A stretch of DNA of 64,000 nucleotides, from the NCBI RefSeq assembly GCF_003544915.1, contig NZ_CP032097.1, positions 1,736,001 through 1,800,000 on the forward strand, in the 5' to 3' direction. Made by a program: the position numbers and the translations under genes. Below, in pieces: positions 1 to 64,000 of the stretch. The notes beneath the pieces are model-generated. The model did not search any database. It worked only from the letters and a program-made list of their open reading frames with translations, and was not told the DNA's origin. The stretch's first letter is position 1. Every line of letters starts with the position of its first letter. Origin of the DNA: Arcobacter ellisii (GTDB lineage Bacteria; Campylobacterota; Campylobacteria; Campylobacterales; Arcobacteraceae).

Positions 1-826
1 GATCTTCAAATCCAGCTAAATCAGTTCCAGAAGCTTTTGCCATAATTGTTTTAGCTTCAATTGATTCTTTTGAGTTAGAAGTCATTAAAGTCATCATTTC
101 GTACCAAGCACCAACTAATGCTTTTCCAAATTCTGGATTTTCTTTTAAAGTTTGAGTGTTAGCAACCATTAAATCTATAATCTCACCAGGGATTTTTGAA
201 CTATCAAAAATAGTATTAGCTTTTGGCATTTTTTGAATTTCACTCACTTGTGGTTTCCAAGTAACAACACTTGTAACATCAGCAGTTGCATAAGCAGAAA
301 CCATATCAGCATCACTTGTATTTACTACAGTTAAATCTTTTTCACTTAGTCCATTTTTCTCTAAAGCTCGAGCTAATAAATAGTGAGAGATTGATAATTC
401 AACAAGATTTATATTTGTTCCTTTTAAATCTTTGATTGATTTTGCAGTTTTAGAAATAACAGCATCATTTCCGTTTGAATAATCTCCAATGATTAAAGCA
501 GTTGAATCAACTCCACCAGCAGCAGGAATTCCTAATGCATCAGTATTTGCCATCACACAACCATCAAATTCACCTGAACTATATTGATTGATTGATTCTA
601 TATAATCATTTATTTGAACTATTTCTACATTAATTCCATATTTTTTAGCCCATTTATCCATGATTTTTTGAGATTCTATAACATCCCAAGGCATCCAACC
701 AACATAGATACTCCAAGCAACTTTGAAATCTTTTTTTGTTCCAGCAAAAAGCGAAGTTGATGTTAATCCTAAAAATAGAACAGCCAATGACAATAGTTTA
801 AAGATTTTTGAAATCGAAAGTTTCAT
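1..826 (-). CDS. ABC transporter substrate-binding protein, urea-carboxylase/guanidine type (partial, C-terminus outside window)
   Basis: Periplasmic binding protein of the NitT/TauT-like ABC family found next to urea (guanidine) carboxylase genes. My translation starts with a signal peptide (MKLSISKIFKLLSLAVLF) and continues with KVAWSIYVGWMPWD, QINDYIESINQY, GEFDGCVM, DALGIPAAGGVDST and IIGDYSNGND, which are hallmarks of that family as I recall it. The ATG lies at 824-826 with GGAG about 8 nt upstream. The frame stays open to base 1, so the C-terminal part and any permease/ATPase genes lie outside the window. A guanidine-I riboswitch sits directly upstream. Guanidine as the ligand is inferred from the riboswitch; older annotations of this family say urea. 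Confidence 0.85.
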   Translation of the reverse strand, partial: MKLSISKIFKLLSLAVLFLGLTSTSLFAGTKKDFKVAWSIYVGWMPWDVIESQKIMDKWAKKYGINVEIVQINDYIESINQYSSGEFDGCVMANTDALGIPAAGGVDSTALIIGDYSNGNDAVISKTAKSIKDLKGTNINLVELSISHYLLARALEKNGLSEKDLTVVNTSDADMVSAYATADVTSVVTWKPQVSEIQKMPKANTIFDSSKIPGEIIDLMVANTQTLKENPEFGKALVGAWYEMMTLMTSNSKESIEAKTIMAKASGTDLAGFED

Positions 827-857
827 GTATTACTCCTAAATAAAATTAAACACGTAA

Positions 858-975
858 GAGGTTTTCACCTCCCGGGCTTTTATCCCTCCGTGTAACTCTA
901 ATTTAAGAGTCGATAGCTCTCGGACCAGTCAACTTAAAAAGTTCGGAACCCTAGCCATCTTTGCAGTTCTTCAAG
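858..975 (-). ncRNA. Guanidine-I riboswitch (ykkC motif)
   Basis: Read on the minus strand, the leader of the transporter gene holds the conserved ykkC blocks in order: CTAGGGTTCCG (954-944), ACTGGTCCGAGAG (929-917) and ACACGGAGGGATAAAAGCCC (893-874). Two hairpins fit between the blocks: AACTT/AAGTT, and GACTCT paired with AGAGTT. A GAGGT/ACCTC hairpin follows at about 859-872. No U-tract follows it before the Shine-Dalgarno site, so control may act on translation or through an anti-sequestering fold. Family identity is near certain from the blocks. The guanidine class, rather than the ppGpp or PRPP variants, is inferred from the transporter gene it controls. Outer limits are approximate. Confidence 0.92.
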
Positions 976-1142
976 AGACGAAATTGCCTCTGACATGTTT
1001 GATAAAGTAATTATAAATAAAAATTAATCTTTATTGAATAGTTTTATTGTTTAAAAAATATACAAATAAATTTTTTAATAAAAAATCTTTCTAAGTAACT
1101 ATTAAATATCATTACATATTAAATTATTTTGAAGGATTTTAA

Positions 1143-2243
1143 TTGGCTGGAATATTAGGCTATTTATCAGTTTTAGCAGATGATATAGGTTCACTTGCTG
1201 GAAAAACTATGGCAACAACTGCCAAAACTTTAGCAACATCACTTGATGATATAGGATTACTGTTTGATGATATTGCAACTTACACAAAACTTGCAAGTGT
1301 AAAATCTAGTGGTCTTTTAGTTGATGACTTAGCTGCTATTGCAAATTTTACAAATGAAACAACTTCTGATATTTTGAAAAAAGAGTTAGAAAAAGCAAAG
1401 TCTGTTGAAGAGTTTAAAGAAAATGTTGAAAAACTAGACGAGAAGGCTCAAAAAGAGATTTTAGCAGAACTTGAAAATATTAGAAATTTAGCAATTCTTG
1501 AAGCAAAAAGAAAAGCAGCATTAAGAGAACTTCCTATTGTTTATAAAATTGCTCTTGGAAGTTTTAAAAATAAATTTATCATTATTCCTGTTGTTTTACT
1601 TTTAAGTTATTTAGCACCTTGGGCGATTGCTCCTATTTTGATTTTAGGGGGAGCTTATTTGGCTTATGAAGGAGTTGAAAGTATCTTAGAAAAATTTGGA
1701 CACCATGAAGTTGCTGATGAAAAAGAGACTATAAAAGAACTTTCAAGTGAAAAATTAGAAGATGAAAAAGTAAAAAGTGCAATTAAAACAGATTTTATTT
1801 TATCTTTTGAAATTATTGTAATTAGTCTTAGTCTGATGGGAAATAGTGATTTTTTAACAAAACTTTCTGTTTTAATTCTTGTTGGAATTTTAACAACTGT
1901 TTTTGTATATGGAATTGTTGCATTTATTATAAAACTTGATGATATTGGATTTTATTTACAAGAGAAAAAAAGTGCTCTTTTAAAAACTATTGGGAATAGT
2001 TTTGTAAAAGCAATGCCATATATTATAAAAACTATTGGTGTTTTGGGAACAATTGCAATGCTTGCTGTTGGTGGTGGAATTATCTCTCACGAAACACATA
2101 TCTTACACTCTTTTGATGAAACATTAAAAGTTATTCCACTTGGTGGATTTTTAAGTGAGATTATTTTAGGTGCAATTGTTGGATATATTGTTGTTTTAAT
2201 AGTTCCAATTTTTTCAAAACTATTTAAAAAAAGTAACTCTTAA
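1143..2243 (+). CDS. DUF808 family inner-membrane protein (YedI-like)
   Basis: Multi-pass membrane protein of the DUF808/YedI family, function unknown. Family traits seen are the repeated DDIG/DDIA segments in the first 70 residues (LADDIGSLAGKT, LDDIGLLFDDI, LLVDDLAAIA) and RELPIVYKIALGSFKNK before the first membrane helix. Four or five hydrophobic segments follow, plus two further DDIG-type or acidic loops. Between about residues 72 and 120 there is a Lys/Glu-rich, probably coiled-coil insert that E. coli YedI, as I recall it, does not have. The start is TTG at 1143 with AAGGA about 7 nt upstream; no ATG fits the N-terminus. It stands alone, divergent from the riboswitch-controlled gene. 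Confidence 0.85.
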   Translation: MAGILGYLSVLADDIGSLAGKTMATTAKTLATSLDDIGLLFDDIATYTKLASVKSSGLLVDDLAAIANFTNETTSDILKKELEKAKSVEEFKENVEKLDEKAQKEILAELENIRNLAILEAKRKAALRELPIVYKIALGSFKNKFIIIPVVLLLSYLAPWAIAPILILGGAYLAYEGVESILEKFGHHEVADEKETIKELSSEKLEDEKVKSAIKTDFILSFEIIVISLSLMGNSDFLTKLSVLILVGILTTVFVYGIVAFIIKLDDIGFYLQEKKSALLKTIGNSFVKAMPYIIKTIGVLGTIAMLAVGGGIISHETHILHSFDETLKVIPLGGFLSEIILGAIVGYIVVLIVPIFSKLFKKSNS

Positions 2244-2278
2244 TAATATCTGCTAGGATATAAAGCATTAGTAAAGTA

Positions 2279-2313
2279 AAGATAATCTTATTGTAATTCA
2301 TAAAGATTATCTT
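2279..2313. terminator. Inverted repeat between convergent genes, possible terminator
   Basis: An 11-bp perfect stem (AAGATAATCTT / AAGATTATCTT) with a 13-nt loop lies between the ends of the DUF808 and DUF481 genes. There is no clear T-run on either side, so this is weaker than the other terminators in the window. Confidence 0.4.
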
Positions 2314-2325
2314 AACTAAAATTGT

Positions 2326-3027
2326 TTAAAAATCCATAATCAAAGAAGTTAAAAACTTTTTATCAGTATTCTCTTTTTCAGTTTTATTTACATAATCAAT
2401 TCTATAACTAACACCCAAAGATAAATTTTTTGTCATTCTAACACCCATTGATGTTTCACTTGACATAAAATATTTTTCGCTATCTTCAATAGAAATCAAA
2501 TAATTTAACATCTGTTTGAATTCAATATTTTCATCAAATTTATATCTATAATCAATCTCTGTTCTAGGAGCGATATACTCATCTTTTCTATTGTCATTAT
2601 ATTTATCAAAAGCGTAATCCAAACCACCTTGAATATCCAATGTTTGTATTTCATCATCAATAAATTTATAACCTATACCAGGTCCAACATTTAGCCTATA
2701 ATCATAATCAGACAATTGGTCTTTTATATAATTTGTTCCAATATATGAATAAACTTTTTCACCTAACATATGATTATAATCTAATTCAACATCATATTTA
2801 TTTGCTGAAGTATTTTCATCATTTTCGCTATATAAAACACTACCTTTTGCTCTAAAATTACTATCTTCATCTATTTTAGTTGTTGCTTCAAGTTTTGCAG
2901 AAAAAGTGCTTGTATTACTATTTCCACTTGTTTGAACATAAGATAACTCTAAATGTTTATCAAAACTTAAAGCAAAAGATGAAGAAGTAATTAAAGATAA
3001 AATACAAATCTTATTTATCAATTTCAT
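2326..3027 (-). CDS. DUF481 family outer-membrane beta-barrel protein
   Basis: 233-residue predicted outer-membrane protein of the DUF481 (YdiY-like, 'salt-induced outer membrane protein') family. A signal peptide spans about residues 1-19 (KICILSLITSSSFA), followed by ELSYVQTSGNSNTSTFSAK, which matches the family start with its 'TGNT' element. Alternating beta strands follow to an aromatic C-terminus (SLIMDF) typical of barrel proteins. Its start codon abuts the stop of the upstream radical SAM gene with no gap, so the two are probably co-transcribed. Substrate and function are unknown. Confidence 0.75.
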   Translation of the reverse strand: MKLINKICILSLITSSSFALSFDKHLELSYVQTSGNSNTSTFSAKLEATTKIDEDSNFRAKGSVLYSENDENTSANKYDVELDYNHMLGEKVYSYIGTNYIKDQLSDYDYRLNVGPGIGYKFIDDEIQTLDIQGGLDYAFDKYNDNRKDEYIAPRTEIDYRYKFDENIEFKQMLNYLISIEDSEKYFMSSETSMGVRMTKNLSLGVSYRIDYVNKTEKENTDKKFLTSLIMDF

Positions 3028-4551
3028 CTACTCTTTCCTTAACTCTTGTCTTTTATTTGCTTTTGAAACATCTTTTTGAGCAAAATCATAGTTTTCTGGA
3101 ATGATTTTTTTCAAAAATGGTGGAATTTTTCTTCCCCCTACTTTCATAACATCTTCCAAAATTATATTTGCAATCTTTTCTTTATCAAATTTTGCACTCA
3201 TATATTCAAATAAAAACTCAGCCATTCTATCAAGTGAGATTTTATAAGTAGATTCACTTCTTCTATATAACCACTTACTCAAATCATAAAAGTTTTCAAA
3301 AACTTTTCCATTTTCAAAAAGTAAGGCTGTTGTTTTTTGGAAATTTCCACTGTTATAAACAATATCCCAAAATCTAGCAAATCTTTTCATCTCTTGCATT
3401 TGTTCAAAACTTATTAAATCATTTTTTAAAATATCATAAGGTGGCAAATCAGAATAAACCATACCATAAACTTTATCATGTCTATCTAGCGTTGTTCCAG
3501 ATAATTTTTTCAAAATCCCAACTTGAATCTCTCCAGTTGAAAGAGTATAAAGTAAGTCAAGATTTTTCCCAAAACTCTCAATAGTTTCACTAGGAAGCCC
3601 AATGATTAAGTCTATATGCATATGAGCGTGGGTTTCTTGAGATAAAAACTTCAAATTATCTTTGATTTTATCAATTCTTAGATTTCTATGTATCTCTTTT
3701 GCTACATCCAAATTTAGAGTTTGAATACCAACTTCAAGTTGTAAACTTCCAGCTTTAAATTTTTTGATTAATTCTCTTAATTCTTCAGGGAAATTATCTG
3801 GAATTACTTCAAAGTGTAAAAAATACTCCTCTTCTTTCTCTAGAAAATAGTTTAAAATAGCTTTTGCATAAGAGATTTTGATATTAAAAGTTCTATCAAT
3901 AAATTTGAAATTTCTTGCACCTCTTTGCCATAATTTGTCTATTTGTTCTAAAAAAACTTCAATAGACAAATATCTCATTTTTGTATCGATTGAAGATAAA
4001 CAAAACTCACATTCAAAAGGACAACCTCTTGCCATTTCCACATAAATATGTCTATTTTTGATATCAAAATCTGTATAATCATCATAAGGTAAAATGATAT
4101 TTTCTAAATCAACTTTTGGTGAATTTATAACTCTTGGTTCTTTACAATTTCCATTTAAAATATCTTTACACAGATTATAAAAACTAACTTCCCCTTCACC
4201 TGTGATTATATAATCAGCCATATCAAAATTTACTCTCAAAGGCTTATAACTAACCTCTGGACCTCCAAGAACAACTATCGTTTCAGGTGATACTTTTTTA
4301 ATAGTTTGAACAAGTTCAGCAACATCAGTTGCATTCCAAATGTAAACTGCAATTCCAACAATTTTTGGTTTATGTTCTAATATTTGTTCTGCTATTGTTT
4401 GATTCGATGAGTTTATAACAAACTCTAAAATTTTTGCATTTTCTTTTAATTCTTTTAAATTTGCATATAAATATCTCAAAGCTAAAGATGTATGAGAGTA
4501 CCTTGCGTTTAATGTTGTAAGTATAATATTTTTCATTCGCGATTGTAACAT
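3028..4551 (-). CDS. B12-binding domain radical SAM protein (DUF4080 type)
   Basis: 507-residue radical SAM enzyme. Residues about 10-135 form a cobalamin-binding-like domain (GIAVYIWNATDV, VVLGGPEVSY, ITGEGE). The radical SAM cluster motif is CPFECEFC (C177, C181, C184), followed by a TIM-barrel-type region with GLPSET. The C-terminal third resembles the DUF4080 domain usual in this subgroup. The substrate is not known; relatives do methylations or ring rearrangements. The first ATG (4551) and a second at codon 6 (4536, MKNIILTTLNARYSH) are both possible and neither has a good Shine-Dalgarno site. The second fits the usual family N-terminus better. It abuts the DUF481 gene downstream. Confidence 0.8.
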   Translation of the reverse strand: MLQSRMKNIILTTLNARYSHTSLALRYLYANLKELKENAKILEFVINSSNQTIAEQILEHKPKIVGIAVYIWNATDVAELVQTIKKVSPETIVVLGGPEVSYKPLRVNFDMADYIITGEGEVSFYNLCKDILNGNCKEPRVINSPKVDLENIILPYDDYTDFDIKNRHIYVEMARGCPFECEFCLSSIDTKMRYLSIEVFLEQIDKLWQRGARNFKFIDRTFNIKISYAKAILNYFLEKEEEYFLHFEVIPDNFPEELRELIKKFKAGSLQLEVGIQTLNLDVAKEIHRNLRIDKIKDNLKFLSQETHAHMHIDLIIGLPSETIESFGKNLDLLYTLSTGEIQVGILKKLSGTTLDRHDKVYGMVYSDLPPYDILKNDLISFEQMQEMKRFARFWDIVYNSGNFQKTTALLFENGKVFENFYDLSKWLYRRSESTYKISLDRMAEFLFEYMSAKFDKEKIANIILEDVMKVGGRKIPPFLKKIIPENYDFAQKDVSKANKRQELRKE

Positions 4552-4618
4552 AATGTCGCTATATTAACCTTTTATAAACCAAACTTCAATATACTACACC
4601 TTTAAAAAAAGGAGACTT

Positions 4619-4921
4619 ATGTTAAACGATACCTTTACTAGATTTAGAGTAATTTCTTTTGTTGAAGGACTTTCTTATCTAATCTTAGTATTTATTGCAA
4701 TGCCTTTAAAATATTTGGCAGATTGTCCAATTGCTGTAAAAGTTGCTGGAATGACTCACGGTATTTTATTTATATTATTTTTTATAGCTTTATTTATGGC
4801 TTCAAAAAGATACAATTGGAAGTTTTTATCTTTTCAGTTATTTGTATATTCACTTATTCCATTTGGATTTCTTTTAATTGATAAAATTATTATGAAAACT
4901 CCTCCAAAAAAGTTAAAATAG
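4619..4921 (+). CDS. DUF3817 family small membrane protein
   Basis: 100-residue protein with about three transmembrane helices. Features of the DUF3817 family are the N-terminal FRVISFVEGLSYLILVFIAMPLKY, here read in shorter pieces (FRVISFVEG; PLKYLADCP), and GMTHGILF in the second helix. Such proteins also occur as domains attached to transporters; the role is unknown. AAGGAG lies 5 nt before the ATG. It is followed without a gap by the DUF420 gene, so the pair is one operon. It diverges from the radical SAM gene. Confidence 0.8.
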   Translation: MLNDTFTRFRVISFVEGLSYLILVFIAMPLKYLADCPIAVKVAGMTHGILFILFFIALFMASKRYNWKFLSFQLFVYSLIPFGFLLIDKIIMKTPPKKLK

Positions 4922-5386
4922 ATGTTTTTTACAGAAGGATTTTTAGGAACTAAGGCACCATTTTATTTAGATTTAGCAACTATTTATTTCGCAATACTTC
5001 CATTTTTGTTAGCTTTTAGTATCTATTTTGCAAAACAAAAGATGTATGAAAAACATCTAGTTTCTCAAGCAATAATCCTTGGTGCTACTTTATTCATCAT
5101 AGTTATTTTTGAAATTGGAGTTAGAATAACAGGTGGTTTTGAAGAGTATTCAAAAGCTAGCAATATCTCTTATGATTTTATGATTGTTTTTTTAATAATT
5201 CATATTTTAATAGCAATTGCTGCTGTTGGTGGTTGGTTATTTTTATTTATCTCAGCTTATAAAGATTATGTTAACCATAATTTTAATGGAAAAAAACATA
5301 AAAAGATTGGAAAAGCTATATTTATTGCTTTGACAGTAAGTTCAATTATGGGAATTTTTATCTATCTTTTTCTATTTGTATTTTAA
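4922..5386 (+). CDS. DUF420 family membrane protein
   Basis: 154-residue four- or five-helix membrane protein of the DUF420 family. GFLGTKAPFYLDLA at the N-terminus and the histidine-bearing segment IIHILIAIAAVGGW match the family pattern, in which conserved His residues suggest a haem- or copper-related role. The terminal oxidase link known from some relatives is inference here, since no oxidase genes are nearby. The start codon follows directly on the stop codon of the DUF3817 gene, which implies translational coupling. A hairpin terminator follows. Confidence 0.7.
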   Translation: MFFTEGFLGTKAPFYLDLATIYFAILPFLLAFSIYFAKQKMYEKHLVSQAIILGATLFIIVIFEIGVRITGGFEEYSKASNISYDFMIVFLIIHILIAIAAVGGWLFLFISAYKDYVNHNFNGKKHKKIGKAIFIALTVSSIMGIFIYLFLFVF

Positions 5387-5413
5387 ATATTAAGGTTTAA
5401 AAAACCTTAATAT
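5387..5413 (+). terminator. Rho-independent terminator
   Basis: An 11-bp stem (ATATTAAGGTT / AACCTTAATAT) directly after the DUF420 stop codon is followed by CTTTTTATTTTTT on the plus strand. The T-run overlaps the end of the convergent gene at 5418. Confidence 0.8.
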
Positions 5414-5417
5414 CTTT

Positions 5418-7271
5418 TTATTTTTTCAATGAATAAATTTCTATGTCAGCTATTTGAATAGGATAATTTTGTTGGTCCAATTCTCCATCAACAGGAACTA
5501 TTTCTGATGCTTTTTCACCATTATTTGTATCATTTAAAGCACCACCTCTTAAATTTATTTGTAAAACATCTAAATCTTTTACATCAATTTCTAAACTAAA
5601 CTCTTTTTCAATAGTTGCATCAGTCCAGTTTTCATCCCAACCTTCAACTAATAAATATGATGAAATTATATTTTTTTCTAATCCACCATTCCAGATTTCA
5701 CTTCCAGCATCATAAAAATTGATTTTCTCAAAACTATTTGTTGTATGTTTTTTTATTCTAGTTGCATCTTTTAGTTCAGGGAAAGAAACTGAAATTCCAC
5801 CACTTGTAATAGTGCTCATATCAGGAACATATCTAAATGTAACTTTTAAAAGATTATCTCCAATTAATTCATAATCATAGAATACACCTTTGCCATTTGT
5901 GTTTTGTCCTAAATATTGAGAATCATCAAAACTTTTTTTCTTTGGAAGTTCTAACTCTTTTTCCTCTAATACTTTTTTACCATTTACATAAACACCATCA
6001 GTTTTTAACTCTGCTTCAAATTTTTTTAGATTGTTTTCTCCATCTATGAAATCTACTTGAGAATCAGGTTGTTTTAGATTTAAAAGATTTTTTAAATTTT
6101 GTGCTGTTTCATTATCTAAATTAATTACTAACTTGATAGTTTCAAAAATATCTTTAACATTTTTTGCATCTTCAATTGAACCATTTTTATTTAATCCTAA
6201 AGATAAATCATATTTTAAAGTATCAAAGATTTTTTGACCTTTTATCATATAAGTTGTTGCACTTCCATTTGAAGATACTGATATACCACTTTGAAATAAT
6301 GTTTTTACATAATCTTTATAGTTTTCATCTTCTAAATAACTTGTAATTTCATCTAATTTTTTTATTGGTAATTTATCAACTGTGAAATTTAAAGTTGTTT
6401 TTTTAAGATTTGCAACTTCTTCACCATATTTTTTTACATTAACCTCATCAAAACCAATTTCACTTTTACCTGAAATATTAACTTCATCTTTTATAGTATT
6501 TGAATTTATCAAAATATTTTTTATATTAAATGAGTTGTCAAAATCTTGAAATTCAATATTTTTTATAGTTGAATTTGAAATCTCTTTTTTATCATCAAAA
6601 TTATAATCCACATTCAAATCATTTAATTGGAAAAAATCTTTATCTGATTTTTCAGTTCCTGATAATTTTAATAAACCTAATTTCATATTTTTACTATTTC
6701 CCTCTAAACCTCTAATAGTTAAAAACATTAATTCAGGAATAACTGTATCAATATCAGCAATTTTATAATTTGCATTTTTATCAATGCTTACTTTTAATTT
6801 TTTATCCTTTAAAAAATCCAATAACCATTTACTAGATGCAATATTTGTTGACTCTTGAGTAAGAGTATACATAGCTTTTTTTGATAATGAAGATAGATAA
6901 ATATTTGTATTTGCATCAAAACTTAGATTATTGATAACAAAATCATAATCAAAAGTAATTCCTTCAAAAATTTCTACTTTTTCTACTGTTTCAAGAAGAC
7001 TATATTGTTTTTCTAAAGTTTTTTTAATCTCTTCATTTTTTATTTTACTAAAAAGATAAGTTGTTACTTTATCTGGATAAACAACTTCTATTTGACCACT
7101 ACCAGTTGTTTTTAAATAGTTTGAGCTTTGTTGATGTTTTACAACAAAACCATTATTTTTCAACTCTTCTATTTTTGCATTTATTAAACTATCAGATTTT
7201 ATTTTAAATCCAATTACTACAGCAATAACTGCTACTAAAATAGCAACAGCACCTAAGACAAGCTTTTTCAT
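5418..7271 (-). CDS. DUF945-like membrane-anchored periplasmic protein
   Basis: 617-residue protein with one N-terminal transmembrane helix (about residues 4-22, LGAVAILVAVIAVVIGF) and a large periplasmic part. The layout resembles E. coli YdgA (DUF945): long beta-rich repeats, LSGKGL-type segments read here as NISGKSEIGF, and a late 'DGVYVNGKKVL' element. The last 170 residues are an additional beta-rich domain (VTFRYVPDM, LLVEGWDENW) that I do not recognise. No enzyme motif is visible. It is monocistronic and convergent with the DUF420 gene. The assignment is by pattern only and is moderately uncertain. Confidence 0.5.
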   Translation of the reverse strand: MKKLVLGAVAILVAVIAVVIGFKIKSDSLINAKIEELKNNGFVVKHQQSSNYLKTTGSGQIEVVYPDKVTTYLFSKIKNEEIKKTLEKQYSLLETVEKVEIFEGITFDYDFVINNLSFDANTNIYLSSLSKKAMYTLTQESTNIASSKWLLDFLKDKKLKVSIDKNANYKIADIDTVIPELMFLTIRGLEGNSKNMKLGLLKLSGTEKSDKDFFQLNDLNVDYNFDDKKEISNSTIKNIEFQDFDNSFNIKNILINSNTIKDEVNISGKSEIGFDEVNVKKYGEEVANLKKTTLNFTVDKLPIKKLDEITSYLEDENYKDYVKTLFQSGISVSSNGSATTYMIKGQKIFDTLKYDLSLGLNKNGSIEDAKNVKDIFETIKLVINLDNETAQNLKNLLNLKQPDSQVDFIDGENNLKKFEAELKTDGVYVNGKKVLEEKELELPKKKSFDDSQYLGQNTNGKGVFYDYELIGDNLLKVTFRYVPDMSTITSGGISVSFPELKDATRIKKHTTNSFEKINFYDAGSEIWNGGLEKNIISSYLLVEGWDENWTDATIEKEFSLEIDVKDLDVLQINLRGGALNDTNNGEKASEIVPVDGELDQQNYPIQIADIEIYSLKK

Positions 7272-7313
7272 ATTTCCCCTTTTGATTAACTAAAAATAAT
7301 ATTCTACCAAATT

Positions 7314-7706
7314 TTATTGATAAATCTTTCCTTTATGCTTCAACCAACCATCTTTGTGTTTTTTTCTTGGGTCATGATGTGTCCAGTGAATTACTCCACC
7401 TTTATTATTCCACTCATATTCTCCATAAAATTCAACACTATCTCCAACTTTTAAATCTTCTATTTTAGGTGATAAATCAATATTATGGGCAACTAAAATT
7501 GTTAAGTTTGAAGGAAGTTTTAACAAAAATCTTTGATGTCTGCTTCCTTTGTTATCATCACTTAAAACTTTTATAACTTTTCCTACCCCTTGAACTTGAA
7601 CATCACTTTGTTTATTATGAAATGCTTTATCTATAATTGGATTTGCATAAACTAAATTTGTTGCTAAACAAAATGTTGTAAAAAGTGCTAATAAAAACTT
7701 TTTCAT
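7314..7706 (-). CDS. DUF3465 family periplasmic protein
   Basis: 130-residue secreted protein with a signal peptide (cleavage near residue 21, VYA-NP). The mature part carries GVGKVIKVLSDDNKGSRHQ, VGDSVEFYGEYEW and GGVIHWTHHDP, matching the DUF3465 family, which has an OB-like fold and a conserved HWTHxDP tail. The family's function is unknown. Its start overlaps the stop of thiI by 1 nt, so it is probably co-transcribed with thiI. Confidence 0.8.
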   Translation of the reverse strand: MKKFLLALFTTFCLATNLVYANPIIDKAFHNKQSDVQVQGVGKVIKVLSDDNKGSRHQRFLLKLPSNLTILVAHNIDLSPKIEDLKVGDSVEFYGEYEWNNKGGVIHWTHHDPRKKHKDGWLKHKGKIYQ

Positions 7707-9184
7707 TATTTACTCTCTTCTGGTCTATAAACTTTTATATTTGAGAACCCTTCACTATCTCTTAAATATTGTGCGTGTAATTGGCTCATTATTCCTTTAT
7801 CACAATAAAATAGATATGTTTTATCTTGAGGAAGTTTTTTAAATTGATTTTTTAAATCATAAAATGGAATTTTTAAAGTCTGGCACGAAGTTTCTATACA
7901 ATCAGGAGTTTGTCTAATATCTATAACCGTATAATCACCACTCTTTAAATCAGTAACTATCTCCATTTGTCCTATTTCATTTACATCTTGGTCAATTTCA
8001 TCTACATTTACAAATACAGATTTTTTAACAGCTTCATCTAAAATAGAGTAATCAAAATGACTAGCCTCTTTTTCCATTCTTTCATAACTTCCATGAGTTA
8101 CTGGATTTTTTGAAATAACTCCACAATATTCAGGCATAGACTCAGCAAATCTTCTTGTTCCAATTTTGTAAGCAATATCAATGATATCAGGTTTACTCAT
8201 CATAGCAAGTGGTCGTAAAACAAGTTTATTTGTACATTGGTCAATCAATGCTAAATTTCTTAATGTTTGACTAGATACTTGTGCAACACTCTCTCCTGTT
8301 ACTAAAGCATCTATTCCCATACTATCAGCTATTTTTTCACTTGCTTTTAACATAAGTCTTTTTAACATAACTCCCATATAAGGTTGACTTACACTTTTAA
8401 AAATCTCTGTTACTACATCATCAAAAGGTACACTAATAAATGAAACCCTATGAGAACTTCCAAATTTATTCCATAAATAATAAGCTACTTGTTTTACACC
8501 AATTTCATGAGCTAAGCCACCTAGATTAAAGAAAATAAAGTGAGTTTTTATTCCTCTTTTCATTGTTAAATATGAAGCAACTGTTGAATCAAATCCACCA
8601 GACATAAGTGATAATACACTTCCTTGAGTTCCAATAGGGAAACCTCTTAATCCCATATGTTTTTGAGTGATAATATTTAACTGTGTATGTTCAAGTTCAA
8701 TATTTATTGTAACTTCTGCATTTTTTAAAGCAACACCTTTTGTTTTTCCTTCATTCATAGCAAGCATATATCCACCAACAGTTTTTTCAATATCCATTGA
8801 TTTAAACTCTTGAGTTCCAGTTCTTTTTGCTCTAACAACAAAAGTTTTACCGATGATTTCATCTTTCATAACTTCATTTACTTTTTCTTTTATTTCGTCT
8901 ATTGTAGTCATATTATCAATTTGAATAGCTTCTAAAATTTGTTCAATTCCAGGAGTATCAAGTAGTTTTGTTCGCACTTGTTCAACCACTTCTATGGGAC
9001 AAATTACTTCTACCTTATCAAAAAACTTTTTTATTTTTATATCGCTTGAAACCTTTGATAATAAAGATACTAGATTATTATAAACCTGAGCTATCATCTG
9101 TCTTTTTGCTGTTGTACCTTTTATCATAATTTCAGTGAAGTATTTGATAATAAATTTTTGTGTTTTGATTTGTGATTTATCCAT
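7706..9184 (-). CDS. thiI: tRNA 4-thiouridine synthase ThiI with rhodanese domain
   Basis: 492-residue ThiI. It makes 4-thiouridine at position 8 of tRNA and, in many bacteria, transfers sulfur for the thiazole of thiamine. Domain order is an N-terminal ferredoxin-like region, THUMP (about 65-170), a PP-loop adenylation domain with SGGFDS (195-200), the conserved PEYCGV cysteine near residue 360, and a C-terminal rhodanese domain with the persulfide cysteine in YCDKGIMS (about C461). Having the rhodanese domain makes it the long, E. coli-like form. It starts at an ATG with a clear promoter upstream. Confidence 0.95.
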   Translation of the reverse strand: MDKSQIKTQKFIIKYFTEIMIKGTTAKRQMIAQVYNNLVSLLSKVSSDIKIKKFFDKVEVICPIEVVEQVRTKLLDTPGIEQILEAIQIDNMTTIDEIKEKVNEVMKDEIIGKTFVVRAKRTGTQEFKSMDIEKTVGGYMLAMNEGKTKGVALKNAEVTINIELEHTQLNIITQKHMGLRGFPIGTQGSVLSLMSGGFDSTVASYLTMKRGIKTHFIFFNLGGLAHEIGVKQVAYYLWNKFGSSHRVSFISVPFDDVVTEIFKSVSQPYMGVMLKRLMLKASEKIADSMGIDALVTGESVAQVSSQTLRNLALIDQCTNKLVLRPLAMMSKPDIIDIAYKIGTRRFAESMPEYCGVISKNPVTHGSYERMEKEASHFDYSILDEAVKKSVFVNVDEIDQDVNEIGQMEIVTDLKSGDYTVIDIRQTPDCIETSCQTLKIPFYDLKNQFKKLPQDKTYLFYCDKGIMSQLHAQYLRDSEGFSNIKVYRPEESK

Positions 9185-9223
9185 ATATTTTGAAGACCTT
9201 ATTTGTTTTAATTATTGGCGCGA

Positions 9224-9255
9224 ATTATAACATAACAGTGGTAAAGGGAAAGTTT
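9224..9255 (-). promoter_or_regulatory. Promoter of thiI
   Basis: On the minus strand an extended -10 element, TATGTTATAAT, has its TATAAT at 9229-9224, about 40 nt before the thiI start. It fits the sigma-70 promoters of Campylobacterota, in which the -10 is strong and the -35 weak. Confidence 0.55.
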
Positions 9256-9322
9256 ATATGATTTTTTATTTTTTTCTAATAATTTTTTGAGATAATACGG
9301 GTTTGTTAAAAAGGAATGAAGT

Positions 9323-9514
9323 ATGCAAGAAAACCAATATGAAAAAATTAGATTATTATTTTTTAAACTAATTGCTGAAACTAAAGAGTTAACAACAGAT
9401 GAATTTGAAAAGATAATAAATCAAGTTTTTGAAGCAAACCCATCAATAACAAAAGAGATGAAAGAAAGACTGGTTGTTGATATCACAAAAATGAGAAATG
9501 ATTTATTAAATTAA
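9323..9514 (+). CDS. Small hypothetical protein (63 aa)
   Basis: Not recognised. It is a 63-residue acidic, probably all-helical soluble protein without cysteine or membrane segment. A GATAAT -10 element at 9291-9296 and AAGGA before the ATG support expression. It is followed after 10 nt by a second small gene, so the two are probably one transcript. It diverges from thiI. Confidence 0.6.
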   Translation: MQENQYEKIRLLFFKLIAETKELTTDEFEKIINQVFEANPSITKEMKERLVVDITKMRNDLLN

Positions 9515-9524
9515 AGAGGAAAAA

Positions 9525-9776
9525 ATGGATATAGATACACTTGAAGATTTAGCAAAAGAGTTAAAAAATGATGAAAATGAAAATGTAATTGAACTTTTTG
9601 AAGAGTATGCAAAAGTTCATAAAATAAGTGAAGATAAACTTGAACAAATTTTATCAAAAGAGCATGATTGTTTTAAATGTGAAAGTTGTCATAAATTTTA
9701 TTGTTATGATGAATACTCTTTCTTTGATGAGAAATGTATATACTGTTGTGACACAGATGATGAGGAAGAATTCTAA
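9525..9776 (+). CDS. Small acidic protein with Cys-rich zinc-binding-like tail (83 aa)
   Basis: Not assigned to a family. The first 45 residues are an acidic helical region (LEDLAKELKNDENEN). The second half carries seven cysteines (C49, C52, C55, C60, C71, C74, C75) arranged as CFKCESC and CIYCC, followed by an acidic end (DTDDEEEF). The CxxC pairs suggest a zinc ribbon or a metal-binding knuckle. AGAGG lies 8 nt before the ATG. It is likely co-transcribed with the 63-aa gene before it, and a hairpin follows the stop codon. Confidence 0.65.
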   Translation: MDIDTLEDLAKELKNDENENVIELFEEYAKVHKISEDKLEQILSKEHDCFKCESCHKFYCYDEYSFFDEKCIYCCDTDDEEEF

Positions 9777-9801
9777 AATAAGTTCATATTAGAACTTATT
9801 T
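9776..9801 (+). terminator. Hairpin after the small Cys-rich gene
   Basis: A 10-bp stem (AAATAAGTTC / GAACTTATTT) with a 6-nt loop begins at the stop codon; only a short T-rich tail follows. Confidence 0.55.
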
Positions 9802-9858
9802 CATCATAATTTATACAGCTTTAGATAGAATAGTAGAAATCCTAAAAAAAGAAGTATT

Positions 9859-10212
9859 ATGAAGAATTTTGAATTTTCCTATATCTATACAAATAATTTC
9901 AAACAAAGGATACAAAGAAATTTTAAAATAAGATACAAATCAAACCATTTAATCACAAAAATCACTTTTGATATAGAATCTGTTGATTATGATTTAAACC
10001 TAAAACAAGAGTGGATAAGTTCTAAAAAAAATTATGGTTTAACAAGTATAGATGAAAAATTTCTAAATGAAAATGAAGAAAAAGCTATACTACTTATGAT
10101 TTATGACATAAATCCTAGCTTTTTTACAAATGATTGTTTATATAGTGGAGATAAAACTATGTTAGACAAACTACTTAAAATAAAAGAAGAGTACAACTAT
10201 CTAACAAGATAG
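9859..10212 (+). CDS. Hypothetical protein (117 aa)
   Basis: Not recognised. It is a soluble, Lys/Asn-rich protein of 117 residues without signal peptide, membrane helix or cysteine pairs beyond one Cys near residue 93. An AAGAAG element precedes the ATG. It ends in a bidirectional terminator shared with the convergent cupin gene. No function is proposed. Confidence 0.55.
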   Translation: MKNFEFSYIYTNNFKQRIQRNFKIRYKSNHLITKITFDIESVDYDLNLKQEWISSKKNYGLTSIDEKFLNENEEKAILLMIYDINPSFFTNDCLYSGDKTMLDKLLKIKEEYNYLTR

Positions 10213-10227
10213 GCAAAAGCCTATCTT
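10206..10227. terminator. Bidirectional terminator
   Basis: A perfect 9-bp GC-containing stem (AAGATAGGC / GCCTATCTT) with loop AAAA lies between the convergent 117-aa gene and cupin gene. It has a TTTT-type tail on the plus side and A/T-rich flanks on the other. Confidence 0.75.
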
Positions 10228-10575
10228 TTAAAGCATTGTGATTTTATCCTCTTTTGTAGTAATCATACATAAAAACTCATAATCACTTCCATAACAAGCT
10301 TCATATTTATGAGCAACACCAGCAGGAATATAGATAAAATCTCCTTCTTTTGCATGATACTCTTCAGTTCCCACTACAACTTTTGCTTCACCTCTTAAAA
10401 CGTATTGTTGATGTTGAATCTCATTTATATGATTTGGCATTGAACCATCTTTTGCTAAAGTTACTTTTCTAACTATAAAATCTTTATCCTCTTTTGGTGT
10501 TAAAACTGCAATTGATGCATTTACAGTCTTTGGAATACAAGTTGATTCAAAGTTTTTCGAATTATTAAGATACAT
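10228..10575 (-). CDS. Cupin-domain protein
   Basis: 115-residue single-domain cupin. The two cupin motifs are visible as HINEIQHQQYVLRGEA (metal-binding His residues plus the Gly turn) and EGDFIYIPAGVAHKYE, giving a small beta-barrel that usually binds a divalent metal. The substrate is unknown; such proteins range from dioxygenases to small-molecule sensors. It is a single gene, with the antiporter gene 42 nt away and read in the same direction, so co-transcription with the operon upstream cannot be excluded. Confidence 0.85.
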   Translation of the reverse strand: MYLNNSKNFESTCIPKTVNASIAVLTPKEDKDFIVRKVTLAKDGSMPNHINEIQHQQYVLRGEAKVVVGTEEYHAKEGDFIYIPAGVAHKYEACYGSDYEFLCMITTKEDKITML

Positions 10576-10617
10576 AGTTTTCCTTTTTTTAGCTAATTAT
10601 AACTCTTTTTAAAATAT

Positions 10618-12072
10618 TTAACTATTAAATCTTTTTAAAACTTTTTTATATCTATTTTCACTGTTACATTGAATTAGTAACATATCATTCTCTTCTAAAA
10701 TCGTAGAACCAGTTGGTTTTATATAATCATTTTCTCTTTTTATCAAAAGAATCAAAAAATCTGCTGGTAAATTTAACTCAACAATACTTAAACCTATAAC
10801 TTTTGAATTCTCCTCAATATAAAACTGTTTTAATGTATGATAAAACAAAGGAGAAGCAATAACATTTTCAGGTTTAAAATCTTTACTTTTTGATTCTACA
10901 TTTAACCATTTTGCCATAAGTGGCAGAGTTGTTCCTTGAATTAAAATAGAGAATAAAACTATAAAAAACACAATATTAAAAATCAAATTTGATTTTTCAA
11001 AACCTTGTAAATATGGATATGTTGCTAAAATAATTGGAACAGCTCCTCTTAATCCAACCCAAGAGATAAATGCCTTTTCTTTCATTGAAAAAGAACTAAA
11101 CATCATACTCAAAAAGATTCCAGCAGGTCTTGCAACAAACATTAACCAAAATGCAATAATCAATCCAGAAAGTGCAATTTCAGGAAGTTCAGATGGAAAT
11201 ACAAGAAGTCCTAAAGCTAAAAAGACTGTGATTTGCATAATCCAAGATAAACCATCGTGAAATCCGATTAGATTTTTTTTATGGACAAACTCTTTTGTAT
11301 TTGCAACAATTCCTGCTAAATAAACAGCTAAAAATCCATTTCCTCCTAAAAGAGAAGTAGATGAAAATAGAAGTAAAACCCAACCAATTGTTAAAACAGG
11401 ATAAAGCCCATAAAAACTCAAATGGATTCTATTTAATATTTGAGGTAATAATATTCCAAAAATATAACCTAAGACTCCACCAATTAAAAATTGTAAAAAG
11501 AATTTAAAAATCCATTCACCAACACTTGAACTTTCTGGTAACATCAAAATTTGTAAAATAGCAACTGTTAAAAAGATTGCCATTGGGTCATTACTTCCTG
11601 ATTCAAGTTCTAAAAGTGGAGATAGTTTTTTCTTTAAAGAGATTCCTTTTGCTCTTAATATAGCAAAAACAGCAGCTGCATCAGTTGAAGAGATAATTGC
11701 TCCTACAAGTAAAGATTCTAAAAAAGTAAAATTTAAAACATAATAGACACAAATAGCAGCAAAAAATGCAGTAAAAAAGACCCCAAAAGTTGCCAGAACT
11801 AAACCATCTTTTAAAACTGGTTTTATACTTTTCCAAGCAGTATCCAAACCACCTCCAAAAAGAATAAAAATCAAAGCTAAAGTTCCAATATTTTGGGCAA
11901 GTTTTACATCATCAAAATGAATTCCTAAAATTCCATCAGAACCAGCAAGCATTCCAAGTCCTAAAAATATAAAAAGTGATGGAATTCCAAATTTATTTGA
12001 TAATTTACTTGCAACTACACTTAAAAGCATTAAAAAAGCTGCAACTAATAGATATAATTCAATTGTTTCCAT
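10618..12072 (-). CDS. K+/H+ antiporter, CPA1 family, with TrkA-C domain (NhaP2/CvrA-like)
   Basis: 484-residue cation/proton antiporter with about 12 membrane helices. Features are GIPSLFIFLGLGMLAGSDGI near the start, the SSTDAAAVFAIL ion-binding segment, the LELESGSNDPMA motif typical of CPA1 antiporters, and GLRGAVPIILATYP. A soluble C-terminal TrkA-C/RCK-like domain follows (about 400-484), as in NhaP2/CvrA. That suggests K+ extrusion gated by a nucleotide or another ligand. It is the last gene of a five-gene operon with Usp, PII-like, CBS and DUF1538 genes. Confidence 0.88.
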   Translation of the reverse strand: METIELYLLVAAFLMLLSVVASKLSNKFGIPSLFIFLGLGMLAGSDGILGIHFDDVKLAQNIGTLALIFILFGGGLDTAWKSIKPVLKDGLVLATFGVFFTAFFAAICVYYVLNFTFLESLLVGAIISSTDAAAVFAILRAKGISLKKKLSPLLELESGSNDPMAIFLTVAILQILMLPESSSVGEWIFKFFLQFLIGGVLGYIFGILLPQILNRIHLSFYGLYPVLTIGWVLLLFSSTSLLGGNGFLAVYLAGIVANTKEFVHKKNLIGFHDGLSWIMQITVFLALGLLVFPSELPEIALSGLIIAFWLMFVARPAGIFLSMMFSSFSMKEKAFISWVGLRGAVPIILATYPYLQGFEKSNLIFNIVFFIVLFSILIQGTTLPLMAKWLNVESKSKDFKPENVIASPLFYHTLKQFYIEENSKVIGLSIVELNLPADFLILLIKRENDYIKPTGSTILEENDMLLIQCNSENRYKKVLKRFNS

Positions 12073-12083
12073 AAAATCCTTTT

Positions 12084-13565
12084 CTATTTTTTTAAATTAG
12101 TGATTATACTATAACTCATAACAGTAATCATCGGAAACACAGATGCAAAAGCGATAAGACCAAATCCATCTAGTAAAATATTTCTTCCTTCTATATTTGT
12201 GGCTAAAAATATTCCAAAAGCTGTAACAATAGGAACAGTTATTTCAGAAGTTGTAACACCACCTAAATCAAAAGAAAAAGCAACTATTTGTTTTGGTGCA
12301 AATATAGTTAAAATTACAACTATACTATAAAGCATTGTTATTAATAACCAAATATTATAACCATTAACTATTTTATAAGCTCCAAATAAAATACCAAATC
12401 CAACACCAATAGCAACAAGTAATCTAATCATAGTAACATTTAATCTAACATCTGACATTTTATCTGCTTGTTTTATAACAGCAACCAAAGCAGGTTCTGC
12501 CATTGTTGTTCCAAAACCAATTAAAAAAGCAAATAAATAGATAAAAAATACATTATTCATTTGAACTAAATTAACAGCTATTGATTCTCCTATAGGGAAA
12601 AGTCCTAGTTTAATTCCAACTATAAATCCATATAAACCTATAATTAAAAATATAAATCCAAAGATAATACCTGAAACATTTGCCAAAGGTTTTTTAATAA
12701 CTAAATATTGAAAAATCAAAATAGTACCTATAATAGGAACTAAATTTAAAAAAGTTTTAAATAAATCACTAATTACTTTAATTATTGTGAAACCATTTTC
12801 ATAATGTGCTTCATCTTCCACCTTTGAAACAAATTCTAAAGTCTGTGTTCCAAAATCACTCCCAAGAGCAAAAATTCCATAAAGTTGAATACTAATCATT
12901 GGAGTAATAGCAGCAAGTGCTACAAATCCAAAACCATCTTTTAAAACACTTCTTCCTTGTAAAGCAGAAGCTATTCCAATACCTAAAGCTACAATCAAAG
13001 GAACGGTTGCAACATTTGTTGCAACTCCACCTGAATCATAAGCAAGTCCAATAATAGCTGGTGGAGTAAAATATGTTATTACTAAAACAATTACATATCC
13101 AGTTAAAATAATAATTGCTATATTCCAACCTAAAATTGTTCTAACTATTCCAAAAGCTGTAATTAATCCAACACTTGTAGCAATTATTAATCTTAAAGTC
13201 AAAGGGTCTAACGTTCCATTTGTTATCTCTCCTGCTTGGGAAGCAACAGCTATAATTGCAGGTTCTGCAATAGAAGCACTAAAACCTAATGCAAAACCAA
13301 AAAGAGCGAATAAAAATATAGATTTTCTTTCTAAAAATTCACTTGAAAGATTATTTCCTAAAGGGAAAATCCCTATTTCTAAACCCATTAAAAAGAATGT
13401 AACGCCAACAATTACAATAAAAAAACCAATACAAATTGAGATTACATTTTCAGGAACACTTTGAAATACAAAAAGTTGAAAACCAATAATAATAAGAAGA
13501 ATAGGAACTAAGTTTACAGCTGATTCGACAAAGGTGTGTCTAAACTGCCTTATTAACTCATTCAC
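12084..13565 (-). CDS. DUF1538 family membrane protein with internal duplication
   Basis: 493-residue polytopic membrane protein made of two DUF1538 repeats (about 1-240 and 250-493). Each repeat has an AEPAIIAV / AEPALVAV motif and a DSGGVATNVATVP / DLGGVTTSEITVP motif, followed by GRSVLKDGFGFVA / GRNILLDGFGLIA. The inverted-duplicate layout and conserved small-residue helices look like a transporter, but no substrate is known to me. It sits between a CBS-domain gene (3 nt upstream) and a K+/H+ antiporter gene (11 nt downstream), which points to ion homeostasis. Confidence 0.85.
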   Translation of the reverse strand: MNELIRQFRHTFVESAVNLVPILLIIIGFQLFVFQSVPENVISICIGFFIVIVGVTFFLMGLEIGIFPLGNNLSSEFLERKSIFLFALFGFALGFSASIAEPAIIAVASQAGEITNGTLDPLTLRLIIATSVGLITAFGIVRTILGWNIAIIILTGYVIVLVITYFTPPAIIGLAYDSGGVATNVATVPLIVALGIGIASALQGRSVLKDGFGFVALAAITPMISIQLYGIFALGSDFGTQTLEFVSKVEDEAHYENGFTIIKVISDLFKTFLNLVPIIGTILIFQYLVIKKPLANVSGIIFGFIFLIIGLYGFIVGIKLGLFPIGESIAVNLVQMNNVFFIYLFAFLIGFGTTMAEPALVAVIKQADKMSDVRLNVTMIRLLVAIGVGFGILFGAYKIVNGYNIWLLITMLYSIVVILTIFAPKQIVAFSFDLGGVTTSEITVPIVTAFGIFLATNIEGRNILLDGFGLIAFASVFPMITVMSYSIITNLKK

Positions 13566-13568
13566 ATT

Positions 13569-13955
13569 TTACTCCACCCAAGTCATTAAATAGTGTGTTA
13601 AATCAGTGATTGATAAAACTCCTAAAAGTTCATTATTATCAGTTACAACAACTCTTTTTATATTGTGTTCAATCATTATCTTTGCTGCATATTTTACATC
13701 TATTTTTGAAGAGACACTAAACGCTGGTTTTTTATATAAATCATAAACATTTAATAACTCAATATCACCATCTTCTGCAACTATTGCTTTTAAAATTTGT
13801 GTATTTGTAATCAAACCATAAGCATCTGATGGTGAATTTTTTTCAACAACCAATGATTTCAGATTTTTCTCTTTCATAAGTTGTAAAGCCTCTTTTAAAG
13901 TGGCATAAGGTTTTATTGTTGTTACATTTTTTTTCATCAGTTGTTCAACTAACAT
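13569..13955 (-). CDS. CBS-pair domain protein
   Basis: 128 residues consisting of one Bateman module: two CBS domains (about 1-58 and 66-128; LMKKNVTTIKPYATLKEAL, IKRVVVTDNNELLGVLSITDL). Such modules bind adenine nucleotides such as AMP, ATP or c-di-AMP and gate transporters. Its place 3 nt before the DUF1538 gene suggests that it regulates that transporter or the antiporter. Confidence 0.88.
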   Translation of the reverse strand: MLVEQLMKKNVTTIKPYATLKEALQLMKEKNLKSLVVEKNSPSDAYGLITNTQILKAIVAEDGDIELLNVYDLYKKPAFSVSSKIDVKYAAKIMIEHNIKRVVVTDNNELLGVLSITDLTHYLMTWVE

Positions 13956-13964
13956 ATTATTTCC

Positions 13965-14312
13965 TTATAAATCATCTTCTTTTTTTATTGTATCTTCAAA
14001 CTTTTTTAACACTTCTCTATCAAGTCCAACAATATGAGCAATTGGAATTGTAAAAGCCAAACAATCCGTTTTATTATTTAAAATCTCTTTATTTAAAGCT
14101 TTTAAAACTTTTTTTGATAGCTTCTCTTCCAAAGCATAAATAATAACAGTTTGATTTCCCTCAAAAGTAAGGGAAAAAAAGCTTTTTACACCAGAGCTAC
14201 TTCCCCTTGCTTGTATTATAGTTGCACCATCTGCACCTGCTTCTTTTGCTACTTCTTTTAAAGTATCTTCATATTGTGCAGATGTTATTACTATTAAAGT
14301 AACAAATTTCAT
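13965..14312 (-). CDS. PII-like signal protein
   Basis: 115-residue protein with a PII (GlnB-like) ferredoxin fold: MKFVTLIVITSAQYEDTLKEV, AGADGATIIQARGSS, then a short T-loop region (GVKSFFSLTFEGN) and VIIYALEEKLSKKVLKAL. The tyrosine uridylylation loop of classical GlnB is absent, so it belongs among the PII-like sensors that work with transporters. It overlaps the upstream Usp gene by 4 nt. The ligand is unknown; an adenine nucleotide is likely by family. Confidence 0.8.
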   Translation of the reverse strand: MKFVTLIVITSAQYEDTLKEVAKEAGADGATIIQARGSSSGVKSFFSLTFEGNQTVIIYALEEKLSKKVLKALNKEILNNKTDCLAFTIPIAHIVGLDREVLKKFEDTIKKEDDL

Positions 14313-15154
14313 GCTATTTCATCCTCATCAATTCTATAAATAATTACATCTTTTGTTGAGTGCTCAAGTAAATCAAAAGAGAAAATACTAAGACTTGTTC
14401 CAACTGAAAGACTTAATAAATCAATTGTTTTATATTCAATAGATTCATCAACCATTGATTTTATATCTATATATTTTTTAGTTTTTACAAATAACTTTGT
14501 CTCTTTTGGAATTTCTAAACTCTTAACAAAATTACCTAAATCTTTTTGTGCCTCTTGTTCATAAAAATCTACAAAATCGTGAGCCTCTTCATCATTAAAA
14601 CCATATAATTTAACTCTATCTTCAAAAAATGCTTTATAGTAGTGTTCAATATGAAAATTTGCTTCTGGGAACATTGTTGTTAAATACTCTATATTTTTTT
14701 TTGAAGCCTTTGATAAATCTGTAGGTATTAAGATATTTTTATATATTGGTTTATCTTCTGTTTTTACAACTAAAACAGGTAGCTCTACTTTTCTAATAAT
14801 TGAACTTAAATTTGAACCATTAAAAATATCTTCAAACAAAGTTCTCTCTCTTTTAAATCCTACAATCACTAATGAAATATTATTTTCTTTAATATGTTCT
14901 TTTACAGTTTTTATAAAATCACCGCATTTTGAAAAAACTTTTGCTTCATCTTTATAAATTGATTTTAAAATCTCTTTACTGTTATTTAAAGAACACTCTG
15001 TTTTTTCTTTAAAAAACTTTAAAAAAGATTCATCTTCTACATGAAGTACATCCATTTCATTTTCATATTTTTTTGCTAAAAATATAGCCTTTTGAGCAAC
15101 TATTTTAGTAAAGTCTTTAAGATCACTTAAGACTAATATTCTATTTTTATTCAT
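14309..15154 (-). CDS. Universal stress protein, tandem Usp domains
   Basis: 281 residues with two UspA-like halves. The first starts RILVLSDLKDFTKIVAQKAIFLA and has VIVGFKRER; the second starts KNILIPTDLSKASKKNIEYL. The usual GxxGS ATP-binding loop is not clearly intact in either half, so nucleotide binding is uncertain. It is the first gene of the operon Usp, PII-like, CBS, DUF1538, antiporter and has an AGGGG Shine-Dalgarno element. Confidence 0.82.
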   Translation of the reverse strand: MNKNRILVLSDLKDFTKIVAQKAIFLAKKYENEMDVLHVEDESFLKFFKEKTECSLNNSKEILKSIYKDEAKVFSKCGDFIKTVKEHIKENNISLVIVGFKRERTLFEDIFNGSNLSSIIRKVELPVLVVKTEDKPIYKNILIPTDLSKASKKNIEYLTTMFPEANFHIEHYYKAFFEDRVKLYGFNDEEAHDFVDFYEQEAQKDLGNFVKSLEIPKETKLFVKTKKYIDIKSMVDESIEYKTIDLLSLSVGTSLSIFSFDLLEHSTKDVIIYRIDEDEIA

Positions 15155-15305
15155 TATGCACCCCTATATTATTTAATTATTATATTTTAAAATAAAATAG
15201 TTAACCAAAAGTTATTAATATTTTTTATTACAATTTGCAATAAAATTAATCCAAAAAAAAATTCTTCACTATAATTTGTTTAATATTAAAAACTCAAGGT
15301 ATAAA

Positions 15306-15701
15306 ATGAATATTTGTGGAATTGAATTAAAAGCTAATAATGTGATTTTAGTTATATTAAAAAATGGTAGTTATATAGAAACAAAAATTAAAAAAATTAT
15401 AGTTGAAGATGATGAAAAACAAGAAGATATTAGAAAATTTTGTAATGAATTTTTAGATTTTTTACAAAAAAATGAAATAGAAAAAGTATTTATAAAAAAA
15501 CGAGCAAAAAAAGGTGCTTTTTCAGGTGGTGCAGTTACCTTTAAAATTGAAGGATTGATTCAACTAAATCCATTTTGTTCTGTTGATTTAGTTTCAGCTC
15601 AAACAATAAGCTCTTTTGAAAAGAAAAATCAAATAGAGTTTCCAAAAGAGTTAAAAAAATATCAAGAACAAGCTTATTTAACAGCTCTTTGTAATATCTA
15701 A
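15306..15701 (+). CDS. DUF3010 family protein
   Basis: 131-residue protein of the DUF3010 family. The start MNICGIELKANNVILVIL and the middle KKRAKKGAFSGGAVTFKIEG match the family pattern, an RNase H/RuvC-like fold of unknown function. The longer TTG-initiated reading at 15276 is rejected because AAGG lies just before the ATG at 15306 and the family starts here. It is a single gene. Confidence 0.8.
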   Translation: MNICGIELKANNVILVILKNGSYIETKIKKIIVEDDEKQEDIRKFCNEFLDFLQKNEIEKVFIKKRAKKGAFSGGAVTFKIEGLIQLNPFCSVDLVSAQTISSFEKKNQIEFPKELKKYQEQAYLTALCNI

Positions 15702-15704
15702 ACT

Positions 15705-15733
15705 AAAAGACTAACCTAAAAGGTTTATCTTTT
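15705..15733. terminator. Bidirectional terminator between DUF3010 and fdh genes
   Basis: A 13-bp imperfect stem (AAAAGACTAACCT / AGGTTTATCTTTT) has A-runs and T-runs on the flanks. It lies between convergent genes. Confidence 0.6.
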
Positions 15734-15734
15734 A

Positions 15735-17831
15735 TTATGATGCATTACAAATTGGTTCTATTTCAACTCTAATTGATTTAAACTTAGCAGTCATAATCAA
15801 TTCATCAGCTTCATCACCAAAAATATAATTTACTTTTGATGCAGCGTGGTGGAATGTTGTAAACAAAGTTCCAGGTTTTATAGTTTTCACAAATTTTACA
15901 GGTAAAATTGCTGTTTCACCATATTGTGTTCTCATTATGATTTCATTACTTCCAATTCTATCTTTATCTTCAATTGAAGCTAAAACCACATCTTTATCAT
16001 ATTTTGAATTTAACGGTTCACATCTTTTTGTTTGGGCTGCGTTGTTGTATTGAACAATAGTTCTTCCAGTTGTTAAATAGAACTCATTTGAAGCGAACTC
16101 TTCTTTGTTTACTAACTTTTTGATTTGCTCTCTTAATTGATATTGATGATAATGGAAAGTTCCTTTTCCATCATTTGTTCTAAATCCATCAACATGTAAA
16201 ATTGGAGTATCCTCTTTTTTTATAGGCCAAAGCATTCCTCTATTTCTATTTTTTGATAACTTATGATAAGTTGCCCCTGAAAATCTACTTCCAACAGCTT
16301 CTTTTGTTTCATTCCAAACATCTTCACTATCTTTATAGTTAAACTCACCATTAATTTTATTTTCAATATCCCTTAAAACTTCCCAATCATCAGGCATATC
16401 ACAATCTACAAGAGGTTGAGAAAGATGAAGTCTTCTCATGGCATTTACATAAACACCTGTTTTTTCATAGGCTGATTTTACTCCAAAAATAATATCTGCC
16501 ATTTTTGTGATTTCATTCATAAATAGTTCATTTGAAATGATTAGTTCTAAATTTTCTAAACCTTTATGAACTTTGTTTTGATTTGGATGAATATGAGCAA
16601 TATCTTCACCCATTACATACATAGCTTTTACATTTCCTACTATCATCTCTTCAATTAACTGTGGAGTCATCAAACCTATCTCTTTTGGAGTTGTATAATC
16701 AGGTCCAAAATATGGTAAACAGCCCGTATCACATGCTCCTTGAACATTATTTTGACCCCTTAAAGGCATAAGTCCAGTTCCTGTTTTTCCTATATTTCCA
16801 GTTAACATCGCAAGATGAGTTATTGCCATTACAGCGTAACTTCCATCAAGATGTTCAGTAATTCCTAATCCCCAAAAAAACATCGATTTTTTTGTAGCAT
16901 AAGCTCTTGCAACAAGAGGAATTTGTTCAGCTAAAGACTCATAACCTTCTATATTTTTCATATATTGTGGATTTGCAAAAGGGTCATTTAAAATTGAGTT
17001 TTTGTACTCTTCAAAACCATGACTTCTTTCATCTATGAACTCTTTGTTATATAAATTTTCACTCAAAATCACATAAGCCATCATATTTAAAACTAAAAGA
17101 TTTGCTTCATAAGGGATGATTAGTTGTTCACCAAATTTTGAAAGTTGAATTTGTCTTACATCAATAACTGTTAAAGTTGCTGTTTTGTCCCTAACAGCTT
17201 TGATGATTCTATTTGCCACTATTGGGTGAGCTTCTGTTGTATTTGAACCCATTACTATAATATTTTCAGTTTGAAAAATATCATCAAAAGGATTAGTCGC
17301 AGCTCCCTCACCAATAGTTGTTCTCATACCTTTTAACGATGGGGAATGGCAAACCCTAGCGCAGTTATCAACATGTGGAGAATCCATAGCCTCTCTTACA
17401 AATTTTTGGAACATATAAGAACTTTCACATGAAGTTCTAGCTCCTCCCATTCCACAAAAAGCGTGTCTTCCATATTTTTCTTTTATATCCATTAGTTTCC
17501 AAGCTGCTAATGAAGTAGCAAACTCATAAGGAGCTTCATAATAAAACTCATCAAACTCTTTTAGAGTTTTAGCTCTAGCTTTTAATTCCCGTGGAAGTTC
17601 TTCCATATTTTTTTCAATAAAAGCTTTTTTTACCCTTGAATTTCGTATTCTTTGGGGTGAATCAACAAAGCCAAAACCTTGAGCACCCTTTATACAAAGT
17701 TTACCTTGAGAAACATAACCATCGTTTTGAGCATAAATTTTTATGATTTTATTATCTTCAACCTGAGCAGTAATATCACATCCAGTACCACAATAAGTAC
17801 AAACAGAATTTATATCAGAGCTATGATGCAT
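15735..17831 (-). CDS. Formate dehydrogenase-type molybdopterin oxidoreductase alpha subunit (Cys form)
   Basis: 698-residue molybdo/tungsto-bis-MGD enzyme. The N-terminal [4Fe-4S] site is C11, C14, C18 and C46 (CTYCGTGCD, LCIKG). The active-site segment is NCARVCHSP, where position 161 is Cys rather than selenocysteine. The MoCo-binding GTGLMPLRGQNNVQG and the C-terminal molydopterin dinucleotide-binding domain (TTGRTIVQYN, FHHAASKVNY) are present. There is no Tat signal, so it is cytoplasmic. ATG at 17831 is chosen over TTG at 17837 because GGAG lies 7 nt upstream. No beta or gamma subunit or maturation gene is adjacent. Formate as the substrate is inferred from the motif set. Confidence 0.85.
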   Translation of the reverse strand: MHHSSDINSVCTYCGTGCDITAQVEDNKIIKIYAQNDGYVSQGKLCIKGAQGFGFVDSPQRIRNSRVKKAFIEKNMEELPRELKARAKTLKEFDEFYYEAPYEFATSLAAWKLMDIKEKYGRHAFCGMGGARTSCESSYMFQKFVREAMDSPHVDNCARVCHSPSLKGMRTTIGEGAATNPFDDIFQTENIIVMGSNTTEAHPIVANRIIKAVRDKTATLTVIDVRQIQLSKFGEQLIIPYEANLLVLNMMAYVILSENLYNKEFIDERSHGFEEYKNSILNDPFANPQYMKNIEGYESLAEQIPLVARAYATKKSMFFWGLGITEHLDGSYAVMAITHLAMLTGNIGKTGTGLMPLRGQNNVQGACDTGCLPYFGPDYTTPKEIGLMTPQLIEEMIVGNVKAMYVMGEDIAHIHPNQNKVHKGLENLELIISNELFMNEITKMADIIFGVKSAYEKTGVYVNAMRRLHLSQPLVDCDMPDDWEVLRDIENKINGEFNYKDSEDVWNETKEAVGSRFSGATYHKLSKNRNRGMLWPIKKEDTPILHVDGFRTNDGKGTFHYHQYQLREQIKKLVNKEEFASNEFYLTTGRTIVQYNNAAQTKRCEPLNSKYDKDVVLASIEDKDRIGSNEIIMRTQYGETAILPVKFVKTIKPGTLFTTFHHAASKVNYIFGDEADELIMTAKFKSIRVEIEPICNAS

Positions 17832-17896
17832 TAACAATCTCCAACGTTAGATTTATTTAAAGTACAAGATTTTATCTAAAATATCTTTATGTAAAA

Positions 17897-18295
17897 TCAA
17901 AAAACAAAAGCTATATCTCTAATTCCAATGTTATAAAAATTTACTTTTACTCCATCACTATCAACAACGCTATATGAAATAATCAATTCATTTGGATTTT
18001 CTATTGTTTCATTAAGTTCAACAAACTTTACATATTTATCATAATCTATGATGCTATAAACAAATTTTTCATTATCAATATATTTTTCATAAACTTCTTT
18101 ATATTTATCTCTGTCATATTTATCATAAAAATTCTTTTTATACATCAATTCACAATATGAATCTTTCTTAAAATTTTTTGATGAATATTCAAGATAATCA
18201 TCAGCAATTATATCTTGTAAAGTTTCATGTATTTCAAAAAGATTATATTTTTTATATCCATTTTCATCTGAGATTAACGAGGTTGTTCTAATCAT
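17897..18295 (-). CDS. Hypothetical protein (132 aa)
   Basis: Not recognised. It is a soluble, Tyr/Asp/Lys-rich 132-residue protein (DKYDRDKYKEVYEKY) without membrane helices. It stands between the formate dehydrogenase gene and a 313-nt very AT-rich stretch with repeated promoter-like elements. Its neighbours give no functional hint. Confidence 0.5.
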   Translation of the reverse strand: MIRTTSLISDENGYKKYNLFEIHETLQDIIADDYLEYSSKNFKKDSYCELMYKKNFYDKYDRDKYKEVYEKYIDNEKFVYSIIDYDKYVKFVELNETIENPNELIISYSVVDSDGVKVNFYNIGIRDIAFVF

Positions 18296-18363
18296 AAAAT
18301 TGTTTCCTAATTTTTATTTTTATTCTAACATACAATAAATTTACATCTACTAATTTATATTTA

Positions 18364-18575
18364 TGTATATTATTTTATATATTAAAAATTATTCTATTTG
18401 TATAATATATTTTTGATTTTATTTTGATTTTTTCAAACTAAAATTTTATAGATTTTTTAAAAAAATTATTTTTTCTATAAAAGCCTATTTTTTAGTATTT
18501 TAAAATATTTTTATTACATTTTGTATATATTATTTTAAATATTAAGAATTAATATTTTGTATAATATTTATTTTT
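18364..18575. repeat. Imperfect direct repeat pair (about 52 bp each) in an AT-rich intergenic region
   Basis: The 313-nt gap at 18296-18608 has no gene. Two imperfect copies of an AT-rich block lie at about 18364-18414 and 18522-18575. Each starts TGTATAT, contains TATTAA(A/G)AATTA and ends with TTTGTATAATAT. Each carries an extended -10-like TGTATAAT on the plus strand (18399-18406 and 18558-18565), which would point transcription toward the hypF 3' end in antisense. Confidence 0.6.
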
Positions 18576-18577
18576 AT

Positions 18578-18612
18578 ATAAAGTGCAAAAAATTTGATAT
18601 TTTTCACTTTAT
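18578..18612 (-). terminator. Inverted repeat at the hypF 3' end, possible terminator
   Basis: ATAAAGTG pairs with CACTTTAT, extended inside by A5/T5 with one extra base. It lies across the hypF stop codon. The downstream T-run on the minus strand is poor. Confidence 0.4.
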
Positions 18613-20858
18613 ATGTATTGATGATAAATTTGTCCCATACTGATGCCACCATCATTTGATGGAATATCAATATTAATATAAAATTCCCTACCCTGCTCTT
18701 CAAATTTATCAATTAAAATTTCAAGTAAAGTTTTATTTTGAAAAACTCCTCCACTTAAAACAACAGGTAAATTTTTATAAGAATTTGAAATTTCTAAAAT
18801 AAGATTTACAATAGTATTTATGAATTTTGAACAAATTAAATTTTTATCATTTTCTTTTATAAGTTCTTTAATCATAAGTCTTAAATCTATTTCATTTTCA
18901 TTTATTTCATAAGAATATGATGAAGTTATTGAACTATCATAGTTTTGCTCTATTTGTAAGCCAGTTTCACCCTCATAAGTTTGAGTATGTAAAATATCAG
19001 CAAAAGAGGAAATTGCATCAAATAAACGCCCTATAGAGCTACATAAAGGTGCATTTAACCCCTTTTGCCAAATTGTATAAAGCATTTTTATTTCTGTTTC
19101 TTTAAATGCCTTTACAGTAGGAATATCTAAAATTAAAATTTCTTCCAAAGAAAAAGTCTCAAATAAAAGACTCAGAGCAACTCTTTTTGGTTCTTTTACA
19201 GCCATTTCACCACCAAGTAACCTAAAATACTTGATATGTTTTATTCTCTTATAATCTTTTCTTGATGTAATTAATACTTCTCCACCCCAAATATTCCCAT
19301 CATCTCCATAACCTGTTCCATCAAAAGCAAATCCTAAAACCTCTTTATCAAGTCTATTTTCAGCCATAACTGAAAGAATATGAGCATAATGATGTTGTAT
19401 TTGAACCAATTTGATATTTGGATTTTTTTCTTTTAATTTCAAAGCAAATTTAGTTGATTCATAATTTGGATGTTTATCACAAATTACAACTTCTGGTTCA
19501 AAATCATAAAAATTTTTAAAAGTATTTATTGTTCTTTCAAAATATTCAACTGCTTCTATAGAGTTCAAATCTCCAATATGAGGAGATAAAATTAAATTAT
19601 TTTCAAAGGCTAAAGAGATAGTAGATTTTTGATTTGCACCTAAAGATAAAATCTTTTTATCAACATTTTTATCTAATTTTATTGCAGTTGGAGCATAACC
19701 TCTAGCATTTCTTAATTTTATATTATATTTTTTAACAACTTGTATAATAGAATCATCACATGCATTTATAATTTCTCTATTAAAATCTAAAATAAAATCA
19801 ACAACATCAATTAACTTCTCAAAAATCTCTTCTTTTGACCTAATTATTGGTTCATCTTTAAGATTCGCACTTGTTGCAACAAGTGGTTTATTTATATATC
19901 TAAATAACAAATGGTGTAAAGGTGTATAAGCTATAAAGCATCCTAATTTATTAACATTTGGTGCTATGTATTTTGATAAGGAGCTATTTTCTTTTTTGTT
20001 TACAAGAACAATTGGTTTCTCTTTAGAATTTAAAATCTTTTCTTCACTAATATTTATATTTGTATATTCTTTAATACTATTAATATTATTAAAAAGTAGC
20101 GCATATGGTTTTTTTGGTCTACTCTTAATAGTCCTTAATTTATTAACAATATTATCATTTGTTGCATCACATATTAAATGAAAACCACCCATTCCTTTAA
20201 CAGCTATTATATAACCTTCATTTATTAAACTTGCTGTTTTTTCAATTGCTTCTATGTTGTTAGATATTTCCATATTTTTTTTATTATACAAAGTTGCATT
20301 TGGTCCACAAACTTCACAAGAAACTGGCTGTGCATGATATCTTCTATTTGTAGGATTTTCATACTCTTCTTGGCATTTTTTGCATAATTTAAACTCTCTC
20401 ATAGAGGTATTTTCTCTATCATAAGGTACAGTTTTTATTATAGAATATCTAGGACCACAATTTGTACAATTTGTTAAACAATAATTATATCTATAATTAG
20501 ACATATCGTTGATTTCATTGATACAATCTTCACATATTGACATATCAGGAGAGATTATTGTAGTTTTATTATTTGAGCTTGAACTCTCTATTATTTCAAA
20601 GTTCTTATACTCTTCTTTTTTAATTATTTTTTCAATTTTTATTGAATCTATTTTTGCTAAAACGGGAGGATTTAATTTTAATTCATTTATAAAATTTTCT
20701 ATATCTTCTTCTTTTGCATAAAGAAAAATATTTACACCTTTTTCGTCATTATTAACCCAACCTTTTATATTATGTTTTATCGCTAGATTATATATAAAAG
20801 GACGAAAACCTACCCCTTGAACTATACCTGTAACTTCTATTTTTAAATTTATCATCAC
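18609..20858 (-). CDS. hypF: Carbamoyltransferase HypF, [NiFe]-hydrogenase maturation
   Basis: 749-residue HypF, which makes the cyanide ligands of the [NiFe] site from carbamoyl phosphate. Domain order is acylphosphatase (residues 5-90, GIVQGVGFRPF), two zinc fingers (C109/C112/C131/C134 and C159/C162/C181/C184, ending with the Kae1-type region), a YrdC-like domain (KGMGGFHLICDA, about 215-380) and a Kae1-like carbamoyltransferase domain (QHHYAHILSVMAEN, GFAFDGTGYGDDG, VVLSGGVFQN, NDGGISMGQ). All key motifs are intact. It is co-directional with and 30 nt from the HypF-like gene upstream. hypA-hypE are not in the window. Confidence 0.96.
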   Translation of the reverse strand: MMINLKIEVTGIVQGVGFRPFIYNLAIKHNIKGWVNNDEKGVNIFLYAKEEDIENFINELKLNPPVLAKIDSIKIEKIIKKEEYKNFEIIESSSSNNKTTIISPDMSICEDCINEINDMSNYRYNYCLTNCTNCGPRYSIIKTVPYDRENTSMREFKLCKKCQEEYENPTNRRYHAQPVSCEVCGPNATLYNKKNMEISNNIEAIEKTASLINEGYIIAVKGMGGFHLICDATNDNIVNKLRTIKSRPKKPYALLFNNINSIKEYTNINISEEKILNSKEKPIVLVNKKENSSLSKYIAPNVNKLGCFIAYTPLHHLLFRYINKPLVATSANLKDEPIIRSKEEIFEKLIDVVDFILDFNREIINACDDSIIQVVKKYNIKLRNARGYAPTAIKLDKNVDKKILSLGANQKSTISLAFENNLILSPHIGDLNSIEAVEYFERTINTFKNFYDFEPEVVICDKHPNYESTKFALKLKEKNPNIKLVQIQHHYAHILSVMAENRLDKEVLGFAFDGTGYGDDGNIWGGEVLITSRKDYKRIKHIKYFRLLGGEMAVKEPKRVALSLLFETFSLEEILILDIPTVKAFKETEIKMLYTIWQKGLNAPLCSSIGRLFDAISSFADILHTQTYEGETGLQIEQNYDSSITSSYSYEINENEIDLRLMIKELIKENDKNLICSKFINTIVNLILEISNSYKNLPVVLSGGVFQNKTLLEILIDKFEEQGREFYINIDIPSNDGGISMGQIYHQYI

Positions 20859-20888
20859 TTCACTTTTTGTACAATTTTAAAACTATAC

Positions 20889-22289
20889 CTATTTTTGAAT
20901 GACAAACTCTTTATTGTAATAGATTTTAAAACTCTTTGTTATACTTTTTTCCACTAAAAAATTGAACTTATCATTAGTAAACATATCTCCACATAAACTA
21001 ACTCCTGTTATGCCATAAACACTATTTATATTCTCTATCTCTTTTCCTATAAAATTTGCTAAGCTTTCCATAAATCCTAAAGATATTATTCTTTCATCAA
21101 CACCTTTAAGTTTTAAACTTATTGCCGTTTTAAACAGTGCTAAATAATCAAATTTTCTATGAAAAATCTTTTTTGAATCAAGAAGTTTATAGTCAAGTTT
21201 TGAACCCTTTTCAAGGGAACTTTTTGTTACATTTTCTAAAATCTCATTTTTAAAATTTAAAACTACTTTTGCTATTTGAAAATATGTATAAAAAGAGTTA
21301 TTTGAAAAAGAGATTGAACTATTTAAAGCTATTTTATAATCTTGTGGAAATTTTTCTTTATAACTTGAAATAAGCTTTTTACCACTAGGTTTATTTTCTA
21401 TTCCTTCAAATATCTCTTTTATAGAATTTGGTATATACAATGGCTCTATAATATCAACTAATCCATCTATTTTTTCAGAATAATAACTTATCCCATCGCT
21501 ATTTTTACAACTTATATAAAAGTTTAGTATAGACTCTTTAAAAAGATTATTCTCCCATAAAACAGTCATAAATTGAGCTTTATTTTTCTCTTTAAATTTT
21601 TCAAATACTAAATCTAACTTTTTTGGATAAGAATTTGATTCCAAAATCAATTTTTTATTATCAAAACATTTGATTTTTGGAATATCTATATAAATATCTT
21701 TTTTACATTTTACATCTAAAAAATAGTCAAACTCACCATTTTCTTCAATATTTAGAAAATTTATCTCATATTTTTCTAACTCTTTTGACAATAAAAATAA
21801 AGTTAAATCATTTGAAAATCTGATATTAATTTTCTCTTTTTTTATACTATTTTTTTGTTTATAACTCTCATTTATTTCAAAATCAATAGATGGCTTTTCT
21901 ACGCTTGATAAAACCTCTATTTCTGCCTTTTTTTCAATAACTAGAGTATTAATATTTTTTAGATTTGTTACTAATAGTTTTGAACTATTTTCAATATTTT
22001 TTAGTTTTGAAAAGATAAATATTCCACTTAATGTTTTTATTTTTATCTTTTTATCTTCATTTATCAATAAAGCAAGTTTTTCAAATAATATTTTATTTGA
22101 AGCTATCTCTTTTTTTTCAAAAATAAATTTTGCTTCTTCAAATCCTGTACAGTTTTTACAAGATTTAAAAGCATTGTAATACTCTTTATTTCCCTCTTCT
22201 TCTACTTCTTTTAAACAAGTCTGACAAAAGGGGATTTTTTTCTCTTCAAATAAAGAAATTGAACTTTTATTAGGAAGTTCTTTAACCAT
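20889..22289 (-). CDS. Degenerate HypF/HydE-like protein, probable hydrogenase accessory factor
   Basis: 466 residues without a named function. The N-terminus copies the second HypF zinc finger (FCQTCLKE, then SCKNCTGF: C22, C25, C44, C47). Next comes a region co-linear with the HypF YrdC-like domain (ALLINEDKKIKIKTLSG against HypF SLINEGYIIAVKGMGG; SSVEKPSI against NSKEKPIV). The C-terminus resembles the Kae1-like end (GVSLCGDMFTND). The acylphosphatase domain, first zinc finger, HHxxH-type motif and NDGGxxxGQ motif are missing, so it should not be a carbamoyltransferase. It is also similar to HydE in this window. It leads the operon with hypF, and two inverted-repeat operator candidates precede it. 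Confidence 0.6.
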   Translation of the reverse strand: MVKELPNKSSISLFEEKKIPFCQTCLKEVEEEGNKEYYNAFKSCKNCTGFEEAKFIFEKKEIASNKILFEKLALLINEDKKIKIKTLSGIFIFSKLKNIENSSKLLVTNLKNINTLVIEKKAEIEVLSSVEKPSIDFEINESYKQKNSIKKEKINIRFSNDLTLFLLSKELEKYEINFLNIEENGEFDYFLDVKCKKDIYIDIPKIKCFDNKKLILESNSYPKKLDLVFEKFKEKNKAQFMTVLWENNLFKESILNFYISCKNSDGISYYSEKIDGLVDIIEPLYIPNSIKEIFEGIENKPSGKKLISSYKEKFPQDYKIALNSSISFSNNSFYTYFQIAKVVLNFKNEILENVTKSSLEKGSKLDYKLLDSKKIFHRKFDYLALFKTAISLKLKGVDERIISLGFMESLANFIGKEIENINSVYGITGVSLCGDMFTNDKFNFLVEKSITKSFKIYYNKEFVIQK

Positions 22290-22304
22290 TGCTTCTCTCT
22301 TTTA

Positions 22305-22318
22305 TGAATAAGTATTCA
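22305..22318. promoter_or_regulatory. Candidate TetR-type operator, site A
   Basis: TGAATAAGTATTCA is a perfect inverted repeat (TGAATA / TATTCA) 16 nt before the start of the HypF-like gene. Its form TGAAT-N4-ATTCA is shared with site B 65 nt away and resembles the two elements near hydA. A link to the TetR gene at 31752-32345 is inference. Confidence 0.5.
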
Positions 22319-22369
22319 CTTTTTTATTAAAAGCATTCTATAATCTTTTAGGTTAAATTTTCTTGACTA

Positions 22370-22387
22370 AATGAATAAAGATTCATT
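22370..22387. promoter_or_regulatory. Candidate TetR-type operator, site B
   Basis: AATGAATAAAGATTCATT has 7-bp perfect arms and a 4-nt centre, with the same TGAAT-N4-ATTCA form and spacing as site A. It lies 81 nt upstream of the HypF-like gene, where a promoter would be expected. Confidence 0.5.
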
Positions 22388-22401
22388 TTATAAAAAAAGT
22401 T

Positions 22402-22428
22402 AAATAAGGTTTTATAAAAACCTTATTT
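22402..22428 (-). terminator. Rho-independent terminator of the VIT transporter gene
   Basis: AAATAAGGTTTT pairs with AAAACCTTATTT (12 bp). On the minus strand it is followed by AACTTTTTTTA. It overlaps the stop codon of the VIT gene. Confidence 0.75.
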
Positions 22429-23308
22429 ATATTTCAAGTCCAAAATAGTATTTTACTAAGTAACCTATCATAAATGAAATTATTGCAACTCCAAAGGTAA
22501 TTGCTGACATTTGAAGAACTCTTTTAGTAAAACTTAAATCTTTTGCTACACTAATATAAAAATTGTAAGAAAGAATAGCTATAAATGCACCAATAAACAT
22601 CATTATCAATGATTCAATCATTGAATCAAATATAAAAAATGGCACAACTAAAATTGCAGTTGTCAAAATATAAGAAACACCCGTATAAAGAGAATAAATT
22701 AAAGGATTTATATCTTCACTTGGATTCTCTTTTGCTTCAAGATAAGCTGAACCAGCCATTGATAAAGAAGCAGCTATTCCCATAATTAATCCTGTTAATC
22801 CAACAACTAAACTTTTATCGAAAGCTAAAGCAATTCCACTTAATGTTCCAGTTAATTCAACTAAAGCATCATTCATTCCTAAAACTATAGCTCCTGCATA
22901 TAAAAGCTTTTTATCATTTAACATATCAATAAGTTCAAACTCGTGTTCTGTTTCTTGTTTATAAATTTTTTTTGATTCAGGATAAATTTCAAAAAGCTCT
23001 TTATAAAACTCTTCAGCTCCCGCTTCTCTTTTTTCTAAAGATTTCAAAGCAAATGAAGTTCCAAAAACTTTTACTAAAACAATAAACCATAAAACTACAA
23101 ATCTTTGAGCTTTTATCTCTTTATTTGTAATTTTTACCCAAAAATCATAATGTGCTTTTTCTTCTCTTGCTATTTTTTCAAAGATTTTTTTATTGTTTTC
23201 ATCATCTTGATAAGTTGCTAAAACTTTATAAATAGTATGGTCATTTATCTCATTTTGTTGTTGTCTAAGTGCTTTTTTTAAGTTTTGTGTGTCAAATGCA
23301 GTATCCAT
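22427..23308 (-). CDS. VIT1/CCC1-family iron transporter with N-terminal ferritin-like domain
   Basis: 293 residues. The first about 140 form a rubrerythrin/ferritin-like helical domain with ExxH elements (REEKAHYDFW; ETEHEFEL). The rest is a VIT1/CCC1 membrane domain of five helices (GAIVLGMNDALVELTGTLSG, GIAASLSMAGSAYLEAKEN). The layout is that of the erythrin-VIT proteins (such as MbfA), which move ferrous iron or manganese out of the cytoplasm. It sits inside the hydrogenase cluster, between hydE and the HypF-like gene, and has its own terminator and a long inverted repeat upstream. The direction of transport is by family. Confidence 0.85.
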   Translation of the reverse strand: MDTAFDTQNLKKALRQQQNEINDHTIYKVLATYQDDENNKKIFEKIAREEKAHYDFWVKITNKEIKAQRFVVLWFIVLVKVFGTSFALKSLEKREAGAEEFYKELFEIYPESKKIYKQETEHEFELIDMLNDKKLLYAGAIVLGMNDALVELTGTLSGIALAFDKSLVVGLTGLIMGIAASLSMAGSAYLEAKENPSEDINPLIYSLYTGVSYILTTAILVVPFFIFDSMIESLIMMFIGAFIAILSYNFYISVAKDLSFTKRVLQMSAITFGVAIISFMIGYLVKYYFGLEI

Positions 23309-23324
23309 AATATTTCCTTTTCTA

Positions 23325-23360
23325 TTTCATAATTATCATATTACTACAATAATTATGAAA
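23325..23360. promoter_or_regulatory. 36-bp inverted repeat upstream of the VIT gene, candidate metalloregulator operator
   Basis: The arms TTTCATAATTAT and ATAATTATGAAA are exact 12-bp inverse complements separated by 12 nt, ending 17 nt before the VIT start codon. No T-run follows on either strand, so an operator fits better than a terminator. ATAATTAT-type sequence would suit a Fur/PerR-class protein, but this is not proven. Confidence 0.5.
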
Positions 23361-23388
23361 AAAGAATATTAAAAGATAAATTTTATTA

Positions 23389-24921
23389 TTAATAATCTAA
23401 AGGATACTCTTTTGGAAGGATAAGATTGTAAGTTTTACTTAGAGCTTTTGTAGTTTTTGAAAGTAAAATAGTATTTGCAAACATATTTCCACATAAAACA
23501 ACATCATTTGCTTTTATCTCTTTTGCTATTTCATTTACATAATTACTAATAAATTCACTCAAACTCTCATAAAATGAGTAAATCAAAGTAATATTATCTA
23601 CATCAGCCATTTTATAAGCCATAATAGATTGTACTATTTTTCTATAATCTAAATAATTTGTTCCATTAAAACTTATAAGTTTCATATCTATTTGAATACC
23701 ACTTGATAAACTTGAATATAAAGCTGTATCTTCAAACTCTTTTGAACCATTTACTCCTAAAACTATTGCACATAAATTTATAATTGATTCAAAACCATTA
23801 GCATTTGCAGGAACATCTTTTTCTAATACTTTTGGAAATTTTTTAGAAAAATTAGTAATTAATCTTGCACAATGTTCATCAATATCAGCTATTTCTTCAA
23901 AACAATTTTTAATACTATTATGAATATTTGGTATTTCAATAATCTGTTTTATTCCTTTTGTTGGTATATTTATTGAAATAGAACTATTTTTTGAATTTAA
24001 AGAAAAATATACTCCAATAGTTGGAATTAATCTTTTTGCAGTTTGAGCTAGAATTGCTTTATAAACTCCACCATTTGCGTCAAAATACTCTTTTGAACTA
24101 TTGAATTTTTGTCTTGCTATAAAATCATATTTTGGAAATAAACCTTTATCTCCTGAGATTATAATATTTTGGTCTTTTGTATATGTAACTTTTAATCCAT
24201 CTTGATAAACTTCATCATTTACATATAAAATATAGTTTATATTATTCTCTTTTAAAGCTCTTGCAAATAAAACTACTTCTTTATCATCAGGAATTTTTGC
24301 ATAAATAAAGTTTGTTGAACTAAACTCTTTATTTATATTTTTAAGGGCTTTAAATTTAAGTTTTACAAGTGGACGTTCTATTGAACATAAAAGTTGAAAA
24401 TCTTTCATATTCAAATCAAAAAGCTCATCTAATTTTGACACATCAGTAATAAGAAGTTTAACTTCAAAACCTCTTTTTTCAAAATCTTCTCTTATGCTTT
24501 TATTTGGTAAAAAGTAATCTTTTAAACCATTATGAGTTTCAAATCTTGAGATTTCTCCCTTTGAAATTTTTACAATATCATTTAAAAAGTCAATATTATT
24601 CTCTTCTATAATTTTTTTAATTTCATCATTTGTAAGTAAATGAAGATTTTGTTTTATTTCAAAATCTTCCAACTCTTCTAAACTCTCATCATAACTTTCA
24701 ACTACATAAGAGTTTCCAATAAAAATAGAAACAGGAAGTTTTTGTTCTAAAAGAGCAAAAAAACTCTCTATATTTTGAGCTGTTTCTTCTAAAATAATTA
24801 ATATAAAACCTTTGTATTGTTTGCAAACAGCATTTACATTTGCCTCTTTTATTAAAGAGTTTATAATATATTTAAAATATAAATTTGTTGTATTAAATTC
24901 TATTTTATAGATTAATTGCAT
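23389..24921 (-). CDS. hydE: HydE, hydrogenase accessory protein (HypF-like fold, not the [FeFe] radical SAM HydE)
   Basis: 510 residues, in the position of the last gene of the Campylobacterota hydABCDE cluster (H. pylori HP0635, where I recall it being needed for hydrogenase activity). The N-terminal 70 residues resemble an acylphosphatase-like domain, SIERPLVKL matches the YrdC-like part of HypF, and NDVVLCGNMFAN matches the HypF end (VVLSGGVFQN). The catalytic HypF motifs (VQGVGFRPF, zinc fingers, NDGG) are missing. ATG at 24921 is preferred over 24939 because AGGAAG lies 9 nt upstream. It overlaps the 3' end of hydD by 17 nt. Confidence 0.75.
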   Translation of the reverse strand: MQLIYKIEFNTTNLYFKYIINSLIKEANVNAVCKQYKGFILIILEETAQNIESFFALLEQKLPVSIFIGNSYVVESYDESLEELEDFEIKQNLHLLTNDEIKKIIEENNIDFLNDIVKISKGEISRFETHNGLKDYFLPNKSIREDFEKRGFEVKLLITDVSKLDELFDLNMKDFQLLCSIERPLVKLKFKALKNINKEFSSTNFIYAKIPDDKEVVLFARALKENNINYILYVNDEVYQDGLKVTYTKDQNIIISGDKGLFPKYDFIARQKFNSSKEYFDANGGVYKAILAQTAKRLIPTIGVYFSLNSKNSSISINIPTKGIKQIIEIPNIHNSIKNCFEEIADIDEHCARLITNFSKKFPKVLEKDVPANANGFESIINLCAIVLGVNGSKEFEDTALYSSLSSGIQIDMKLISFNGTNYLDYRKIVQSIMAYKMADVDNITLIYSFYESLSEFISNYVNEIAKEIKANDVVLCGNMFANTILLSKTTKALSKTYNLILPKEYPLDY

Positions 24922-25495
24922 GTGTGAAATCTTCCTCATTTGGGATTCTAGTTAAATGTTCTCCATTATAACTTCCTATCATACTTTTTACAACATCACT
25001 AATTTTTATATTATTTACTCTTGTAGCTTTTATTCCTAAAGATTCTATCTCTTTAATTCCATTTAAAATAAACTCTTCAAATTTATCTTCCATCTCTTTT
25101 GTAAGACCTATTTCAACACTTTCAATATCTTTTGGAATTATTCCAATAATTGTCACATTTGCATGAGAATCTAAAACTGAAACTATCTCTAACATCTCTA
25201 CAATTTCAACTTCGTGAGCTGTTTTTCTATAATTTCCAAGCCCTAAAAGAACATCACTTGGAAGTCTATAAATACCTCCAACAGTATCCTCAATAGAAAC
25301 TGTATCTAAAATAATAACATTGTCATACTCTTGAAAATATGCCATTAGTTTAAAACCTAATGTTCCACCATCAATAATCTCTAAAGTTTTATCATCAAAC
25401 TCATAATTTTGTTTAATATATTCACTTGCATAAATTCCTATGCCTTCATCTTTGAAAAGCATATTTCCAACACCAACAACAATATTTTTTTTCAT
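24905..25495 (-). CDS. hydD: HydD, [NiFe]-hydrogenase large-subunit maturation protease
   Basis: 196-residue M52-family endopeptidase (HyaD/HybD type) that cuts the C-terminal tail of the large subunit after nickel insertion. The start IVVGVGNMLFKDEGIGIY is typical. The three nickel-sensing ligands known from HybD map to E17, D64 and H94. GNYRKTAHEVEIVEML follows the pattern. It lies 85 nt after hydC, beyond a hairpin, and overlaps hydE. Its substrate should be HydB in this window, which keeps a C-terminal tail. Confidence 0.92.
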   Translation of the reverse strand: MKKNIVVGVGNMLFKDEGIGIYASEYIKQNYEFDDKTLEIIDGGTLGFKLMAYFQEYDNVIILDTVSIEDTVGGIYRLPSDVLLGLGNYRKTAHEVEIVEMLEIVSVLDSHANVTIIGIIPKDIESVEIGLTKEMEDKFEEFILNGIKEIESLGIKATRVNNIKISDVVKSMIGSYNGEHLTRIPNEEDFTHAINL

Positions 25496-25553
25496 AAAAT
25501 TACACCCTTTATAACTCTTTTATAAATTTAGTAATTAAACTTATAAAAAAGTT

Positions 25554-25585
25554 AATAAGACTAAGCTTTGAAGCTTAGCCTTATT
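25554..25585 (-). terminator. Hairpin between hydC and hydD (partial terminator or attenuator)
   Basis: AATAAGACTAAGCTT pairs with AAGCTTAGCCTTATT (15 positions, one mismatch, 2-nt loop). On the minus strand it is followed by AACTTTTTT. It covers the hydC stop codon and separates the structural genes hydABC from hydDE. Confidence 0.65.
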
Positions 25586-26285
25586 TCTCTTCTTTTTCTC
25601 TTACGAATTTACTTCCACCAATAACAATAGCGATATCACCCTCTTTCCAGAAAATTGTTCGCCAAATTTGGTAATAAATATGACACATAACCCAAACTAA
25701 AATTAAATACATTGATGTATGATGAGCCATTCTAACTCCCATATTTCCACCAAAAACATCTAATGTCCAGTCTGTTGCAATATGAAGCATTGCTGGCCAC
25801 CAAGCTCCAATAGAACTATGTCCTGATGCTAATCCATGAACATATAATTGAAGTCCAGTAAATAACATAAATACAAGTAATAAATGGAATATTGTAAAAA
25901 ATACAATATTATAACTATCACTATGGCTTGAATCAAATTTCTTTCTTCTATTAAAAGTAATTAGATTTAAAAATACTTCAAAAAACTCTTTTATATTTTT
26001 TCCTGTTGGAATCAATTTTTTATATGGTTTTTCAAATCTTGAAAAGAAATATAAATAACCAATTAAAATAGCAGTTACATCAAATATAATTGCAACAATA
26101 AAATGTCCCCATCTATTCCAAGCCATTACATACTTATCCACTGCTGGATCAGCTATAAATGTTTGATAATATGGATGACCTATATATAAACCGGTTATAA
26201 CAGCAACTACCATACATATAGCATTAAGCCAATGTATGATTCTCATAGTTCCTGTCATTCTTTTAACCTCTTTAATTTTAGGCAC
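25581..26285 (-). CDS. hydC: HydC, cytochrome b subunit of [NiFe] uptake hydrogenase
   Basis: 234-residue di-haem cytochrome b with four transmembrane helices. It links the periplasmic hydrogenase to the menaquinone pool. Candidate haem-ligand histidines lie in MRIIHWLNA (helix 1), FTIFHLLLVF (helix 3) and ARMAHHTSMYL / VMCHIYYQ (helix 4); MAHH is preceded by GVR. It overlaps the end of hydB by 8 nt. It belongs to the HydC/HyaC/HupC family by length and helix pattern. Confidence 0.93.
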   Translation of the reverse strand: MPKIKEVKRMTGTMRIIHWLNAICMVVAVITGLYIGHPYYQTFIADPAVDKYVMAWNRWGHFIVAIIFDVTAILIGYLYFFSRFEKPYKKLIPTGKNIKEFFEVFLNLITFNRRKKFDSSHSDSYNIVFFTIFHLLLVFMLFTGLQLYVHGLASGHSSIGAWWPAMLHIATDWTLDVFGGNMGVRMAHHTSMYLILVWVMCHIYYQIWRTIFWKEGDIAIVIGGSKFVREKEEK

Positions 26286-28020
26286 GGCTAGTTCCTCCGA
26301 TTGGATCTACTTTATAAACTCCTAACTCTTTACCGTTAGTATCAATAATATGCACAGCACAAGCAATACAAGGGTCAAAACTATGAACAGTTCTTAAGAT
26401 TTCAAGTGGTTGGTCTGGATTTGCTACTTTTGTACCAACAAGTGATGCTTCATAAGCCCCCATTCTTCCTTTATAATCTCTTGGAGCTGCATTCCAAGTT
26501 GATGGAACAACAGCTTGATAATTTACTACTTTTCCATCTTTAATTTTAATCCAGTGACCTAACCCACCTCTTGGAGCTTCTGCCATTCCAAAACCTTGAC
26601 AATCTTTTGAAACAGAATCAAAATTAAATTCTGTCCAAGTTGATAAATCACCATGTGCAACATTTGAAGCTAACTCATCAACCCATTCCATCATAACATC
26701 ACACATAAGTTCTGTTTCAATAGCACGCGCTGCTGTTCTTCCAACTGTTGAGAATAAAACTTTTGTTGGTAAATTTCCATTTTTTAAGAATGTTGTTACA
26801 TATTTAGAAATTCTTTCATCACCCTTTGCAACTCCAACTATCATTCTTGCTAATGGTCCAACTTCCATTCTTTCATCATCATAAAGTGGAGATTTAATCC
26901 AAGAGTATTTTTTAGTTGTATCTAAATAAGCTACATTATTCTCTTTTTTACCAAATCCTGTATAGTTTGGTTTTGTAACTCCATCAAATGGATGCAGATT
27001 TGTATTTCCCTCATACCAAGCATGAGTTACGTCTTCTGTAATTTTTGTTTGGTCAATTTCAAAAACTTTTGTTAAATCTCTATTTTTTACAATTCCTGAT
27101 GGGAAAAGTTTTGAAGACTCATAAAATGGTAAGTCATCTAATCTAAAGTCACCATAAGACATATAGTTTCCTAAACCACCACCAATTCCTTCTAAAGCTT
27201 CATCCGCATACATAGTTCCAGCCATATAAACATCTGGTAAATATGCTTCTTTAGTGAACTTTTGACCTCTTTTTAAGATTTGTTTAAATTCTGCAATTCT
27301 TGCAGGATTTTTAATATCTTGAACACAAGTTACTCCACCAACAACAAAAGATTGTGGATGTGGATTTTTACCACCAAAAATAGCCATCATTTTTGCTAAA
27401 TCTCTTTGTAATTCAAGTGCATCTAAATAGTGAGAAAGTCCGATTAAGTTTTGCTCAGGAGTTAGTTTAAACCCTTTTGAACCCCAATATGCATTTCCAA
27501 AAATTCCAAGTCTTCCTTGTTTTACATATTTTGTAACTCTTTCTTGAACAGCTGCATACACATCTTCATTTGCATTCCATGGTCTTTGACCTGAAACTTT
27601 TGCCCATTTTTGAGCCTCTAAAACTGTTGCTTTTGGGTCAGCTTTTAAAGCTTCTGTTATATCAACCCAGTCAAGAGCGTGTAAATGATAGAAGTGAACA
27701 ATATGGTCATGTACATATAATGCACCTTGGATTAGATTTCTAACAAGTCTTGCATTTTTTGGAATTGTGATATTAAAAGCATGTTCAACAGCTTCAATAC
27801 TTCTTTGATAGTGAGTTCCTGTACAAACTCCACAAATTCTCATAGCTAAAAGTCCACAATCTCTTGGGTCTCTTCCTTTTAAAATCTCCTCAATTCCCCT
27901 AAACATAGTTGAAGAAGAGTAAGCATCTGTAACAACATTGTTTTCATCAATGATTGCTTCAATTCTAAGATGTCCTTCTATCCTTGTAATTGGGTCAATT
28001 ACTAAATGTTTTTGTGCCAT
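26278..28020 (-). CDS. hydB: HydB, [NiFe] uptake hydrogenase large subunit (group 1)
   Basis: 580-residue catalytic subunit. The two Cys pairs that hold Ni and Fe are RICGVC (C63, C66) and DPCIACAVH (C551, C554). After H557 there is a 23-residue tail for cleavage by HydD. DPITRIEGHL at residues 9-18 and the GHWIKIKDG segment are family hallmarks. It has no signal of its own and is exported with HydA. The start follows the hydA stop with a 1-nt overlap. Length and motifs match the membrane-bound H2-uptake enzymes of Wolinella and Helicobacter. Confidence 0.96.
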   Translation of the reverse strand: MAQKHLVIDPITRIEGHLRIEAIIDENNVVTDAYSSSTMFRGIEEILKGRDPRDCGLLAMRICGVCTGTHYQRSIEAVEHAFNITIPKNARLVRNLIQGALYVHDHIVHFYHLHALDWVDITEALKADPKATVLEAQKWAKVSGQRPWNANEDVYAAVQERVTKYVKQGRLGIFGNAYWGSKGFKLTPEQNLIGLSHYLDALELQRDLAKMMAIFGGKNPHPQSFVVGGVTCVQDIKNPARIAEFKQILKRGQKFTKEAYLPDVYMAGTMYADEALEGIGGGLGNYMSYGDFRLDDLPFYESSKLFPSGIVKNRDLTKVFEIDQTKITEDVTHAWYEGNTNLHPFDGVTKPNYTGFGKKENNVAYLDTTKKYSWIKSPLYDDERMEVGPLARMIVGVAKGDERISKYVTTFLKNGNLPTKVLFSTVGRTAARAIETELMCDVMMEWVDELASNVAHGDLSTWTEFNFDSVSKDCQGFGMAEAPRGGLGHWIKIKDGKVVNYQAVVPSTWNAAPRDYKGRMGAYEASLVGTKVANPDQPLEILRTVHSFDPCIACAVHIIDTNGKELGVYKVDPIGGTSRA

Positions 28021-29255
28021 TATTTTTCTTCTCCTTCATTTGATTTTTTCCCAGCAACTACAGATGCAACAGCATGAACTCCAATACCAACAGCCGTTGC
28101 TGTTAATAATCCAAGTCCAAACTCATCAACTGTTTTTTCAACTCCACCAGTTGGAGCTTTTATTTTTGCAGTTGCCATTGGTCTTTCATAAGCATATTTA
28201 TCCCAGAAATCTGGCTCAGAACATCCAATACATCCTCTTCCAACTCCAATAGGCCAGTTTGTACCTTCGTTATATCTAATGATTGAGCAGTTATTAAATG
28301 TCATAGGACCTTTACAACCAACTTTATATAAACACCAGTTGTTTTTAGCTCCTTCATCTCCCCACTCTTCAACAAATTCACCAGCATCAAAATGAGCTCT
28401 TCTTTCACAGTTATCGTGAATTCTATAACCAAATGCAAATTTAGGTCTTAAAAGTGAATCAAGCTCAGGAACTTGACCAGTTAATACATAATGTAAAATA
28501 ACTCCAACCATATTAGCTGGATTTGCAGGACATGCAGGAATATTAATAATTGGTTTACCTTTTACTATATCCATAACACCAACAGCACCAGTTGGATTAG
28601 GTGCAGCAGCAGGGATTCCACCAAATGTAGCACAAGTACCAACAGCTACAACAGCTGCTGCATCTTTTGCCATTCTTACAAGGTGGTCATGGAAAGTTTC
28701 ACCCATAGCACCAATAGTTCCATACTGACCATTCATAGCCATAGGAATAGCACCCTCAACAAATAATAAATATTTACCTTTGAAATGATGAACAGCATCT
28801 TCAAGTTGTTTATCAGCATCAAATCCAGCTGCCGCTTGAAGTGTTTCGTGGAACTCTAAACTTAAAACATCAAATAACAAATCATCAACTGTAGGAGCAC
28901 TACTTCTTAAAAGTGCTTCTGAGTTTCCTGCACAATCTTGTAACTCTATCCAAATAACTGGAACTCTATTCATAAGTTCTGTTGCTTCTGCAACAAGTGG
29001 AGCAAACATAGGAGGAAGCATAAGTGTAGCTGTTGTTGCACTAACCCACTTCATAAAATCTCTTCTATTTATTCCTTCACTCTCAATTATATCCATCATA
29101 TCAATATCTTTAAGAGGTTCTTGAGCTCTTAAATCTTTTAATCTTTGTTTAGTTTTCTCAAATAAAGAGTTATAATAAACTTCACCTTTATTTGTTTCAA
29201 CTCGCCCTGACTTTTGGGTAAAAAATTTTTTTACCATCTGTGTTGAATCAATCAT
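28020..29255 (-). CDS. hydA: HydA, [NiFe] uptake hydrogenase small subunit, Tat-exported
   Basis: 411-residue iron-sulfur subunit. The twin-arginine motif is NRRDFMKW (R64, R65), followed by a hydrophobic stretch and a cleavage site near VAEA. The cluster ligands include QDCAGN, GTCATFGG, ACPANPAN, CERRAHFD, CLYKVGCKGP and GCIGCSEPDFWD. A C-terminal hydrophobic helix (TATAVGIGVHAVASVVAG) anchors it in the membrane. The region before the twin Arg is about 63 residues, longer than usual, but the AAGGAG site fits the first ATG. It is the first gene of hydABC. Confidence 0.96.
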   Translation of the reverse strand: MIDSTQMVKKFFTQKSGRVETNKGEVYYNSLFEKTKQRLKDLRAQEPLKDIDMMDIIESEGINRRDFMKWVSATTATLMLPPMFAPLVAEATELMNRVPVIWIELQDCAGNSEALLRSSAPTVDDLLFDVLSLEFHETLQAAAGFDADKQLEDAVHHFKGKYLLFVEGAIPMAMNGQYGTIGAMGETFHDHLVRMAKDAAAVVAVGTCATFGGIPAAAPNPTGAVGVMDIVKGKPIINIPACPANPANMVGVILHYVLTGQVPELDSLLRPKFAFGYRIHDNCERRAHFDAGEFVEEWGDEGAKNNWCLYKVGCKGPMTFNNCSIIRYNEGTNWPIGVGRGCIGCSEPDFWDKYAYERPMATAKIKAPTGGVEKTVDEFGLGLLTATAVGIGVHAVASVVAGKKSNEGEEK

Positions 29256-29270
29256 AGTTTTGCTCCTTAA

Positions 29271-29284
29271 AATGAATATTCATT
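29271..29284. promoter_or_regulatory. Candidate TetR-type operator, site C (hydA leader)
   Basis: AATGAATATTCATT is a perfect 14-bp palindrome ending 2 nt before the AAGGAG of hydA. It also reads TGAAT-N4-ATTTA, one mismatch from the sites A/B form. Next to it is a second palindrome, ACTTTAATGTAAAGT (29286-29300). A repressor here would block hydA transcription or its ribosome site. Confidence 0.55.
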
Positions 29285-29285
29285 T

Positions 29286-29300
29286 ACTTTAATGTAAAGT
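29286..29300. promoter_or_regulatory. Second inverted repeat in the hydA leader
   Basis: ACTTTA / TAAAGT arms with a 3-nt centre, immediately upstream of site C. The binding protein is unknown. Confidence 0.35.
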
Positions 29301-29498
29301 AACAATAAGAAACTTAGGTCTTACTTAATAAAGATTACTAAAGAGTAGCATTAAAATAACAATTTGATTTTTGTAAGAATATTTGAAGTTATTATCTTTG
29401 ATTTTATGGTATTTCTTTGTTTTTTCTGTTCCTATTTTACATAAGTGAGATATTAATTCAGTTTTTTTTAACTCTGTTACTAATATACACTATTTTTG

Positions 29499-29510
29499 AA
29501 TGAACGTTCA
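29499..29510. promoter_or_regulatory. Candidate TetR-type operator, site D
   Basis: TGAACGTTCA (29501-29510) is a perfect palindrome. With the bases before it, it reads TGAATGAACGTTCA, which is TGAAT-N4-GTTCA, one mismatch from the sites A/B form. It abuts the stop codon of the sensor-type large subunit and lies about 250 nt upstream of hydA. Confidence 0.45.
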
Positions 29511-30866
29511 CTAATGTGTTGTACAAACAGAACAGACGTCAAAACTTCTCAAAATAATTTTCGCAATATCAATTGATGGTGCTCCAATTATTGCATTTTC
29601 TGCAATCCCTTTTTGTTTTTTATTTTGAGGACCTAAGTTCCAAACTGTAGGAGTTATTACATCATAAGATTTTATTTTTCCTTTTTCTATCTTCACATTA
29701 TGATATAAAGAACCTCTTGTTGCTTCAATTGCAGATTTTCCATTTGCTTTTTCAATATCAAGTAATGAAATTTTGGGTTTAATATATGATTCTTCAGAAA
29801 TATTTACTTTTGAAATCAATGATTTTGTATCATCAATTAAAAATGCAAGTTCATCCATTCTTGCCATCACTCTTGTAAATACACTATCAGATAGATTTTT
29901 ATGTATCTCTTTTATAAATTTTCTATTTGAGATAATTGCTCTTGATAAAGGACCTGTTTCATAAAAATTATCATTATAAGATACTGATTTACTCCAAGTA
30001 TGTTTTTTATCACTATTATTTTCTTGATTCAATAAAAAAGTAAACTCTTCATTTTCATTTATTTTTGATAAATCAATTTTATTTACCAATTTTATTTTTA
30101 TTTTCCCATTTTTAAATAGATTTGATTCGCCTAAAGTTATAAATCTATTATATGATTTTCCAAAATTATGCAGCTCATATTTAAAAGATAACTCTTTAAA
30201 ATACCTCATATCTTTTTGAAGTTTTTCTATATCACTAAAACTATCAAATGCCAAATAGTTTTCTAAAGATAGACCTGAAATCTCTTTTTCAAAGAAATTT
30301 AAAGCAGTTTGTAAATAATTTTGCATAGTTACTAAATCCATTAAAGTTGGGTCACTCATAACTCCACCAGGAAGCATATAAGAACTATGTGGCCATTGCC
30401 CTCCAATTACAGCTAAAGCTTTTATTGTTTCACTAGCAGTTTTACAAGCTTCAAGCCATCTTTTTCCTTTTAAAGGTTCATAAATACCTAAATCATTTTT
30501 GTCAAGTTTAATAATATCAGGCATAATAAATAAATAAAACCATTTTATATGGGAATCAATAATCTCTATATTTAAACCAATTTGTCTTAAAAGTTTAGCT
30601 TTTTCTGAAATTTCAAGTTTTTCATTTATGTTTTCATATACATTTTCTAAAGCATCAACGGTAGCTTTTAAGTGAGCTTGTCCACAAATTCCACAAATTC
30701 TTGGAGTATAAATCAATGCATCTAAAGGTGATTTTCCTTCTAAAATATATTCAAATCCTCTAAAATTTAGAAAATCAATTCTTGCATCACTAATAATTCC
30801 ATTATTCCAAAAACAGTTAAGTTTTGCTTCACCTTCAATTCTTTCTACTATATCTACTGTCTTCAC
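29511..30866 (-). CDS. Group 2-type cytoplasmic [NiFe]-hydrogenase large subunit (HupV/HoxC-like sensor or uptake form)
   Basis: 451-residue catalytic subunit, shorter than HydB. Both nickel-binding Cys pairs are kept: RICGIC (C58, C61) and DVCSVCTTH (C445, C448). The protein ends exactly at H451, so there is no C-terminal tail to be removed. That is a mark of regulatory hydrogenases, which need no protease, and differs from HydB here. GGQWPHSSYMLPGGV and RGSLYHNVKIEKG are typical. Sensor function is inferred from the missing tail, the cytoplasmic partner and the coupled TetR gene; a cytoplasmic group 2 uptake enzyme remains possible. Confidence 0.82.
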   Translation of the reverse strand: MKTVDIVERIEGEAKLNCFWNNGIISDARIDFLNFRGFEYILEGKSPLDALIYTPRICGICGQAHLKATVDALENVYENINEKLEISEKAKLLRQIGLNIEIIDSHIKWFYLFIMPDIIKLDKNDLGIYEPLKGKRWLEACKTASETIKALAVIGGQWPHSSYMLPGGVMSDPTLMDLVTMQNYLQTALNFFEKEISGLSLENYLAFDSFSDIEKLQKDMRYFKELSFKYELHNFGKSYNRFITLGESNLFKNGKIKIKLVNKIDLSKINENEEFTFLLNQENNSDKKHTWSKSVSYNDNFYETGPLSRAIISNRKFIKEIHKNLSDSVFTRVMARMDELAFLIDDTKSLISKVNISEESYIKPKISLLDIEKANGKSAIEATRGSLYHNVKIEKGKIKSYDVITPTVWNLGPQNKKQKGIAENAIIGAPSIDIAKIILRSFDVCSVCTTH

Positions 30867-30868
30867 TT

Positions 30869-31762
30869 TTATTCCATTAATTTTTTATGTAATCTATCTA
30901 TTTTAAAAGTTTTTGCAACTCCACTTATAGTTAGATAAGCTCTTTTTGAAATTCCAAAAGGAACATCTTGTGGTATTCCCATATTTTTTTTCGTTTCAAG
31001 TAAATCTGTTCTTGGGAAATCAGCTTCTGTACAACCAATACAAGGCATTCCTACTCTTGTTTTTGAACTAATTTCATTCCAAAGAATTTTATTACATGAA
31101 CTATGTGTCATAGGACCACGACATCCTTGATTATAAAACAGGCATCCCTCTTTTTGTCCAAATTCACCTTCAACTTTCCATTCAAAATACTCATTTCTTG
31201 TACAACCATGATGAGTTAAAGAACTATAAAGTTCTTTTGGACGTCCTTGTTCATCTAAAGAGATTTTTCCATAATTTTTTAAAATAAATAGTGTTTGAAA
31301 TATCCACTCAGGATGAACAGGACAACCAGAAAGATTTATAATTTGATGTTCTAAATTATCTAAAATTGATTTTTTTAAAGATTTTTTTACACTTGAGATA
31401 TCATTATGTTGAGTAAATTTTGCATGAATTCCACCAAAAGAGGCACATGAACCAACACAGATAATATATTTTGATTTTAAAGCTAATTTTTCTAATAAAG
31501 TTTTTGTAGAATTATTTGTTAGTGAAAATATATATTGATTTGAAGAAATTGACCCTTCAATTAGTAAAAAGTCTATTTTTTCTTCATTCTCTAAAATATC
31601 TTCAAGTGTTTTGTTAATTGTTAAACTTGGATGATAAATAAAATCGAAATTATTTAAGAATAATTCAAACCTATTTGAATTTGCACTCAATAAAGAGTGC
31701 GTATTTCCATTACAAGTTATTGCTTGAAACCATACAACTGTTGGTTTAGACTCACACATCAT
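30869..31762 (-). CDS. Group 2-type cytoplasmic [NiFe]-hydrogenase small subunit (HupU/HoxB-like)
   Basis: 297-residue iron-sulfur subunit. Cluster ligands appear in ITCNGNTHS (C17), VGSCASFGG, SGCPVHPEW, GCTRNEYFEW, CLFYNQGCRGP and GMPCIGCTEADFPR. There is no Tat signal and no C-terminal anchor, so it is cytoplasmic. The ending PFGISKRAYLTISGVAK matches the HupU/HoxB type of regulatory hydrogenase. Its start overlaps the TetR stop by 11 nt and its stop is 2 nt from the large subunit, giving a tight three-gene operon. A partner histidine kinase (HupT/HoxJ) is not seen nearby. Confidence 0.85.
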   Translation of the reverse strand: MMCESKPTVVWFQAITCNGNTHSLLSANSNRFELFLNNFDFIYHPSLTINKTLEDILENEEKIDFLLIEGSISSNQYIFSLTNNSTKTLLEKLALKSKYIICVGSCASFGGIHAKFTQHNDISSVKKSLKKSILDNLEHQIINLSGCPVHPEWIFQTLFILKNYGKISLDEQGRPKELYSSLTHHGCTRNEYFEWKVEGEFGQKEGCLFYNQGCRGPMTHSSCNKILWNEISSKTRVGMPCIGCTEADFPRTDLLETKKNMGIPQDVPFGISKRAYLTISGVAKTFKIDRLHKKLME

Positions 31763-32345
31763 ACTTTAATGCTCGATAAATATTATCAGCAACAGCATCT
31801 GAATAACTTAATAAATCTTTATCAAGTACATTCTCTCCACTTAAAAATGCAAATCCACCTAAACATCCCATAATCATACCAAATGCAGGGAAAAATTCTT
31901 GTTCTCTAAACTCTTTTTTTTGTGCACCATCATCAAGTAAAATCATAACTTCTGTTACAAACTCTCCAACACATAAAAAGCCTTCACAACCTTGTTTAAA
32001 AACTTCTCTGTTTGATAGATAAACTCTTAAAAAATACTCAATGATTTCAGGAGATTTTTGAACATTTTCTAAATATTTTTTTACAAATAGATATATTTTC
32101 TCTTTTGAAGAAATATCCATATTATTAACTTCTCTTAATTCATCAGCTAAAATATTTGTTGAATATTTTATTGCAAATTTAGCCAATTCCTCTTTTGAAG
32201 CAAAATAATTATACATATTTCCAACACTCATTTTCATTGCTTTTGCAATGTCTGGAATTGTAGTATTATAAAAACCTTTTTGAGAGAAAAGTTTTAAAGC
32301 ATTTTCTATGATATTATTTTTTTTGTTTTCTTTTGACGCTGAAAT
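31752..32345 (-). CDS. TetR/AcrR-family transcriptional regulator with unusual start (ATT)
   Basis: 197 residues if read from ATT at 32345-32343. The N-terminal helix-turn-helix is then complete: NNIIENALKLFSQKGFYNTT, IPDIAKAMKMSVGNMYNYF, ASKEELA. The first in-frame ATG (32237) lies inside the recognition helix and would leave no DNA-binding domain. No ATG, GTG or TTG lies between the upstream in-frame TAA and that point. AAGGA is 6 nt before the ATT. Another reading starts at an ATG further upstream, in a frame that only joins if an A8 tract (32317-32324) gains one base. The C-terminal ligand domain is of ordinary length. It overlaps the sensor-type hydrogenase small subunit by 11 nt. Confidence 0.72.
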   Translation of the reverse strand: MSASKENKKNNIIENALKLFSQKGFYNTTIPDIAKAMKMSVGNMYNYFASKEELAKFAIKYSTNILADELREVNNMDISSKEKIYLFVKKYLENVQKSPEIIEYFLRVYLSNREVFKQGCEGFLCVGEFVTEVMILLDDGAQKKEFREQEFFPAFGMIMGCLGGFAFLSGENVLDKDLLSYSDAVADNIYRALKYDV

Positions 32346-32434
32346 GTTTTTTCCTTAAAAAAAATTTCTCTATGATAATACATTTTTAGTTAATAAAATA
32401 TGAATTTTATAAAATATTTTCTTTATAGCTTCAA

Positions 32435-33007
32435 TTAGAGTTTTTGAACTGCTATAAATTGTTTTTTCATTCTGTAGATTTCACACTCTTCATTTAAAAA
32501 TTCTTCATAATCTAATAATTTAAAACTATCATCAAAAAAAGTTTTAAGTTCCTCTTTTTTTAATAAAAAGTCTGGATTAGATGATGGTTTTTCATTTATT
32601 TCATCTTCCATATAAGTTTCAATAAAAAGTATTCCATCAGTTTTTAGTGCATTTGAAAGTTTTGGAATTATGTTTCTATCTAAAAAATTTGTCATAACAA
32701 TTAAATCATAACTATTTTTGGCTATTTCATACTCATCTAAATCTACAAGTTCACAACTAATATTTGAAAATCCTTTACTATTTAATACTTCAAGAGCAAC
32801 TTTTGAAATATCTAAAGCAAGAACATCAAAACCTAATTTTGCAAGATATATTGAATTTCTTCCAACTCCACTTGCTACATCTAAAGCTTTTTTACCTTTG
32901 GTTTTTTCAACAATTTTGATTAATTTTTCACTTGGATTTCTATCCTCAGTTAATGAAGCCGTTTCTTGATATTTTTTATCCCATTTTATTTTATCATTTA
33001 GTGCCAT
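32435..33007 (-). CDS. Class I SAM-dependent methyltransferase (TehB-like)
   Basis: 190 residues. SAM motif I is ALDVASGVGRNSIYLAKLG (about residues 41-59), motif II-like VLALDIS, and post-I ELVDLDEYE. It belongs to the small TehB/UbiE-like methyltransferases; substrate unknown (tellurite or thiol compounds for TehB). It sits between the TetR gene and acnB in the same direction but with 89 nt to the TetR gene, so a link to the hydrogenase is doubtful. Confidence 0.8.
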   Translation of the reverse strand: MALNDKIKWDKKYQETASLTEDRNPSEKLIKIVEKTKGKKALDVASGVGRNSIYLAKLGFDVLALDISKVALEVLNSKGFSNISCELVDLDEYEIAKNSYDLIVMTNFLDRNIIPKLSNALKTDGILFIETYMEDEINEKPSSNPDFLLKKEELKTFFDDSFKLLDYEEFLNEECEIYRMKKQFIAVQKL

Positions 33008-33091
33008 ATTAAATCTTTTTATTTATTTTAAAAGTAATAATAGCAAATTGAAAATTAAAATGAAAAGATTAAAAAAAGAGAAGAGATAAAA

Positions 33092-33117
33092 AAAGCTTAG
33101 GAAAATTCCTAAGCTTT
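33092..33117 (-). terminator. Rho-independent terminator of acnB
   Basis: AAAGCTTAGGA pairs with TCCTAAGCTTT with an AAAT loop. On the minus strand it is followed by a T-run (TTTTTTATCTC). It starts 5 nt after the acnB stop codon. Confidence 0.9.
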
Positions 33118-33121
33118 AAAA

Positions 33122-35698
33122 TTATCTTGAAGATACTAATGTAGTTAAATAGTCTGAAGAAACTTGGTGGAAGTTTAAGTATTTATAAACACCATCTTTG
33201 TTTGATTCATTAATTTTTTTAGAAACGATTTCCATATATTCTTCAACAGATGGTAATCTTCCTAATAATGCAGCAACAGCAGCAACTTCAGCAGAACCTA
33301 AATAAACTTTAGAGTTTTTACCTAATCTGTTATCGAAGTTTCTTGTAGATGTAGAGAATACTGTTGAACCTTCGCTTACTTGAGCTTGGTTACCCATACA
33401 TAATGAACAACCTGGAATCTCAATTCTTGCCCCTGCAGCAGCAAATGCAGCATAGTATCCCTCTTCAGTTAATTGAGCTTCGTCCATTTTTGTAGGAGGT
33501 GCAACCCATAGTTTTGCTTTAGCAACACCTTCACCTTTTAATACTTCTCCTAAAGCTCTGAATAGACCGATATTAGTCATACAAGAACCTACGAATACTT
33601 CATCAATATTTTTTGGTCTTGACTCATCAGCTAAGATTTCAGATAAAGTAGCAACATCATCTGGATCGTTTGGACAAGCTAAGATTGGCTCTTTAATTTC
33701 ATCTAAGTTAATTTCGATTGTAGCTAAATACTCAGCATCTGCATCTGGCTCTAATAATTGAGGGTTTTTAATCCACTCTTTCATTTTGTCAGCTCTTCTT
33801 TGTAAAGTTTTAGCGTCTTCGTAACCTTCTTCAATCATTTTTTCAATTAAAGCAATGTTTGAAGATAAATATTCAATAATTGGTTCTTTATTTAATTGAA
33901 CAGAACAAGCAGCAGCTGATCTTTCTGCAGATGCATCTGATAATTCGAATGCTTGCTCAACTTTTAAATCTGGTAAACCTTGAATTTCAACAATTGTTCC
34001 AGCAAAAATGTTCTTTTTATTTTTCTTAGGAACAGTTAATAATCCTTGTTTAATTGCATAATATGGAATTGCATTTACTAAATCTCTTAAAGTAATTCCT
34101 GGTTGCATTTTTCCAGAGAATTTAACTAATACAGATTCTGGCATAGTTAAAGGCATCATACCTGTAACACCTGCGAATGCGATAAGACCTGATCCAGCTG
34201 GGAATGAAATACCAATTGGGAATCTTGTATGAGAATCTCCACCAGTTCCTACTGTATCTGGTAAACATAATCTATTTAACCATGAGTGAATAACACCGTC
34301 ACCTGGCTTAAGTGTAACTCCACCTCTTGAGTTGATGAAATCTGGTAAAGTGTGTCTTAATTTAATGTCTGCTGGTTTTGGATAAGCAGCTGTGTGACAG
34401 AATGATTGCATAACCATATCAGCACCAAAAGATAATGCTGCAAGTTCTTTAATCTCATCTCTAGTCATTGGTCCAGTTGTATCTTGTGATCCAACAGTTG
34501 TAGCGATTGGCTCAACATACATACCTGGTTTAACACCTTCAACACCACAAGCTTTTCCAACCATTTTTTGTGCTTGAGTATAACCTTTACCATTGTTAGC
34601 TGGTTGCTCAGCAGCAATAAATGCAGTTGATGCACCTAATCCTAAAGCTTCTCTAGCTTTTGCAGTTAAACCTTTTCCAATAATTAAAGGAATTCTTCCA
34701 CCTGCTCTCATTTCATCTGTTAATGTATTTGGAGCTAAAGTAAATTCAGAAACTACTGAACCACCTTTTAAAATTTGTCCTGCATATGGTTTAACAGTGA
34801 TAACATCACCAGTTTCTAATGCATCAACATTTGCTTGAATTGGTAAACATCCTGAATCTTCTGCTGTATTGAAGAAAATTGGTGCAATAATAGAACCAAT
34901 TACAACTCCACCTGTTCTTTTATTAGGAACACCTGGAATATCTCTTCCCATATGCCATTGAACAGAGTTGATTCCTGATTTTCTTGATGAACCAGTTCCA
35001 ACAACATCACCAACGTATGCTAAAGGGTGACCTTTTTCTTTTAAAGAAGCCATCATTTCTAATGGTTTTTCCATTCTTGATTGTAACATTGCAGTTGCGT
35101 GTAATGGAATATCTGCTCTTGTAAATGCAACAGTTGCAGGAGATAAATCATCTGTATTTGTTTCACCAGGAATTTTATATACAGTTAATGTAATTTCTTC
35201 TTCTAAAGCTGGTTTATTTGTAAACCACTCAGCATTTGCCCAAGACTCAATAACTTCTTTAGCTTTTGCATTTCCAGCATCCATTAAAGCTTTTACATCA
35301 TTGAATGAATTATAAACTAAGATAGTATTTTTTAATTGCTCAGCAGCAGCACCTGCAACTTCTGGGATTTTTAAAGCTTCAACTAATGGTGGTACATTAT
35401 ATCCACCCATCATTGTTCCTAAAATTTCAATTGCATCAGTTTTAGAAATAACTGAACAAGAAACATTTCCTTGAACAATATCATTTAAAAATGCAGCTTT
35501 TACATAAGCAGCATCATCAACACCTGGATTGATTTTATTTTTGAATAAATCTAATGCATATTCAGCTTCAACAACTGGATTAGCTTTTAATAATTCTACT
35601 AATTCAGCAACTTGCTCAGCAGTTAAAGGTAATGCAGGTAATCCACCTTCATTAAGTCTCTCTTGTGAATGTGCTTTATAGTTTGCTAATAAACTCAT
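33122..35698 (-). CDS. acnB: Aconitate hydratase B (bifunctional aconitase / 2-methylisocitrate dehydratase)
   Basis: 858-residue AcnB, the TCA-cycle aconitase of most Proteobacteria and of Campylobacterota. Order of domains is the N-terminal HEAT-like domain (1-160), the swivel domain ([29 protein letters not shown]) and the catalytic [4Fe-4S] domains ([43 protein letters not shown]). All three cluster cysteines are present. The Shine-Dalgarno element is GAGGAG before the ATG. The gene is monocistronic, with a strong terminator and TGTACA boxes upstream. Confidence 0.97.
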
Positions 35699-35759
35699 AT
35701 ATTATCTCCTCTTGATTTTAGAAAGTTGATATATTATATCACAAAGAAAAAAATAAGTA

Positions 35760-35786
35760 TGTACAATTTTTGGAAAGAATTGTACA
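35760..35786. promoter_or_regulatory. Paired TGTACA box 1 (acnB side)
   Basis: TGTACAATT and AATTGTACA are 9-bp perfect arms around a 9-nt centre, 62-88 nt upstream of acnB. A similar pair lies at 35917-35933. The 309-nt intergenic region 35699-36007 contains no gene. Confidence 0.55.
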
Positions 35787-35916
35787 AGTTTTTATTTATG
35801 TAAACAAAAGTTACACTAAATCTTTATATTTATTTTAAATTAATTTTAAATATTCTAAAAATCATCTTTTTAAGCTTTTTTATTAAAATAAGTTTAAATT
35901 ATACCCTCTATTCTTA

Positions 35917-35933
35917 TGTACAAAAATTGTACA
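35917..35933. promoter_or_regulatory. Paired TGTACA box 2 (thioesterase side)
   Basis: TGTACAAAAATTGTACA is a perfect inverted repeat with 7-bp arms and a 3-nt centre, 75-91 nt upstream of the thioesterase-like gene. It shares the half site TTGTACA with box 1, though with different spacing. Confidence 0.55.
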
Positions 35934-36007
35934 TTGTTTTTATTATTTGTTCAATTGTTTTTTTGTATATTTTTATCATCAGATTAAGCTAGGAAAATAA
36001 TAAAAAA

Positions 36008-36448
36008 ATGATAAAAGAACTTGAACAAAAGCTACATAAAGAGATACCATTAACTAAATATATGAACTTAAAAATTTTAGATTATAATGAAAATAAGTTA
36101 ATTACAACTGCCCCACTTGATGTAAATATAAATGATAAAGGAACTGCTTTTGGAGGAAGTTTAGCAACAATGACAATTATTTCTGCTTGGAGTATTTGCT
36201 ACTTAATTTCAAAAGAATTAGGTTTTACTAGTAATAATATTGTTGTTATAAAAAATGAACACTCTTATAAAAAACCAGTAACTAAAGATATTGTTTGTTT
36301 TACAACAAAACCTTCAAAAGAAGAATTAGAAATATTAAAAGATAAACTTCTTACAAAAAAAAGTGCTTCAATAAAAATAAAATCACAAATAATTGAAGAT
36401 GATGAAGTATGTGTAGATTTTATAGGATATTATGTAATTAAAATATAA
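36008..36448 (+). CDS. YiiD-C-type thioesterase domain protein (hotdog fold)
   Basis: 146 residues resembling the thioesterase domain found at the C-terminus of YiiD: PLTKYMNLKILDYN, LDVNINDKGTAFGGSLATMTIISAW and VIKNEHSYKKPVTKDI. It is a single hotdog domain; the family usually acts on acyl-CoA or acyl-ACP, substrate unknown. AGGA lies 13 nt before the ATG, which is a rather long spacing. It diverges from acnB, and its last 11 nt overlap the convergent diguanylate cyclase gene. Confidence 0.75.
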   Translation: MIKELEQKLHKEIPLTKYMNLKILDYNENKLITTAPLDVNINDKGTAFGGSLATMTIISAWSICYLISKELGFTSNNIVVIKNEHSYKKPVTKDIVCFTTKPSKEELEILKDKLLTKKSASIKIKSQIIEDDEVCVDFIGYYVIKI

Positions 36449-37433
36449 TATCCGCTACGGTAACTTTGTTTCTATTTTCATTTTTTGATTTATATAAAAG
36501 TTTGTCCACTTCATGGTAAAGAATAGATGGATTTACATCTTTTTTTAACTCTTTTATATTTCCTAAACCTACAGAAATTGTTAAATATTCATATGATGAA
36601 TTTGAAGAAGCTTTTATTTTTAAATCTTCAACTTTTTTTCTCAAATTTTCCATTATTAAAATTGCATCATTAAAATCAATAACATCAAATAGTATTGCAA
36701 ATTCTTCTCCACCTATTCTAAAAACATAATCAGTAGTTCTTAAAAAACTCTCTTTGAAAACTTTTCCTAATTGTTCTAAAACTAAATCACCTTTATAATG
36801 TCCAAAAGAGTCATTATAATCTTTGAAAAAATCTATATCGATTATTGCAAAACAAAATGAATGATTATATCGAATCGAAGAATTAACTTTTTCTTCTAAA
36901 ATATCTTGAAAATATCGTCTATTATACAAACCTGTTAAAGAATCTGTAATTGATATTTCACTTAATAATCTGTTTTTTTCATCAAGTTCTCGTAAAGCTT
37001 TTTTATAATCACTTACATCAAGCATTAACCCAACTAATCCTATTATTTCACCATCAAGAACAAATGATGATTTATAAAATTGATACTCTCTTGTTTTCCC
37101 ATCTGCACATTTTACTTTTCCCTCATAAAATTGGTCTTTTTGTACTAAAAAAAGTTCTCTATCTTTTTCATAATAGATATCTGCATTCTCTTTGGGAATA
37201 ACATGAGTTAAATCATAAAGTGTTTTTCCTATTATCTCTTCTTTAGAAATACCAAGAATTAGTTTTGAAAAAGCATCATTACAGTGTTGATAAACTCCAT
37301 TTTTATCTTTATAAAACATTGGGCTAGGAATAATATCAAACAATTTTTTTAAAAAAGAGTCATTAAATTTTACTTCCTTTTCTAAAATTGCTGTTTTAAT
37401 AGCTAATGTTTCATAATTTACAATTTCATCCAT
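36438..37433 (-). CDS. PAS-GGDEF diguanylate cyclase
   Basis: 331 residues: a PAS domain (about 25-145, FDIIPSPMFYKDKNGVYQH, followed by a PAC-like region) and a GGDEF domain (160-331). The catalytic motif is GGEEF (241-245), so it should make c-di-GMP from GTP. The inhibitory I-site RxxD is present as RTTD (232-235), five residues before it. There is no membrane segment, so it senses a cytoplasmic signal. AAAGGA precedes the ATG. Confidence 0.93.
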   Translation of the reverse strand: MDEIVNYETLAIKTAILEKEVKFNDSFLKKLFDIIPSPMFYKDKNGVYQHCNDAFSKLILGISKEEIIGKTLYDLTHVIPKENADIYYEKDRELFLVQKDQFYEGKVKCADGKTREYQFYKSSFVLDGEIIGLVGLMLDVSDYKKALRELDEKNRLLSEISITDSLTGLYNRRYFQDILEEKVNSSIRYNHSFCFAIIDIDFFKDYNDSFGHYKGDLVLEQLGKVFKESFLRTTDYVFRIGGEEFAILFDVIDFNDAILIMENLRKKVEDLKIKASSNSSYEYLTISVGLGNIKELKKDVNPSILYHEVDKLLYKSKNENRNKVTVADIIF

Positions 37434-37558
37434 CTTTTTCCTTTGAAATATTAGAAAATTATTTTAATTTCACTAATTTCTATTGTTGCGTAATATATAA
37501 TATATCTAATTAAATAAGATTTAATAAAATATTATTTTTTTAATATAAAGGTAAAAAA

Positions 37559-38086
37559 ATGTCAATTATAACTGAAACAAAAATTGCAAAATTGGGTGAA
37601 AAAGTTTTAAGAAAAAAAGCTAAAAAAGTAAAAGATGTAAAAAGTGAAGAGACAAAAAAGATAGTTTCACTTATGCTTGAAACCCTTAAAAAATCAAATG
37701 GTGTTGGTCTTGCTGCTCCTCAAATTTCTATTTCTAAACAAATTATGATTATCTCTTCAAAACCAAATAGTAGATATCCAAATGCCCCAATAATGAAAGA
37801 TTTAGTTTTAATAAATCCAAAAATCATAAAAACTTCAAAAGGTAAAAATAAAGATTGGGAAGGATGTTTAAGTATTCCAGGAATTAGAGCAAAAGTTCCA
37901 AGATATAATAAAATAGAAGTAAAATACAAAACTTTAGAAAATGAGAAAAAAACTATTGTTTTCAAAGATTTTATAGCAAGAATTTTTCAACACGAATATG
38001 ACCATTTAATAGGGTTTGTTTATATTGATAGAGTTGAAACAAATAAAGATATTATTAGTGAAGAAGTTTATTTTAAAACAATATAA
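37559..38086 (+). CDS. def: Peptide deformylase
   Basis: 175 residues with all three deformylase motifs: GVGLAAPQ (48-55), EGCLSIPG (101-108; metal ligand C103) and QHEYDHL (144-150; H145 and H149 as metal ligands and E146 catalytic). It removes the formyl group from new proteins. It stands apart from fmt or other translation genes, so a second deformylase elsewhere in the genome is possible. Confidence 0.93.
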   Translation: MSIITETKIAKLGEKVLRKKAKKVKDVKSEETKKIVSLMLETLKKSNGVGLAAPQISISKQIMIISSKPNSRYPNAPIMKDLVLINPKIIKTSKGKNKDWEGCLSIPGIRAKVPRYNKIEVKYKTLENEKKTIVFKDFIARIFQHEYDHLIGFVYIDRVETNKDIISEEVYFKTI

Positions 38087-38124
38087 TTTTGCTACAATTT
38101 CACAAAATTTGAATAGGATAGTTT

Positions 38125-38304
38125 ATGGTTAAATATATTGTTGGAATAATTATAGCTCTAACATTTAATGGATGTATAGTTGGTGATGCTTTAGCATTAC
38201 CTTTTAGAGTATCAGGAGCTGTGTTAGAAGTTGTTACACCTGACCCTATTGGTGGTTCTGTTACAGATGTTGGTGATGCAATAGATACGGCTATTCCTTT
38301 TTAG
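38125..38304 (+). CDS. Small predicted lipoprotein (59 aa)
   Basis: A 59-residue gene too short for usual gene calls. It starts MVKYIVGIIIALTFNGC; the hydrophobic signal ending in NGC is a loose lipobox with C17 as the lipidation site. The mature part carries ALPFRVSGAVLEVVTPDPIG, a pattern I recall from small Gram-negative lipoproteins of unknown role. AGGA lies 7 nt before the ATG, and a terminator follows 10 nt after the stop. Confidence 0.65.
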   Translation: MVKYIVGIIIALTFNGCIVGDALALPFRVSGAVLEVVTPDPIGGSVTDVGDAIDTAIPF

Positions 38305-38313
38305 AGATAATTA

Positions 38314-38340
38314 CAGAAAAACTTTAAAGTTTTCTGTTTT
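38314..38340 (+). terminator. Rho-independent terminator
   Basis: CAGAAAAACTTT folds on AAAGTTTTCTG with one bulged base, then a T5 run. It ends the small lipoprotein transcript. Confidence 0.8.
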
Positions 38341-38353
38341 TATTAGTTAAAAA

Positions 38354-38371
38354 ATAACTCAATTGAGTTAT
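38354..38371. promoter_or_regulatory. 18-bp perfect palindrome over the fadD -10 region
   Basis: ATAACTCAATTGAGTTAT is fully self-complementary. A TATAAT -10 element (38369-38374) overlaps its right end, about 80 nt before the fadD start. A repressor of the beta-oxidation operon would fit; none is encoded next to it. Confidence 0.6.
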
Positions 38372-38455
38372 AATTCTTCTCAAAAAATTATTTTTTAAGC
38401 TATTATTATAATAAACATTATAGAATAAACTGTATATTTGAAAAAAGGATATACA

Positions 38456-40186
38456 GTGGAAAACTATAACTTTAAAACATACAATGAGCTTTTCACTCAT
38501 ATTTGTAATTTAGATAATGAATATTTTTTAAACTATCTTTCAAATGGAACTTACAAAAACATTTCAACAACTACCTTTAAAAACAAAGTTATTTGCCTAA
38601 GTCTTGCACTAAAGGATATGGGAATTCAAAAAGGTGATACGGTTGGGATTTTTGCTAAATCTTCTCCTTTTTGGCTTATTTTTGATTTTGCTATTCATGA
38701 AGTTGGAGCTATTAGTGTTCCTATTTTTGCAAATATTTCTACTGAAAATCTTAACTTTGAAATAAATGATTCAGCTATGAAATATATGTTTATAGACTCC
38801 CAAGAAAGACTAAAAGATATAGAAGAAAAAAACTCCCATCTAACTTTTATTACTCATAACTTTTGTATAAAAGAGCCAAATTTTTATAATTATGATGAGA
38901 TTTTAGTTATTGGTCAACAAATTTGTGATTCAAAAGGATTTATTCCTCACAAAGCAGAAGAAGAGGAAATCTTTTCTATTATCTATACAAGTGGAAATAC
39001 AGGAACTCCAAAAGGAGTTATGCTTACACATAAAAATATAGTTTCACAACTTCAAGATATAAATAAACTAATAGATTTACCACAAAGTCAAGTTGCACTT
39101 TCTCTTCTTCCTTTAGCACATATTTTTGAACGAACTGTTATGAGTTATTATCTAAGTCGTGGAATTAGTATCTATTTTGTAGATGATATTTTAAATGTAG
39201 CAAATCTTATGAAAGTTGTAAAACCAACGATTATGACAGTTGTTCCAAGACTTCTTGAAAAGATATTTAACAAAATAAAAACTCAAATTTTAGAAAAACC
39301 TTTTTTTAGTAAAATCATCGCTTCTTTGGCATTTTCTTATGCCCTAAAAGAGAACTTGGATAAAAGTTCTTTTTTATTTAAGATTTATGACAAATTGGTT
39401 TATTCAAAATTTAGAGAAATATTTGGTTCTAGGGTTGAAAAACTTGTAAGTGGTGGGGCTCCTTTATCAAAAGAGATAGCAATATTTTTTGTAAATATTG
39501 GAGTTCCCGTTTATCAAGGATATGGTTTAACAGAGTTTTCACCAGTTATTTCAACAAATTACCCAAATGCAAACAAAGTTGGTTCTTGTGGGAAAGTAAT
39601 TCCAAGTGCAAAAGTAAAAATTGGTGAAAATAAAGAGTTACTTGTAAGTGGTCCTTCACTTATGAAAGGTTACTTAAATCAAGAGGAATTAACAGCAAAA
39701 ACTATTGATAAAGATGGTTGGTTACACACAGGAGATGTTGCTTTTTTGGATGAAGAGGGATATTTATACATAACAAGTAGAGTAAAAGAGATATTTAAAA
39801 CTTCAACAGGAGAGTATGTAAATGCAATAGATATTGAACATCAACTCTCTAAAAATAGATATATAGAGTTTGCAGTTATTATTGCACAAAATAGAAAATA
39901 TACAACTGCCCTACTTTTTGTGGATAAAGAGAAATATAATCTTGCTAAAAAAGTAAATAATAACTTAACAATAGAAGAGTATTATAAAAGAAGTGATATT
40001 ATTGAAGATATTTCAAATTACATAAAAAAACTAAATAAAAGCTTGAATCAATGGGAAAGAGTGGTTGATTATAGAATTATTACAAATGATATTTCTATTG
40101 AAACAGGAGAGTTAACTCCCTCTTTAAAAATAGCAAGAAATAAGATAGAACAAAAATACGCAAACCTTATAAATAGTATGTATTAG
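38456..40186 (+). CDS. fadD: Long-chain fatty acid-CoA ligase (AMP-binding)
   Basis: 576 residues starting at GTG 38456; AAGGA lies 6-7 nt upstream, which rules out the TTG six codons earlier. The AMP-binding P-loop is YTSGNTGTPKGVMLTH, followed by GYGLTEFSPV, the acyl-adenylate motif and HTGDVAFLDEEGYLYI. The layout is that of long-chain acyl-CoA synthetases (AMP-forming). It activates fatty acids at the membrane for beta-oxidation, and is the first gene of a six-gene operon whose next gene starts 8 nt later. Confidence 0.9.
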   Translation: MENYNFKTYNELFTHICNLDNEYFLNYLSNGTYKNISTTTFKNKVICLSLALKDMGIQKGDTVGIFAKSSPFWLIFDFAIHEVGAISVPIFANISTENLNFEINDSAMKYMFIDSQERLKDIEEKNSHLTFITHNFCIKEPNFYNYDEILVIGQQICDSKGFIPHKAEEEEIFSIIYTSGNTGTPKGVMLTHKNIVSQLQDINKLIDLPQSQVALSLLPLAHIFERTVMSYYLSRGISIYFVDDILNVANLMKVVKPTIMTVVPRLLEKIFNKIKTQILEKPFFSKIIASLAFSYALKENLDKSSFLFKIYDKLVYSKFREIFGSRVEKLVSGGAPLSKEIAIFFVNIGVPVYQGYGLTEFSPVISTNYPNANKVGSCGKVIPSAKVKIGENKELLVSGPSLMKGYLNQEELTAKTIDKDGWLHTGDVAFLDEEGYLYITSRVKEIFKTSTGEYVNAIDIEHQLSKNRYIEFAVIIAQNRKYTTALLFVDKEKYNLAKKVNNNLTIEEYYKRSDIIEDISNYIKKLNKSLNQWERVVDYRIITNDISIETGELTPSLKIARNKIEQKYANLINSMY

Positions 40187-40194
40187 GAGCAAAA

Positions 40195-41469
40195 ATGAAA
40201 GAAAGAATAGCCATAATAGATGGACTTAGAAGTCCAATAGCAAAAGCAAATGGAAAACTAAATGATGTTACTGCTGATAATTTAGGAGCGATTATTTCAA
40301 AAGAGTTAATTCTTAGAAATAACCTTAATTATGAAGAGTTTGATGAAGTGATTATGGGAAATGTTGCCCAACCTGCAAATGCTGCAAATATCGCAAGAGT
40401 TATGGCAATAAAAACTGGTTTTCCTCAAAATACACCTGCATATACTGTTCATAGAAATTGTGCTTCAGGAATGCAAGCTATTTCAAGTGCTATTGAAAAA
40501 ATCCATTCAAACCAAGGAAGTTTATATTTAGTTGGTGGAATGGAATCTATGAGTAATATTCCCCTACTATACAGCGATGAATTAAGAAATCTGATAACAA
40601 AATTTTCCTATTCAAAATCTATTATTGAAAAATTAAAATTATTAAGTTCATTTAGACCTAGTTTTTTAAAACCTACAATTGGTTTACTTTCAGGATTAAC
40701 AGACCCAATTTCAGGAAAAATCATGGGAATAACTGCTGAAAACTTAGCAAATGAGTTTAAAATAAGCAGAGCTGCCCAAGATGAATATGCTTTAAAATCT
40801 CACCAAAAGGCTCAAAAAGCAACTGAAAGTGGAATATTTAAAGATGAAATTCATCCAATTATGACAAAAAACTCCTCTTTATCAAGTGATGATGGAATTA
40901 GGTTTAATCAAAATATCCAAGCACTTGAAAAATTAAACCCAATATTTGATAAATTAAGTGGAACTGTAACAGCAGGAAACTCTTCTCAAGTTTCAGATGG
41001 GGCTTGTAGTTTGATAGTTTGTAGTGAATCAAAGGCAAAAGAGTTAAATCTTGAACCACTTGGATTTATAAAAGATTATGCTTATGCAGGACTTGACGCA
41101 CATAGAATGGGATTAGGTCCAGTTTATGCTACAAAAAAACTATTTGATAAAACTTCTGTTTCTTTAAAAGATATAGATTTAATCGAGATGAATGAAGCCT
41201 TTGCAGCACAAATAATAGCAAATCAAAAAGCTTTTGCTTCAAATGATTTTTGTAAAAAAACCTTCAATTCTAATGCTCTTGGAGAAATAAATGAAGAGAT
41301 TTTAAATGTAAATGGAGGAGCAATTGCCCTTGGACATCCAGTTGGGATGAGTGGAGCTAGAATTGTTTTAACAGCGTTAAAAGAATTAAGAAGAAGAGAC
41401 GATAAATTAGCACTTGCAACACTATGTATTGGTGGTGGACAAGGTGCATCTTTTTTATTGGAGATATAA
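40195..41469 (+). CDS. fadI: Acetyl-CoA C-acyltransferase (3-ketoacyl-CoA thiolase)
   Basis: 424-residue thiolase, last step of beta-oxidation. The nucleophile is C89 in VHRNCASGMQA; NEAFAAQ, GGAIALGHPVGMSGAR and the second Cys in TLCIGGGQG are all present. Its length and the insert near 130-170 resemble FadI more than FadA. It lies 8 nt after fadD and 1 nt before fadJ. The symbol is by family resemblance; acetoacetyl-CoA thiolase is less likely because it sits with fadJ and fadE. Confidence 0.85.
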   Translation: MKERIAIIDGLRSPIAKANGKLNDVTADNLGAIISKELILRNNLNYEEFDEVIMGNVAQPANAANIARVMAIKTGFPQNTPAYTVHRNCASGMQAISSAIEKIHSNQGSLYLVGGMESMSNIPLLYSDELRNLITKFSYSKSIIEKLKLLSSFRPSFLKPTIGLLSGLTDPISGKIMGITAENLANEFKISRAAQDEYALKSHQKAQKATESGIFKDEIHPIMTKNSSLSSDDGIRFNQNIQALEKLNPIFDKLSGTVTAGNSSQVSDGACSLIVCSESKAKELNLEPLGFIKDYAYAGLDAHRMGLGPVYATKKLFDKTSVSLKDIDLIEMNEAFAAQIIANQKAFASNDFCKKTFNSNALGEINEEILNVNGGAIALGHPVGMSGARIVLTALKELRRRDDKLALATLCIGGGQGASFLLEI

Positions 41470-41470
41470 A

Positions 41471-43576
41471 ATGAGTAATATAAATTTAGAAATCAAACAA
41501 AATGTTGCAACTTTAGTTTTTGATTTAAAAGATGAAAAGGTAAATAAATTATCATTTGAAATCTTAAAAGAGTTTGATGAAAAATTAAATCAAATAAAAG
41601 AAGACTCTTCAATAAAAGCTTTAGTAATTGATAGTGCTAAAAAAGATATTTTTATAGCTGGTGCTGATATAAAAGAGATTGAAAAACTAAAAGATGAAAA
41701 AGAGGTTTATGAAGCTTTGATGGAAGTTCATGAAATTTTTAATAAACTTGAAAACTTACAAATTCCTACGATTGCTTATATAAATGGTGCTTGTATGGGT
41801 GGTGGACTTGAACTTGCCCTTGCTTGTAAATATAGAATAATTACTACAAATCCAAAAACAAAAATAGCCTTTCCAGAGGTAAAATTAGGAATTTTCCCAG
41901 GATTTGCGGGAACAATTAGAGCTCCTAAAATCATAGGTTTAATAAACGCTTTAGATTTAATTCTAAGTGGAAAAACAATTGATGCAAAAAAAGCTTATAA
42001 AATAAATCTTGCTGATACAATTTTTGATGATGCACAAAAAGAGTTTATGTTAGAAGATTTTGTAAAAAAAGCTATTTATGGAACTTTTGAAAAAAAAGTC
42101 TCTTTTAATCTTTTAAATTATGCACCATTTAATGAGTTTATATTTAGAAAAGCTTATAAAAATTTAGAAGCGAAAGTAAATCAAGATTTCAAAGCTCCTT
42201 ATATTGCCCTTGAGGTTATAAAAGCAACTATAAATAAAGAGTTAGAAGATTCAATAAAAATTGAAGCAAAAGAGTTCTCAAAATTGGCTGTTACAAAAGA
42301 GTCAAAAAATATGATAAAACTCTTTTTCTTATTTGAGAAACTAAATAAAAACTATGAAAAAACTTCAAATCCTATTTCAAATGCTGTTGTTTTTGGAAAT
42401 GGAGTTATGGGAAAAGGAATTATTTATCTATTCTCAAAATATCTAAAAGATGTAAGAATCAAACTAAGAGATTTAAGCCAAGCTCACGAGATTTTAAAAG
42501 ATGTAGCAAAGATTTATGATTACTCTATAAAATCAAGAAGTATGACAAAAAATCAAGTCGATTTTAAACTAAATAAAATCTCTTATACTGATAAATTTGT
42601 AGGATTTAGAAATTTTGATTTTATAATTGAAGCAATTATTGAAGATGAAAAAACAAAAAAAGAGACTTATAAAGAACTAGAAAAAATTATAAATGAAAAT
42701 ACAATTATTGCCACAAATACTTCGTCAATTTCAATAGAAAAATTAGGAAGTGAAATAAAAAATAAAGAAAACTTCTTAGGTGTTCACTTTTTTAATCCTG
42801 TAAATTTAATGCCACTTGTTGAAATAATCCCTACAAAACATACTTCAAAAGAGACTATAAACAAAGTTTGTGAAATGCTAATTAGTTGTGGGAAAACACC
42901 TATTGTTGTAAAAGATTGTGCTGGATTTATAGTAAATAGAATTTTACTTCCATACTTAAATGAAGCTGCTTTTATACTTGAAGAGGGTTCAAAAATTGAA
43001 AGAATTGATTCAATAATGAAAGATTTTGGAATGCCAATGGGTCCATTTACTTTAGCTGATACAGTTGGAATTGATATAGGATATAAAGTTGCAACAATTT
43101 TAAATGAAGCCTATGGAAGTAGAATGCCTATTTCTTCAATCATAGAAAAAATGTATGAAAAAAATCTTTTAGGTGTAAAAACAAAAGCTGGTTTTTATGA
43201 ATATGAATCAAAAGATAAATATTCAAACGTTCATGTTACGTCTATGCTAGAAAACAATAGTAGAATTTTTGAAGAAAAAGAGATTCTTGAAAGATGCCTT
43301 TATATTATGATAAATGAAGCTAGTAGATGTTTAGAAGAAAATATTGTAACTGATGCTTCAATTATCGATTTTGCAATGATTACAGGAACTGGTTTCCCTG
43401 CACATAAAGGTGGATTATTAAGTTATGCAAATGAAATTGGACTAAAAAATATCTTAGAATCTTTAAGAAAATTTGAAAAAGAGTATGGAGAGAGATTTAA
43501 ACCTTCAAATCTTTTAGTTAAATTAGTTGAAGAGTATGAAGATTTTGAAACAGGAGAGAGTTTATGGAAGCATTAG
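41471..43576 (+). CDS. fadJ: Fatty acid oxidation complex alpha subunit (enoyl-CoA hydratase / 3-hydroxyacyl-CoA dehydrogenase)
   Basis: 701 residues. The hydratase half (1-300) has FIAGADIKEI, NGACMGGGLELALACKYRI-type oxyanion sequence (shown in part: ACMGGGLELA) and the glutamate segment FPEVKLGIFPG. The dehydrogenase half has the NAD fold FGNGVMGKGI, NTSSISIEKL, GVHFFNPVNLMPLVE and GFIVNRIL. The ATG at 41471 is used; an earlier TTG lies inside the thiolase gene. Its 3' end overlaps fadE by 13 nt. Confidence 0.92.
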   Translation: MSNINLEIKQNVATLVFDLKDEKVNKLSFEILKEFDEKLNQIKEDSSIKALVIDSAKKDIFIAGADIKEIEKLKDEKEVYEALMEVHEIFNKLENLQIPTIAYINGACMGGGLELALACKYRIITTNPKTKIAFPEVKLGIFPGFAGTIRAPKIIGLINALDLILSGKTIDAKKAYKINLADTIFDDAQKEFMLEDFVKKAIYGTFEKKVSFNLLNYAPFNEFIFRKAYKNLEAKVNQDFKAPYIALEVIKATINKELEDSIKIEAKEFSKLAVTKESKNMIKLFFLFEKLNKNYEKTSNPISNAVVFGNGVMGKGIIYLFSKYLKDVRIKLRDLSQAHEILKDVAKIYDYSIKSRSMTKNQVDFKLNKISYTDKFVGFRNFDFIIEAIIEDEKTKKETYKELEKIINENTIIATNTSSISIEKLGSEIKNKENFLGVHFFNPVNLMPLVEIIPTKHTSKETINKVCEMLISCGKTPIVVKDCAGFIVNRILLPYLNEAAFILEEGSKIERIDSIMKDFGMPMGPFTLADTVGIDIGYKVATILNEAYGSRMPISSIIEKMYEKNLLGVKTKAGFYEYESKDKYSNVHVTSMLENNSRIFEEKEILERCLYIMINEASRCLEENIVTDASIIDFAMITGTGFPAHKGGLLSYANEIGLKNILESLRKFEKEYGERFKPSNLLVKLVEEYEDFETGESLWKH

Positions 43577-45924
43577 TTTTATTATTGATTGTTTTAGGTT
43601 TTGGATTTTTTTCCTTTCCACTTTATAGTTATTTTATAGCTGTTGGACTTTATAGTGTTATATTTTTTGAAGTAGGAACACTATTTTGGGTTATTTTTGC
43701 CCTTTTAGCTTTTGTTTTTTTATCACCATCAGTTAGAATAAAACTAATAAGTTCAAAGCTTGTAAATTTTATAAATAAAAATGGTTTATTGCCAAAAATA
43801 TCACAAACAGAACAAGCAGCACTTCAAGCTGGAACAAACTGGGTTGAAGCTGATTTTTTTAAAGCAGAAGTAAATTTTAAAGCTATAAATGCACAAAAAG
43901 TTACTACTTTAACACAAGAAGAACAAAACTTTTTGGACAATGAAGTAAATGAACTTTGTAATATGACAACAGATTGGGAGATTTTTCAAAATAGAGATTT
44001 AAGCCCACAAGTTTGGCAATTTATAAAAGAGAAAAAATTCTTTGGAATGATTATTCCAAAAGAGTATGAAGGACTTGGATTTTCTGCCACTGCTCACTCT
44101 AAAGTAATAGAAAAATTAGTTTCAAGGTCACAAGTTTTAGCAATTACAATTATGGTGCCAAATTCACTTGGACCTGCTGAGTTAATACTAAAACATGGAA
44201 CAATAAATCAAAAAGAGAAATATCTAAAAGATTTAGCAAATGGAAAACTTGTACCTTGTTTTGGTTTAACAGAACCAAATGCCGGAAGTGATGCTACTTC
44301 TATTACTTCAAATGGTGTGATTTTTAAAGATGAAAATGGTGAAATAAAAATCAGATTAAACTTTGAAAAAAGATATATAACTTTAGGAAATGTAGCAACT
44401 TTAATTGGTCTTGCTTTTGTTTTGAAAGACCCTGAACATTTACTTGGAGAGAATGAAGATTTAGGTATTACTTTTGCTGTTTTTGATTCAAAACTAGAAG
44501 GTATAAATAACTCAAAAAGACATGACCCACTTGGAATTCCATTTGTAAACTCTCCACTTTATGGAAAAGATGTAATCATAAATATGGAAAATATCATAGG
44601 TGAAACTTCTGGTATTGGAAAAGGTTGGCAAATGCTTGTTGAATCTTTATCTATAGGACGTGGAATTTCGTTGCCAAGTGTTAGTCTTGGTGGAAGTAAA
44701 TTAGCTTTAAATGTTGTAGCTTCATACTCTCAACTTAGAGAACAATTTGGACTTAGTATCAATCATTTTGAAGGGATAGAAGAAAAAATTGCAAAAATTG
44801 CAGCCTTTACGTATATGTTAAATGCTTCAAGAAACTACACTTTAGATGCTATTGATGATGGGGTAAAACCAGGTGTTATAAACTCAATTATGAAATATCA
44901 TGCAACTGAAAAATTCAGAACTGTTATAAATGACTCAATGGATGTTTTAGGAGGAAGTGCAATTATTAGAGGAGAAAACAACCTTTTAGCTCACGCTTAT
45001 TTTGCCTTACCTATTTCAATAACAGTTGAAGGTGCAAATATTTTAACAAGAAATCTAATGCAATTTGGTCAAGGATTAATCAAATCTCATCCATATATTT
45101 ATAAACAAATAGAGGCTTTAAATAGCAATAATGTAGAAGCCTTTGATAAAGTATTTTTTTCTCATGTAGGTTTGGTATATAGTGCATTTTGTAAGTCATT
45201 GGCATATTATCTTACAAGAGGACAAATCTCTTGTCAAAAAGGAAATTTCCAAAGATATAAACAAAAACTCTCTTGGGTTAGTGCTGAATTTACACTTTTG
45301 ACAAATGTTGCTTTAGGAATTTTAGGACCATCTTTGAAAAAAAGAGAAAATATAAGTGCAAGATTTGGAGATATTTTATCAAATTGTTATTTGATAACTG
45401 CGACTTTGAGAGAATTTGAAGTTAATCCAAATGAAGAAGATGAACTTTTAGTTGATTATATTTGTAACTATTGTTTTAATGAAATTCAAATAGCAAGGGA
45501 AGAGATAATCACAAATATTGGATATTTAGATTATTTACTTCCAATAGTAAAAATAAATCCTTTTTCAATTAAAGCAAAAGATAAACTAAATGCAAAAATT
45601 GTAAAAAATCTATCAAATCAAGATTATTTACAAAAATTAACTTCATCTTTGTTTATCTCAAAAGATGAAAATGATAGATTAGCAAAACTGCAACTTGCTG
45701 TAAAATTAAATAAAGAGTGTGAAAATTCATTTAAAATTTTAAAAGATGCAATTAAAAATGAAACTATTAAAAAAGATAGTCCAGAGAATATGACAAAAGA
45801 ACTTTTAGAAAAAAATCTTTTATCGAAAGAAGAGATAGAAAAAATGCTTGAAGCTCATGCTTTAAAACAAGAAATAATCAGTGTTGATTCATTTGATGCA
45901 AAGGAATATAAGGCTTTAAGATGA
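43564..45924 (+). CDS. fadE: Acyl-CoA dehydrogenase, FadE type
   Basis: 786-residue flavoprotein of the large FadE family: two N-terminal hydrophobic segments (1-60), the acyl-CoA dehydrogenase core (about 90-510; GLTEPNAGSDATS, GRGISLPS, DVLGGSAIIRGENN, VEGANILTRNLM) and the C-terminal DUF1974 region. It carries out the first oxidation step of beta-oxidation. It overlaps fadJ by 13 nt and the next gene by 4 nt (ATGA), so the genes are translationally coupled. Electron-transfer flavoprotein genes are not in the window. Confidence 0.92.
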   Translation: MEALVLLLIVLGFGFFSFPLYSYFIAVGLYSVIFFEVGTLFWVIFALLAFVFLSPSVRIKLISSKLVNFINKNGLLPKISQTEQAALQAGTNWVEADFFKAEVNFKAINAQKVTTLTQEEQNFLDNEVNELCNMTTDWEIFQNRDLSPQVWQFIKEKKFFGMIIPKEYEGLGFSATAHSKVIEKLVSRSQVLAITIMVPNSLGPAELILKHGTINQKEKYLKDLANGKLVPCFGLTEPNAGSDATSITSNGVIFKDENGEIKIRLNFEKRYITLGNVATLIGLAFVLKDPEHLLGENEDLGITFAVFDSKLEGINNSKRHDPLGIPFVNSPLYGKDVIINMENIIGETSGIGKGWQMLVESLSIGRGISLPSVSLGGSKLALNVVASYSQLREQFGLSINHFEGIEEKIAKIAAFTYMLNASRNYTLDAIDDGVKPGVINSIMKYHATEKFRTVINDSMDVLGGSAIIRGENNLLAHAYFALPISITVEGANILTRNLMQFGQGLIKSHPYIYKQIEALNSNNVEAFDKVFFSHVGLVYSAFCKSLAYYLTRGQISCQKGNFQRYKQKLSWVSAEFTLLTNVALGILGPSLKKRENISARFGDILSNCYLITATLREFEVNPNEEDELLVDYICNYCFNEIQIAREEIITNIGYLDYLLPIVKINPFSIKAKDKLNAKIVKNLSNQDYLQKLTSSLFISKDENDRLAKLQLAVKLNKECENSFKILKDAIKNETIKKDSPENMTKELLEKNLLSKEEIEKMLEAHALKQEIISVDSFDAKEYKALR

Positions 45925-48047
45925 TAGATAAAAATGATTTGTTAATAAATACAAATGGTTATGTTTTAAGTTTACTTCAAAAAATTTTAGATGCAAATAT
46001 TGAAGTAATTGGGATAGAAAATATCCCAAAAAACAATCCAAAAATGTTTGTTGCAAATCATTTTACAAGAACAGAAGCAATGCTTGTTCCTTATACTTTA
46101 TACAATATTACAAATAAAAAAGTAGGAGTTATTGCTGCTGATTCTTTGTTTAAAAGTTTTTTTGGAGATTTTTTAGAAAATCTTGGAGCATTAAAAACAA
46201 GTGCTCCAAATAGAAATGAACATATTATTGGAGATTTAATAACTTCATGTAAAGATTGGATGATTTTTCCAGAAGGAATAATGGTAAAATCAAAAGATAT
46301 CTCAAAAATTGACAAAAATTTTTGTGTAAAAATTGATGGAACTTGTCAAAGAGTTCATACAGGAGCTGCTGTTTTTGCTCTACTTTCTCAATTTTTTAGA
46401 CAAAAATATTTTGATAAAGAGCTTGAAAATTATGAAGAGTTTAGCAAAGAGTATTTTATAAATAAATGCACTGATATTAATAAAAATGAAACAATGATTG
46501 TTCCAATAAATATCAGTTATTCAAATATTAGAAATGGGAAAAACTTTTTAGTTGATATGACCAATAAACTTTTAGAAGATATGGGAAATCATTTCAAAGA
46601 AGAGATAGAAATAGAGAGTAACATCGTATTAAACTCAAAAATTACTATTAGAATTTTAGAACCAATTTCAACAAAAAATATTTTAGAAAAACTTTACAAA
46701 AAAAATCTACCAAAAGAAGAGATTATAAATAAACTAAGATATGAAATTACTCATAATTTTATGGATAAAATTTATGAATCTTTAACTGTAAATTTTGACC
46801 ATATTTTTGTTTTGATTCTTTTTTTATTCCCAAAAAAAGAGATTGAAATAGAGTATTTCAAAAGATTAATTTATATAACAATTTTTAAAATAAAAGAAAA
46901 AAATATCTTTTATGATAATGATATAAATAAAGATTTAATAAATTTAATCTCTTATGAAAAATTCAAAGCTTTTTACAATATTTTGGAAGTTGCAATAAAT
47001 GATAAAATTTTACAAATTGATGATATTAATTGTTATAAATATATTATCAATAAAAAAAATCTTTTAAATAATTTCACCCATCAAACAATCAGAATAAAAA
47101 ATATTTTAAAAGTAATTTTAAATGAAATTTTAGTTCATGAAAAATGTGTCAATATTGTAAAAAATCTTGTTTCAAACAAAGAAGAAGAAAACATAAAAGA
47201 ACTTGTTGAAATTCTTAAATATGAAGAGGATAAAGAATATGAAGAGAGTTGCGAAAAATTTAAAAATAGTAAAGATTTAGCTTCAAAAGATATTGGAAAA
47301 AGTAAATATTTTGAAGAAAAAGAGTCTTCTAGTTGTGTAGTTGCTATTCATGGTTTTTCTTCAGCTCCAAAAGAGATGGAAGAATTAGCACTTTTTTTAA
47401 ATGAGAACAATTTTAATGTACAAACTCCAAGATTAGCAGGTCATGGAACAGTTCCAGAAGATTTAAAAACAAAAACATGGCAAGATTGGTATAAATCTGT
47501 TTCAAGGTCTATTACAATAGCCTCTTTACAATATAAAAAAGTTTATATAATAGGTTTTTCAACAGGTGGATTACTGGCTCTTTTAAGTACAAAAAAACAG
47601 TATAAAGAGTTTGTAAGTATAGTTTGTATAAATGCTGCTCTTCATCTAAATGATATGAGAATAAAAACCTTACTTCCTGCTATTTCATTTTGGAATGATA
47701 TTGTAAAGGTTTTTCATGAAGATAAATATACAAAAGAGTATGTTGATAATTTTCCTGAAAATCCCCATATAAACTACCATAAACACTATATTGATTCAAT
47801 TGAACAATTAAGTTTATTAATGAATAAAATAAAAAAAATTTTACCAAAAATAAAAAAACCTATTTTGATAATTCAAGGAAAAGATGACCCAGTTGTAAAT
47901 CCAAGTTCTGCCCATGAAATTTTCGAAAGTATTCAATCAAGATATAAAACTCTACATTTGATTGAAGCAAAAAATCATGTAATTGTTACAGACAAAAATA
48001 GAAATGAATTATTTGCCTATATTTTAAATTTTATAAAACAAGGATAA
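45921..48047 (+). CDS. Fusion of PlsC-like acyltransferase and alpha/beta hydrolase
   Basis: 708 residues with two enzymes in one chain. The N-terminal part (1-250) is a glycerolphosphate acyltransferase-like domain: NHFTRTE (H47-x4-E52, Glu instead of the usual Asp) and FPEG (116-119). A helical Lys/Asn-rich linker follows (about 250-460). The C-terminal part (about 470-708) is an alpha/beta hydrolase with AIHGFSSAP oxyanion turn, nucleophile in GFSTGG, Asp in QGKDDPVVNP and His in KNHVIV. The hydrolase part resembles carboxylesterases or monoglyceride lipases. Its place in the fad operon suggests release and re-use of acyl chains. Confidence 0.82.
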   Translation: MIDKNDLLINTNGYVLSLLQKILDANIEVIGIENIPKNNPKMFVANHFTRTEAMLVPYTLYNITNKKVGVIAADSLFKSFFGDFLENLGALKTSAPNRNEHIIGDLITSCKDWMIFPEGIMVKSKDISKIDKNFCVKIDGTCQRVHTGAAVFALLSQFFRQKYFDKELENYEEFSKEYFINKCTDINKNETMIVPINISYSNIRNGKNFLVDMTNKLLEDMGNHFKEEIEIESNIVLNSKITIRILEPISTKNILEKLYKKNLPKEEIINKLRYEITHNFMDKIYESLTVNFDHIFVLILFLFPKKEIEIEYFKRLIYITIFKIKEKNIFYDNDINKDLINLISYEKFKAFYNILEVAINDKILQIDDINCYKYIINKKNLLNNFTHQTIRIKNILKVILNEILVHEKCVNIVKNLVSNKEEENIKELVEILKYEEDKEYEESCEKFKNSKDLASKDIGKSKYFEEKESSSCVVAIHGFSSAPKEMEELALFLNENNFNVQTPRLAGHGTVPEDLKTKTWQDWYKSVSRSITIASLQYKKVYIIGFSTGGLLALLSTKKQYKEFVSIVCINAALHLNDMRIKTLLPAISFWNDIVKVFHEDKYTKEYVDNFPENPHINYHKHYIDSIEQLSLLMNKIKKILPKIKKPILIIQGKDDPVVNPSSAHEIFESIQSRYKTLHLIEAKNHVIVTDKNRNELFAYILNFIKQG

Positions 48048-48050
48048 AAA

Positions 48051-48875
48051 ATGAAACTACAAAAAACTTTTTTATTTAGTTTAACTACTTTACTCATCGT
48101 TGGTTGTACAGCTAAAACTCCATATACAAATAGGTCTCAAATGATATTTGTATCACAAAAAGAAGAGTTAGCTTTAGGAGAAAAATCGTACAAAGATGCC
48201 CTTTCAACTTCAAAAGTTATTGTTGGAACAAAAGATGCTAATAGAATTAACAATATTGGTCAAAGAATAGCAAAAGTAGCAAATAGAGATGATTTTAACT
48301 GGGAATTTAATTTAGTCGAAAATGATAGCCAAAATGCTTTTTGTTTACCTGGTGGAAAAGTTGTTGTTTATACAGGAATTCTAAAAGTTGCTAAAAATGA
48401 TGACCAATTAGCTACTGTAATTTCCCATGAAATTGCCCATGCTCTTGCTCGTCATGGAGCTGAAAGAATGAGTGCTTCTATGGTTCAACAAGGAATTGGA
48501 GTTGTTGGAAATATTGCATTAGGAGTTACAGCACCTCAATATCAAAACTTATTTAATCAAACTTATGGAATTGGTTCACAAGTTGGAGTTATGCTTCCTT
48601 ATGGAAGAATGCAAGAGAGTGAAGCTGATGAAATTGGAATATACTTAATGGCACAAGCAGGATATGATCTTAATGAAGCTTTAAAATTTTGGGATAATAT
48701 GTCTCAAGGGAAAAATGAAACCATAGAGTTTTTTTCAACTCATCCAAGTTCAACTACAAGAATAAATGACATTAAAGCACTAATTTTAAAAATGAAAAAT
48801 AATCCAACTATGCTTCAAAAAAGTAGTCCAACTAAAGAAAATGTAAATAATTTATTAGGAGAAAAGTTATATTAA
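48051..48875 (+). CDS. M48-family metalloprotease lipoprotein (LoiP/YggG-like)
   Basis: 274-residue lipoprotein peptidase. The lipobox is LLIVGC with C19 as lipidation site. The zinc motif HEIAHALARH has ligands H126 and H130 and catalytic E127; the third ligand is in MQESEADEIG. FCLPGGKVVVYTGI just before the zinc site is typical of the Oma1/LoiP group, envelope quality-control proteases. It is the last gene of the fad operon, 3 nt after the fusion gene, and is followed by a strong terminator. Confidence 0.9.
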   Translation: MKLQKTFLFSLTTLLIVGCTAKTPYTNRSQMIFVSQKEELALGEKSYKDALSTSKVIVGTKDANRINNIGQRIAKVANRDDFNWEFNLVENDSQNAFCLPGGKVVVYTGILKVAKNDDQLATVISHEIAHALARHGAERMSASMVQQGIGVVGNIALGVTAPQYQNLFNQTYGIGSQVGVMLPYGRMQESEADEIGIYLMAQAGYDLNEALKFWDNMSQGKNETIEFFSTHPSSTTRINDIKALILKMKNNPTMLQKSSPTKENVNNLLGEKLY

Positions 48876-48895
48876 ATAGAGAAATTTCTCTATTT
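48874..48895. terminator. Bidirectional terminator
   Basis: AAATAGAGAAATTTCTCTATTT-type palindrome (11-bp arms, AAATAGAGAAA / TTTCTCTATTT) lies between the convergent M48 and yebC genes. Confidence 0.75.
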
Positions 48896-48897
48896 AA

Positions 48898-49608
48898 TTA
48901 AGCGATATTTGTATAAACAGCTTGAACATCATCATCATCTTCAAGCTTTTCAATTAATTTACCAATATCTTCTTGTTGAGCTTCTGTAAACTCTTGAGGG
49001 TTATTTGGAATTCTTTTTAATTCAGCTTTAGTTAAAGCAATTCCAAGTTCTTCAAACTTATTATTCATATTTCCAAAATCTGTATAATTTGCATAAGCTA
49101 AAACAACACCATCTTCTTCTTCAATCTCTTCAAGTCCAGCATCAATAAGTTCTAATTCTAACTCTTCAAGTTCCATATTTGTTGGTTTTGCAAATTCAAA
49201 AATTGCTTTTCTATCAAAGAAAAATTCTAAAGAACCAGTTGGAACTACTTGTCCACCAGTTTTATTAAAATACATTTTAATATTTGCAACTGTTCTTGTA
49301 TTGTTATCAGTTGCAGTCTCAACAAATATTAAAACTCCGTGAGGACCTTTTCCTTCAAAATTTACTTCAGAGAAGTTTGCTGCATCTTTACCACTTGCTC
49401 TTTTAATAGCTGCATCAATATTTGCTTTTGGCATATTTTCAGCTTTTGCATTTAAAATTGCTGTCCTAAGTGCTGAGTTCATTTCTGGATCTGGAACTCC
49501 TGTTTTTGCTGCTACTTCAATAGCACGTGCTAGTTTTGGGAAAACTCTTGACATATTTCCCCATCTTTTCATTTTAGCCGCTTTTCTATATTCAAAGGCT
49601 CTTCCCAT
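48898..49608 (-). CDS. YebC/PmpR-family translation or transcription regulator
   Basis: 236 residues, start at ATG 49608 with GGGAG upstream; the longer reading to 49737 adds 43 residues unlike the family. The N-terminus MGRAFEYRKAAKMKRWGNM is a form of the YebC start; DPEMNSALRTAI, NMPKANIDAAIKRA and VPTGSLEFFFDRKA follow the family. YebC proteins act on transcription in some bacteria, and were more recently linked to ribosome stalling at proline stretches. It is a single gene. Confidence 0.9.
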   Translation of the reverse strand: MGRAFEYRKAAKMKRWGNMSRVFPKLARAIEVAAKTGVPDPEMNSALRTAILNAKAENMPKANIDAAIKRASGKDAANFSEVNFEGKGPHGVLIFVETATDNNTRTVANIKMYFNKTGGQVVPTGSLEFFFDRKAIFEFAKPTNMELEELELELIDAGLEEIEEEDGVVLAYANYTDFGNMNNKFEELGIALTKAELKRIPNNPQEFTEAQQEDIGKLIEKLEDDDDVQAVYTNIA

Positions 49609-49780
49609 AATCACTCCCAATTTATTTTTCAAAATTTTTCGCAGATTATAGCAGGTTTGTAATAATATGTTTATAAATAAATGGTCAAAATAGAAACTAT
49701 TATTCAAAGGAAAATAATGTTTAAAGATTATTTCCACAAAATTTCAATATAATTCCTATTCACTATAAAAAGGAATCAGT

Positions 49781-50512
49781 TTGAAAAAAATTATTTTTAT
49801 ATTACTATTTGCAATTTTAAGTTATGCCAACGAAGATTTTTATGAAGATTTTGACTCAGAATTTTCAAATAAACCACAAGAAGTATTTGACCCACTAAGT
49901 GGATACAATAGATTAATGACGACTTTTAATGATAAAGTTTTTCTAAATATCGTAGTTCCTGTTTCTAAAGGATATGCTTATGTTGTACCTGAAACAGCAA
50001 GAACAGGAATAGATAATTTTTTCAATAATATAATGTTTCCTGTAAGATTTACAAACAATTTATTACAACTAAAATTTAAAAATTCACTGGAAGAGTTAGA
50101 AAGATTTTTAATAAATACTCTTTGGGGACTTGGTGGATTTATGGATTTAGCAACATCAGAACTAAATATTAAAGCTCACAAAGAAGACTTTGGACAAACA
50201 TTAGGATTTTATGGAGTTGGAGAGGGAATTCCTGTAGTTTTACCACTTCTTGGTCCATCAAATCTTAGAGATATGGTTGGTTTAGCTGGTGATAATATTC
50301 TTTCTCCAATTAGTACATTAGGAGAAAATACTATGGAGTATAAAATTCCAAATAACTATTTAGAAGAGTTTGGTATCAAAACATTTGATGTAGTAAATAA
50401 TACATCATTAAATCCAGACCAATATGAAACAATAAAAAAAGATGCTTTAGATTTATATCCATTCTTAAGAGATATTTATTCACAAGCAAGAAAAAGACAA
50501 ATAGAGGAATAA
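49781..50512 (+). CDS. mlaA: MlaA (VacJ)-family phospholipid transport protein
   Basis: 243 residues: signal peptide to about residue 16 (LLFAILSYA-NE), then the MlaA domain (DPLSGYNRLMTTFNDKVF, FFNNIMFPVRFTNNLLQLK, NTLWGLGGFMDLAT, FGQTLGFYGVGEG, PLLGPSNLRD). MlaA removes phospholipids from the outer leaflet of the outer membrane. The usual lipobox Cys is missing, so the protein seems not to be lipidated. The start is TTG with AAGGA upstream. It heads the operon mlaA, mlaC, RND transporter, LOG. Confidence 0.92.
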   Translation: MKKIIFILLFAILSYANEDFYEDFDSEFSNKPQEVFDPLSGYNRLMTTFNDKVFLNIVVPVSKGYAYVVPETARTGIDNFFNNIMFPVRFTNNLLQLKFKNSLEELERFLINTLWGLGGFMDLATSELNIKAHKEDFGQTLGFYGVGEGIPVVLPLLGPSNLRDMVGLAGDNILSPISTLGENTMEYKIPNNYLEEFGIKTFDVVNNTSLNPDQYETIKKDALDLYPFLRDIYSQARKRQIEE

Positions 50513-50515
50513 AAA

Positions 50516-51103
50516 ATGATTAAAAAATTTTTTACAAAAGTTTTATTATTAACACTTGTTACATTTTCCCATGCAAATGCGCTAAAACAAGATGAAATTC
50601 AACAAGAAATGACAAAAAGAATCGATAATGTTTTACAAATTTTAGAAAAAAAAGACAAAACTTTTGCACAAAAAGGTGATGAAATTATCAAAATTATTGA
50701 TGATGTTTTTGATTATGAATTAATGGCAAAAATTGCTTTAGGGAAAGAGACTTGGAGTACATTAACACCTGAAAAACAAAAACAATTTACAAAAGTTTTT
50801 GAAAATAAATTAAAAAAATCATATATTGAAAAACTTGAACTTTATAATGACCAAAAAGTAAAAATTATTGGATTAAAACCACACAATAACACAAGATTAC
50901 AGCTAGAAACTGAACTTTTAGGAAAAGATGGAATTTATAAAATAAATTATAATTTTTATAATAAATCTAAAGATAATGAAGAGTGGTTAATTTATGATGT
51001 TGATTTAGTTGGAGTTAGTATCATTCAAACTTATAGACAACAATTTTCAGGGTTATTAAAAGAAAAAACATTTGATGAAATGTTAGCTTTATTAGAAAAA
51101 TAA
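50516..51103 (+). CDS. mlaC: MlaC-family periplasmic phospholipid-binding protein
   Basis: 195 residues with a signal peptide (cleavage near HANA-LK) and a Ttg2D/MlaC domain: EIIKIIDDVFDYELMAKIALGKETW, then TPEKQKQFTKVFENKLKKSY and GVSIIQTYRQQF, shown here in shorter parts such as DYELMAKIALG and FTKVFENKL. It should carry lipids across the periplasm. It lies 3 nt after mlaA and 1 nt before the RND gene. Confidence 0.9.
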   Translation: MIKKFFTKVLLLTLVTFSHANALKQDEIQQEMTKRIDNVLQILEKKDKTFAQKGDEIIKIIDDVFDYELMAKIALGKETWSTLTPEKQKQFTKVFENKLKKSYIEKLELYNDQKVKIIGLKPHNNTRLQLETELLGKDGIYKINYNFYNKSKDNEEWLIYDVDLVGVSIIQTYRQQFSGLLKEKTFDEMLALLEK

Positions 51104-51104
51104 T

Positions 51105-53591
51105 ATGTTAAAAAAAATATATGATACTTTAATCCTAAAGTATCCATTAATTGTTCTTACACTTTTGATGTTATTTGTTTCAACTTTGGGATATTATGCC
51201 ACAAAGCTTGAAATAGATGCATCCGCTGAAACTTTACTTTTAGAAGATGACAAAGATTTACAATTTTTTAGAGAAGTAAATAAAACTTATGATAATTCTG
51301 ATTTTTTAGTAGTTACTTTTTCTCCAAAAAATGAAGAACTATTATCTCAGAAAAGTTTAGAAACTATAAAAAATATATCTAATGATTTTTTAAAAGTACA
51401 AAATGTTGAAAGTATCACTTCTATTTTAAATGTACCTTTACTTCAATCTCCAATAAGACCAATTTCTGATTTAGTTGAAGGAGTTGATTCCCTTGAAACA
51501 AAAGAGTTTGATACAAATCTAGTTAAAAATGAATTATTACACTCACCTTTATATTCAAACTCACTTGTAAGTAGTGATTTTAAAACAACTGCAATCATTT
51601 TAAATCTAAAAACTGATACAAAATATTTTGAACTTTTAGAAAAAAGAAATGCATTATTAAAAAAAGAAAAAGATAAAACTATCTCTAAAGAAGAAAAAGA
51701 TGAGTTAAAAAAAGCCATTTTAGAGTTTAAAGAGTATAGAGATATTTTAAGAATTCAAGAAGCCCAAGAGATTGAAAATATAAGAGATATTATCAAAAGC
51801 TATCAAGGTGAAGCTAAAATATTTCTTGGTGGTGTAAATATGATAGCTAGCGATATTGTTGGCTATGTAAAAAATGATTTAATTATCTATGGTTCAGGTT
51901 TACTTGCTATTTTAATTTTTATACTTTGGTATATTTTTAGACATCTTAGATGGATTGTTTTACCTCTATTTGTATGTTTAATTTCAGTAGTTTCAACAGC
52001 TGGACTTTTAGGTTTATTTGGTTGGGAAGTTACTGTTATATCTTCAAATTTTATAGCATTACAGTTAATTATTACTATTTCAATAGTTTTACATTTGATT
52101 GTAAGATATAGAGAATTAAATGTAAAATATAAAAATGCAAGCCAATATAAACTGATAATCAACACTGTATTATCAAAATTTAATCCTTCATTTTTTGCAA
52201 TTATAACAACTGTTATAGGTTTTGGTTCACTTGTTTTATCAAATATCGAACCAGTTATAAATCTTGGTCTTATGATGAGTACAGGTATTGCTATATCTTT
52301 ATTTTTAGCCTTTATAACTTTCCCTGCAATACTTATTTTAATGAATAAAAAAGATGAACATGAACAAAAAAACACAAGATTTTCTTTTATAAAAAAATCT
52401 TCTGATGTAGTTGAACATCATGGTAAAGCAATAATTATTACAACAATTTTAGTTATTGTTTTTTCAACAACTGGAGCATTAAAACTTCTTGTTGAAAATA
52501 GTTTTATTAGCTATTTTAAACAATCAACAGATATTTATAAAGGTATGAAAGTTATTGATGAAAATTTAGGTGGTACAACTCCTCTTGATATTATCATCAA
52601 ATTTAAAGATGAACCAAAACCACAAATAAATAAAAATTCAACTGATGAATTTGATGATTTTGAAAATGAATTTGCAAAAACAGCAGATGATAAACAATAT
52701 TGGTTTAGTCAAGATAAAATGGACACAATTACAGCTGTTCATAACTATTTGGAAACTATTCCAGAAGTTGGAAAAGTTCAATCTTTAGCTACACTTTTAA
52801 AAATTGGTCAATCTCTTAACAATGGAAAACCTCTTGATGGTATAACATTGGCTTTACTATACAATCAATTACCAGAAAAATATAAAACGTTAATACTTTC
52901 TCCATTTATTAATATCGATAAAAATGAAGCTAGAATTACTATGAGAATTATGGATTCAAATCCAGATTTAAGAAGAAATGATTTAATCAATAAAATAAAC
53001 AGTGATATAAGAGATATTATTAAAAATAAAGAGACAACTTTTAGACTTTCAAATCTAATGGTTTTATATAACAATATGCTTCAATCTTTATTTGAATCTC
53101 AAATCTCTACATTAGGATTTACAATTATTGTTTTATTTATAATGTTCCTAATTTTATTTAGAACTTTAAAACTTGCAACAATTGCAATACTTGCAAACAT
53201 AATTCCAATATCAGCTATATTTGGTATTATGGGATGGTTAAATATTCCTTTGGATATTATGACTATTACAATTGCAGCAATTGCAATTGGAATTGGGGTT
53301 GATGATACAATTCACTTTATTCATAGATTTAAAGAAGAGTTTAAAGTTGACCATAATTACATAAATGCAATGAGAAGGTCTCATCAAAGTATTGGTTATG
53401 CCATGTATTACACATCTTTAGTAATAATTATTGGTTTTTCAATCTTAGTATTATCAAATCTAATCCCAACTATCTATTTTGGATTATTAACAGTTGTTAC
53501 AATGTTTACTGTACTACTAGCTGATTTGTTATTACTTCCAAAACTATTGCTGATATTTAAACCTTTTGACAAAATTAAGGAGAAAAAATAA
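51105..53591 (+). CDS. RND/MMPL-family transporter coupled to MlaA-MlaC
   Basis: 828-residue membrane protein with the RND lipid-transporter plan: one N-terminal helix, a large periplasmic loop, five or six helices (from about 260), a second periplasmic loop, and a second helix block with GIGVDDTIHFIHRFKEE (the MMPL/patched-type GxxDD element). It is shorter than drug-efflux RND pumps and resembles the 'predicted exporters of the RND superfamily' such as HpnN. The gene order mlaA, mlaC, RND matches Campylobacter jejuni Cj1371-Cj1373 as I recall it. No MlaFEDB ABC genes are adjacent. Confidence 0.88.
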   Translation: MLKKIYDTLILKYPLIVLTLLMLFVSTLGYYATKLEIDASAETLLLEDDKDLQFFREVNKTYDNSDFLVVTFSPKNEELLSQKSLETIKNISNDFLKVQNVESITSILNVPLLQSPIRPISDLVEGVDSLETKEFDTNLVKNELLHSPLYSNSLVSSDFKTTAIILNLKTDTKYFELLEKRNALLKKEKDKTISKEEKDELKKAILEFKEYRDILRIQEAQEIENIRDIIKSYQGEAKIFLGGVNMIASDIVGYVKNDLIIYGSGLLAILIFILWYIFRHLRWIVLPLFVCLISVVSTAGLLGLFGWEVTVISSNFIALQLIITISIVLHLIVRYRELNVKYKNASQYKLIINTVLSKFNPSFFAIITTVIGFGSLVLSNIEPVINLGLMMSTGIAISLFLAFITFPAILILMNKKDEHEQKNTRFSFIKKSSDVVEHHGKAIIITTILVIVFSTTGALKLLVENSFISYFKQSTDIYKGMKVIDENLGGTTPLDIIIKFKDEPKPQINKNSTDEFDDFENEFAKTADDKQYWFSQDKMDTITAVHNYLETIPEVGKVQSLATLLKIGQSLNNGKPLDGITLALLYNQLPEKYKTLILSPFINIDKNEARITMRIMDSNPDLRRNDLINKINSDIRDIIKNKETTFRLSNLMVLYNNMLQSLFESQISTLGFTIIVLFIMFLILFRTLKLATIAILANIIPISAIFGIMGWLNIPLDIMTITIAAIAIGIGVDDTIHFIHRFKEEFKVDHNYINAMRRSHQSIGYAMYYTSLVIIIGFSILVLSNLIPTIYFGLLTVVTMFTVLLADLLLLPKLLLIFKPFDKIKEKK

Positions 53592-54154
53592 TGAATGTTG
53601 CTATTTACTGTGGTTCTTCATTTGGAAATGATAAAATCTATGAAGAACAAACAAAAGTTTTAGCCCAAAAACTTGCACTAAAAAAATTAAATATTGTTTA
53701 TGGTGGTTCTTTACAAGGACTTATGGGAATAGTTTCAAATGAATCTTTAAAGTGTAACAACAGTGTAACTGGTGTTATAACTTTTGATTTAATCAATAAA
53801 GAGCTTGAAAATAAAAATCTTACAAAAATTTATAGAGTAAATAATATGGATGAAAGAAAAGCTAAAATGGAAGAGTTATCTGATGCATTTATAGCAATTC
53901 CAGGTGGTTATGGAACATTTGATGAGATTTTTGATGTTATTACTGCTGCACAAATTGGTTATCATAAAAAACCTTGTGCGTTTTTTAATATAAATGGATA
54001 TTACGATAAATTACTTGATTTTTTAAGAAACTGCGTAAATGAAGGTTTTATAAAAAAAGAGTATGTTGATATGTTAATTGTTTCAGATGATATTGATGAG
54101 ATAATTGAAAAAATTTTAAACTATAATGCACCAAAAGATAAATGGCAAAATTAA
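53591..54154 (+). CDS. LOG-family protein (cytokinin riboside 5'-monophosphate phosphoribohydrolase-like)
   Basis: 187 residues. The Rossmann-type start VAIYCGSSFGND and the catalytic PGGYGTFDEIFDV with ELSDAFIAIPGGYGT define the LOG/TIGR00730 family. Relatives cleave N6-modified or plain AMP to the base and ribose 5-phosphate. The ATG overlaps the RND stop by 1 nt, so it is in the mla operon, probably for transcription only. Confidence 0.9.
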   Translation: MNVAIYCGSSFGNDKIYEEQTKVLAQKLALKKLNIVYGGSLQGLMGIVSNESLKCNNSVTGVITFDLINKELENKNLTKIYRVNNMDERKAKMEELSDAFIAIPGGYGTFDEIFDVITAAQIGYHKKPCAFFNINGYYDKLLDFLRNCVNEGFIKKEYVDMLIVSDDIDEIIEKILNYNAPKDKWQN

Positions 54155-54181
54155 GAGTTTTTTTATCTTATTCACACTTTG

Positions 54182-54207
54182 TTAACCTTTGATTTAAAAA
54201 AGGTTAA
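54182..54207. promoter_or_regulatory. Inverted repeat upstream of a candidate promoter
   Basis: TTAACCTTT and AAAGGTTAA are 9-bp perfect arms with an 8-nt centre, 28 nt after the LOG stop and covering the -35 zone of the TATAAT at 54219. There is no T-run, so it is more likely an operator than a terminator. Confidence 0.4.
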
Positions 54208-54230
54208 TACATAGCTATTATAATTACTTT

Positions 54231-54337
54231 ATAAGTTGATAGACAAACCTTAATTTGCGATGTTAAGATTTTTTTGACTTTACTCCTCCTACTATATACA
54301 AGTTAAAGGAAGCTTTTTATAAGCTTCCTTTTTTTTT
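54231..54337 (+). ncRNA. Candidate small RNA with anti-Shine-Dalgarno-like CU-rich segment
   Basis: A 216-nt gap without a gene. A -10 element TATAAT (54219-54224) is followed by about 107 nt of possible RNA: a weak CTTAA/TTAAG hairpin, a single-stranded-looking ACTCCTCCTACT (about 54282-54293) and a strong terminator. CTCCTCC is complementary to the AGGAG of ribosome sites. It could equally be only the 3' UTR of the mla-LOG operon. Confidence 0.4.
54305..54337 (+). terminator. Rho-independent terminator
   Basis: AAAGGAAGCTT / AAGCTTCCTTT (11 bp, loop TTTAT) followed by a run of about 7 T. It is the strongest terminator in the window. Confidence 0.92.
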
Positions 54338-54370
54338 AGCAAAATTTTTAAATAGGAATAATCTTAATAA

Positions 54371-55006
54371 ATGAAAAAATATATACTTTTTGATAATGAT
54401 GGAGTTTTAGTTCACACAGAACCTTTGTATTTTAAAGCAAATATACAAGCTTTAAAAAAGTTTTTTGATGTTGAATTAGAGTTTGAAGAATATATGAAAA
54501 TTATGAGTGAAGGAACAACAGTTTGGCAAAAAGCTTTAGACAAAGGTTTTTCCTTTGCTGAAGTTGAAATTGCAAGAAACAAAAGAAATGAGTATTATCA
54601 AAACTTTCTAAAAACAGAAAATATTTTAATTGATGGCGTAAAAGATGTTCTAAAAGAGTTATCAAAAGATTACAAAATGGGAATAGTTACAACTTCAAGA
54701 AGAGTTGATTTTGAAATTATTCATAAAAATTTAGGAATAGTTGATTTTATGGATTTTGTTCTTTGTGAAGAGGATTACAATTTTGCAAAACCACATCCTG
54801 AACCATATTTAAAAGGTCTAGAACTCTTTAAAGCAAAGAAACAAGAGGCAATTGTAGTTGAAGACTCAACAAGAGGTTTAACAGCAGCTCATAAAGCTGG
54901 AATTGAGTGTGTGATTGTAAAAAATGAATTTACCCTCACACAAGATTTTTCAAAAGCAAGTTATTTTATAGAGACTCTAAAAGAATTGAAAACTATTTTA
55001 AATTAG
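54371..55006 (+). CDS. HAD-superfamily hydrolase (beta-phosphoglucomutase-like)
   Basis: 211 residues. Motif I is LFDNDGVLVHTEP, motif II TTSRR, motif III lysine in FAKPHPEP, motif IV VVEDSTRGL. It has the helical C1 cap of the phosphoglucomutase/phosphatase subgroup. The substrate is probably a sugar or other small phosphate and cannot be named. The 3' end overlaps the convergent tlpA-like gene by 4 nt. Confidence 0.88.
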   Translation: MKKYILFDNDGVLVHTEPLYFKANIQALKKFFDVELEFEEYMKIMSEGTTVWQKALDKGFSFAEVEIARNKRNEYYQNFLKTENILIDGVKDVLKELSKDYKMGIVTTSRRVDFEIIHKNLGIVDFMDFVLCEEDYNFAKPHPEPYLKGLELFKAKKQEAIVVEDSTRGLTAAHKAGIECVIVKNEFTLTQDFSKASYFIETLKELKTILN

Positions 55007-55575
55007 TTTTCAATTGCCATTTTTATATACTGTTCTAAATCCTCTTTAGAAGTTTTTCCAACAAATTTATTTATAAATCTTCCATCTTTTGAAAATAAAA
55101 ACATCTCTGGAACTTTTTTAATATCACCTAACTCTTTTGCAAGTCTAAAGTTTTCTTCACCCATTGTAATTGGATAATTAATTCCATGTTGTTTTATAAA
55201 AGCTTCTATCTCTTCTTTTGTTTTATCTTTTTCAAATAAAACTGAAACTATTTCAAATTGGTCTTTATATTTCTCTTTTAACTCAACTAAAGTTGGTATC
55301 TCTTCTATACAAGGTGGACACCAAGTTGCAAAAACATCAATTAAAACTGCTTTTTTACCTTTAAATTCATCAAAATCTAAACCTTGAGTTGTACTTGTAA
55401 AACTAATAAACTTTTCATCAGTTGTAATTAATGTAAAAGATTGAGGAACAAAATTTGTATTAACTTCCTCTTTTTTTGTTTTTGCAATTACACTTCCATC
55501 TATTGTTGATTTTGAATCACAACCACCAAATAATACACCTAAAACTAATAAACTAAAAACTAAACTCTTTCTCAT
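55003..55575 (-). CDS. TlpA-like thioredoxin-fold lipoprotein
   Basis: 190 residues. The lipobox is LFGGC (C19). The thioredoxin fold (about 50-190) has the active site ATWCPPC (C86, C89) and a cis-proline region VPEMFLFSKDG. It is a membrane-bound periplasmic thiol-disulfide protein, probably reductive (TlpA/ResA type). It is the last gene of a redox operon with DsbB and DsbA-like genes and overlaps the 98-aa gene by 1 nt. Confidence 0.88.
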   Translation of the reverse strand: MRKSLVFSLLVLGVLFGGCDSKSTIDGSVIAKTKKEEVNTNFVPQSFTLITTDEKFISFTSTTQGLDFDEFKGKKAVLIDVFATWCPPCIEEIPTLVELKEKYKDQFEIVSVLFEKDKTKEEIEAFIKQHGINYPITMGEENFRLAKELGDIKKVPEMFLFSKDGRFINKFVGKTSKEDLEQYIKMAIEN

Positions 55576-55871
55576 TATTTTCCTAACTTTGACAATTCTT
55601 GTAGTAACTCTTTTGCTTCATTTTCATCAAAAAAGATATTCATTGATAATTCATAATTTACTCTTTTAAGAAATTTTATTCTTTCTTGCATTTGTAACTC
55701 TTTATTATCTTCATACTCTTTTAAAATATCTTGAAGCTCAAGTTTATAAGACTCGATTAACTCATCTTTTTTTACTACTTTTGGTTTTAAAACACTACTA
55801 TTTTTTCTCTTAAAAGATATAAAGAGAAATGTAAATATAGCACTTAATAATAAAGCATTTATGTATTCCAT
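55575..55871 (-). CDS. Small membrane-anchored protein of unknown function (98 aa)
   Basis: 98 residues: one N-terminal helix (INALLLSAIFTFLFISF), a basic stretch, and a Glu/Lys-rich helical, probably coiled-coil tail, with no cysteine. It lies 3 nt after the 393-aa gene and overlaps the tlpA-like gene. I do not recognise it. Its place between thiol-redox genes suggests a small partner of the 393-aa protein, which has the same plan of one helix plus coiled coil. Confidence 0.6.
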   Translation of the reverse strand: MEYINALLLSAIFTFLFISFKRKNSSVLKPKVVKKDELIESYKLELQDILKEYEDNKELQMQERIKFLKRVNYELSMNIFFDENEAKELLQELSKLGK

Positions 55872-55874
55872 AAT

Positions 55875-57056
55875 TTATCTACTTCTTGCTATTGCTTTTG
55901 CTTCTTTAGCAATTTTTTCTGCATTTTTTGCAACATTCAAAATTTCTGATACACTTTTTTCAAAATCTATCTCTTTTTGTAATTTTTCCATTCTTTCTAA
56001 AATAGTTCTATAATCATCATGTCCAATTATTTGTAAAACTCTTGGTGCATTTAAAATATATTTTACATATTCTAAATCTTTCCAATGATAAGTAATTTGA
56101 CTATTTAAGTACTCTTTATAATCATTTTCTATCTCAGTTTTATTTTTTATAAATGATAAACTTAAATCTAAATCTTCACTTTGTTCAAAAAATTTATAAT
56201 ATAAATTTTGTAAATAACTTTTATTTTTTAGATTTGAAATATAATCATAAACTTTTTGTTTATTCTCATTTTCTAAAATATGTTTTAAAATAACTTCAGA
56301 AATAATTGCCTCTTCATTTTTAAATAAATCCTCTAATTTTTTATTAGATTTAACAAAAATTTCTCCTGAAAAATTTTTTGTTAATTTTTTAACAAATTTA
56401 TATACATCTAAATTAAATGCTAAACTAAATTTATTTATCTCTTCTTGTAAAGGATTTAAAATAGAAAAAGGATTTGGTAAATTCTTTGAATAAGAAACAA
56501 TACTATTTACAAATTCAACATCATTTTCACAAAATCTTGTATTTTTATAATAACTTTCTATCTCTTTCAAAAGATTTTTTTCCAATAATGAAATAGATTT
56601 TTCTTCAAAAAAATTGTTTAATTCCCCTATTTCATACCTTTTTGTATTTTTTGATATTAAATCAAAATTATTTGAGATTTTTTTATAAGCATCAATTTTT
56701 TCTTTGATATTAAAATCTTTGATTAAATACAAACCTTTTTCACATATTTCATTTTTTGAAAGATTCAATTTATTTGCAATTTCAATGCCTCTTTTTGATA
56801 TCTCTTTTGATATTTTTGTCAACTTTTTATCAAATTCCAAAAAATCAGAACTATCTTTTATAGTTGAAATATCCTTTGATAATTGAGATTTTTTAAAAGC
56901 ATTTATTAAAAGAATAATTATGCTTAATAATAAAACTATTGAAATTAAAATAAATATATTTATGTTATTTGGATTTTGCGAATAAACACCTCCAAAATCA
57001 TAATTTGACTCTTTTAAAAGAGACAAACTATTTTTTATTTCTTCAAAAAATGACAT
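55875..57056 (-). CDS. Unknown membrane-anchored coiled-coil protein (393 aa)
   Basis: 393 residues: one transmembrane helix at about 29-51 (IFILISIVLLLSIIILLI) and a long, mostly helical Lys/Glu/Asn-rich cytoplasmic-looking part ending in KIAKEAKAIARSR. There are only two cysteines (ICEKG, FCEND), not in a CxxC pair, so it is not itself a thioredoxin. I do not recognise a family. It sits between the DsbA-like and the 98-aa genes in the redox operon, 9 nt from the former. Confidence 0.6.
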   Translation of the reverse strand: MSFFEEIKNSLSLLKESNYDFGGVYSQNPNNINIFILISIVLLLSIIILLINAFKKSQLSKDISTIKDSSDFLEFDKKLTKISKEISKRGIEIANKLNLSKNEICEKGLYLIKDFNIKEKIDAYKKISNNFDLISKNTKRYEIGELNNFFEEKSISLLEKNLLKEIESYYKNTRFCENDVEFVNSIVSYSKNLPNPFSILNPLQEEINKFSLAFNLDVYKFVKKLTKNFSGEIFVKSNKKLEDLFKNEEAIISEVILKHILENENKQKVYDYISNLKNKSYLQNLYYKFFEQSEDLDLSLSFIKNKTEIENDYKEYLNSQITYHWKDLEYVKYILNAPRVLQIIGHDDYRTILERMEKLQKEIDFEKSVSEILNVAKNAEKIAKEAKAIARSR

Positions 57057-57065
57057 TAAATATCC

Positions 57066-57713
57066 TTATTTATAAATCTCAGCTTCAACTAAATCAAATA
57101 AATCTTTTTGAGATAAAACTGCTAATCTTTTTCCATTTACAAAAATAGTTGGTGTTCCTCTTACTTCTAATTCTCTTGCATCAGAAGAATCAATTTCCAT
57201 GATTTTATCAATTTTAGGATTTTTTGAATCCTCTTTTAATTTATTCATATCAAGGTCAGGAATTGTTGATAAAAATTCCCATAATAATTCTGGTTTTTCA
57301 TTATTATGTTGTGCCCATAAAGGTTGTTTTTCAAAAATAACACTTAAAACTTCTTCATATTTGTTTTGTTCTCTTGAAGCTTCTAAAATTCTTATTGCAA
57401 ATTTTGAATTCAAATGATTTGGAATATATTTAACAACTAATTGAATATCTTCATGATACTCTTTATATAATTTTCTAAGAATTGGATGAAACATTGCACA
57501 AGATTCACACTCTGGGTCTACAAATTCTACAACTGAAATATTCTTTTTATTTTCACCAAATTTAATAGAGTGTTCTCTAAGTAATAAATCACTTTTACTT
57601 AAAACCTTTTTTTCATCTTCTTTTACTTCATTACTTTTGTAAAAACTTGCTAATCCTATAAATAAAACAATCAAAGCAACTAATGAACCTAATACTAACT
57701 TTTTATTCTGCAT
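57066..57713 (-). CDS. DsbA-family thiol-disulfide oxidoreductase (membrane-anchored)
   Basis: 215 residues with an N-terminal anchor or signal (LVLGSLVALIVLFIGLA) and a DsbA/BdbD-type thioredoxin fold. The active site is PECESC (C69, C72) and the cis-proline loop RGTPTIFVNG. It overlaps the DsbB gene by 11 nt, so they form an oxidase-reoxidase pair of the BdbD-BdbC kind that puts disulfides into exported proteins. Confidence 0.88.
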   Translation of the reverse strand: MQNKKLVLGSLVALIVLFIGLASFYKSNEVKEDEKKVLSKSDLLLREHSIKFGENKKNISVVEFVDPECESCAMFHPILRKLYKEYHEDIQLVVKYIPNHLNSKFAIRILEASREQNKYEEVLSVIFEKQPLWAQHNNEKPELLWEFLSTIPDLDMNKLKEDSKNPKIDKIMEIDSSDARELEVRGTPTIFVNGKRLAVLSQKDLFDLVEAEIYK

Positions 57714-58158
57714 CTACACTTTTCCTTTTAAATAAAATTAATAAAATAAGAATGGTAGTATAAGAAAAAAAAGATAACAAAGGAATTGTAATAAACCCAA
57801 ACCAGTTTAAATAATCAACTGAACAAGGAATTCCACTAACACAAGGAGATAGATTTTCAGGGATTACTTTATAAATCAATAAATTTTGATAAATAGAAAT
57901 TAACAATCCAATAATTACTAAAGGAAAACTATATTTAAAAATTTTATCATCAGGATATAAAAGATTAACTAAAAATAATAAAACCAATGGATACATAAAA
58001 ATTCTTTGATACCAACATAAAGAACAAGGAATAAAATGCATAATCTCTGAAAAAAAGAGACTTCCCAATGTTGCAACTAAAGATACTAAAAATGCTAAAA
58101 AAATAAAGGTCAAACTTGAGAAGTTTGACCTTTTGATATCTGATGAAATTTCATTCAT
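57703..58158 (-). CDS. dsbB: Disulfide bond formation protein B (DsbB/BdbC)
   Basis: 151-residue four-helix membrane protein. The first Cys pair is CSLC (C45, C48) in IPCSLCWYQRIFMYP, and the second is C106/C112 in SPCVSGIPCSVDYLNWFG, matching quinone-linked DsbB/BdbC. It re-oxidises the DsbA-like partner encoded next to it and passes the electrons to quinone. It starts 3 nt after the 94-aa gene. Confidence 0.9.
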   Translation of the reverse strand: MNEISSDIKRSNFSSLTFIFLAFLVSLVATLGSLFFSEIMHFIPCSLCWYQRIFMYPLVLLFLVNLLYPDDKIFKYSFPLVIIGLLISIYQNLLIYKVIPENLSPCVSGIPCSVDYLNWFGFITIPLLSFFSYTTILILLILFKRKSVDAE

Positions 58159-58161
58159 CTA

Positions 58162-58446
58162 TTAGGCTCCTCCACCAATTTCAGAATTTAATTCTCCATG
58201 TATTGGATTGTGAGGTATAGATTCACATAAAGCAATAGATTCATTTAAAGCTTTTAAAAATTCTTGTATATTTTCATAAGGAATTTCAACCTCAGAAACT
58301 TTAGTTTTACCGTGAGAATAAACAGCAATACTAACAACAGGGCTACTATATTCACCATAAGGTTTTTCAACATGCTCTATTTTTACAACATCATCAGTTG
58401 TATGAGCTAACTTAAACGTTTTTACTTCTATATGTTTTGCTGGCAT
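58162..58446 (-). CDS. Hypothetical protein (94 aa), first gene of the redox operon
   Basis: 94 residues, soluble and beta-rich (VSIAVYSHGKTKVSEVEIPY), ending in a flexible GELNSEIGGGA tail. One cysteine. I do not recognise the family. GGAG precedes the ATG, and its stop is 3 nt from the dsbB start, so it leads the operon. No function is proposed. Confidence 0.6.
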   Translation of the reverse strand: MPAKHIEVKTFKLAHTTDDVVKIEHVEKPYGEYSSPVVSIAVYSHGKTKVSEVEIPYENIQEFLKALNESIALCESIPHNPIHGELNSEIGGGA

Positions 58447-58510
58447 AATAGACTCCTTAAATTTATATAACTAATTGTAACAAAAAAAAATAGATATACA
58501 AACTCTTTTT

Positions 58511-59443
58511 TTATTGTTTTATAGATGTAGCCGTTAAAAATAGATAGTTTTTTCCAGTTATTGTAACTCTATATTTTTTTTGTTGTAAATATTTTTTACA
58601 AAAATATACATCTTTATATAAAATTGATTGTTCACTATAAGAGTAGTTTGGGGCTTTTGCACCATAAATCATCTCTCCATCTATCCATCTACAATTTGGA
58701 AAACCTAAAATTATCGAACCTTTTTCTTCTAAATAATTTTGAACTAAATCCATAAATAAAAGTTTAAAATTTAAACTTGAACTTTGCAAAGTTCCAATAG
58801 AGATAATTAAATCGGATTTTTTTAAATTTAACTCAGCTAATTTATTTATATCATGGGTATAAAAATTAAAATTTTTACTTGGAAATCTTTTTTTCGCAAA
58901 CTCTATAGCACTTGAGGAATAATCAATTCCTGTAAATGAGATATTTTTAAAAATTTCTTCATCTAAAAGTTCTTTTATAACTTCAAATTCATCGGCTTTA
59001 TTTATTCCTAAATTCAAAATATTTTTTTTCTCTTCTATTTTTACATTTATTAAAGCTTTCATATAAGAGTATAAAAAAGCTGGTTCTTCATTTTTATTTA
59101 TCCTAAAAAAAGTTGATTCTTCTCCATATTTTTCATTTTTCTCATCATTTGTATCATTATGAAAAGAGTCAAATCTATTTAGTTTTTGGAACTTCAAAAC
59201 TACAATATTTTTATTTAAAGACTCTATTAACATCTTACAAAAAAACAATTCTGCTAAATCACACCAAGATTTATAAGACCTATAAATAAATTTTTCATTT
59301 TCTATCTGATAAATTTCTCCTGCATAAATATCTATTTTTATATCTGGATTTAATACTTCAAATAAAATCTCATCTTTTTCTTTTAACTCTTTTTCTAAAT
59401 AAGAAATTATCTCAAACATTGTTTCTTGGGTAAATTTTTTCAT
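58511..59443 (-). CDS. Predicted SAM-dependent methyltransferase (310 aa)
   Basis: 310 residues. The C-terminal two thirds fit a class I methyltransferase: NILNLGINKADEF as motif I, TGIDYSSSAIEFAKKRF as motif II and DLIISIGTLQS as motif III. The N-terminal 130 residues carry no motif that I know. The glycine-rich loop is weakened (LGINKAD), so activity is uncertain. It is a single gene with about 176 nt of AT-rich DNA upstream, which it shares with the divergent rraA-like gene. Confidence 0.65.
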   Translation of the reverse strand: MKKFTQETMFEIISYLEKELKEKDEILFEVLNPDIKIDIYAGEIYQIENEKFIYRSYKSWCDLAELFFCKMLIESLNKNIVVLKFQKLNRFDSFHNDTNDEKNEKYGEESTFFRINKNEEPAFLYSYMKALINVKIEEKKNILNLGINKADEFEVIKELLDEEIFKNISFTGIDYSSSAIEFAKKRFPSKNFNFYTHDINKLAELNLKKSDLIISIGTLQSSSLNFKLLFMDLVQNYLEEKGSIILGFPNCRWIDGEMIYGAKAPNYSYSEQSILYKDVYFCKKYLQQKKYRVTITGKNYLFLTATSIKQ

Positions 59444-59619
59444 TTTCTCTCACATATTTTTTTTGGGATTATATAATATTTCATATAATTATCACATTGT
59501 TACTTTTTTGCTTATCTTTTTAAATTAATTATAAAAATTTATTTTTTTTTAATTTATACACTTTTTATACATTTGTTTTTATTACTATTAGATTATAACT
59601 TAGGAGAGAAGGAAAAAAA

Positions 59620-60102
59620 ATGAATATACAAACAGCAGATTTATGCGATGATAACAGAGATAAAAACATACAAGTATTATCTTCAAAATTTAAAAATTAT
59701 GGTGGATTAAAAAAATTTAGTGGAGAAATAGTTACTGTAAAACTAGATAAAAGTAATTGGAGATTACTTGAAATGTTAAGAGATGAAGATGGAGAAGGGA
59801 AAATTGTAGTTGTTGACAATTCTCAAGAATTTTTTGGAGTTGTTGGAGACAAATTAATGACTTTTGCAAAAAACAATAACTGGAAAGCAATTATTTTAAA
59901 TGGTTATGTAAGAGATACTGATGAAACTAAAAAAATTGATGTTGGATTATTTGCAATTGGAACTTGTCCTTTAAGAAATTTCGAGAAAACAGACTCTTAT
60001 AGAGATATAGAACTAAATTTTGAAGGAGTTACTTTTAATAGCGGTGATTATATTTATGCTGATAATGATGGAATAATTGTTACAAAAAACAGACTGATTT
60101 AA
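59620..60102 (+). CDS. RraA-family protein (RNase E inhibitor-like)
   Basis: 160 residues of the RraA fold: MNIQTADLCDD, GGLKKFSGEIVTVKL, VVDNSQEFFGVVGDKLMTFA, NNWKAIILNGYVRDTDE and the aspartate-bearing end GDYIYADNDGIIV. RraA inhibits RNase E in E. coli, but Campylobacterota lack a typical RNase E and use RNase J/Y, so its role here is open; relatives include aldolases. GAGAAGGA precedes the ATG. Confidence 0.85.
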   Translation: MNIQTADLCDDNRDKNIQVLSSKFKNYGGLKKFSGEIVTVKLDKSNWRLLEMLRDEDGEGKIVVVDNSQEFFGVVGDKLMTFAKNNNWKAIILNGYVRDTDETKKIDVGLFAIGTCPLRNFEKTDSYRDIELNFEGVTFNSGDYIYADNDGIIVTKNRLI

Positions 60103-60212
60103 TAAAAATAAACAAAATTAAACCATCTATCTCAATTTAATTTCATTTTATTAACATATATAAACTAAAAAATGTTAATATTCGCCATTATTTATTATTA
60201 AAGGAAACTAAG

Positions 60213-62744
60213 TTGAGATATATTATCTTAGGTCTTATTATGGCAGGATTATTCCAAGTATTCTTCTGGATTACGCAAGATAATCGTGTATCTTTATCTG
60301 ACGACTCATTTGACAAAATTGAGTCACTTTCATATTCTCCATATGAGGGATATGACAAAAAAATGTTGTCATATCAACAAATCGAAAACGATGTTAATAT
60401 GTTAGTACACTTTACTAACAAAGTTAGAACATATGCTGCATCAGAAGCAGAAGCTATTTTAGAAGTAACTTCTAAAACTGATATGCCTATTGATTTAGGA
60501 CTTTGGTTAAGTGGTGACTTAAAAGAGAACTTCAAAGAAGTTGAAAGAGCTATTAAGTTATTAGAAAAATATCCTGACAATATTGCAAATGTAATAGTGG
60601 GAAATGAAACACTTTTAAGAGCTGATATAAATGAAGTTGAGCTTATGGCTTATATTGATTTTATGAGAGAATACACAGATAAACCAATCACAACAGCTGA
60701 AACTTGGGATGTTTGGGAAAGAGTTCCAGAAATTGCTAATCATGTTGATTTTTTAACAATTCACATCTTACCTTATTGGGAAAAAATTCCAATTGAACTA
60801 TTTAACTCATTTGTAATTGAAAAGTACAATGTTGTAAAAAGTATCCATCCAAATAAAAAAATAGCGATTGGGGAGACTGGTTGGCCAAGTCATGGATATA
60901 ATAATAGAGGTGCAGTTCCTAGTTTAAAAAATCAAGCTATGGCTATTAGAGGTTTCATAAATTTAGCAAAAGAAAATGGTTGGACTTATAATATAATCGA
61001 AGCTTTTGACCAACAATGGAAAGGTTATGATGAAGGTAATGTTGGACAATATTGGGGAATTTTTACATCTGGTAGAGAATTAAAATTCTCTCTAAATGGT
61101 GATATTGAATTAAATCAATATTGGTTATACCAAATGATTGCTGCAATTATAATTGGTGCTTTAATAACTCTTTATGGATTAAGAAATCAAAGATTAAACT
61201 TAAATCATGCTATTGCTTATGCAATTGCTGCACAAGGTATGGCATTTGGTATTGTTATGGCTGTAATTTATCCATTTACAAACTACATGAACTTTGGTAT
61301 GTGGATAATGTGGGGAATGGGAACATTTTTAATGATTCCATTAGTAATTATTACATTAGCAAAAGCAAATGAACTATTTAAGTGTTCAATTGGAACTCCT
61401 CCAACTAGATTAGTTCCACTTGATTTAAGATCTGAAAATGCTCCATTTGTATCTATTCATGTTCCTGCATATAAAGAGCAACCTCATGTTTTAGAAGAGA
61501 CTTTAAGAGCATTAAGTAGACTTAAATATCCAAATTATGAAGTTTTAGTTATTATTAATAATACTCCTGAAGAGTTCTATTGGAAACCAATTGAAAAACT
61601 ATGTGAAGAGTTAGGTGAAAAATTTGTATTTATGAATATCACATGTTCAGGATTTAAAGCAGGTGCTTTAAATGCTGCACTTGAACAAACAGATAAAAGA
61701 GCTGAAATTATTGCTGTAATTGATGCAGATTATGTAGTTGAATCTCCATGGTTAGTTGATTTAGTTCCTTTATTTGATGACCCAAAAGTTGCTATTGTTC
61801 AAGCTCCACAAGACCATAGAGATGGTGATGAATCAATTATTAAAGCTGCTATGAATGCTGAATATGCTGGATTCTTTGATATTGGTATGATTGATAGAAA
61901 TGAAGAGAATGCTATTGTTGTTCACGGAACTATGGTTATGGTAAGACTAAGTGCTATGATGGAAGTTGGTGGTTGGGGAACTGATACTATCGTTGAAGAT
62001 AGTGAATTAGGTTTAAGACTATTTGAAGCAGGATATATCGCACACTATACAAATAGAAGATATGGTTATGGATTACTTCCTGATACTGTTGAAGCATTTA
62101 AAACGCAAAGACATAGATGGGCTTATGGAGCAATTCAAATTCTTAAAAAACACTGGAAAGAGTTTAAACCATCATCAACAAAATTAACTCCAAATCAAAA
62201 GAAAAAGTTTGTTGCAGGTTGGTTTTTCTGGTTAAGTGATGCTATGGGTCCAGTTATGGCTATTATGAATATTATTTGGGTTCCAGTTATTATTTTTGTT
62301 GGTGTAACAATTCCAACAATTCCATTAACTATTCCAATTATTACAGCGTTTTTAGTAAATATTTTACATACATTTATTTTATATAGAATGAAAGTAAAAA
62401 CAAGTATTAAAAATACTATATTAAGTTCAATAGCTTCAATGAGTTTACAATTAATCATTTTCAAAGCAGTTTATGATGGATTTGTAAAAGATGGTTTACC
62501 ATTTAAAAGAACTCAAAAAGGTGGGAAAACAGCTAAAAAAAGTGCTAATCCAATAAAACATGAAACAATTCTTGGAGTTTTATTATTAGCTTCTTTCTTT
62601 GCTTTAATTTTTACTAATAAAACTGGTATTACAGAAATCTATGTATTTGCTGCAACTATTTTTATCCAAAGTATTCCTTATATCTCAGCTATTATTATGA
62701 GATTCTTAGAAGTTTACTCTATCAAAAACAATCAGAAGTCATAA
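60213..62744 (+). CDS. Beta-1,3-glucan synthase fusion: GH17 glucanase-like domain plus GT2 glycosyltransferase (NdvB-like)
   Basis: 843 residues. After one N-terminal helix, a GH17-like domain (about 35-290) has both acid residues: VGNETLLR (E132) and AIGETGWPSHG (E221). Three helices follow, then a processive GT2 domain with HVPAYKEQPHVLEETL, VIDADYVVESP (DxD), VEDSELGLRLFEAGY and QRHRWAYG, and more helices. This plan is that of the NdvB-type proteins that make cyclic or linear beta-1,3-glucans, osmoregulated periplasmic glucans. The start is TTG with AAAGGA upstream. It ends in a strong hairpin. Polymer type is by family. Confidence 0.88.
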   Translation: MRYIILGLIMAGLFQVFFWITQDNRVSLSDDSFDKIESLSYSPYEGYDKKMLSYQQIENDVNMLVHFTNKVRTYAASEAEAILEVTSKTDMPIDLGLWLSGDLKENFKEVERAIKLLEKYPDNIANVIVGNETLLRADINEVELMAYIDFMREYTDKPITTAETWDVWERVPEIANHVDFLTIHILPYWEKIPIELFNSFVIEKYNVVKSIHPNKKIAIGETGWPSHGYNNRGAVPSLKNQAMAIRGFINLAKENGWTYNIIEAFDQQWKGYDEGNVGQYWGIFTSGRELKFSLNGDIELNQYWLYQMIAAIIIGALITLYGLRNQRLNLNHAIAYAIAAQGMAFGIVMAVIYPFTNYMNFGMWIMWGMGTFLMIPLVIITLAKANELFKCSIGTPPTRLVPLDLRSENAPFVSIHVPAYKEQPHVLEETLRALSRLKYPNYEVLVIINNTPEEFYWKPIEKLCEELGEKFVFMNITCSGFKAGALNAALEQTDKRAEIIAVIDADYVVESPWLVDLVPLFDDPKVAIVQAPQDHRDGDESIIKAAMNAEYAGFFDIGMIDRNEENAIVVHGTMVMVRLSAMMEVGGWGTDTIVEDSELGLRLFEAGYIAHYTNRRYGYGLLPDTVEAFKTQRHRWAYGAIQILKKHWKEFKPSSTKLTPNQKKKFVAGWFFWLSDAMGPVMAIMNIIWVPVIIFVGVTIPTIPLTIPIITAFLVNILHTFILYRMKVKTSIKNTILSSIASMSLQLIIFKAVYDGFVKDGLPFKRTQKGGKTAKKSANPIKHETILGVLLLASFFALIFTNKTGITEIYVFAATIFIQSIPYISAIIMRFLEVYSIKNNQKS

Positions 62745-62758
62745 AACTTCTGATTGTT
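62727..62758. terminator. Bidirectional terminator
   Basis: AACAATCAGAAGT / ACTTCTGATTGTT, a perfect 13-bp stem with loop CATAAA. On the minus strand it is followed by a T5 run (end of the betT gene). On the plus strand the stop codon of the glucan synthase lies in the hairpin. Confidence 0.9.
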
Positions 62759-62762
62759 AATC

Positions 62763-64000
62763 TTAATTAATTGGTACTACTGGATTTAAACTAGAAGTAT
62801 TATTTAAAAAGTGTCTATGTTTTTCAAACTGGTCAATTATATCCGTTGCTATCACATCTTCATCATATCCATAAATATCATAAGCTTTATTTCCATCTTG
62901 TAAAAAAACTTCGGCTCTTGCATATTTTTTTTGTGCTTTTGTAGGATTTACTGATTCAGGATAAGCATAACTTGGTGTATCATAATTTTTTGCTCTAACT
63001 TCATAAATAAAATCAAAATCATCAGAATGTTCAACTCTTATAATAGAGATTGCATTTAACTTATCATTTGAAACTTCAACATTCCATGAATATTTAGAAA
63101 GTTCATCTTTTACTAAATTCATTGCACTTATAACATCTTCATTTATAAATCTTTTTGTCTCTTCAACTTTTGGAAACTCTATTATTCTACTTAATCTTGC
63201 TTGCCATGTTCCACTTATTTTTCCATGACGACCTGCATTCATATGATGCTGTAAACTCTCATTTCTAATACTTTCTAAACTTAAAGCCTTATACATTCCC
63301 CAACAAGCAATTAACATAACAAAAACAAAAGGTAAAGCCATGATTATTGATGCTGATTGTAAGGCTTGAAGTCCTCCTGCAAGTAAAAGAGCAATTGCAA
63401 CTACCCCTTGACTTACAGCCCAAAATATTCTTTGCCAAACTGGATTATTTACTCTTCCCCCTGAAGCTATTGTATCTACAACTAAAGAACCTGAATCAGA
63501 TGATGTAACAAAAAACGTAACAACTAAAACAATTGCAATAATTGATACAAAACTTGAAAAAGGGAAATGTTGTAAAAATTTAAAAAGTGCTGTTGAAACA
63601 TCAGCTGAAACAGCAGTTGATAAAAGAGTAAAACCTTCATTCATAATAGAATATAAAGCACTATTTCCAAATACAGTCATCCAAATAAAAGTAAATCCAA
63701 CTGGTACAAATAAAACTCCAATAACAAACTCTCTAATTGTTCTTCCCCTTGAAACTCTTGCTATAAACATTCCAACAAAGGGAGCCCAAGCTATCCACCA
63801 AGCCCAATAAAATAGAGTCCAAGAACTCATCCAAGAAGAAGTTGTATCATAAGAGTATTGATTAAAAGTCATAAATACAATATTTGATAGATATGAACCA
63901 ATATTTTGTATTAAAGTATTTAGTAAAAAAAATGTAGGTCCAGCTAAAAATATAAATAAAAGTAAAAAACCTGCTAAATAAAGATTTAATTCAGATAATC
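62763..64000 (-). CDS. BCCT-family choline/betaine transporter, BetT-like (partial, N-terminus outside window)
   Basis: At least 412 residues, C-terminal part only; the frame is open through base 64000. Hallmarks of the BCCT family are YWAWWIAWAPFVGMFIARVS, GRTIREF and FFVTSSDSGSLVVD. The long cytoplasmic tail of about 150 residues (AGRHGKISGTWQARL, KYARAEVFLQDGNKAYDIYGY) is the osmosensing tail found in BetT-type choline transporters. No betaine synthesis genes are in view. It ends at a strong terminator. Confidence 0.88.
   Translation of the reverse strand, partial: LSELNLYLAGFLLLFIFLAGPTFFLLNTLIQNIGSYLSNIVFMTFNQYSYDTTSSWMSSWTLFYWAWWIAWAPFVGMFIARVSRGRTIREFVIGVLFVPVGFTFIWMTVFGNSALYSIMNEGFTLLSTAVSADVSTALFKFLQHFPFSSFVSIIAIVLVVTFFVTSSDSGSLVVDTIASGGRVNNPVWQRIFWAVSQGVVAIALLLAGGLQALQSASIIMALPFVFVMLIACWGMYKALSLESIRNESLQHHMNAGRHGKISGTWQARLSRIIEFPKVEETKRFINEDVISAMNLVKDELSKYSWNVEVSNDKLNAISIIRVEHSDDFDFIYEVRAKNYDTPSYAYPESVNPTKAQKKYARAEVFLQDGNKAYDIYGYDEDVIATDIIDQFEKHRHFLNNTSSLNPVVPIN

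Follow-up and report, generated by a model that had tools for sequence, protein, structure and literature searches.

Does the TetR-family regulator that shares a gene unit with a cytoplasmic [NiFe] hydrogenase in Arcobacter ellisii link the sensing of H2 to the transcription of the uptake hydrogenase next door? We have analysed this locus within a window of 64,000 nt (NZ_CP032097.1, assembly GCF_003544915.1, positions 1,736,001 to 1,800,000 of the forward strand), to which all coordinates refer. The unit comprises, on the minus strand, the genes of the TetR regulator (31752–32345), the hydrogenase small subunit (30869–31762) and the large subunit (29511–30866). As an earlier note on this DNA had stated, these genes overlap or abut: the small-subunit ATG at 31762 and the TetR stop at 31752 produce an 11-nt overlap, and the large-subunit GTG at 30866 follows the small-subunit stop at 30869 after a gap of 2 nt. 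Pfam searches matched TetR_N (PF00440) in the regulator at 55.6 bits (cut-off 24), Oxidored_q6 and NiFe_hyd_SSU_C in the small subunit and NiFeSe_Hases in the large one. The claim that the hydrogenase is devoid of Tat signal, membrane anchor and C-terminal tail also held at the level of sequence, the twin-Arg motif being missing from the small subunit and present in the neighbouring HydA as 'SEGINRRDFMKW', and the large subunit ending at C445..C448-TTH. Conserved Cys and His residues of the small subunit are C18, C107, C148, H185, C188, C208, C215, C224, C242 and C245 (open-frame numbering, one more than counting from the ATG).

No ATG, GTG or TTG start codon was found 5' of the DNA-binding domain in the A. 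ellisii TetR frame. Translation likely begins at an ATT (32345–32343), 6 nt past an AAGGA (32356–32352); the genes of relatives start with ATG, GTG or TTG within one codon of this position, or again with ATT or ATA, the start-codon landmark being missing in two of 120 TetR loci. The N-terminal HTH recognised by PF00440 and the fold of the predicted model (pLDDT 89.3, with TetR matches in the PDB at probability 1.00) assign the protein to the TetR family. Its nearest PDB fold was FadR (3whb, 20% identity), and the fold search returned generic TetR neighbours only, at ~20% identity, with no hint of a ligand. The C-terminal domain carries a Cys pair (C120/C125, CEGFLC) of C-x4-C type, which recurred in 120/120 TetRs of a first set and 61/61 of a second (58 by pattern and three on reading). 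The pair was considered as a feature peculiar to hydrogenase-linked TetRs and rejected as such: among eight paralogues, four carry a C-x4-C in that loop as well, shifted by three residues towards the N terminus, one has C-x5-C and three have none.

The earlier note had likened this enzyme to the regulatory hydrogenases HupUV/HoxBC (group 2b) and had proposed a phylogeny of its large subunit among the hydrogenase groups. In a tree of 59 rows, the four HoxC/HupV rows formed one clade (100/100), and the A. ellisii large subunit fell outside it, within a clade of Campylobacterota and Aquificota (100/100). Membership in group 2b was thus rejected, and by its phylogenetic position the enzyme is an Aquificota-like group 2d hydrogenase, the label also given to huaSL of A. 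butzleri (PMC12286921). The HydDB table lists the role of group 2d as unresolved, with the production of reductant or a regulatory function as possibilities. Because the large subunit lies outside the HoxC/HupV clade, any resemblance to HupUV/HoxBC can at best be one of function. The lack of Tat signal and tail is common to both. The tail was absent from all 4 regulatory hydrogenase, 12 Aquificota and 126 Campylobacterota rows, and twin Arg occurred in one of 121 small subunits. Bulky Ile and Phe residues in the gas channel are a trait of regulatory hydrogenases, and A. ellisii has both, like the four regulatory rows. Ile is found in every group 2 row and Phe is kept in 49/126 Campylobacterota rows; since Phe varies within the family, these residues were dropped as proof of a sensor type. 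The last His ligand is replaced by Gln or Lys in 29/126 Campylobacterota rows. A HupT/HoxJ-type kinase partner, which the earlier note had stated to be absent from the locus, was not found in the whole genome of A. ellisii either: with one HupT query the best match reached 68.8 bits and covered the kinase domain only, whereas the same query aligned almost end to end with HoxJ and another HupT, at 326 and 342 bits.

The proposed survey of hydrogenase genes beside TetR genes revealed a tight association. Among 397 genomes of the class, the large subunit was detected in 113 (E<=1e-30), the TetR in 114 (E<1e-60) and both in 112; the only genome with the large subunit and no TetR found (G379) has its locus cut by a contig end. 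Of 122 loci examined, 120 have the TetR gene directly before the small-subunit gene, the remaining two being cut by contig ends, and this recurrence argues that the three-gene unit is not due to chance. An independent scan found the adjacency at 58/63 Campylobacterota loci; no TetR was seen at L182, L185, L216 and L223, all near a contig end, or in the 2.1 kb read upstream of the hydrogenase at L183. Outside the own family, 60 regions were taken from 59 of 86 listed genomes. One locus (L155) held no large subunit of this type. The unit is also present in another phylum, in the Hydrogenothermaceae (L168, L171 and L174), at L174 with the same predicted operator before hydA. At 9 of 13 Aquificota loci the stretch read held no TetR, and the five loci of the Aquifex/Hydrogenobacter branch have no adjacent TetR and, in four cases, a HypB-like gene upstream. 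Two genomes (G239 and G418) keep the TetR, with its Cys pair, and the site before hydA, yet no such hydrogenase was found in them at E<=1e-30. Across 109 loci, TetR distances tracked those of the cytoplasmic hydrogenase (r 0.92 and 0.915) more closely than those of hydA (0.48), which gives weak support to the link, functional and physical linkage being inseparable here. On the counts above, the TetR–hydrogenase link appears near-universal in the class.

Operators in front of the neighbouring uptake hydrogenase had been anticipated, and a conserved palindrome indeed lies there. Half-sites of the predicted TetR-type operator TGAATGANNATTCATT occur before hydA with at most one mismatch in 105/105 loci (8.7 expected from shuffles) and exactly in 95 (0.1 expected), counts that omit 17 of the 122 loci, 11 without hydA in the stretch and six with hydA more than ~810 nt away. 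Equal stretches within the large-subunit gene gave one exact pair and eight with at most one mismatch, and those within hydA gave none and two. A palindrome scan given no motif recovered AATGA-n4-TCATT in 45/47 near loci (0.3 expected) and TGAAT-n4-ATTCA in 47/58 far loci (0.2 expected). In the loci of the half-site counts, the best operator site ends at a median of 22 nt 5' of the hydA start codon. In A. ellisii, the proposed main operator TAAATGAATATTCATT (29271–29286, minus strand; palindrome AAATGAATATTCATTT at 29270–29285) ends 15 nt 5' of that codon, and AATGAAYRTTCATT has its only perfect copy in the 2.80-Mb genome at this place. A second proposed operator, TGAATGAACGTTCACT (29497–29512, plus strand), sits at the 3' terminus of the large-subunit gene. 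The exact 16-mer occurs in 71 of the 115 genomes that encode the TetR, the large subunit or both vs 3/282 others, and hydA, present in 367/397 genomes of the class, is distributed far more widely. A generic sigma-70 scan found no promoter-like site in the hydA leader. The palindrome in this leader is of the kind that TetR repressors use as operator, and the TetR very probably binds it.

The proposed target is hydA (28020–29255), encoding the small subunit of the uptake hydrogenase, a Tat-exported protein, followed on the same minus strand by hydB for the large subunit (26278–28020) and by a hydC-like gene for a cytochrome b subunit (25581–26285), a name given from its position and visual inspection. 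Elsewhere in the genome, a single place comes within one mismatch of the 16-mer (22372–22387, plus strand); it lies upstream of a HypF_C_2-like gene (20889–22289, minus strand; a weak match, under the family cut-off) and then hypF (18609–20858, minus strand), encoding the carbamoyltransferase of hydrogenase maturation. A site with two mismatches (22305–22320, plus strand) stands upstream of the HypF_C_2-like gene, 15 nt from its start, and is weak alone, because such sites are common in this genome; their numbers are near background (51+52 vs 20+38 for the control), and they were used only within the hydrogenase cluster. Of 40 off-locus stretches, chosen by hand from 101 exact operator places, 13 have the operator before a hydA-type gene and five before a gene of the NicO-like family, no hydrogen-related gene being recognised at 22. 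One genome (G371) has an exact site before a hydA-type gene and neither TetR nor large subunit.

The conserved unit, the predicted operator, its position and the further putative targets can be read from the genomes directly. We infer, as a reasonably probable reading, that the TetR and the two subunits form a one-component H2-responsive repressor system. The TetR would bind the TGAATGANNATTCATT operators just 5' of the hydA ribosome-binding site (29271–29286, with the second at 29497–29512) and block transcription of the uptake hydrogenase, and in relatives its control would extend to further hydA copies and probably to genes of nickel uptake. Produced from the operon of the TetR, the cytoplasmic hydrogenase would react with H2 and pass its state to the regulator, most simply by direct contact, whereupon the TetR would leave the DNA and hydABC would be made when H2 is present. 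That this hydrogenase is the input to the TetR is likely, and H2 is quite plausibly the signal.

Published expression data bear on this proposal from both sides. H2 induction fits the results described for A. butzleri, where both hynAB sets rose 2.3- to 6.2-fold with H2 and huaSL decreased (PMC12286921), a response not specific to H2, since 1191 of 2260 genes changed in the same contrast. For S. multivorans, hydB is reported as constitutive and without H2 effect, with hupL transcript mostly undetected, the authors raising the possibility that it lacks an H2 sensor (PMC5357620); HupSL was absent from the proteomes described in PMC6242987. According to the account of Sulfurospirillum sp. hDNRA2, hynAB did not differ between H2 and formate. 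The idea of the earlier note that a TetR connects H2 to hydA is favoured by the near-universal pairing, the conserved predicted operator, the kinase search and the A. butzleri data, and opposed by the Sulfurospirillum data and by the two genomes that have the TetR without the hydrogenase; it is thus partly supported. The repressor reading is also weakened by L183 and the Aquificota loci at which no TetR was seen, by the site of G371, by the variable His ligand and gas-channel Phe, and by the off-locus sites beside which no hydrogen-related gene was recognised.

Those two genomes, which keep the site before hydA, are also what would be expected if the TetR were an ordinary ligand-controlled repressor of hydABC and the hydrogenase a merely co-transcribed catalytic enzyme, supplying for instance low-potential reductant for carbon fixation. 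The Aquifex/Hydrogenobacter branch, with no upstream TetR and a HypB-like gene at most loci, would suit such a metabolic enzyme, and PMC4584964 cites Sievert et al. 2008 and Campbell et al. 2009 as favouring catalysis. However, co-occurrence in 112/113 genomes and adjacency even away from hydA are tighter than co-transcription needs, huaSL falls in A. butzleri when H2 is used, and in Sulfurimonas denitrificans the cytoplasmic hydrogenase is described as transcribed, yet the soluble fraction as without H2 uptake (PMC4149538), so that we regard this explanation as rather unlikely. The TetR might instead have the hydrogenase pair as its main target of repression, an idea put forward for hupSL of S. 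multivorans (PMC5357620). An operator-type palindrome does lie upstream of tetR in 14/48 near loci, and half-sites there are exact in 5/105 and within one mismatch in 33/105 loci; but in 72 far loci the ten palindromes with the highest enrichment upstream of tetR include none of this kind, and the site before hydA is present in every locus counted. Autoregulation as the main role was rejected on that scan and seems highly improbable.

The Cys pair opens two further readings. The TetR could sense the general redox or oxygen state through these thiols, the hydrogenase tuning it by giving or taking electrons and H2 being one input only. The invariance of C-x4-C in both TetR sets and its retention in the orphan TetRs would agree with this; the occurrence of similar pairs in paralogues and the chance that the conserved cysteines are structural weigh against it, and we hold it for very doubtful. 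In the other, electrons from H2 would pass through the small-subunit Fe-S chain to the CEGxxC thiol pair and release the TetR from the hydA operator, in an ancient one-component sensor of Campylobacterota and some Aquificota, lost where the hydrogenase became metabolic. This scheme appears rather improbable; both were held less likely because paralogues also carry Cys pairs.

What the cytoplasmic group 2 hydrogenase does in Campylobacterota is debated, the proposals being a sensor, a producer of reductant or a ferredoxin oxidase (PMC4584964), and the TetR partner, with its conserved predicted operator before the uptake hydrogenase, renders the sensor hypothesis directly testable. If the one-component repressor reading is correct, H2-sensing hydrogenases would gain a one-component output that needs neither histidine kinase nor response regulator, a simple repressor replacing the usual two-component relay, in a phylum that matters at hydrothermal vents; the unit could also provide a compact part for H2 biosensors.

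Signalling by regulatory hydrogenases ends in a sigma-54-type activator. HydDB describes that of group 2b as a two-component system. With HupUV/HoxBC and their partners HupT/HoxJ and HupR/HoxA, the A. ellisii system shares a cytoplasmic enzyme without Tat signal or tail, the proximity of an uptake hydrogenase and the Ile/Phe residues, but it belongs to a separate clade and has a TetR-family partner in place of such a kinase, none having been found in its genome. It falls in one clade (100/100) with the group 2d enzymes of Aquificota and Campylobacterota (HuaSL, HupSL and Aquifex hydrogenase III), although the Campylobacterota form nearly always comes with a TetR, unlike the five Aquifex/Hydrogenobacter loci. 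From the TetR family with FadR-like fold, with which it has HTH, predicted fold and palindromic operator in common, the regulator differs in an unusually conserved C-terminal domain that carries a Cys pair and is tied to a hydrogenase. TetR genes have also been noted upstream of some formate-hydrogenlyase operons (PMC10025317). The same source describes a further parallel, SurR with an F420-type hydrogenase in Thermococci, where the hydrogenase is suggested to regulate by reducing a redox-sensitive transcription factor; there, however, hydrogenase and regulator are of other families, and the route is indirect, via TrxR and Pdo (PMC10025317).

The arrangement described in the earlier note stands: on the minus strand a TetR-family gene (31752-32345), the small subunit (30869-31762) and the large subunit (29511-30866) of a cytoplasmic [NiFe] hydrogenase are followed by hydA, hydB and hydC, encoding the Tat-exported uptake hydrogenase, and then by maturation genes, with the overlaps between the first three genes as reported there. 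Searched with Pfam, the 2.80-Mb genome yielded two NiFe large subunits only, those of the cytoplasmic and the uptake enzymes of the window. The cytoplasmic pair has neither Tat motif nor tail, and its nearest solved proteins are entries 7utd and 7uur, titled Hydrogenase-2, which we take to be mycobacterial Huc. The proposal that TetR connects H2 sensing by this pair to operators in front of the uptake hydrogenase is partly supported, and is considerably strengthened by an operator before hydA. Repression of hydA by TetR from the predicted site at 29271-29286 appears very probable, a role of the cytoplasmic hydrogenase as the input to TetR is reasonably likely, and H2 is, a little less securely, the favoured signal.

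The TetR-hydrogenase unit is widely conserved. The large subunit was detected in 65 of 104 genomes of the family (E<=1e-40) and in 113 of 397 genomes of the class (E<=1e-30). We examined 123 loci (120 fetched regions, two plasmid loci and the window), of which one (L155) has no large subunit of the cytoplasmic type, leaving 122 for the counts. In 120 of them the TetR frame runs into that of the small subunit or stops at most 33 nt from where the latter begins; the other two are cut by contig ends. An independent search with a TetR profile (E<1e-60) matched 114 of the 397 genomes, 112 of them common to the large-subunit set, and a separate scan of named genomes showed TetR at 58 of 63 Campylobacterota loci; among the five without it, upstream sequence was read at L183, while the other four lie near a contig end. 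Small and large subunit genes are more than 100 nt apart in 8 loci. In L057, L059 and L062 they are separated by about 700 bases, in which an antiparallel gene some 220 codons long looks cysteine-protease-like by eye, and L090 carries an Abi-like gene, also judged by eye, in this position. Other pairings were observed as well: paralogous TetRs in L252 and L256 lie near genes weakly similar to hydrogenase subunits and also near others that by eye are GltD-like, with an operator half-site palindrome beside the TetR start in L252, possibly a second TetR-hydrogenase pairing. In L239 a different TetR-family gene (2175-2804; 36 bits to the TetR model) directly precedes a Bacteroidota group 2 small subunit.

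No ATG, GTG or TTG occurs in frame ahead of the HTH of the window TetR, and an ATT located 6 nt after AAGGA (32343-32356) is the likely start. Among 47 classable close loci, 23 have ATG, GTG or TTG at most one codon from the start position. The other 24 show no canonical start over a span of 40 codons, and in each of them the start position is occupied by ATT or ATA; a canonical start is missing in 1 of 71 distant loci. A rare, weak initiation codon seems to have been conserved on this repressor gene.

The operator emerged from a palindrome scan of the stretch between the large subunit and hydA, with no motif supplied and expectations taken from Markov shuffles. AATGA-n4-TCATT was the top palindrome in close relatives (45 of 47; 0.3 expected) and TGAAT-n4-ATTCA in distant ones (47 of 58; 0.2 expected), and both are parts of a single site of 16 bases, TGAATGANNATTCATT, read in either orientation. 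Half-sites were found in this stretch exactly in 95 of 105 loci and with at most one mismatch in all 105, against shuffle expectations of 0.1 and 8.7. Control stretches of equal length gave 1 and 8 in the large-subunit gene and 0 and 2 in the hydA gene; those upstream of tetR gave 5 and 33. Scored as 16-mers, the best sites are perfect in 38 of 105 loci and carry no more than one mismatch in 93, and they end a median of 22 nt before the start codon. In the window the predicted main operator (29271-29286) contains the genome's only perfect AATGAAYRTTCATT, and a second operator is predicted at 29497. Upstream of a HypF_C_2-like gene and hypF there are two further operator-like sites, with one mismatch (22372) and two mismatches (22305).

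Across the class, 74 of 397 genomes carry the exact 16-mer, at 101 places in total. Of these places 98 belong to 71 of the 115 genomes having TetR or the large subunit, and three to the 282 having neither. Since hydA is present in 367 of the 397 genomes and yet the 16-mer is concentrated in those with TetR or the large subunit, the site tracks TetR and not merely hydA. Two genomes (G239 and G418) keep TetR, hydA and the site before it with the cytoplasmic hydrogenase absent, and another (G298) has a truncated TetR and neither the cytoplasmic hydrogenase nor the operator site. Among 40 off-locus stretches read, 13 have the site in front of a hydA-type gene, one of these 13 with two sites. Eight of them are 3-17 kb away from the unit, four (L272, L273, L289, L293) are distant or on a different contig, and L290 has the exact 16-mer in a genome (G371) in which no TetR and no large subunit were detected. 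In 5 stretches it precedes members of one family, a fragment of which weakly matches the nickel transporter NicO (24.8 bits; cut-off 27.7), and at the other 22 no hydrogen-related gene was recognised.

As to how a signal might reach TetR, no HupT-like kinase was found in the genome: one HupT query gave at best 68.8 bits there, in a match confined to the kinase domain, compared with 326 and 342 bits for HoxJ and a second HupT. Mean identity over 109 loci falls from hydA (0.67) through TetR (0.62) and the small subunit (0.53) to the large subunit (0.47). C120 and C125 of the window TetR are kept in 120 of 120 and in 61 of 61 further TetRs, and also in G239 and G418. The pair is, however, not peculiar to hydrogenase-linked TetRs: of 8 paralogous TetRs away from the hydrogenase, four carry a C-x4-C in the same loop, shifted three positions earlier, another carries C-x5-C and the last three lack such a pair. 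The hydrogenase might conceivably feed a thiol switch in TetR.

Published data bear on the signal. In A. butzleri both uptake hydrogenase hynAB sets increase 3.7/2.3- and 6.2/4.2-fold with H2 and the cytoplasmic huaSL decreases (PMC12286921), in a contrast where 1191 of 2260 genes change; in a Sulfurospirillum sp. hynAB was alike under H2 and formate, which itself yields H2 (PMC12286921). For S. multivorans, PMC5357620 notes a TetR-like gene upstream of hupSL and proposes that it represses hupSL, describes hydB as constitutive and suggests a missing H2 sensor. Sulfurospirillum spp. make H2 from pyruvate, according to PMC6242987, and this might mask induction; soluble H2 uptake is absent in S. 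denitrificans, according to PMC4149538. The TetR-hupSL adjacency and the sensor idea are therefore already published, each separately; the open-licence literature searched, as far as its text was available, contained neither a TetR operator before hydA nor TetR as the output of this hydrogenase.

A tree of 59 rows places the 31 Campylobacterota rows together in a single clade (100/100), nested in a larger one that also takes in 12 Aquificota rows (100/100) and corresponds to HydDB group 2d. The A. butzleri enzyme is assigned to 2d in PMC12286921, and the HydDB table in PMC5037454 lists the role of this group as unresolved. A TetR of the same type lies upstream at 4 of 13 Aquificota loci, Hydrogenothermaceae L168, L171 and L174 together with the partly read L172, and is absent from the sequence read at the other nine (L184, L214, L219, L220, L224, L169, L170, L175, L189). 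The first five of these form the Aquifex/Hydrogenobacter branch, with a HypB-like gene upstream in four by eye. The simplest reading would be that one family comprises two forms, one sensor-linked and one metabolic. In L184 (2389), L220 (2438) and L224 (2043), Aquificaceae with no adjacent TetR, the HypB-like gene is closely preceded by a palindrome resembling the operator, with no more than one mismatch when scored by half-sites. In L169, a Persephonella MAG, the large subunit is followed by an operator and hydA, and no small subunit or TetR of this type was detected in the 4 kb upstream. The final His ligand of the large subunit is replaced in 29 of 126 Campylobacterota rows, by Gln (24) or Lys (5), as in L098-L100 and L102-L103. 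The four HoxC/HupV rows of the tree form their own clade (100/100), and the cytoplasmic hydrogenase stands apart from them and from the Huc-like rows; it resembles the regulatory hydrogenases in lacking the C-terminal tail, absent in 4 of 4 regulatory, 12 of 12 Aquificota and 126 of 126 Campylobacterota rows.
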